This document shows positions 1-33,756 of a stretch of DNA of 33,756 nt, piece by piece. This stretch comes from Exilispira sp. (lineage in GTDB: Bacteria > Spirochaetota > JAAYUW01). A program made the translations under genes and the position numbers. The stretch's first letter is position 1. Every line of letters begins with the position of its first letter. The notes beneath the pieces were generated by a model. It did no database searches and had not been told where the DNA came from. It saw only the letters and a list, made by a program, of their open reading frames with translations. The DNA is taken from NCBI GenBank assembly GCA_012517545.1, contig JAAYUW010000136.1, positions 1 through 33,756 of the forward strand, in the 5' to 3' direction.

Positions 1-238
1 ACAAAGAAAAATTGCAAAGAGCCTATTTTCGATATTCGCTTCTTTGTTTTGGTTAAGTGACAAAAAGAAAAAAGAAAAGCAAAAAAATAAACAATCCTAT
101 TTATCATTTATTTATATAAGGATTTATGCATTTCTTTTTTTAAAATAAGCATACAATTGCTGGATGAACAAGTATTTATATGCTATGCTATACATTTTTT
201 CCTTTAATGTTAAAAAGTGTGTATTAACCGGAAGTAAC
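1..238 (+). repeat. Dispersed intergenic repeat R, copy R1 (may extend left of the window)
   Basis: Aligns by eye with 13666-13899 along its length (acaaagaa.aatt..c...gagcctatttt..atattcgcttctt ... aaaataagcat.ca.ttgctggatgaacaagtatttat ... attaaccg.aagta). Confidence 0.85.
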
Positions 239-368
239 CAGATAAATAACTAAAAACTTTCAAATAAACTTCTGATTGTAGTATTGTCAAGTTTATTCCC
301 GGACTTTAGACTTTCAACTTTTGACTGTTGTATATCAAAATAAAATCAAATCAAGAAAATTTTTGCTC

Positions 369-399
369 TTGACATTTTTTTTCATTTTACGAATATAAA
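369..399 (+). promoter_or_regulatory. Putative sigma70-type promoter for the 426 gene/operon
   Basis: TTGACA at 369-374, TATAAA at 394-399; 19-nt spacer is long, so the -10 register is uncertain. Confidence 0.4.
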
Positions 400-425
400 T
401 TAAGTTATAAAAAAGGATTTTTTAT

Positions 426-1133
426 TTGGATTTTTATAAAAATAAGCGAATTATTATTATTTCCGGGCATTATGGAGTTGGCAAAAGTGAATTCGCTTCA
501 AATTTAGCTATTGCACTTTCTTCATTGGATAAAAAAGTTGCAGTTGTTGATCTTGATATTGTCAATCCCTATTTTACTACTCGAGGTATTACTGATTTTT
601 TAGGTAAATATAGTATAGAAGTTATAGGTCCCTCACGAGAAGCCACTCATGCAGATCTACCGGCTATTCCAAAAGAAGTTGCTGCTGCAATACTTGATGA
701 CAATATCAATCTTGTTATAGATCTTGGTGGAGATGCCGCAGGCTCTAAAGCACTTGGAAGGTATAATGAGATCCTTTCAAAAGTTGGTTACGATTTATTT
801 TACCTTGTGAATGTTAATCGACCTTTTTCAGAGAATCTCGATGGAGTTTTATCTTTTCTTAAAGATATAGAAAATGCTACAAGATTAAAAGTTTCAGGCA
901 TAGTTAATTCCACTCATCTTCTTTTTGAAACTTCTCTTGCTGATCTCAACAGGGGAGAAGAAGTATGCATAGAGGTTAGCAAAATACTTTCTATTCCATA
1001 TAGATATCTTGTATTACCAAGCTGGCTTTTAGAAGAGTATAATAAGTCAAATTTTAAGACTAAAGCGCAGGAAGTTTTTCCTCTTGATCTCACATTACGA
1101 CCAGTCTGGTTGGGGATGGATAATCTTGATTGA
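426..1133 (+). CDS. P-loop nucleotide-binding protein (CobQ/MinD-like ATPase) associated with oxidoreductase operon
   Basis: TTG start after aaaaagga; Walker A GHYGVGKS; 'VAVVDLDIVNPYFTTRG' and 'LVIDLGGDAAGSKALGRY' motifs of MinD/CobQ-like P-loop proteins. Confidence 0.75.
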   Translation: MDFYKNKRIIIISGHYGVGKSEFASNLAIALSSLDKKVAVVDLDIVNPYFTTRGITDFLGKYSIEVIGPSREATHADLPAIPKEVAAAILDDNINLVIDLGGDAAGSKALGRYNEILSKVGYDLFYLVNVNRPFSENLDGVLSFLKDIENATRLKVSGIVNSTHLLFETSLADLNRGEEVCIEVSKILSIPYRYLVLPSWLLEEYNKSNFKTKAQEVFPLDLTLRPVWLGMDNLD

Positions 1134-1259
1134 TTAAAATTATGATTTTTATCGAATTTTATTATTAAATATAAATTTCATTCTCCATTTTCATTTATTT
1201 AATATTAATACTATTCATAATGTGTTTAAAGATTTTATCAAAATAAAATGGAGGAATTC

Positions 1260-1478
1260 ATGCCAAAAGGAAAAGTTACATTTGCTACTGAATCCTGCAA
1301 GGGTTGCGAACTATGTACCACTGTATGCCCTGTAAAAATTGTTATTATGGATTTTACCAGAATGAATACAAAAGGGTACAATATTGCCACTGTAAAAGAT
1401 ATGGATAAGTGCAATGCATGCGGAAGCTGTGCTAAAATCTGTCCAGATTCAGTTATTACAGTTGAAAGGATAGATTAA
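1260..1478 (+). CDS. 4Fe-4S ferredoxin-like (delta) subunit of 2-oxoacid:ferredoxin oxidoreductase
   Basis: Two CxxCxxCxxxCP motifs (CKGCELCTTVCP, CNACGSCAKICP); the GGAGG at 1250-1254 favours ATG 1260 over the ORF-track start at 1248. Confidence 0.85.
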   Translation: MPKGKVTFATESCKGCELCTTVCPVKIVIMDFTRMNTKGYNIATVKDMDKCNACGSCAKICPDSVITVERID

Positions 1479-1647
1479 AGAAGTCTAAAACTATAGATAT
1501 TGATAAATGCAGTTATATCAATCTAATACTTCTAGTACCTACAAAAATAGAATTTACTATAAAGAAGTGTTTGCCTGGTAAATATTTTTTGATAGAACTG
1601 CAAAAAGTATTTCTAGTTTGATTAGTTTAAAATAAAAGAGGGATGTG

Positions 1648-2715
1648 ATGGGAAAGAAAATTTTAATGAAAGGAAACGAAGCTGTTGCTGAAGCAGCAAT
1701 AAGAGCAAATTGCAGATTCTTTTTTGGATATCCGATTACTCCTCAAAATGAAATTCCAGAATATATGTCTAGAGAATTACCAAAAAGGGGAGGAGTTTAC
1801 TTACAGGCTGAAGCAGAATTTGCTGCCATCAACATGATATACGGTGCAGCTGGTTCTGGTGCAAGAGTTATGACATCTTCTTCATCACCAGGAATATCAT
1901 TGATGGCTGAAGGAATCTCCTATATTATAGGAGCTCAACTTCCATGTGTTTTAGTAAATATGGTAAGAGGTGGTCCAGGACTTGGTAATATTGCCCCTGC
2001 TCAGTCAGACTACAATCAGGCAGTTAAAGGAACTACTCATGGCGATGTTCATCTTATAGTTCTAGCACCTTCCTCGATTCAAGAAGCTGTGGATCTCATG
2101 TATGATGCTTTTGATCTGGCTGATCTGTATAGGAACCCAGTTCTGGTTTTAGGTGATGGTATGATAGGTCAGATGATGGAACCTGTTGAATTTAAAGAGG
2201 CTACAAATAAGAAATTACCTCCCAAAACATGGGCAGCTACTGGTACAAGGAATTCTCCCGATGGTAAGAGAAGAATAATAAACTCGCTTTTTATGGAACC
2301 AGAAGATCTTGAAAGCTTAAATCTGGCACTACAGAAAAAATATAAAGAAGTTGTAGAGAAAGAAGTTAGATATGAGTTGTATAAGATGGACTCTAAACTT
2401 GATGTTATCTTTACAGCTTATGGTACAACTTCTCGAATAGTTAAATATGTTATAAAAAAACTGGAGGAGGAAGGGATCCATGCCGGTCTTATTCGACCTA
2501 TTACTCTATGGCCATTCCCACAGCAAATAATAGGCGAATATGCCAGCAATTCTTCGGCTAAAGCATTTGTATCTGTAGAAATGTCAAGTGGTCAGATGGT
2601 TGAAGATGTAAGGCTTTCTGTTAATGGTAAAAAGCCAGTGTATTTTTATGGAAGAACTGGTGGAATTGTTCCAGAGCCTAAAGAAATAATTTCTTATGTA
2701 AAATCTATATTATAA
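1648..2715 (+). CDS. vorB: 2-oxoacid:ferredoxin oxidoreductase alpha subunit (VorB/KorA type)
   Basis: 'LMKGNEAVAEAAIRANCRFFFGYPITPQNEIPEYMSRELP...QAEAEFAAINMIYGAAGSGARVMTSSSSPGISLMAEG' is VorB/KorA-like; ATG 1648 preferred to GTG 1645. Confidence 0.88.
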   Translation: MGKKILMKGNEAVAEAAIRANCRFFFGYPITPQNEIPEYMSRELPKRGGVYLQAEAEFAAINMIYGAAGSGARVMTSSSSPGISLMAEGISYIIGAQLPCVLVNMVRGGPGLGNIAPAQSDYNQAVKGTTHGDVHLIVLAPSSIQEAVDLMYDAFDLADLYRNPVLVLGDGMIGQMMEPVEFKEATNKKLPPKTWAATGTRNSPDGKRRIINSLFMEPEDLESLNLALQKKYKEVVEKEVRYELYKMDSKLDVIFTAYGTTSRIVKYVIKKLEEEGIHAGLIRPITLWPFPQQIIGEYASNSSAKAFVSVEMSSGQMVEDVRLSVNGKKPVYFYGRTGGIVPEPKEIISYVKSIL

Positions 2716-2824
2716 GATTTTCGAAAGAGTTAAGAGTATAATATTTTAGCATCCAATTAATAATTTCTTAAATCGCTTTTATCAGGATGCTTTTGGTTTA
2801 AAAGAAAATTAAAAAGGAAAAATA

Positions 2825-3583
2825 ATGGGAAAGATAGTATATGAAAAATCTAAAGGATTAACCGATACTCCTCTTCATTATTGTCCTGGTTGCTTGCATG
2901 GAGTCGTTCACAAATTGATTGCTGAATGTTTGGTTGAGCTTGATATACTGGATAAAACCATTGGAGTTGCTCCAGTTGGTTGTGCAGTATTTTCTTATAG
3001 ATATTTTAACTGTGATATGCATGAAGCTGCTCATGGAAGAGCTCCCGCTGTCGCTACTGGTATAAAAAGAGCGCTACCCGATTCTGTGGTATTTACCTAT
3101 CAAGGAGATGGAGATCTTGCTTCAATTGGAACTGGAGATATTGTCCATGTAGCACATCGTGGAGAGAAGATAACTACGATTTTTATAAATAATGCAATAT
3201 ATGGTATGACCGGTGGGCAGATGGCTCCAACAACATTACCAGGACAGAAAACTACTACTTCACCTTATGGAAGAGATCCAGCACATTGTGGAATGCCATA
3301 TCGTGTCTCTGAAATGCTTGCGACTATCCCTTCCGCTGCATATATTACCAGAGTCTCAGTATACGACATTCCTCATATAGTAAGAGCAAAAGCTGCCATC
3401 AAAAAAGCTTTTCAAATGCAAATAGAAGGGAAAGGATTTTCTCTTGTTGAGGTTCTTTCGACATGTCCTACAAACTGGGGTCTGACTCCTATAGAGTCAA
3501 TTTCCTGGTTGAAAGAAAATATGGAACCGTATTATCCATTAGGCGTTTACAAAGATGTATCAGCAAGCGAGGGAGGAAACTAA
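2825..3583 (+). CDS. 2-oxoacid:ferredoxin oxidoreductase beta (thiamine diphosphate-binding) subunit
   Basis: 'CPGCLHGVVHKLIAE', 'HGRAPAVATGIKRALPDSVVFTYQGDGDLASIGTGDIVHVAHRGEKITTIFINNAIYGMTGGQMAPTT': TPP-binding beta subunit motifs. Confidence 0.9.
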   Translation: MGKIVYEKSKGLTDTPLHYCPGCLHGVVHKLIAECLVELDILDKTIGVAPVGCAVFSYRYFNCDMHEAAHGRAPAVATGIKRALPDSVVFTYQGDGDLASIGTGDIVHVAHRGEKITTIFINNAIYGMTGGQMAPTTLPGQKTTTSPYGRDPAHCGMPYRVSEMLATIPSAAYITRVSVYDIPHIVRAKAAIKKAFQMQIEGKGFSLVEVLSTCPTNWGLTPIESISWLKENMEPYYPLGVYKDVSASEGGN

Positions 3584-4134
3584 TGCACGAAGAAATTATA
3601 ATCTCTGGTTTTGGTGGACAGGGAGTTATGCTTCTGGGGAAGTTTTTATCTGAAGCGGCTATGGAAGAGAATAAACAGGTGTCCTGGCTTCCTTCTTATG
3701 GTCCTGAAATGCGAGGTGGAACGGCAAACTGTCATGTTATAATCTCAGATGAACCTATAGCGTCTCCAGTAATAGTTGAAAGTACTATGCTTGTAGCGAT
3801 GAACAGACCTTCACTTGAAAAATTTCAGAAAACTATAAAAAAAGGTGGTGCTCTATTTATAAATTCTTCAATAATCGATATTGATACTGATAGATCAGAT
3901 GTAATTGTCTACAAAATTCCTGTAAACGATATTGCTAGCAAAATAGGATCTCAAAAGATTATAAATATGGTTATGTGTGGAGCTATGATTCAAGCTAAAA
4001 AATTAGTCAGTATCGATACTATGATCAATGTGTTTAAGGAAAATCTTACTGGAAGCAAGGAAAAATTTATTGACCTTAATATTGCTGCTCTTAAAGAAGG
4101 AATGAAATATTTTTCTGAAAATTATAAATCTTAG
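3583..4134 (+). CDS. 2-oxoacid:ferredoxin oxidoreductase gamma subunit
   Basis: TAATG overlap with the upstream stop and GGAGG upstream; 'MHEEIIISGFGGQGVMLLGKFLSEAA...VSWLPSYGPEMRGGTANCHVIISDEPIASP' typical of the gamma domain; the ORF-track start 3463 is an N-terminal over-extension. Confidence 0.9.
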   Translation: MHEEIIISGFGGQGVMLLGKFLSEAAMEENKQVSWLPSYGPEMRGGTANCHVIISDEPIASPVIVESTMLVAMNRPSLEKFQKTIKKGGALFINSSIIDIDTDRSDVIVYKIPVNDIASKIGSQKIINMVMCGAMIQAKKLVSIDTMINVFKENLTGSKEKFIDLNIAALKEGMKYFSENYKS

Positions 4135-4237
4135 CTAATTAAAAGAAATTCATCCTTAAAATTATTTTTTTCGCTTTTCACAAATAGATAAAAAGATTAT
4201 GAATCTATTTTATTTCTTTTCACATATTTATTTTATG

Positions 4238-4269
4238 GGGGATAGCTATATTGCTATCTCCATTTTTTT
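4238..4269 (+). terminator. Rho-independent terminator of the oxidoreductase operon
   Basis: GGGGATAGC-tatatt-GCTATCTCC hairpin (one G.U pair) then attttttt. Confidence 0.8.
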
Positions 4270-4471
4270 AAAATAATATGATTTTTTTATAGATCTTCTT
4301 TTAAATTATCATTTGAAAATTCATTAATCAAAAATTCATTTCAATTTAATATTATAGTAAAGTTAACATCTATAAAAATTGGATACCTCAGCATTTTTAT
4401 TTAAATGCATTTTTCTTTCATTCAAAGTGGATAGAAAAAATAAAGAAAATCATAAAAATTTATTTAATTAG

Positions 4472-4500
4472 TTGACAAAATGAAATGATTGTGTTATTAA
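4472..4500 (+). promoter_or_regulatory. Strong sigma70-like promoter for epimerase gene
   Basis: TTGACA (4472-4477), 17-nt spacer, TATTAA (4495-4500). Confidence 0.75.
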
Positions 4501-4507
4501 ATTAATA

Positions 4508-4523
4508 GTGAGTGAGTGCTCAC
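4508..4523. promoter_or_regulatory. Candidate TetR-family operator
   Basis: GTGAGTGAGTGCTCAC containing the dyad GTGAG-TG-CTCAC, immediately downstream of the -10. Confidence 0.55.
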
Positions 4524-4700
4524 ATTGTTTCTTATTAATGTTTATATTACAGTTTTTTTTATTAATATTTCTTATTTTAGAATATTAATATTAATACACT
4601 ATCATGCATCTTTAGATAGTAAATATTTGTATTTATATATTTGTACAAAAGTAGAGATTTTTGAATTTTATTAAAAAAAATATACGAAGGGAGAGCAAAT

Positions 4701-5747
4701 ATGGTATTGGTAACAGGTGGAGCTGGATTTCTTGGAAGTGTTCTTGTAAAGAAACTTATTGAGTTAAACAAAAAGGTTAGAATTCTTGCATTAAAAAACG
4801 AGGATCTTTCATCTTTAAAAGATTACGATCTGGAGGTTGTTTATGGAGATGTTAGAGATGAAAAACTTATATATGAAATAATGGATGGAGTTGATGAAGT
4901 ATATCATCTTGCAAGTATGATTTCTATAACTTCAAATAAACCAGATGTCTTATATGATATAAATGTTAATGGTGTTGTTAATGTTGCTAAAAATGCATTG
5001 AAAAGAAATGTAAAATCGATGGTCTATGTTTCTTCTATTCATTCTTTTGCTGATCTAATAAATGGATTTGTTATCGATGAAACTATACCTATATCACCTA
5101 TCAATGCAATTGGGACTTATGGGAAGACAAAAGCTATTGCTACTTTAAAGATCAAAGAATATGTTGAGAAAGGTCTGAATTGCAAGATAGTTTGTCCCTC
5201 AGGAATAATTGGTCCTTTCGATTACCGACCATCGCGTATGGGAAAGCTTATACTTGATTATTTAAAAGGTAAAGTTTGGTATACTCTAAATGGAGGATAC
5301 AATTTTGTAGATGTTAGAGATGTAGCTGAAGGTTGTATCCTTGCTTCACAATATGGAAAAAAAGGTGAAATCTATCTACTTACTGGTGAATATCTTTCAT
5401 TTGATGAACTTTACAAACAGATAAGTTTGAAAATAAAAAAAGAAAAAAAACTTATACGTATTCCAGATTTTATATTATCTATTGTTGCATATATTGAAGA
5501 TATTTTTGTTAATAGACGTGGTAGAGAGCCTCTCGTAACTGCTGAATCACTTACTATTATAAAAAGTAATGCGAAAGCAAGCTGCAAAAAAGCTACTGAT
5601 GAACTTGGTTATAGCTATAGACCTATAGATCAAACGTTAAATGACACGGTCGATTGGTTTTTATTTTACTTTAAAGATGAAATCAATAGATCAAAAAAGT
5701 TATCATCCAGGAAGCACACCAAAACTTTACAGATAAGTAATAGGTAA
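4701..5747 (+). CDS. NAD-dependent epimerase/dehydratase (extended SDR)
   Basis: N-terminal VTGGAGFLGSVLVKKL Rossmann motif, 'VYHLAS', YGKTK catalytic motif; RBS gaaggga. Confidence 0.85.
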   Translation: MVLVTGGAGFLGSVLVKKLIELNKKVRILALKNEDLSSLKDYDLEVVYGDVRDEKLIYEIMDGVDEVYHLASMISITSNKPDVLYDINVNGVVNVAKNALKRNVKSMVYVSSIHSFADLINGFVIDETIPISPINAIGTYGKTKAIATLKIKEYVEKGLNCKIVCPSGIIGPFDYRPSRMGKLILDYLKGKVWYTLNGGYNFVDVRDVAEGCILASQYGKKGEIYLLTGEYLSFDELYKQISLKIKKEKKLIRIPDFILSIVAYIEDIFVNRRGREPLVTAESLTIIKSNAKASCKKATDELGYSYRPIDQTLNDTVDWFLFYFKDEINRSKKLSSRKHTKTLQISNR

Positions 5748-5786
5748 AGCCTTTTATTTTTTTGTAAAAAAGGTATCATCTTCTTG

Positions 5787-7274
5787 ATGAAATCAATAAT
5801 AGTAACAATTCAAGAAAATAGATATTCATTTTCTCCATTAATAACTATATCCGAGTTTTTTAATGTTGATGTAGATATCTTGTTTTTGAAGGATATTTCG
5901 CAGGATCTAGATGATTCGCAATATTTAGAAAATATCAAACAGCAGATTTTGAAAAGTCGATTAAAAGTTGATAACGAAGAACTAAATATCTTTTTTTTCT
6001 CTATACATGGATGGTTCAGACGATTTTTTTTATCCACTGTATATATTTTAAAAAAATACTTTCCAGATTCGTTATTTATAGCTGGTGGACCTGATGTCGT
6101 CGGTGCTCCAGATCTTTATTTTAAATATTTTGATATTTTATCCATACAGGAAGGGGAATTATTTTTAATAGATCTTTTTGAATTGTTACAAATAATTGAA
6201 AAAAGAATGATAGATGATCTTATTATCTCAGATATAGCATTCAGCTATTCACAATTTTCCAGAATAAACTTTAAGACTATAAATTCACCAGACAAATTTT
6301 TTTCTGAAAAACAAACAAAAAATCTGTATGTAATACCAGCTTCTTTGTTAAGATCAAAGAAATTTCTTATAGATTACTATATCAAAAATAGTGAGGAATT
6401 ATCTCTCACTGAAAGTTTACTTGAAATTATTAACTGCAAGATCAATCAAATCGACGATTATAAAGATATATTTAAATTTTTCCCACTATTTCCAATAAGA
6501 AATAATTTTTACCATCCTCTTGAAATAGTTAGAGGATGTCCACAAGCCTGTAAATATTGCCAGGTTGGTTATTTTTTTGGTAAAATCCCACGCTGCAAAG
6601 ATCTGGATATACTTAAAATTTTTATTTTCTACCAGCTTAAAAATAATAAGAAACATATAAGATTTATTTCTCCTAACCTTGCTTTGTATTTTGAAAAAAG
6701 CTCAATATCTGAGAAGATTGACCAATGGATCCAGCTTATTGAGGATGTTCAAGCTTACTCATATAGGTTTCAAATAAAGCCAGAAATATATCTTGGTTCC
6801 TTTCCATCTGAGCTTTCACTTAGTTATTTGAACTCTGAATTCCTTGATTTTATAGCTAAGTATAGTGCTTCAAAGATTTTAACTATAGGTGTTCAGACTG
6901 TTTCAAAAGAATTGCAGAACTTTATTGGCAGATACGATCCTCTGGGAATCCTCGATGAAGCTATTGATTTTTCAGTCAAAAAATCTCTCATCCCAATAAT
7001 TGATATTATTTTTGGGTTGCCTTATGAAACTGATAGCCATAGAGATATTACACTTTCATTTTTAGAAAAAAAATTGAATGATAATGTTACAGCAAATATA
7101 CACTATTTTCTTCCAATAGCGGGAACACCTTTTGAGGATTTTGAACCTTCGCCTATAGGTAAAAATGATCTTAAAAGGATCTTAAATCTCCAGGCGAAAG
7201 GTTTTGCCAGAGGAAATTTTTTAAAACAAATGTCAGATTATAGAACAAGACTCAAGATTCCGGATAATTTGTGA
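5787..7274 (+). CDS. Radical SAM protein with N-terminal B12-binding-like domain
   Basis: 'EIVRGCPQACKYCQVGYFFG' CxxxCxxC motif; upstream 'LFIAGGPDVVGAPDLYFKYFDILSIQEGE' resembles B12-binding radical SAM proteins (possibly MJ1487-like). Confidence 0.75.
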   Translation: MKSIIVTIQENRYSFSPLITISEFFNVDVDILFLKDISQDLDDSQYLENIKQQILKSRLKVDNEELNIFFFSIHGWFRRFFLSTVYILKKYFPDSLFIAGGPDVVGAPDLYFKYFDILSIQEGELFLIDLFELLQIIEKRMIDDLIISDIAFSYSQFSRINFKTINSPDKFFSEKQTKNLYVIPASLLRSKKFLIDYYIKNSEELSLTESLLEIINCKINQIDDYKDIFKFFPLFPIRNNFYHPLEIVRGCPQACKYCQVGYFFGKIPRCKDLDILKIFIFYQLKNNKKHIRFISPNLALYFEKSSISEKIDQWIQLIEDVQAYSYRFQIKPEIYLGSFPSELSLSYLNSEFLDFIAKYSASKILTIGVQTVSKELQNFIGRYDPLGILDEAIDFSVKKSLIPIIDIIFGLPYETDSHRDITLSFLEKKLNDNVTANIHYFLPIAGTPFEDFEPSPIGKNDLKRILNLQAKGFARGNFLKQMSDYRTRLKIPDNL

Positions 7275-7360
7275 ATCTTTTAAATTAGTTGTTTTTTTTA
7301 AAAAGGTTGAAAGTTGTTTTTCAAATTTACAAAATTTGAAAACTATGTAATATATACGAG

Positions 7361-9166
7361 ATGGAAAATATAAGAAATTTTTGTATTATTGCGCATATTG
7401 ATCATGGCAAATCAACTCTTGCAGATAGATTAATTGAAGAGTGCGGCTTATTACCTAAAGAGGAGAAGGATAAACATAATCAACTTTTGGATACTTTAGA
7501 AATAGAGAGAGAAAGAGGAATAACGATCAAGTCTCAATCTGTTAGACTTGAATACAAATATAAAGATAAATCATACATTCTAAATCTTATAGATACTCCC
7601 GGACATGTTGATTTTTCATACGAAGTTTCAAGAGCATTAGCTGCTTGTGAAGGAGCTCTTCTGGTTGTTGACGCTACTCAAGGTGTAGAAGCTCAGACTT
7701 TGACAAATTTTCATCTTGCATTTGACTCAGACCTTGAAATTATTCCGGTTATCAATAAAATTGATCTTATAAATGCTGAAGTTGAAAAGGTAAGCAAAGA
7801 ACTTGAAGATGAACTGGGATTTATTCCAGAAGATATTGTAAGTGTATCTGCCAAAAAAGGAATAAATATTGATAAGCTTTTAGCGGCAATTATAAAGATA
7901 ATTCCTCCTCCAATGGGAGATGAATATAAACCATTAAGAGCTTTAGTTTTTGATGCCATTTATAATAATTATAAAGGTGTAGTAGTACATATAAGGCTTT
8001 TTGACGGTTCGATTAAGCCCGGAGATGAAATTATATTTTATAGTAAAGGCAAACCTTTTATAGTAGAAGAAGTGGGCTATCTCAAGCTAAAATATACTCC
8101 TACAGATAAGCTTGTAGCAGGTGAAGTTGGATACTTTACTGCTACAATAAAGAATATTGAAGATGCAAGGATAGGAGACACAGTAACTTATTCGGTAAAT
8201 CCATGCAGCGATCCGCTACCTGGCTATAAAGATGTGAAGCAATATGTTTTTTCATCTATATATCCTTTAGATTCTACTCAATTTGAAAATCTTGCAGATA
8301 GCCTGGAAAAATTAAAGCTTACAGACCCTGCATTGACTTATGAAAAAGACAGTTCTGCTGCTCTTGGATTTGGTTTTAGATGTGGATTTTTAGGCATGCT
8401 TCATCTTGAAGTTATAGAGGAAAGGCTGGAAAAGGAGTTTGGAATTGATATAATACTCACAGCGCCATCGGTTAAATACAGGATAAAGATTACCGGGCAA
8501 AAAGATATTATTGAAATAGATAAAGCAGCAGATTTTCCTGATCCTTCGATTATTGAAAATAGTTATGAACCTTATATTATTTCTGAGATCATAACTCCAG
8601 AAGAATTTGTTGGAAATTGCATAAAACTCTGTGAGGATTCAAGAGGGACACAGATTGGTCTTGAATATCTTGGTTCAAAACGTATTCTTCTCAAATATGA
8701 TATGCCAATGGCTGAAATTCTTTTTGATTTTTACAATAAGTTAAAATCTACTTCAAAAGGTTATGCTAGTTTGGATTATGATTTTAATGATTATAAACCG
8801 GCTAAATTGGCTAGACTGGATATTTTAGTTGCAAAAGAAAAAATTGATGCATTTTCCATGATCGTTTTTGAGCCAAATGCGCAGAAAATAGGTCGTGAAA
8901 TAGTAGAAAAGTTAAAAGATATTATACCAAGACAGCAGTTCGTTGTAGCCCTTCAGGCAGCCATAGGTGCAAAAGTTGTAGCTCGAGAAACGATATCACC
9001 ATATAGAAAAGATGTACTGGCAAAATGTTATGGTGGTGATATAACAAGAAAAAGAAAACTCCTTGAAAAACAAAAAGAAGGCAAAAAGAGAATGAAGCGC
9101 TTTGGTCATATTGATATTCCTCAAGATGCTTTTATTCGAGTACTTAAAGCTGATGATAATGACTGA
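7361..9166 (+). CDS. lepA: Elongation factor 4 (LepA)
   Basis: 'MENIRNFCIIAHIDHGKSTLADRLIEECG', 'DTLEIERERGITIKSQSVRL', 'DTPGHVDFSYEVSRALAACEGALLVVDATQGVEAQT', 'FGFRCGFLGMLHLEVIEERLEKEFGIDIILTAPSV'; ~600 aa. Confidence 0.97.
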   Translation: MENIRNFCIIAHIDHGKSTLADRLIEECGLLPKEEKDKHNQLLDTLEIERERGITIKSQSVRLEYKYKDKSYILNLIDTPGHVDFSYEVSRALAACEGALLVVDATQGVEAQTLTNFHLAFDSDLEIIPVINKIDLINAEVEKVSKELEDELGFIPEDIVSVSAKKGINIDKLLAAIIKIIPPPMGDEYKPLRALVFDAIYNNYKGVVVHIRLFDGSIKPGDEIIFYSKGKPFIVEEVGYLKLKYTPTDKLVAGEVGYFTATIKNIEDARIGDTVTYSVNPCSDPLPGYKDVKQYVFSSIYPLDSTQFENLADSLEKLKLTDPALTYEKDSSAALGFGFRCGFLGMLHLEVIEERLEKEFGIDIILTAPSVKYRIKITGQKDIIEIDKAADFPDPSIIENSYEPYIISEIITPEEFVGNCIKLCEDSRGTQIGLEYLGSKRILLKYDMPMAEILFDFYNKLKSTSKGYASLDYDFNDYKPAKLARLDILVAKEKIDAFSMIVFEPNAQKIGREIVEKLKDIIPRQQFVVALQAAIGAKVVARETISPYRKDVLAKCYGGDITRKRKLLEKQKEGKKRMKRFGHIDIPQDAFIRVLKADDND

Positions 9167-9201
9167 CCTATAAATTTAAAAAAAATAAAACTTTTATTTT
9201 C

Positions 9202-9230
9202 TTGATCGTCTGGTTTTTGTATATTATAAT
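9202..9230 (+). promoter_or_regulatory. Strong sigma70-like promoter for pgk
   Basis: TTGATC (9202-9207), 17-nt spacer, TATAAT (9225-9230). Confidence 0.72.
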
Positions 9231-9301
9231 TGTAGATGAATGCATGATTAAATAAAATAATATTAATAAAATAACGATTCTTCGTAAAATGTGGAGGATA
9301 T

Positions 9302-10513
9302 ATGTTGCTATCAAAAGAATTATTTATTGAAAATGTGCCTGATATTCAAGGTAAGAAAGTGCTTTTAAGGGTGGATTATAATGTTCCTACTGACGAGCAA
9401 GGACAGACTATTACAGATGATTCGAGAATAAGAATGAGCATCCAGACGATCTCATATCTTTTATCAAAAGACTGCAGGATTATTTTAATGTCTCACAAGG
9501 GAAGACCAAAAGGGAAGAGGACTGAAAAGGAAACCTTAAGGATCATCAAACCTGCATTAGAAAATATTTTGACCGAAAACCAGATTAAATACAATTCTGT
9601 GAAGTTCGTAGATGATTGTATTGGTCCAAAGGTTAAAAGTGAAATTGATTTACTTCAACCTAAAGATATTTTGATACTTGAAAATCTTAGATTTTACAAA
9701 GAAGAAGAAGATAATGATGATAATTTTGCAAAGAAACTTGCAGAGCTTGGTGATCTTTATGTTTCCGATGCTTTTGGCGCTGCGCATAGAGCTCATGCTT
9801 CAGTTGAGGCAATAGCAAAATATATACCTCACTATTATGGCTTCCTTATAAGAAATGAAGTAACTAACCTTAATAAGATCCTGTTAAATCCAGTTGAACC
9901 AGTTGTCGCAATAATTGGAGGAGCTAAAGTATCGTCTAAAATTGATGTTCTTAACCAGCTTATTAAAAAAGCCGATTATATACTTATTGGCGGTGCTATG
10001 TCGTATACTTTTTTGCGTGCTAATGGGCTTGAGGTTGGTAAATCGCTCATTGAACCTGAATATGTGCAGACAGCATACAGTATATTAAGTGAAGCTGCTA
10101 AAGCAAGGGTGGAATTTGTTCTTCCAGTTGATCATATTATGGCTTTTGATACTTCTTTATCGGCAAAAAGATTTAAATCTAAGGGACCAGATATAGATCC
10201 CGATAAAATTGGTGTTGATATTGGCCCAAAGACGATTACTCTTTTCAAAAGTTATATAAAAAAGGCTAAAACTATTTTCTGGAATGGACCACTGGGAGTT
10301 TTTGAGGTTCCTCAATTTGCAAAGGGAACATTTAAGATTGCTTCCATAATAGCTAAAACCAAAAGTTTTAAAGTTGTTGGTGGTGGTGATTCCGTCGCTG
10401 CTATAGCTGCAACCAAACTTGAATCAAAGTTTGACCATGTATCTTCTGGTGGTGGAGCATCACTTGAATATATCGAAGGAAAGAAATTGCCAGGTCTTGC
10501 AATTTTCGAGTAA
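9302..10513 (+). CDS. pgk: Phosphoglycerate kinase
   Basis: 'KKVLLRVDYNVPTDEQG', 'LMSHKGRPKG', 'LENLRFYKEEE', 'SDAFGAAHRAHAS', 'WNGPLGVFEVPQFAKGT', 'VGGGDSVAA'; RBS ggagg. Confidence 0.97.
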   Translation: MLLSKELFIENVPDIQGKKVLLRVDYNVPTDEQGQTITDDSRIRMSIQTISYLLSKDCRIILMSHKGRPKGKRTEKETLRIIKPALENILTENQIKYNSVKFVDDCIGPKVKSEIDLLQPKDILILENLRFYKEEEDNDDNFAKKLAELGDLYVSDAFGAAHRAHASVEAIAKYIPHYYGFLIRNEVTNLNKILLNPVEPVVAIIGGAKVSSKIDVLNQLIKKADYILIGGAMSYTFLRANGLEVGKSLIEPEYVQTAYSILSEAAKARVEFVLPVDHIMAFDTSLSAKRFKSKGPDIDPDKIGVDIGPKTITLFKSYIKKAKTIFWNGPLGVFEVPQFAKGTFKIASIIAKTKSFKVVGGGDSVAAIAATKLESKFDHVSSGGGASLEYIEGKKLPGLAIFE

Positions 10514-10552
10514 TATAAGTATTATTTTATTTTTACCAATAACTTCTGAAAG

Positions 10553-10622
10553 TGCTCTCCTGACTAACTATTTTGTGAGAGATTTAAAATAGTCTATTCG
10601 CAACCAAACTGCGAAGAGAGTA
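10553..10622 (+). other. Possible structured intercistronic RNA between pgk and tpiA
   Basis: Nested complementarity: TGCTCTC (10553-10559) with GAGAGTA (10616-10622), enclosing ACTATTTT/AAAATAGT and TTCGCA/TGCGAA hairpins. Confidence 0.45.
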
Positions 10623-10655
10623 AAATATTATAATAAAATAAAGCAAGGGATTTTT

Positions 10656-11426
10656 ATGAAAGCGCTGATAGCCGGAAACTGGAAGATGAATCTTAACTTA
10701 AATGAAGCCATAGAACTTGTTGAAAAGTTAAAAAACTCATGCAGCAATGCAAGGGATGATATACTCATTTGTCCTTCATTTGTATATCTGCAAAAAGTCG
10801 GAGAATTGATTAAAGATTCAAATATACTTCTTGGTGCACAAAATATGTATTTTGAAAAAAAAGGTGCATTCACAGGAGAAGTTTCAGCTCAGATGCTTGT
10901 CGATATGGGGGTAAAGTATGTTATCTGTGGGCATTCTGAGAGGAGAAACATCTTTAACGAAAACGATGAAATAGTATATAAAAAGGTTTTTTCAGCTTTG
11001 CAAAATGATTTAATCCCTATTCTTTGCGTTGGAGAGAATCTTACTGAAAGGGAGAATAATGTTTATCTTGAAAAGGTTAGAAATCAAATAGAGTATATAT
11101 TTAAAAAGATTAACTTTGAAAATAATTCTGAAAGTGCTGGCAGGATAGTTATAGCCTATGAGCCAATATGGGCTATCGGTACTGGCAAAAATGCTCTACC
11201 AAAAGATGCCTTTTTAATGCATAAAACTATAAGAGCGACCCTTCAGGAGATAGTTGGTAGTGTTTTTGCTAATTCTATTAGAATAATCTATGGTGGCTCC
11301 GTAAATCCCGAAAACATTGATGATCTTATGAATGTTTCTCAAATAGATGGAGTTCTCGTCGGTGGAGCATCTTTGTCATTTGAATCATTCAATAGGATTA
11401 TTAATTATAAAGTAACTCAATGCTGA
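10656..11426 (+). CDS. tpiA: Triosephosphate isomerase
   Basis: 'AGNWKMNLNLNEA', 'GHSERR', 'AYEPIWAIGTGK', 'IIYGGSVNPENIDDLMNVSQIDGVLVGGASL'. Confidence 0.97.
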   Translation: MKALIAGNWKMNLNLNEAIELVEKLKNSCSNARDDILICPSFVYLQKVGELIKDSNILLGAQNMYFEKKGAFTGEVSAQMLVDMGVKYVICGHSERRNIFNENDEIVYKKVFSALQNDLIPILCVGENLTERENNVYLEKVRNQIEYIFKKINFENNSESAGRIVIAYEPIWAIGTGKNALPKDAFLMHKTIRATLQEIVGSVFANSIRIIYGGSVNPENIDDLMNVSQIDGVLVGGASLSFESFNRIINYKVTQC

Positions 11427-11708
11427 TTTTGCTGTATTTACATGTTAGACTTTTAAATATAGTCTTCTTGACTTTCGACTTTTGATTGTTATACTTTTTT
11501 TGCACTTTTATGCCATTGATGATATTTTCATATCACTGCGATTTTTTTGATAATAATACAAAAAATATTTTTGTTCTAAATAGGCTCTTCGCTTGTTTGT
11601 TAGGTTAAGTCTTGCCAAAAAATTGTTTGTAAATGTAGAAAAAGAGAATAAGTAACCACGCTAAAAGGCGAAGATGGCATAATATCATTTCTTGCAGGAG
11701 GAACTTTC

Positions 11709-12056
11709 ATGATTACTTTTTTAACAATTATATTTATTATTTTCTCTCTTCTATTGATCTTTGTTGTAGTATACCAGTATAGGATAAAAAACTCTTTAAA
11801 AGGAAGACAGAGTCCAGAAAAAGAAAAACTCTTAAACTGGTTGGTTACGGGTATTGGAGTTGTATTTTTTGTTGTTGTATTTTTATTGGCTTTTGCATAC
11901 AATAGACAGGCAATGCAGGATAAAAAAGTCATTGAAGATCTTTCCAAAACTTCGACTCAGCCTACCAACTCGGAGCAGGTAACACCAGAATCAACTCCTG
12001 TTGAAACTACTCAACCAGCTACTGAATCTACTGGAACTCAGAATACCAATCCATAA
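11709..12056 (+). CDS. SecG-like preprotein translocase subunit with T/P/S/Q-rich tail
   Basis: Two hydrophobic helices and position after pgk-tpiA (a common secG location); the loop is divergent, so the call rests partly on context. Confidence 0.5.
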   Translation: MITFLTIIFIIFSLLLIFVVVYQYRIKNSLKGRQSPEKEKLLNWLVTGIGVVFFVVVFLLAFAYNRQAMQDKKVIEDLSKTSTQPTNSEQVTPESTPVETTQPATESTGTQNTNP

Positions 12057-12127
12057 AACTTTTTTCTTTTTTAAACTTTTAACCTCTTGCTTTCGACTTT
12101 TTGCTACCTACTTTTGAAACAATAATG

Positions 12128-12155
12128 TTGAGTAATACTTATTTTGTTGTATAAT
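12128..12155 (+). promoter_or_regulatory. Sigma70-like promoter upstream of the CheW-like gene
   Basis: TTGAGT (12128-12133), 16-nt spacer, TATAAT (12150-12155). Confidence 0.6.
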
Positions 12156-12244
12156 ATTATTAGTTTTTCAACTTGTTTTTATTTCCTGACTGTTGATTTT
12201 TATCTTTTTTAATATTTTACCGGTAAAAATGTTGGGAGGAGTTA

Positions 12245-13000
12245 ATGGCTGAAATTCATGTAAAGAGTATAAATGATATTGTTTCAAAAGTAGATGAAGA
12301 TATTGATAGCAAAAAGATCAAAAATACAGTAGTTCAGGTTATTCGTTTTCTTATTGATAAATACGAATTTGCTCTTGATGTTCTCGATGTTAAAGAAATA
12401 AAAGAGATTGAAAAGATAAGACATCTTCCAAATTCCCTTCCTTTTATTATTGGACTGCTCAATCTTCGGGGAGACATTATACCTATTTTTGATCTTACAA
12501 AAAAATTAGAGCTTGAAAATATATCGGTAGAGAAGTTAGCCAGTATTGGTGAAAAAAGTGGTAAATTAGAGGCTTTTGAAAATGAAAAGGTTGAATTCGT
12601 AGAATCGTCAAATAAAAGTAATATAAACGATAAGGTAGAAGAGTTTAATATTGAGAGTTTTTCCAATGAAAAAGATTCTCTTGATGTAAATTCTTATATT
12701 TCAACTTCAGATACTGATCAGCACATGAAAAAAGAATTAGATCAAGACGATAAAACCAATATAGAGCCACAAATCTTTGAGGATTTTTCAGATACTCGAA
12801 GTATTATTGTTTGCAAGGTTGAAAATGAACTTTTTGGGATTTTGGTTGACAGGATTATTAAAGTTCAGTATTTATCATCTGATGAATATGAAAAATCACC
12901 TCAATTATTCGATTTTATAGGTAACAATTTTGTTAAGGGTTTTGCAAAAATAGAAGGGAAGATTATAGTTGTCCTGGCTCTGAAGAATTTATTTTATTAA
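12245..13000 (+). CDS. CheW-like chemotaxis coupling protein with ~100-aa internal insertion
   Basis: 'FLIDKYEFALDVLDVKEIKEIEKIRHLPNSLPFIIGLLNLRGDIIPIFDLTKKL' and 'SIIVCKVENELFGILVDRIIKVQYLSSDE...FVKGFAKIEGKIIVVLALKNL' are the two halves of a CheW domain. Confidence 0.85.
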   Translation: MAEIHVKSINDIVSKVDEDIDSKKIKNTVVQVIRFLIDKYEFALDVLDVKEIKEIEKIRHLPNSLPFIIGLLNLRGDIIPIFDLTKKLELENISVEKLASIGEKSGKLEAFENEKVEFVESSNKSNINDKVEEFNIESFSNEKDSLDVNSYISTSDTDQHMKKELDQDDKTNIEPQIFEDFSDTRSIIVCKVENELFGILVDRIIKVQYLSSDEYEKSPQLFDFIGNNFVKGFAKIEGKIIVVLALKNLFY

Positions 13001-13094
13001 TCCCCTGAAAAGTTAAAAATATCAAAGGTTATCCTTACAATATTCAAACATATTTAAACGAAATTAAATAAAACAATAGATAGAAGAGGTGAGA

Positions 13095-13610
13095 ATGAAA
13101 ATTATTCAATATAAAGATAAGAAACCAGTCATAAAAGAAGATGTTTACGGGTTTGATTCCACAGTAATAATAGGGGATGTTTATATTGCATCACATGTAT
13201 TTTTACTTCCAAATATTGTTATCAGGGGTGATTTAAATAAAATTTTAATCGATGAGTATACAAATATTCAGGATGGAACAGTTATACATACCGACTCCAA
13301 TTTTTCTACAACTATTGGCAAGCGAGTTACATGTGGACATAATGTGATATTGCATGGGTGTATAGTTGATGATGATGTGCTTCTTGGCATGGGTTGTATT
13401 GTACTTAACGGTGCACATATCCCTTCAAAAGTTATAATAGCTGCAGGTTCACTCATTGGACAAAATAAGACACTTGAATCCGGCTATTTATATGCCGGGA
13501 TACCAGCCAGGAAGGTACGAGCTCTGGTTGATCAGGATTATAAATATATTGAACAAGCAAATAGAATATATATCGACTTAAAGCAAAATTATCAAAATGG
13601 CTCTATTTAA
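13095..13610 (+). CDS. Gamma-carbonic anhydrase family / hexapeptide-repeat protein
   Basis: 'IGDVYIASHVFLLPNIVIRGDLNKILIDEYTNIQDGTVIHTD...TIGKRVTCGHNVILHGCIVDDDVLLGMGCIVLNGA'; GTG 13089 is a less likely start. Confidence 0.9.
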   Translation: MKIIQYKDKKPVIKEDVYGFDSTVIIGDVYIASHVFLLPNIVIRGDLNKILIDEYTNIQDGTVIHTDSNFSTTIGKRVTCGHNVILHGCIVDDDVLLGMGCIVLNGAHIPSKVIIAAGSLIGQNKTLESGYLYAGIPARKVRALVDQDYKYIEQANRIYIDLKQNYQNGSI

Positions 13611-13665
13611 GGTTCATCCAGCAAATTATCTTCTAACTCTTCGTTAGTTTTTAAGACCTGGCTAT
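13611..13665 (-). repeat. Intergenic S element, copy S2
   Basis: Reverse complement ...aaaactaacgaagagttagaagataatttgctggatgaacc matches S1 at 29104-29165. Confidence 0.75.
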
Positions 13666-13899
13666 ACAAAGAAGAATTACCAGGAGCCTATTTTTTATAT
13701 TCGCTTCTTTTTTAGAAGTAAGTTATAAAAAGAAAAGTAAAAGATAAACAATCATATTTATTATTATTGTTATAAGGATTTATACATTTCTTTTCTTAAA
13801 ATAAGCATGCACTTGCTGGATGAACAAGTATTTATCTACTATACTATACTATATAAATATTGCCTTAATATTAAAAAGCACACATTAACCGCAAGTACC
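13666..13899 (+). repeat. Dispersed intergenic repeat R, copy R2
   Basis: Aligns with 1-238; contains TTGCTGGATGAAC at 13813-13825. Confidence 0.85.
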
Positions 13900-13952
13900 T
13901 TATTTACTCATATAATTTTGATAATTTTAAGGTTAAAAAGTTATTTAAGCTG

Positions 13953-15374
13953 ATGAAATCAAAGGAAAAATTATTATCAAACTTGAATATCGCTTTTATC
14001 AATCCACCAATTCTTGATTTTGCTATGTACAATTTATTTGCAGAGCCCCTCGGGATATTAAAATCGATCTATGCCTGTAAAAAATTTGGAGCCAATGTTA
14101 TATACATAGATTCGCTTGATAGAACATTTGATAAAACCTTTTTTGAAAAAGGTTCAATTTCTCCAACATTTAAAGATAATGGAAGTGGAAAATACTGGAA
14201 AAAACTTGTTGATAAACCCGAACAGCTTCAATTTGTCGATAGAGAATTCTATAGATTTGGATTGGATTTCGAAAAAGTGAGTAACCTCATTAAAATAAAA
14301 ATGTCAGAACCAGATTTTATAGTAATATCAATAGTTTTTACATATCATTATCTTGCAGCGAGAAGATTACTTGAAATTCTTAAAAATGATTTTCCTGGAA
14401 CAAAAGTAATTTTATCAGGTATTTATCCGACTATCTATTTTCAACACGCTAAAACTCTTGGATTTGATGAGGTATTTACTGGAAATGTGGTTTCATTTGT
14501 ATCGGAACTTTTAAAAAGATACTCTTTAACTGATATCGATACCCTCCATTGTAGTGATATTATATTAAAAGCCAATAAACAAGATGAGTATTATAATGAT
14601 GAATCAGATTCATTTTCAGATTTTTTGCCAGATTGGGATGCAGTAAAAGATCTTCCATATGGCATTATTCGATTAACAAAAGGTTGTCCATTTTCATGTC
14701 CTTATTGTGCTTCAAATATAATAAGTGGAAAGTTTGAAAAACTATCTATAGGTTATTCTCTTAGCCAGATGCGTTATTTTGCTAAAAGAAAAATATACAA
14801 TATAGCATTTTATGATGACGCTTTACTCATAGATAAAGAACATTTTATCACCTTCATGGAAAAAGCTCTTGAAATATCGACAAATTTCAGATTTTATTTA
14901 CCAAATGCAATACATATTGCAAGAGCAGATGAGGATATTTTTAAATACCTTAAATATTTTCGAATGATTAGATTTGGACTTGAATCTTTGAATATGGATG
15001 ACTTTAAATATGGAAATAAGTTTAATCAGGATGAATTAAATCATCTTATAAATAATATTGAAAGGTTTAATATTGATAAAAGATCTATTTCTTTCTATAT
15101 ATTATTTGGTTTACCCGGGCAAGACTTTACAGAAGTTGAAAGAACGGTAAAAGGTGCGTTGAAACTTGGTATAAGTCCAAGATTTGCTGAATTTTCGCCC
15201 ATTCCCGGGACAAAAATATTTGATCTTGCAAAAGAAGAAAGCTTAATGAGCAATTTAAGGTTAAATATAGAAGAACCTCTATATCAAAATCCCTGCATAT
15301 ATCCATATTATGCTACAGAGTTTACGATAGAACGTATGAAATACTTAAGAAGTCTTGTTTATGATAAAAAATAG
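13953..15374 (+). CDS. B12-binding-domain radical SAM protein
   Basis: 'IAFINPPILDFAMYNLFAEPLGILKSIYACKKFGANVIYIDS' N-terminal B12-binding-like domain; 'IRLTKGCPFSCPYCASNIISGKFEKLS' CxxxCxxC. Confidence 0.85.
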   Translation: MKSKEKLLSNLNIAFINPPILDFAMYNLFAEPLGILKSIYACKKFGANVIYIDSLDRTFDKTFFEKGSISPTFKDNGSGKYWKKLVDKPEQLQFVDREFYRFGLDFEKVSNLIKIKMSEPDFIVISIVFTYHYLAARRLLEILKNDFPGTKVILSGIYPTIYFQHAKTLGFDEVFTGNVVSFVSELLKRYSLTDIDTLHCSDIILKANKQDEYYNDESDSFSDFLPDWDAVKDLPYGIIRLTKGCPFSCPYCASNIISGKFEKLSIGYSLSQMRYFAKRKIYNIAFYDDALLIDKEHFITFMEKALEISTNFRFYLPNAIHIARADEDIFKYLKYFRMIRFGLESLNMDDFKYGNKFNQDELNHLINNIERFNIDKRSISFYILFGLPGQDFTEVERTVKGALKLGISPRFAEFSPIPGTKIFDLAKEESLMSNLRLNIEEPLYQNPCIYPYYATEFTIERMKYLRSLVYDKK

Positions 15375-15382
15375 GAACTTCC

Positions 15383-15465
15383 CTTTAATGGGTACTTTAT
15401 AATATTAAAAGAATAAAGTTATAGCATAATATACTCGTTTATACAGCAAGTACATACTTATTTAC
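15383..15465 (-). repeat. Dispersed intergenic repeat R, copy R4 (degenerate)
   Basis: ttaatgggtactttataatattaa...tatagcataatatactcgtttatacagcaagtacatacttattta aligns with the reverse complement of R1/R2. Confidence 0.6.
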
Positions 15466-15532
15466 AGCAGTAAAAAGTCGAAAATCAGGGAAAATACTTT
15501 TATCAATACAGTCCAAAGTACAAAAGTCACAA

Positions 15533-15568
15533 CTTTGGGAATAGAGTCCAAATTTGCTGGATGAACCT
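15533..15568 (+). repeat. Intergenic S element, copy S4
   Basis: ctttgggaatagagtccaaaTTTGCTGGATGAACC; exact 13-mer at 15554-15566. Confidence 0.65.
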
Positions 15569-15656
15569 GAAAATAAATAATAGATCTTAGATTTTGGAAA
15601 AAAGATTGTTAAAAGTAAATTTACCCCCAGAACAGATTTTAAATCAATTTGAACAG

Positions 15657-16826
15657 TCACTTATTTTTTAATGGGCTTATAGATCTTAAATAACCAATTT
15701 CTTTTTTTAACACAGCTACAAGTTTATCCACATCATCTCTTGTATTTTCTCTACCAAATGAGAAACGGATAGATCCATGCGCTAGTTCAGGGTCGTTGTA
15801 AAGAGCCATCAAAACATGGCTTGGTTCAAGGCTTCCAGTAGAACAAGCACTACCTGTTGAGACACTAAATCCGTTCAAATCCAGTCGTAATAGTATCGAT
15901 TCGCCTTCAACAAATTTGAAAGTAACATTTGATGTTCCGCAGAGTCTTGGCGAATTTTTACCATTTATAATTATATTATCAATCTCATTACTTATTCTAA
16001 ACTCAAAATAATCCCTTATCTGCTTTATTCTTTTGATTTCTTCATCCATCTCTCTGGTCAAAGCCTTACATGCTGCTGCTAAAGCCACTATACCAAGCGT
16101 ATTTTCAGTACCAGCTCTGAAACCTTGTTCTTGATGCCCACCATGTATCAAAGGGGTGAAGTTTTTCTTCATCTTATTAAAATCTTTAATATAAAGTAAC
16201 CCCAAACCTTTTGGAGCGTAAAGTTTATGAGCTGATATAGAAGCTGCATCTATAGGCAAACTTGAGAGATTGATATTAACTTTTCCAATTGCCTGAACAA
16301 GATCAGTGTGAAAAATTGCTTCCGGTGCTTTTTCTTTTATTATGGAAGCAATTTTATCGATGGGTTGAATAGTTCCAATTTCGTTATTTGCATACATTAT
16401 TGAAACAATACCGGTTTTACTGGAAAGTTCCTCTTCAAGTTCGTCGAAAAGGATAAGGCCATTACTATCAACATTTAAAAAAGAGACAGGAATACTGTTG
16501 TTTTTTAAAAATCGAGCTGTTTCAATAACTGAAGGATGCTCTATTTTGCTGGTAATTAGTTGATTATTCTTATTTTTGCTGAACAAAAGAGATTTCAGTA
16601 CAGTATTGTTTGATTCTGATCCACAGGAGGTAAATATTAGATCTTCTTTTTTTGCACCTAAAAATTGGCTGATAATATCCTTTGATTCTTCGATCTTTTC
16701 TTTTACCATTCTTCCTGTTTCATGCATAGAACTTGGATTTCCGTAGTAATCTAAAAAGGAGATTATGGCTTCTTTAACCTCTGGATGTAAAGGAGTCGTT
16801 GCATTATTATCAAGATAAACATTCAT
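15657..16826 (-). CDS. nifS: Cysteine desulfurase (NifS/IscS)
   Basis: 'VYLDNNATTPLHPEVKEAIISFLDYYGNPSSMHETGR', 'HTDLVQAIGKVNINLSSLPIDAASISAHKLYAPKGLGLLYI', active-site loop 'STGSACSTGSLEPSHVL'. Confidence 0.94.
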   Translation of the reverse strand: MNVYLDNNATTPLHPEVKEAIISFLDYYGNPSSMHETGRMVKEKIEESKDIISQFLGAKKEDLIFTSCGSESNNTVLKSLLFSKNKNNQLITSKIEHPSVIETARFLKNNSIPVSFLNVDSNGLILFDELEEELSSKTGIVSIMYANNEIGTIQPIDKIASIIKEKAPEAIFHTDLVQAIGKVNINLSSLPIDAASISAHKLYAPKGLGLLYIKDFNKMKKNFTPLIHGGHQEQGFRAGTENTLGIVALAAACKALTREMDEEIKRIKQIRDYFEFRISNEIDNIIINGKNSPRLCGTSNVTFKFVEGESILLRLDLNGFSVSTGSACSTGSLEPSHVLMALYNDPELAHGSIRFSFGRENTRDDVDKLVAVLKKEIGYLRSISPLKNK

Positions 16827-16844
16827 TTTAATACTCGTTTTATC

Positions 16845-17489
16845 TTATTTTCCTTTAAAAGTGGGAGAGGAGTAAAACTCATCTATATATTTTTTCATAA
16901 TATCTTTTGCATTATCAATACACTTACCACAGGTAGTTCCGAGCTTTGTTCTCTGTTGCAGAGTTTCAAGGTTAATGGCTCCATCAAGAACCTCAAGTTT
17001 TATATCCTCTTCTGTAACATTGTTACATTCGCATACTATAGGTGATGCAAAATCTTTAGAATATGGGTTTTCCATATTCTGTTTTTTAAAATAATCATCT
17101 ATTGCTGCTCTTAAAGCTTTATCACCCAATACGGAGCAATGTATTTTATTTGATGGAAGCTCATCGAGTTCTTTTACTATATCTTCTGGTTTTATTTTAT
17201 ATGCATCTTCAAGCTTCATCCCGCCGTTCTTTGTCACAATAACCGAAAGAACAGAAGTAGATGCTATCGCAGAGGCGCAACCGTAAGTTTTCCATTTCAA
17301 ATCATATATCCGATCGTCTTTAACCTTAATAAAAATAACCATCATATCACCACAAGCAGTGGAACCAACTATGCCAACCCCATCTGGTTTGTACTCTTCT
17401 TCACTAACATTTAAAACATTTTGCGGATTTAAAAAGTGTTGCTTGACTTTTTCAGTATATACCCAACCTGGATTATTGCTCATTAACAA
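16845..17489 (-). CDS. nifU: NifU-type Fe-S scaffold (IscU domain plus BFD-like [2Fe-2S] domain, no Nfu domain)
   Basis: IscU cysteines (STACGD, YGCASA, IHCSVLG) and C-terminal 'VCECNNVTEEDIK...GTTCGKC'; 18 nt upstream of nifS. Confidence 0.9.
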   Translation of the reverse strand: MLMSNNPGWVYTEKVKQHFLNPQNVLNVSEEEYKPDGVGIVGSTACGDMMVIFIKVKDDRIYDLKWKTYGCASAIASTSVLSVIVTKNGGMKLEDAYKIKPEDIVKELDELPSNKIHCSVLGDKALRAAIDDYFKKQNMENPYSKDFASPIVCECNNVTEEDIKLEVLDGAINLETLQQRTKLGTTCGKCIDNAKDIMKKYIDEFYSSPTFKGK

Positions 17490-17580
17490 ACACCTCGCAT
17501 AAAGAATATAATTGAAAAATTGAAAAATTACAATAGCAAAATAGGGTAGATTTTAGTTCAAATACATTTGATAAAATAGA

Positions 17581-17626
17581 GAAAAAAACATATAAGAAAA
17601 AAGGCATCTGAAGAAATCAGATGCCT
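17581..17626 (-). terminator. Rho-independent terminator of icd
   Basis: Perfect 10-bp stem aggcatctga-agaaa-tcagatgcct (17602-17626), followed on the minus strand by a T-rich tract. Confidence 0.85.
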
Positions 17627-17647
17627 GAGTTAAATAAAGAGAAAAAC

Positions 17648-18859
17648 CTATTTAAGAGAGTTCAAAGTGCTGGCTATTGCATCGAGAAATTCTTCGCTGG
17701 AAAGTGATTGTGAAGGAGCAGGGTCAGCTAATCTTGCAAGGTCCCCTGTCATCTTGCCATCTTCTATTGTTTTTATTGTAGCTTTTTCAAGTTTTTCTGT
17801 GAAAGCAATAAGTTGAGGGATATTATCAAGTTCACCTCTTTTTTTCAAGGCTCCAGTCCAGGCAAAAATAAGAGCAACTGAGTTTGTAGATGTCTTTTCA
17901 CCTTTAAGATATTTATAGTAGTGTTTTTGTACTGTACCATGAGCAGCCTCAAACTCAAAATATCCTTTTGGAGATACTAAAACTGAAGTCATCATGGCAA
18001 GTGAACCAAATGCTGATGCTACCATGTCAGACATAACATCTCCGTCGTAGTTCTTACAAGCCCATAGAAAACCACCTTCGGACTTCATAACTCTTGCCAC
18101 TGCATCATCGATAAGAGTATAAAAATAAGTAATACCAGCTTTTTCAAATTTATCTTTAAACTCATTGTTAAAGACTTTATTGAAAATATCTTTAAAAACT
18201 CCGTCGTAAACTTTACATATAGTGTCTTTAGTTGCAAACCATAGGTCAACCTTTTCGGAAAGAGCATAGATAAAACAAGCTCTGGCAAAGCTTTCAATAG
18301 AAGACTCAAGATTATGTATACCCTGAATAACGCCAGGTTCCTTCATCTCCATGATTGTGACTCTTGTTTCTTTTCCACTTGCAGAAGTAAAGACAATTTC
18401 TGCTTTACCAGGCTCAGTAACATGTAACTCCTGACCTTTATATATATCACCATATGCGTGACGTCCAATTATTATTGGGTTCTTCCATGATGGAATGGAT
18501 GGTTTAACATTTTTAACAAGTATGGGTTTTCTAAAAACAGTACCATCCAGGATGGCTCTAATAGTTCCGTTAGGACTTGGCCACATCTTTTTAAGGTTAT
18601 ATTCCTTAACTCTTTCTGCGTTTGGAGTAATGGTGGCACATTTTACTCCCACACCATACTTCTTTATAGCTTCTGCTGCTTCAAAGGTAACTTTATCATC
18701 CGATTTATCTCTTGCTTGTAAACCAAGATCATAATATTCGACTTTTAGATCAACATATGGATTAATAAGTTTTTCTTTAACTATTTTCCAGAGGACACGG
18801 GTCATCTCGTCCCCATCCATCTCAACAAGTGGGGTACGCATTTGAATTTTGTCTGGCAT
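17648..18859 (-). CDS. icd: NADP-dependent isocitrate dehydrogenase (eukaryote-like ~400-aa type)
   Basis: '[24 protein letters not shown]', '[41 protein letters not shown]', '[13 protein letters not shown]', '[12 protein letters not shown]'. Confidence 0.95.
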
Positions 18860-18991
18860 AAATTTCTCCTTCTAATCAATTATGTTCAATTGCTTTTAAC
18901 AAAATAATAATAAAAATCAACAAAATTTTAAATTGAATTTTTTTATTAATAATTTATTTTATTTTTGTTAAATGTTTTTACTGCTTAATTT

Positions 18992-20629
18992 ATGGAGAAT
19001 TTGATGACAATAGCCTTTGAGACAGCTGGAGGACTCGCAATATTCCTTCTTGGTATAAACTTTTTTTCCGAAAGCTTAAAAAAAATGAGCTCTCATAGTG
19101 TTAAAAGGTTTCTTGAGAAGGTAACCTCTTCACCACTTTCAGGAACTCTTGTTGGTTTAGCGGTAACAGCCTTGATTCAATCTTCTTCAGCGACAACGGT
19201 ACTTACAGTAGGTTTTGTTAATTCCGGTTTAATGACTTTTTCTCAGGCAATAGGGATAGTTTATGGAGCAAATATCGGAACTACTGTTACTGCTCAAATT
19301 ATGGCTTTCAATCTCTCCAGCATCGCACTGCCTGTTTTGATGGTTGGTGTTGTGCTTATGATGTTTTTTAATAAAGATTTAATCAAGAATATAGGTACAT
19401 TTTTTGTTGGTTTTGGCTTGCTCTTCTATGGGATGCTTATGATGACTGAGGCAGTGGCTCCTTTAAAAAATTCTCCAAAAATAATAAATATTTTCTTACA
19501 GTTTGCTGATAAACCTATTCGTGGAGTTCTAGCTGGTATGCTAGTCACGTTTGTAATACAATCATCTTCAGCTACTGTTGGTCTTGTCCTAGCTCTTATG
19601 CAGGCTAACCTGGTAGACATTAATGGTGCTATTCCACTAATCCTAGGAAACAATATTGGTACCTGCATAACAGCACTTCTGGCATCTCTTAACTCAAATA
19701 TGGCAGCTAAAAGAGTCGTTGCAGCACACTTTGGTTTCAATATTATCGGAACCATTATCGTACTGATTTTATTAGATCCATTTAAGCACTTTGTTAATTT
19801 CTTTACGAAGTATGTTACTTTAACATCTGATCCAGTAAGACAGGCTGCCAATGCTCATACATTATTTAATGTCTTAAATACGATGCTTTTCTTACCCTTG
19901 ACGAAATATTATACAGCTTTGATAGAGTGGCTTTTTAAAGGGAAGGAGGATGCAAAGCCAAAAAGGGCTATTTTCCTTGATAAGAACCTCTTGAAATCAC
20001 CTTTTATTGCAATAGAAGCGATTATAAAAGAGATAAATAGAGGGCTTGACTTATCGGTTGAAAGTTTACTGACTTTAAGTGAACATTTATTAAATAAACC
20101 AAATAAACAAAAACTTGAAGTTCTTCTTGAAAATGAAAGTATCATGGATACTCAGCAATATGAAATAACGAACTATATAACCTTGCTTGCAACATATGAG
20201 ATGGGTGAGAAAGTGGCTGCATCTATTCCTGAAGTTTTACATGCTACAAATGATCTTGAAAGGATTGGAGATCATCAACAAAATCTTTACAATATTTATA
20301 AAAGACAGATTGGTTCGAGAGTTAATTTACCTGAAAAAAATCTTCATAAACTTGTTGATATGATTGATGTGATTATCGAATTTACCAAATTTATTCAGGT
20401 AAATCTAAAAGAAGATAAACTTATAGACCTTTCAATAGCTCATAATTTTGAGTCACGAATAAATGAACTTCGTGATAGTTGTCAACAGGATTACTTTCAT
20501 ATTCTTCAAGAATATAAGGATGTCCCATTTCTTTCAACTATAGTTTATGATTATATTCTTAACCTTGAAAAGATTGGAGACCATCTTACGAATATATCAG
20601 AGCATCTCTCTTTAGTAAGTGAATTTTAA
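18992..20629 (+). CDS. Na/Pi cotransporter family protein with C-terminal PhoU-like domain
   Basis: 'GGLAIFLLGINFFSESLKKMS', two 'QSSSAT' repeats (ALIQSSSATTVLTVGFV; FVIQSSSATVGLVLALM), C-terminal helical 'DLERIGDHQQNL...LEKIGDHLTNISE'; ATG 19004 after GGAGAA is an alternative start. Confidence 0.93.
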   Translation: MENLMTIAFETAGGLAIFLLGINFFSESLKKMSSHSVKRFLEKVTSSPLSGTLVGLAVTALIQSSSATTVLTVGFVNSGLMTFSQAIGIVYGANIGTTVTAQIMAFNLSSIALPVLMVGVVLMMFFNKDLIKNIGTFFVGFGLLFYGMLMMTEAVAPLKNSPKIINIFLQFADKPIRGVLAGMLVTFVIQSSSATVGLVLALMQANLVDINGAIPLILGNNIGTCITALLASLNSNMAAKRVVAAHFGFNIIGTIIVLILLDPFKHFVNFFTKYVTLTSDPVRQAANAHTLFNVLNTMLFLPLTKYYTALIEWLFKGKEDAKPKRAIFLDKNLLKSPFIAIEAIIKEINRGLDLSVESLLTLSEHLLNKPNKQKLEVLLENESIMDTQQYEITNYITLLATYEMGEKVAASIPEVLHATNDLERIGDHQQNLYNIYKRQIGSRVNLPEKNLHKLVDMIDVIIEFTKFIQVNLKEDKLIDLSIAHNFESRINELRDSCQQDYFHILQEYKDVPFLSTIVYDYILNLEKIGDHLTNISEHLSLVSEF

Positions 20630-20667
20630 GTATTATTATTTAGAGCTGTTTTTAAAGAAACTTATTA

Positions 20668-21570
20668 TCAATAATCTTCATCATCATAGTCTTCCTCATC
20701 ATCCTCGTCTTCCTCATAATCATCATCATCTTTATCTTCATCCTCATAATCATCATCATCTTCTTCTTCATCCTCATAATCACTTTCTTTATCAAAATAA
20801 CCTTTTTTTAGATCTTCATTTTCTTCTTCATCATATTCTTCTTGATATTCCTCATCATCAGAGTCTTTAAATGGCAAAGTTTCCTTTTCTATCTTATAAA
20901 AACCATCTGCGATTCCAAGTGCAGCATTGATCGCATCTTCAATATCAAGATAGTTGATTTTCTCATCTGCTTTTCCAGTATTATAAAAGCCACAGGCAAG
21001 ATTTATCGAAGGTATATGAAAAGTATCAGATAAATAATCAAGATCTGGAATATCAAGTATTCTCTCCTTAAGCTGAAATTCTTTGATTATTGATTTATAT
21101 TTAGATGGTAATTTGATAGTAGTTGTATAGTAATCTCGTCCCTCATTATAAAGGAAAATTATGAGTTTTACATCATCAAGATCGATATCGAGATTATCAT
21201 CAATAAAGATATCCAACCCGCTTTTCATCTCAAAGTCTCTACTGTTTTCTTTTTTTGAGTCATAGCTGGCTCTAAGCCATAAAACAGGATAACCCTGTTG
21301 ATACAAATAATTTGTCAAATACATTGAGGTTCTAGTATCAGCATTAAAAGGTCCATTTTTTGTCATCAGGTCATCTTCTTTATGAACAAGTTCAAACTCT
21401 CTATTTTTAGTATTATCAAAATAGCCAATAAAAAGAATATTTCTAATATCATTATCGAAAAACCAATAATTCATCTCATCTGTGATGTCTGGTTCACCAA
21501 AAAACTCCAGTATTTCATCAAAATCAAGATTGATAAAATTATCGATTTGATTTCTATCTACCGATATCAT
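20668..21570 (-). CDS. Hypothetical protein with ~50-residue Asp/Glu/Tyr-rich C-terminal tail
   Basis: ATG at 21570 preceded by ggagg; long ORF with normal composition until the low-complexity tail '...DYEDEEEDDDDYEDEDKDDDDYEEDEDDEEDYDDEDY'. Confidence 0.75.
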   Translation of the reverse strand: MISVDRNQIDNFINLDFDEILEFFGEPDITDEMNYWFFDNDIRNILFIGYFDNTKNREFELVHKEDDLMTKNGPFNADTRTSMYLTNYLYQQGYPVLWLRASYDSKKENSRDFEMKSGLDIFIDDNLDIDLDDVKLIIFLYNEGRDYYTTTIKLPSKYKSIIKEFQLKERILDIPDLDYLSDTFHIPSINLACGFYNTGKADEKINYLDIEDAINAALGIADGFYKIEKETLPFKDSDDEEYQEEYDEEENEDLKKGYFDKESDYEDEEEDDDDYEDEDKDDDDYEEDEDDEEDYDDEDY

Positions 21571-21929
21571 TTGCTGCCTCCACAATCTATTTTTTAGTAT
21601 TTTTACGATATTTTTCAAGTCATTTTTATAAATTCGGTGATTTTTTAAAAGATTTATAATAATTATATAATAATTCAAAAATTTTTCAAAATAATCAAAT
21701 TTTCTAAAAATTTAAATAGCTATTGATGAACTGTCTGGCTTAAAAAAAGTGCAGTTAAAATTTTATGTAATTTTTGTATTTTAAATGACTATTTATAGTT
21801 GAATATTAAAGGGAGTAATTTTATGAAAAGTCGAACATTTACACCTTATATTGCTAATTCCTTGTTAGATAACTTTTAGGTTATATGAAAGCCACTTAAT
21901 ACATTTTGTCAAAGATCTTTTGCATTTTA

Positions 21930-21958
21930 TTGACAATTTCATTTTTTTAAATTAGTAT
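21930..21958 (+). promoter_or_regulatory. Strong sigma70-like promoter for the putative lipoprotein gene
   Basis: TTGACA (21930-21935), 17-nt spacer, TAGTAT (21953-21958). Confidence 0.7.
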
Positions 21959-22002
21959 TACCAAAATAACCTTTATTCAAGTAAATTATAGGAGAGTTGA
22001 AG

Positions 22003-22845
22003 ATGAAATTAAGTAAAAATGTATCTTTAAAGTTATTAACTTTTATCCTTTTTATTTTTTTATCAACCTCTGGTATATCCTGCTCAGGGAATGCTGAGCT
22101 ACTTATCGTAGAAAATGCTATGGTAAAGTTTTATATTACCTGGCCTACGAAGCTTATACCTTCAGATGTGACACATATTGCTATATTTGTTAATAACAAA
22201 CTAATATCATCTTATAAAAAAGCTGTTTTTATAGAGAGGCAATCAGGTGATCAAGATGTTATTTTCAACCTGTATCCTGGAGATTACGATTTAACCATTC
22301 TTTCTTTAAAACAGACCTCAGTCACATCTTCAAATCTCGGGAATTACTCTATATTAACAGTAGATTCTTCAACATTTTCAGCAGAACCAGGTGAGGAAAA
22401 ATATTTAAATATAGCTCTTTCCAATGTCAATATTTCTGCAGCTTTAGAAATAGAAGGGAATTTTTATATTACCGATCCTATCTATGTACGATTTACAATT
22501 TCAGATATTTCAAATATTATTAAGTTTTCAGGTGGAAAGCTATATTTTACCTATGATAATGGCTCTGGTGAGGCTATAGACTACAAAACTATTTATGTGG
22601 GAGATACACAAAGCTGTGAAGATGGGACTTTTCTATCTACAGTTTATCCTGCTTCAAGTGGTTACCCTTCAGAATCGTTTGACCTTAGTTGTTATGCAAA
22701 GTTTACTGTTTCTTCAGACAGGGTAGCCAAAAATTTTTTTGATCTAAACAGTATAAATGAAATTAAACTTGAAATTTCAGATTTTTATCTCGGTTTTTTA
22801 GAGGATGGGACTCCAACTTCCCCAGTTATTATAGTAGTCGAATAA
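22003..22845 (+). CDS. Putative exported/lipoprotein of unknown function
   Basis: RBS ggagag; N-terminal signal 'LSKNVSLKLLTFILFIFLSTSGISC' with a Cys after the hydrophobic stretch; lipobox not canonical; beta-rich body. Confidence 0.65.
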   Translation: MKLSKNVSLKLLTFILFIFLSTSGISCSGNAELLIVENAMVKFYITWPTKLIPSDVTHIAIFVNNKLISSYKKAVFIERQSGDQDVIFNLYPGDYDLTILSLKQTSVTSSNLGNYSILTVDSSTFSAEPGEEKYLNIALSNVNISAALEIEGNFYITDPIYVRFTISDISNIIKFSGGKLYFTYDNGSGEAIDYKTIYVGDTQSCEDGTFLSTVYPASSGYPSESFDLSCYAKFTVSSDRVAKNFFDLNSINEIKLEISDFYLGFLEDGTPTSPVIIVVE

Positions 22846-23092
22846 AACTTAGCATAAAGGTTTTATAATTATTTATCTATCTTTTCTAAGATATGATTCA
22901 AGTAAATTTACTAAAAAACTTTCTAGAATCATAATTACATATTTATCGATCAAACAGCGAGACTATATTATGCTACTTGTTTAGTCTTTCTTTGGGATCA
23001 GGGACTGGCTTTTCAACAAGAAGGATGAACATATATGTTTTTTGTCTATCCATTTAATGCCAAAAATTACTCATTAATCGAATTGACCAGTT

Positions 23093-25789
23093 TTAATCAA
23101 CTGTTATTGACTTTGATACATTTTTAGGTGCATCAGGATGAACTCCATGATTATCTATATGAAGTGAATTTAAATATTTCATCTTCATCATCGACATCTT
23201 AAAAGCCAATGTTTGCAAGACAACCGCAGCGGGAAAAACAAACAAATTTTTATCTTCTGTTAATGGTATTTCTATATATTTATAAAAATAATTGTTAGAA
23301 TTAGCAGGAATACCTGAAATAGATTTGTAAAGTTCCTGGTTATATTCAGCTATCAAGATAATGTCTGCTCCTCTTATCTTGTGTGTATGTATTTGAGATA
23401 TGGTTATTCGTATATCTCTTTTATCAGGTGGGCATATAAAGATAAGAGGGTAATTTGTGAAGTAAGATTCAAGGCTTATCTTGTTCATAAAATCAAATAA
23501 TGTTTTTTTAGTGAGATCGCTTTCATCAAACTTAAAATTTTCAATAAACTCTGTATCTTTCTTAAGCCCCACACTATCAAGATCTTTTAAGAAATAAATT
23601 ATATCATCAAAAGACATCTTATCACCATTTGTCTTTGTTTGTTCAACCTGAATTCGAAGAAACTCTACAAAATTATTGAATAGTTTTTCCAGATCTGATA
23701 TCGAAAATATGGTGTTTTTCCCGAGAATGGTGTTTGGCCCATGCTTAAACTCTGCTGCGTCGTAACCTTCTGTATGATTGAGGACGACTTCTCTTATTTT
23801 TAAAGCTCCCTCTTTAGCAAGACCTACAAGTGAAGTTCCTAAAATATGTATTGAAGGTTTCAAAAACAACTTCAATGCAACTTCAGTGAGGTCTTTATCA
23901 CATTTATCAAGTGCTTGATTTATAAGATTTTTAATCTTTAAAAGGTTAATTTTTAGCTGAGTTTGAAGAATATCATAAGGTTGGTTCTGTAAATAAAAAG
24001 CTATGATATAGAGAATAACCAATTGATTTATAAATGATTTAGTGGCTGCTACTGCTATTTCAGGGCCGCAGAGTATCGGTAAAAAGTAATCTGAAAGTTC
24101 CTGTGGAATTCGAGAATTTTCATTATTAACTATACCAACAACTTTAAGGTTACTAACTTTTGATTTTGAGTCCTGAATAATATCGATAAGATCCTTTGTT
24201 TCTCCAGATTGACTTATCACTATAAGGATATCATTTTCAGTGAGACTATTTAAAAATTGAGATCTGAATGTTCCTGGAGCAGTAGCAAATAAAGAACAGG
24301 ATGCAAGATTGCTAAAAAAAGTTGATGCAGTTAATGCTGCATGGTATGAAGTTCCACTTGCTATTGCAAAAACTCGACCTTGACACGAGAAACATTTTTT
24401 AATATCTTCTATCAAGTTATTCAGATAGTTTAATATTTTCCTCTGTTTTTTCCAGATTATTATATCGTCGATAAATAATAGTTCTTGCTCAAATTCTGGA
24501 ACTAATTTAAAAATATCAAGTAAAAGCTGTTTTTCATCGCTTATAAATCCTTTAAAATTGTTTGAATGATTCTGTCCATGATTTTTATGATTTGTGTAAA
24601 TCTTATCTTTTAATAATTTAAATTTACTATTTTCAATAAGTTCTACGAAATATTTTTTAATTTCATCATTGGTTTTTTTTGAGCTTATATTTATAAATGA
24701 ATTATATATTTGCATTGATGACTCTTCATTTTCTTCCAGAACTTTATATTTTTCTTTCTTTTCATCATCAATGAAATAGTATGTAAATATATCATCAATA
24801 TTTGATGAACTTGTGTATATTTCTTGCTCCATATAGAAATGAAACCGATTTGATAGTGATGTATCTTTGATATTTAAACGGGATCTTTTTGCTTCTGGTT
24901 TTTCAAAATAAAAATTCCCTGATAATGGGAAAACCACATAATCATTTGAAGTAAAATATAAGCCTTCTCCTTCTTTTAAAGGAATTAAAAATCTAGTTTT
25001 TGAAAGAACAGATGTCAGATCACTAGAAACTACAATAAAATTGCCATTTTCATCGGAACCAATTCCTGCATATAAGGAAGAACCAGATTTAATTGCAAAA
25101 ATGCCTTCTATATCTGGATCCGTGATGCAAGCAGCATAGGACCCATTTGCTTTAGTATCTGCTCGTCTTATAGCTTCAATAAATGTTAGAATCTTCTTAT
25201 CATCAACTATTTCTGGTAAATGAATGTTTTTTGAAATCTTTAGATTTAAATTTTTTGCATCGGAGTTTTTCTTTTCATTTGAAGATTGAAAAGTTTGATC
25301 TTTATGCTGAAAAGATTGAAAAAGCTGGTCAGTGGAACTAAAATCTTTCTGAAGTAGCAGGGAATAAAAATGCTCTATCATGTGGACTATAATCTCACCA
25401 TCATTATCTGAAATGACATTGTGCCCACCAATTGTTAAAAATTCCTTTAAAGAATCGGTATTTGCAATATTTCCATTATGAGCACCAACAAGTTTTTTGA
25501 AACATGAGACAATATGGGGCTGTGAGTTTTTATCTGTAACTGCTCCAAATGTTGCCCATCGAACCTGTCCAATGAATCTATTTCCTTTAAACTGAGCGAT
25601 TTGCAATTCTTCAACAACTTTTGAAGGTGAACCAACCTTTTTTCTTAAACTTATATTCTTCTCTTCATTTATAAAAGCAGCACCAGTGGAATCATATCCT
25701 CGATATTCAAGTCTTTTTAAAAGCTGGCAGGCTTCTTCGCCTAATTTATTATTTTCCTTTCCGTAAATAATTGACACAACGCCACACAT
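23093..25789 (-). CDS. glmS: Glutamine--fructose-6-phosphate aminotransferase (isomerizing), long form (~898 aa) with insertions
   Basis: MCG start (Ntn Cys) preceded by gaggag; 'LKRLEYRGYDSTG', 'QVRWATFG', 'GAHNGNIAN'; SIS domains 'AIASGTSYHAA', 'ISQSGETKDLID', 'KEGALKIREVV', 'EFKHGPNTIL'; C-terminal 'VSKSITVD'. Confidence 0.9.
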   Translation of the reverse strand: MCGVVSIIYGKENNKLGEEACQLLKRLEYRGYDSTGAAFINEEKNISLRKKVGSPSKVVEELQIAQFKGNRFIGQVRWATFGAVTDKNSQPHIVSCFKKLVGAHNGNIANTDSLKEFLTIGGHNVISDNDGEIIVHMIEHFYSLLLQKDFSSTDQLFQSFQHKDQTFQSSNEKKNSDAKNLNLKISKNIHLPEIVDDKKILTFIEAIRRADTKANGSYAACITDPDIEGIFAIKSGSSLYAGIGSDENGNFIVVSSDLTSVLSKTRFLIPLKEGEGLYFTSNDYVVFPLSGNFYFEKPEAKRSRLNIKDTSLSNRFHFYMEQEIYTSSSNIDDIFTYYFIDDEKKEKYKVLEENEESSMQIYNSFINISSKKTNDEIKKYFVELIENSKFKLLKDKIYTNHKNHGQNHSNNFKGFISDEKQLLLDIFKLVPEFEQELLFIDDIIIWKKQRKILNYLNNLIEDIKKCFSCQGRVFAIASGTSYHAALTASTFFSNLASCSLFATAPGTFRSQFLNSLTENDILIVISQSGETKDLIDIIQDSKSKVSNLKVVGIVNNENSRIPQELSDYFLPILCGPEIAVAATKSFINQLVILYIIAFYLQNQPYDILQTQLKINLLKIKNLINQALDKCDKDLTEVALKLFLKPSIHILGTSLVGLAKEGALKIREVVLNHTEGYDAAEFKHGPNTILGKNTIFSISDLEKLFNNFVEFLRIQVEQTKTNGDKMSFDDIIYFLKDLDSVGLKKDTEFIENFKFDESDLTKKTLFDFMNKISLESYFTNYPLIFICPPDKRDIRITISQIHTHKIRGADIILIAEYNQELYKSISGIPANSNNYFYKYIEIPLTEDKNLFVFPAAVVLQTLAFKMSMMKMKYLNSLHIDNHGVHPDAPKNVSKSITVD

Positions 25790-25848
25790 ATTCACTCCTC
25801 AGGGTAAAAAATAATAAGATAAAGGATTTTGTAAATAAAAAAATTGCA

Positions 25849-27165
25849 TTAAAAAAATTGTGAAATTTTGTTTTCCAGTTCTTTTCTTTTATTGATATCT
25901 TTCTCTTTTCCCAATAATGCCAGCATGTTTTTCTTATATAGTTCGACACCTGGTTGGTTGAACGGATTTATATCAAGCATATAACCAGATATAGCGCAGG
26001 AATAGAAGAAAAAAACCAAAAGTTCACAGATTGAATATATATCGAGGTTTTCAAGATTTAAAAAAACGATAGGGCAATCTCCATCATAATGTGCTAGAGC
26101 AGTTGCTTTTAATGCAATTTTTTTTACAGAGTTAATATCCATTTCTGTGCAAACATTAAATCCATCGAAATCATCATCAAAAAAAGGTATTTTTTGAGAA
26201 AATGGCTCTTTTTCAAAATCTATTATTGTTTCAAAAAAGTTTCTTGGTCCTTCCTGCAGGTATTGGCCTATGGAGTGAAGGTCTGTTGTAAATATTGCGC
26301 TTGCTGGGAATAATCCTTTTTTATTTTTACCTTCAGATTCACCAAAAAGTTGTTTCCACCATTCAAGTAAATATCTAAGTTGTTCTTCATATGAGATTAA
26401 GGTTTCAATATGATATTTTCCAGTATAATAAAGTATATTCCTTATAGTAGCATATCGCAGAGCAGGATTTTCTTTTGATTTGATGCTGTATGATTTTAAA
26501 GAATCTTTTACAACTTTTGCTATTTTCTTTATATCATGACCAGCAGCTGCAAATGGATATAGCCCAACAGGAGTAAATATTGAAAATCTTCCACCTATTG
26601 CATCTGGTATTATGAAATGATCACACTGGTACTTTTGTTTTATCCTTTGCAATGCTCCTTTTTCTTTATCCGTTATAAGTACAACTCTATTTTTTATTGA
26701 ATCTTCACCATATTTTTTTATTAATTTTTGTAAAAGGATTCTAAATACTAGTGATGGTTCAGTAGTTGTTCCAGACTTGGATATTACAATAATTGAAAAA
26801 TCTTTCCCTTCTAATTTTTCAATTATTTGTTCTAAATAGATTGAAGATAGATTATTCCCGGCAAAAATAATTTTTTTATTACCAGGGAAAGGTTCCAGCA
26901 AGGCTTTTATTCCAAGATAGGAACCGCCTATACCTATTGATACTATATAATCGGATATATTAATCAATCTTCTTGCTGATATTTGAATGTTATTTAAAAG
27001 ATCATCATGAAGATAATTATCATAGTTGAGCCAATCGGTCATTTCACTCCCTTCACCTTTATGGCTAAGAAGTTTTTCAAGATTTTCAAGTGCAATATTT
27101 AACTTTTTATCAAATAAAGATTTATCGAGATACCTTTCAAGAAATTTTTCATTCAATTTTATCAT
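25849..27165 (-). CDS. pgi: Glucose-6-phosphate isomerase
   Basis: 'VSIGIGGSYLGIKALLE', 'VISKSGTTTEPSLVFRIL', 'IGGRFSIFTPVGLYPFAAAGHDI', 'SIGQYLQEGPRNFFET', 'NPFNQPGVELYKKNM'. Confidence 0.95.
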   Translation of the reverse strand: MIKLNEKFLERYLDKSLFDKKLNIALENLEKLLSHKGEGSEMTDWLNYDNYLHDDLLNNIQISARRLINISDYIVSIGIGGSYLGIKALLEPFPGNKKIIFAGNNLSSIYLEQIIEKLEGKDFSIIVISKSGTTTEPSLVFRILLQKLIKKYGEDSIKNRVVLITDKEKGALQRIKQKYQCDHFIIPDAIGGRFSIFTPVGLYPFAAAGHDIKKIAKVVKDSLKSYSIKSKENPALRYATIRNILYYTGKYHIETLISYEEQLRYLLEWWKQLFGESEGKNKKGLFPASAIFTTDLHSIGQYLQEGPRNFFETIIDFEKEPFSQKIPFFDDDFDGFNVCTEMDINSVKKIALKATALAHYDGDCPIVFLNLENLDIYSICELLVFFFYSCAISGYMLDINPFNQPGVELYKKNMLALLGKEKDINKRKELENKISQFF

Positions 27166-27500
27166 ATCAATTTCTCCTTTAAGAATATTTTGCTATTGAT
27201 AATTTTGCCTTTAAGAAAATAGTACTTTTTTAATTTTTATCTACATCTTAAATAAAAGATAATATTGGATTAAAATATTGACTTTTAAAAGCAAAGCCAT
27301 TTATGTGTATAAAAAAAATAAACTATTGTTTTCAAAATTTGGATAGATTAAATTAATATACTCTTAACAATCTTATTTACTTTTTTCAACTTATATGTTA
27401 TTAAATTGACAGCATACAAGTGTTCAATATTTTTTATTTCACCTTTGATATATATTCAACAGGATTATTATTTTCATTTTTTATATATTTTATTACATTT

Positions 27501-27604
27501 CGGTTAATGTGCACTTTTCATAATTAAAGTAATATTTGTATAGCACAGTATGTACCATTCATCCAGCAAGTGTATGCTTAATTAAAAAAAAATGCATAAA
27601 TCAT
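27501..27604 (-). repeat. Dispersed intergenic repeat R, copy R3
   Basis: Reverse complement gatttatgcattt...aagcatacacttgctggatgaat...gctatacaaatattactttaatta..aaaagtgcacattaaccg aligns with R1/R2. Confidence 0.8.
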
Positions 27605-27639
27605 TAAATCAATAAGTTTGCATGGCAAAACCATACAAA

Positions 27640-27668
27640 CTTGAGAATAGCAGTTTGCCGGATAAAAC
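27640..27668 (+). repeat. Intergenic S element, copy S5 (degenerate)
   Basis: cttgagaatagca (also at 32684-32696) followed by ttgccggataaaac, a degenerate 13-mer. Confidence 0.5.
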
Positions 27669-27747
27669 TATATTTTACTGTACTAAAATAGCATGAAGTA
27701 TTCTTTCCTTTATAAGTAAGTCTTTTAACATCGGGTATAATTTTAGA

Positions 27748-28908
27748 ATGAATGAAAATTTAGAAAAAAAATTAATAGGTGTTTCTGCTTTAACTGCTTC
27801 AGTTTTAGAAATAAAAAAAATAAGATCAAAAGCTTCTTCCAATCAAGCCTATCTTTTACTTGGAAGCAGGTGTCAGAATAGTTGTACCTTTTGCTCTCAG
27901 GGTAAATTTGCAAAATCTAGTGATTCACTTTTATCAAGAGTTACATGGCCAAAATACGAAATAAAAACGGTCCTTGAAAAGTTAAAAGAAAAGCAAAATG
28001 ATAAGATAAAAAAGATCTGTTTTCAAGTTGTTTCTTATCCTGGTTATTTTGAAGATTTTTTACAGATTTTAGATCTTTTCAGGGCAGAACTTAGTATCCC
28101 AATTGGAGCTTCTATAAACGTTTCCAGCATGGATGATATCGATGAGTTATTTGGGCATAATCTTGTTAACCTTGGTATTGCTATCGATGCTTCCTCTGAT
28201 TCCATTTATAAAAAAGTTAAAAACAATAAAAATTCATTTGATACAACCCTTCAGCTTATTATTAAAGCTGCTAATAACTATCCATCCAAGGTAACCGCGC
28301 ATATTATAGCTGGACTTGGTGAAACGGATCGGGATTTGTTGAATCTTTTCAGTATATTGCTTGCAAACGACGCAAATATCGCACTTTTTGCTTTTACACC
28401 GGTTAAAGGTACAGAACTTGAAAATTACCCAAGAATAAGCATAGAAAGATATAGATATATTCAGTTTGTTTTAGAGTACCTTAAAAAGAAGTATTTATTG
28501 ACTGATAAAAAAGGTAATTGTTTAGAAATTGATAAAAACGATTTGCATTTAGAAACTGATGTTAATGATTTACATTTAAAAACTAAAATAAAAGATAACT
28601 ATATCGAAATGGATATACTGAATGTGAGCAATTCAAAAAACAATGAAATATCAAGATTGTACGACGATTTTTCATATATATCATTTGATATGAATGAAAT
28701 GATAGTATCTTTTTCTTCTTCGTTTTTAAATGAACCAGGCGTTCTATCGATTCTGGATGATGGTGAGTATATGGAGACAAGTGGTTGTAATTTATGCAAT
28801 AGGCCTTTTTATAATGATAATCCATATGATAAAGATTTATATAATCATCATCAAAAACCAGATAAAGAAATTATTCAATACTGGAAAAATAAAATTTTAT
28901 CACTTTGA
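27748..28908 (+). CDS. Radical SAM protein (biotin-synthase-related, COG2516-like)
   Basis: 'LLGSRCQNSCTFCSQGKFA' CxxxCxxC; C-terminal 'TSGCNLCNRPFYNDNP'. Confidence 0.8.
   Translation: MNENLEKKLIGVSALTASVLEIKKIRSKASSNQAYLLLGSRCQNSCTFCSQGKFAKSSDSLLSRVTWPKYEIKTVLEKLKEKQNDKIKKICFQVVSYPGYFEDFLQILDLFRAELSIPIGASINVSSMDDIDELFGHNLVNLGIAIDASSDSIYKKVKNNKNSFDTTLQLIIKAANNYPSKVTAHIIAGLGETDRDLLNLFSILLANDANIALFAFTPVKGTELENYPRISIERYRYIQFVLEYLKKKYLLTDKKGNCLEIDKNDLHLETDVNDLHLKTKIKDNYIEMDILNVSNSKNNEISRLYDDFSYISFDMNEMIVSFSSSFLNEPGVLSILDDGEYMETSGCNLCNRPFYNDNPYDKDLYNHHQKPDKEIIQYWKNKILSL
28521..28601 (+). repeat. Three tandem 27-nt imperfect repeats within the radical SAM gene
   Basis: tttagaaattgataaaaacgatttgca / tttagaaactgatgttaatgatttaca / tttaaaaactaaaataaaagataacta, encoding LEIDKNDLH / LETDVNDLH / LKTKIKDNY (in frame). 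Confidence 0.7.
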
Positions 28909-29103
28909 TATTGAAATAATCGGGAGATAATCCTTTAAAATAATTATTCTTAAGGGTAAATTTGTTTTTTTATATATTCTTAAGATTTATGCTAATTTTT
29001 TAACTTCAAAGAAATAAACTTATAACATAAATATATATAATAATATGTAGCATTACGATGTCTGGCTTTTAAGGAGCGATAAGAGACTCTTCGCATTTTT
29101 TCT

Positions 29104-29165
29104 TTTTATAGCTTAGCTATACAAACTAAAGAAGAGCTAGAAGATTAATTTGCTAGATGATCCTA
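29104..29165 (+). repeat. Intergenic S element, copy S1
   Basis: gctatacaaactaaagaagagctagaagattaatttgctagatgatcc aligns with the reverse complement of 13611-13665. Confidence 0.7.
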
Positions 29166-29186
29166 AATTTATATCAGGAGAAAATT

Positions 29187-30317
29187 ATGGATAAGATCAA
29201 ATATGCTCTCATAGGTTGTGGAAGAATATCTCATAAGCATGTTGATGCACTTGTTGCAAATAAAGATGAGATAGAAGCCATTGCTTTTGTGGATGTTATG
29301 AAGGAAAGAGCTTCACAAAGAGCTGAAGAATATAAGATAAAGATGAAAGAACATGGCATTACTGTTAATCCAGAAGTTTTTGATGATTATTTTTCTATGA
29401 TTAGTTCTGTAAAACCAGATCTGGTCGCAATAGCTACTGAGTCAGGCTATCACTCGAAGATCGCTATTGACTGTCTTAACAGTAAGATCAATGTTATTTG
29501 CGAAAAACCCATGGCTCTTTCCATAAAAGATGCCAATGACATGATTGAAGCTTCCATTAGAAATGATAAAAAACTTGCCATTTGCTTTCAAAATAGATTT
29601 AATAAAACTATAGCTTTAGCTAGAAAAGCATTGGAGGAAAAAAGATTTGGAAGAATCTTAAATGTTACCAGTACAATAAGATGGAATAGAAGCATGGACT
29701 ATTACAAACAAGCATCATGGAGAGGGACCTGGAGACTTGATGGTGGAACTTTGATGAATCAATGCACTCATAATATCGATCTCTTGCAATGGTTTTTGGG
29801 TGGAAAGATCGTTGAAGTTTTTGGTTTTACATCAAGATTTGTTAAACAAATAGAAGCCGAAGATTTTGGTGCAGCTATTGTCAAATCAGATAATGGTGCT
29901 ATAGGAATAATTGAGGGAAGCGCCAATGTTTTTCCCGAAAATCTTGAAGAAACATTATTTATATCAGGGACAACTGGAACTGTTAAAATAGGAGGACTTG
30001 CTGTAAATAAGATAGAAACATGGAGATTTCTTGATCAAAATATTAAAGGGGATACAGAAGAAAAAGTAACCTCTGAATCCTATTCGTTATCCGAAGATTT
30101 TCAAGGTGTATATGGTTATGGCCATTCACCATTGTATCATGACATGGTGCTTTCCATAAAGGAAAATAGGAAACCATATATAGATGGAGTTGAAGGAAAA
30201 AAAGCGTTAGAGATAATCTTGTCGATATACAAAAGTCAAAAAACTGGAAAACCAATTTGTTTACCCTTAAAGAACTTCTCAACACTTGAAATGGATGATA
30301 AACTGCTGGGTCATTAA
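29187..30317 (+). CDS. Gfo/Idh/MocA-family oxidoreductase (WlbA/WbpB/GnnA-like nucleotide-sugar dehydrogenase)
   Basis: 'YALIGCGRISHKHVDAL', 'NVICEKPMALSIKDAN', 'IRWNRSMDYYKQASWRGTWRLDGGTLMNQCTHNIDLLQWFLGG'; caggag RBS before ATG 29187. Confidence 0.88.
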   Translation: MDKIKYALIGCGRISHKHVDALVANKDEIEAIAFVDVMKERASQRAEEYKIKMKEHGITVNPEVFDDYFSMISSVKPDLVAIATESGYHSKIAIDCLNSKINVICEKPMALSIKDANDMIEASIRNDKKLAICFQNRFNKTIALARKALEEKRFGRILNVTSTIRWNRSMDYYKQASWRGTWRLDGGTLMNQCTHNIDLLQWFLGGKIVEVFGFTSRFVKQIEAEDFGAAIVKSDNGAIGIIEGSANVFPENLEETLFISGTTGTVKIGGLAVNKIETWRFLDQNIKGDTEEKVTSESYSLSEDFQGVYGYGHSPLYHDMVLSIKENRKPYIDGVEGKKALEIILSIYKSQKTGKPICLPLKNFSTLEMDDKLLGH

Positions 30318-30415
30318 AGAAGAAGAATAGGATCATAAAAAATTATATTAAGAAAATTCAAAATTTAGAGCAAAAATTTGAAAGGATATGGAAAATAAGA
30401 AAATCATTTAAATTA

Positions 30416-32542
30416 ATGAAATTTTTTAAATTAAAAAATATACATTTATCAAAAAAACTTAAGCTTATTATTCTTTTGGCATTAGTTTTATTATTTGCTT
30501 TAATTGCGATCCTGGCTTTTAATAAAAATCGAAAAAATGATTATTCTCTAAAATACGATATTACAGCATTAGAGCATAATGGAAGTTTACCTGATATAAT
30601 TATGGAAAAAGGTTTTTCTAGAACTGAAAATAGTTCAAATCAGGATATTGAAATTACCTATGATAAGCTTTACCAATATAATCAGAGTAATTATCTCAAA
30701 CTTGAAAATGTCGTTATAGATGTATATACTGCGAAGAAAAAACAGTATCATATAGTCTCAGATCTGGTTTATACTTTCGATATGGCAAATATGCAATCCT
30801 TTTATTTGAGTCATAATGCTGAGATAAATGATTTTTTCCAGAATATAAGCATAAAAGGAGAACTTCTATTTTGCGATTTTGCAGCAAATATTTTGAAAAG
30901 TGATCATAGGGTACTTGTCATTAAGGATGGTTTTGAAATCGAATCTGATTTTTTTGTTGTTCAAAATAATGTTGCATCTTTTACGGGAAATGTTGTGATC
31001 TTAAATAAAACTGGAATTTTAGAAGATAAAAAAGTAGATGAATTTGTTAATCTATCGGGAAATTGTGAAAATGCATATTTTTATTTAAATGAAAATAAAA
31101 TAAATATGGTTCAAAATGTAATAATTGTTTCTGATATGCTTGACATCAAAGGTGATGAGGTTGATATAGCAAGAAATGAAAATATAACAGAAGTAAATCC
31201 TAAAACAAAACAAAATGTGGATAAAAATAAAACAAATAATCTTCCTGATACCAGTATTGATATATTAAATGGTTACATGAAATATAACAAAATAGACAGA
31301 ATCCCTTTATTATTCTATACTAAAGGGAAAAAAATAAATTTTATAGATGGTAATAAGAGAAGTTTTAGTTTGCAAAGTGGAGATGGTTTTTATATCTCGG
31401 GAAATGAGACAAATTACTTTTCTGGAACAAGAGTATTTTTTGAAGAAGAAAAACTCAAAGATAATAGCAAAAATCAATACATTGAAACCAATAAAGGGTA
31501 TCTCAAATATGAAAAAAATATTGATAATGAAGTAATCTCTCTTTTTTATTCTAAAGGAGATAGGATAGTCCTTGTAAATAAGAAAGAGGCAATATATAAA
31601 TGTTACAACGGATATGGTTATATTAAGGATAAAAAAGATAAAAATGAACTGCTTTTTGAGGGAAATTTTATCGAATACAATCAGGGAAAATATAGCAAAA
31701 TTGAAAAAAATGCAGCACTGTATGATTTTTCAGCAAAGATATTTATCAAAGGTGATCTGCTTGAATTTTTTGATAAAGAAAAGATAGCTTCAAGTTCTAA
31801 ACCATTTTTCTTAAGGCAGTTTAAGCCTGAATTTGAATTTAATAATATGGGATTTTTATCCGGGAAATCTCCGAATATTGGTAATTATTTTTTATCTTCC
31901 AAAGATCTGTTCTTAAATTTTAGAAAGTATGATATTCAGGGGAATAAAGGAACTTTCAATACCGAGGATTCAGCTGGAATAGTCGAAGGAAACTCAAATA
32001 TTGTCGATTATGAAAATCTTATAGAAACTAAATCTGATAAGGCAAAGTATACAGGGAATAAAACTGACATCTATATACTTGAAGGGAATCTCTTTGTTTA
32101 TCAATATGAATCGATAGAGAAGATACTCAATAGAAAATATCTATTACTGGTTGTTCAGGCGGATAAGGGAAAGATTGAGAGAGCAAATAACTACGGAATC
32201 TTCGAAGGCGAACCAAAGATACGAAATTTCGAGGATAAATATTTCATTAAGTCAGATCTTCTTGAGTTATATCTTGATACAGATACTTATGTATTTAAGG
32301 ATAATGTTAAGCTTATCTTGAACTCTGGAGAAGATGAAAGCAAAAGTGACAACCTTGTTTTTATACTTGGTACTTACGCTGTATTTGAATCGCAAAAAAA
32401 TAATATAACTTTTTCAGGTCCTTCAACATTAATACAAAAAAATATGGAGATTCAAGTTTCTGAGATATTTGTAAATCTTGCAGATAAAAAGATAACCTTT
32501 AAAAGTTTGAAAGATTCTAAGCTAAAGTCAATAAATTATTGA
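30416..32542 (+). CDS. Membrane-anchored LptC/OstA(LptA)-like protein
   Basis: Single N-terminal TM helix, then long beta-rich region with repeated OstA-type patterns (e.g. 'NNVASFTGNVVILNKTG', 'ENAYFYLNENKINMVQNVIIVSDMLDIKGDEVDI', 'KAKYTGNKTDIYILEGNLFVYQ'). Confidence 0.6.
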   Translation: MKFFKLKNIHLSKKLKLIILLALVLLFALIAILAFNKNRKNDYSLKYDITALEHNGSLPDIIMEKGFSRTENSSNQDIEITYDKLYQYNQSNYLKLENVVIDVYTAKKKQYHIVSDLVYTFDMANMQSFYLSHNAEINDFFQNISIKGELLFCDFAANILKSDHRVLVIKDGFEIESDFFVVQNNVASFTGNVVILNKTGILEDKKVDEFVNLSGNCENAYFYLNENKINMVQNVIIVSDMLDIKGDEVDIARNENITEVNPKTKQNVDKNKTNNLPDTSIDILNGYMKYNKIDRIPLLFYTKGKKINFIDGNKRSFSLQSGDGFYISGNETNYFSGTRVFFEEEKLKDNSKNQYIETNKGYLKYEKNIDNEVISLFYSKGDRIVLVNKKEAIYKCYNGYGYIKDKKDKNELLFEGNFIEYNQGKYSKIEKNAALYDFSAKIFIKGDLLEFFDKEKIASSSKPFFLRQFKPEFEFNNMGFLSGKSPNIGNYFLSSKDLFLNFRKYDIQGNKGTFNTEDSAGIVEGNSNIVDYENLIETKSDKAKYTGNKTDIYILEGNLFVYQYESIEKILNRKYLLLVVQADKGKIERANNYGIFEGEPKIRNFEDKYFIKSDLLELYLDTDTYVFKDNVKLILNSGEDESKSDNLVFILGTYAVFESQKNNITFSGPSTLIQKNMEIQVSEIFVNLADKKITFKSLKDSKLKSINY

Positions 32543-32683
32543 AGTTATTTTTTATTTGTTTTTTCTCACTTTTAGCTTTAGATTTTTGGCTGTAATAATA
32601 AAAATACTTTTTCTCGACTTTCGATTTCAAGCTTTCAATGGTATCAATAGGTAAGAGTCTAACCTGTAATAGTCCAATACCAC

Positions 32684-32722
32684 CTTGAGAATAGCAAGAA
32701 GATAATATGCTGGATGGATCTA
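32684..32722 (+). repeat. Intergenic S element, copy S3
   Basis: cttgagaatagcaagaagataatatgctggatggatc; shares cttgagaatagca with S5 and gaagataat.tgctggatg with S2. Confidence 0.65.
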
Positions 32723-32821
32723 ATTTTAAATATCGAAAATATATTTTTTGAAAACGAGATGCTAAAAGAAAGGCAAAATAATATAAAAAAATTTTGATTA
32801 TTTATAAAAGGAGTGTAAAGG

Positions 32822-33756
32822 ATGAATGTACCATTTTATACACCGGTTAGAGAATATGAAAACAATAAAGAACTCTTTGATGAGGCTGTTCAATCGGTTA
32901 TGCAGAAAGGAAACTTTATCCTTGGTGAAGAAGTAAAAATGCTTGAAGAAGAAATCGAAAAGTTTACAGGAGCAAAGCATGCTATATCTGTTGCATCTGG
33001 CAGTGATGCCCTTGTTATATGCAGCGATATTCTGGGTTTTTGTGGTGGAACAGAAGTTCTTACTCCAGCATTTACATTCTTTGCTTCAGCATCGTGCATC
33101 GCAAGACTTGGTGGAAAACCTGTATTTGTAGATATTGATGAAAAAACTCTATGCATGGATTTTAATGATGCTGAAAGAAGAGTAACAAAAAAGACTGCAG
33201 GCATAATTCCGGTTCATCTTTTTTCTCAAATGGTAAATATGACCGAATACAAAGAGTTTGCAAGCTCATATAATCTTAAGATATTAGAAGATGCTGCTGA
33301 AGCATTTGGCATGAAACAGAGGATCAGGATTGGCGATCAGGAAAAATATCTTGATGCAGGAACTATTGGAGACTTTGGAATATACAGTTTTTTCCCTACA
33401 AAAACTCTTGGCGCTTTTGGAGATGCAGGTATGATTGTTACAAATAATGATGAACTTGCTTCAAAGGCGAGAGCATATAGAATACATGGAAGTTCAAAGA
33501 AGTACTTTCACGATTATATTGGATATAACTCCAGGCTTGATACTATTCAAGCAGCTATCTTACTGGTGAAAATTAAGAATATTGAAGAGGCAATAGCTGC
33601 CAGGAAAAGAATTGCAGAACTATACGATTCTCTTTTATCAAATCTTATTGAAAAAGGGTATATAAAATTACCAGAAATTATTCCTATAAATAAACCAGTA
33701 TTTTATGTATATAATATTATAGTGAAAGATAGAGATAAGCTTGTTGAGTTTTTAAA
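32822..33756 (+). CDS. DegT/DnrJ/EryC1-family PLP-dependent sugar aminotransferase (truncated by window end)
   Basis: Translated by hand (absent from the ORF track because no stop in window): MNVPFYTPVREYENNKELFDEAVQSVMQKGNFILGEEVKMLEEEIEKFTGAKHAISVASGSDAL...LEDAAEAFG...FSFFPTKTLGAFGDAG-type PLP-Lys motif (read here as YSFFPTKTLGAFGDAG); RBS aaaggag. Confidence 0.93.
   Translation, partial: MNVPFYTPVREYENNKELFDEAVQSVMQKGNFILGEEVKMLEEEIEKFTGAKHAISVASGSDALVICSDILGFCGGTEVLTPAFTFFASASCIARLGGKPVFVDIDEKTLCMDFNDAERRVTKKTAGIIPVHLFSQMVNMTEYKEFASSYNLKILEDAAEAFGMKQRIRIGDQEKYLDAGTIGDFGIYSFFPTKTLGAFGDAGMIVTNNDELASKARAYRIHGSSKKYFHDYIGYNSRLDTIQAAILLVKIKNIEEAIAARKRIAELYDSLLSNLIEKGYIKLPEIIPINKPVFYVYNIIVKDRDKLVEFL

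Follow-up and report, generated by a model that had tools for sequence, protein, structure and literature searches.

Prokaryotic MITEs are AT-rich, intergenic elements of <500 bp that carry terminal inverted repeats (TIRs) of 4-30 bp and give a stable transcript hairpin; the direct repeats at their flanks decay with age, and many of their copies are truncated or variant in size (PMC10969869). Among the described families, QMITE1 and QMITE2 of Coxiella burnetii and Chunjie of Geobacter uraniireducens number 45, 78 and 38 copies, the last with partials in addition, and measure about 180-400 bp (PMC10969869). Here we analyzed a window of 33,756 nucleotides (the whole stretch of DNA under study), in which a 13-mer is repeated in inverted orientation in the spacer between a gamma-CA gene and a radical SAM gene. 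We are highly confident that this repeat belongs to a prokaryotic MITE family that is apparently undescribed, ordinary in kind and presumably mobilized in trans by a transposase.

The element in the gamma-CA/radical SAM spacer

The two 13-mers, 13612-13624 (GTTCATCCAGCAA) and 13813-13825 (TTGCTGGATGAAC), are perfect reverse complements at a spacing of 188 nt, just as the original prediction had described them, and all of its other coordinates were also correct, including those of the degenerate and exact copies at 15437/15554 and 27557/27655. The pair is real and above chance: allowing up to two mismatches, the 13-mer has 8 matches within the window against 0.72 expected, and with up to one mismatch it occurs 43 times genome-wide against 0 for the reversed control. 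A 16-nt end motif (A/B-type) likewise gave, at up to two mismatches, 93 matches genome-wide and 1 in the reversed-pattern control. The original prediction had regarded the locus as a composite in which an R element and an S element abut, but this was wrong; we find a single element, 13611-13899, with three end motifs and an 8-bp duplication around the whole. Two neighbouring elements were rejected because R and S are both enclosed by one target-site duplication (TSD). Since full-length copies align end to end, S forms the left part of one 289-bp element and R the rest of it, and the 13-mer pair consists of its left end (A) and an internal inverted copy of that end (B). The features are as follows.

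13603-13610, no strand: left 8-bp TSD copy, CTATTTAA; 6 of 8 bases match 13900-13907; includes the TAA stop of the upstream gene
13611-13899, plus strand: full-length MITE of subfamily 1, 289 bp, end A to end C; 87% to the family consensus end to end
13611-13626, plus strand: left terminal repeat A, GGTTCATCCAGCAAAT; matches the family end motif (29.9 bits)
13811-13826, minus strand: internal inverted copy B of the end, holding the second 13-mer; alternative right end in some relatives, with no A..B TSD here
13884-13899, minus strand: right terminal repeat C, GGTACTTGCGGTTAAT on the minus strand (24.9 bits)
13900-13907, no strand: right 8-bp TSD copy, TTATTTAC; 6 of 8 bases match 13603-13610

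The element starts with GGTTCATCCGGCAAAT (A) and ends with ...ATTAACCGGAAGTACC (C), forming an imperfect terminal inverted repeat in which A (GGTTCATCCGGCAAAT) and C (GGTACTTCCGGTTAAT) are identical at 12 of 16 positions; in an element of subfamily D, on contig C119, the terminal repeats are identical over 16. The full-length copies on contigs C65, C24 and C12 (the last at 40129) align from GGTTCATCC... through ...GGAAGTACC. The family has no coding capacity: none of 32 elements contains an ORF of 100 aa or more. Four other copies lie in the window.

1-238, plus strand: copy cut by the contig end, consensus positions 56-289; 86% to the consensus and 98.3% identical to the copy on contig C49
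15374-15567, minus strand: shorter copy of 194 bp, with A at 15567, C at 15374 and B at 15437-15449; TSD AAAAAATA/TGAAAATA, 6 of 8
about 27494-27670, minus strand: degenerate copy with A at 27653-27668, B at 27556-27571 and an eroded C at about 27494-27515; 79% to the consensus over 27498-27615
about 28980-29163, minus strand: degenerate copy with a recognizable A end (29148-29163) and an eroded right end; 77% over consensus positions 1-82

The radical SAM gene (13953-15374) ends in a TAG stop (15372-15374), of which two bases come from the duplicated target and the last is the first base of the MITE at 15374-15567; the inserted element completes this stop codon. The window is contig C52, which starts at the identical point within a MITE copy as contig C49 does, and its first 86 bases are identical to the last 86 of contig C125. 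These shared contig ends inside a MITE copy indicate that the assembly breaks at the repeat. Elsewhere in the window, a repeat scan found a low-complexity TCATCATCTTC-type array of 13 overlapping copies at 20659-20869, which, if translated from the minus strand, would give an acidic stretch in the ORF 20668-21678.

Copies, target-site duplications and empty sites

We searched the genome (2.36 Mb in 197 contigs, 94% complete) and called the element ends and boundaries by motif scans that assume the family. Confinement of the copies to the window would have refuted the original prediction, but they are found genome-wide, with 47 matches to 13611-13899 and 50 to the consensus, these being rough counts from a capped scoring in which some copies give two matches. 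Their sizes range from about 95 to 430 bp. The forms of about 100 bp (C48, C134:4833, C30 and C141) have the middle deleted and both ends kept, and others (C147, C125, C124 and C161) have extra or inverted interior pieces. In C147:27033-27325, C125:35093-35416 and C28:191-440, the left part of the interior (CTCTTCGTTAGTTT...CATACAAAG) runs opposite to its orientation in the consensus, as if recombination had occurred between the inner inverted arms. The copies are dispersed and mainly intergenic; of the 32 elements, only 2 extend into a called ORF of 100 aa or more, by 12 and 60 bp, and not one is contained in such an ORF.

Both outer ends could be called in 29 elements; in these, the 8-mers immediately outside A and C show a 73% match, compared with 47% when they were re-paired among elements (z 8.4), and none of 10,000 shuffles reached the observed value. 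The signal is specific to this length (z 2.6 for 7-mers and 0.7 for 9-mers), and an earlier set of 26 elements had given z 6.7 for an 8-bp TSD. Perfect duplications flank four A..C elements, namely those on C125 (CATTTTTT), C180 (TAATTTTA), C161 (ATAAAAAA) and C171 (ATATTCTA), and the target sites are 92% A+T. Only 2-5 of the 8 bases match in 12 of the 29 elements, and because so many TSDs have decayed, most of the copies are old.

Empty sites were found in two congeners, G001 and G002. The genes flanking the element at 13611-13899 are 342 bp apart here and adjoin or overlap in both congeners, and the spacer between the radical SAM and aminotransferase genes, which holds the element at 15374-15567, is 283 bp here versus 15-17 bp there; both spacers are empty in the congeners at a DNA identity of about 70%, at which the base-exact junction is not recoverable. 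The two loci illustrate how MITEs of this kind can widen the spacers between genes. A survey of 59 other genomes from the phylum, the congeners among them, did not detect the family and gave just short AT-rich chance-like matches; in this sample the family is restricted to one species. Its arrival or expansion in this species thus came after the split from the sampled congeners. The copies at the starts of C52 and C49 are 98.3% identical and have different right flanks, so that some movement may be recent, contig-end assembly effects also being possible. Mobility is shown historically alone, by the TSDs and the empty sites.

The competing explanations and the internal end B

The original prediction had listed a structured RNA/DNA element beside the MITE, and a structured non-coding RNA or cis-regulatory element that is kept by function, with the 13-mers as its closing stem, might account for the minus-strand transcript of 13611-13899 folding better than shuffles (z -4.7; -2.6 for the plus strand) with the A-B pair as the outer stem. 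We consider this highly improbable. The A-B pairing dominates the minus-strand fold, a similar fold is expected of any element with inverted ends, and the stem is what the TIR alone gives. Across the copies, where the original prediction had proposed looking for covariation, A-B identity is 0.859 within the same copy and 0.849 between different copies (p 0.25), with no compensatory change. The lack of covariation between A and B within single copies speaks against a conserved structured RNA. Moreover, an Rfam search gave no match, promoter- and terminator-like sites are not above shuffles, and the element is missing at the orthologous site in the congeners. It is also highly improbable that the family is a modular extragenic repeat such as BOX, REP or ERIC, which would have been spread with no target duplication by recombination or a RAYT-type enzyme; the modules of C147, C125 and C28, shuffled by inversion and internal deletion, would fit such a repeat, but an 8-bp TSD this sharp at A and C, and ends that are conserved around otherwise divergent interiors, mean end-to-end transposition. 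The MITE or other mobile repeat that had been proposed was the right choice, as the family has TIRs, 8-bp TSDs and dispersed copies, and its orthologous sites in the congeners are empty.

Within the MITE family, B repeats the left end in inverted orientation about 65-75 bp inside C, and as an apparently usable spare end it is the sole unusual feature of the family. Two accounts of B, both compatible with a MITE, can be considered. A possible account, to which we give slightly less than an even chance, is a three-ended family in which one transposase uses either of the nested right ends B and C, 65-75 bp apart; the choice of end, in addition to internal deletion, would then produce the long and short forms. 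The other, a lesser though real possibility, is that an A..B MITE gained the second end C by nesting or chance and that B in the present A..C elements is a relic. B can be called in 14 A..C elements, and in every one of them the A..B interval lacks a TSD (z -1.4), as expected if B is a relic. On the other hand, three elements without C end at B and have TSDs: C134:11765-11930 (8/8, GAAAAATA/GAAAAATA), C119 (7/8) and C94 (6/8). The latter two belong to subfamily D, which ends at B, whereas C134:11765-11930 belongs to subfamily 2, an A..C subfamily, and shares 91% identity with the A..C element C104:804, so that both right ends appear to be used within one subfamily. From these three elements, of which C134:11765-11930 alone has a perfect TSD, B appears able to serve as an alternative right end, and it is a possible case of end choice in transposition.

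The anatomy of the MITE suggests a mechanism in which a DDE-type transposase would act in trans, cutting or copying the element and joining it to an AT-rich target with an 8-bp stagger that would leave the 8-bp duplications. B would be a second right end, most elements probably having moved with C; because the B-ended elements also carry TSDs, the transposase appears to have accepted B or C. This enzyme would now be lost, decayed or missing from the incomplete assembly.

The transposase and comparison with known systems

Transposases of the ISL3, IS6, IS1595, IS4/5 and IS1 families were not found in the genome (197 contigs, 94% complete), and none with matching ends was found in the six families searched, these five and IS256. 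IS256 is present as decayed remnants alone, on C192 and C100, with terminal repeats of the AGTGTCAAGTAATTTGTGTAAAA type and not GGTTCATCC; IS256 as the partner, or as the source of the MITE, was rejected because the ends of both remnants differ from the MITE ends. The C192 remnant (12500-14000) is a decayed IS256-type transposase with 6 stops in the match and AGTGTCAAGTAATTTGTGTAAAA-type terminal repeats, and was not found in the two congeners; part of the second copy, on C100, shares about 200 bp with it at 80%. A short motif pair inside the remnant, at C192:12812, has no TSD by eye. The minus strand of C100 also has an IS3-type transposase (240-1270 of the stretch examined) in two OrfA/OrfB-like frames, as judged by eye from the translation. 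The ORFs between facing ends 0.8-3 kb apart gave Pfam assignments to TPR, phosphotransacetylase, LpxA-like, dehydrogenase and other proteins, and no transposase. Plasmid, phage and viral collections contained no relative of the MITE, a search of the literature with the end sequence returned unrelated matches alone, and in the collections searched the family matched none already described; such a match would have refuted the original prediction, which had recognized no family. The parent transposase may be lost, decayed, unassembled or of another family.

A known process explains the repeated 13-mers, and the family now has defined boundaries, a TSD length of 8 bp and a census. The ISL3, IS6 and IS1595 families, and some IS256 and IS1 elements, have GG...CC ends and an 8-bp TSD, and the MITE has GG-type ends and an 8-bp TSD in common with them. 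It is also similar to QMITE1, QMITE2 and Chunjie in its dozens of copies, element length, wide size range and degenerate copies, a likeness of description with no shared identity claimed. All the traits listed for prokaryotic MITEs (PMC10969869) are shared by the present family, which differs from them in that no autonomous relative was found and in that an internal inverted end motif is conserved across its subfamilies.
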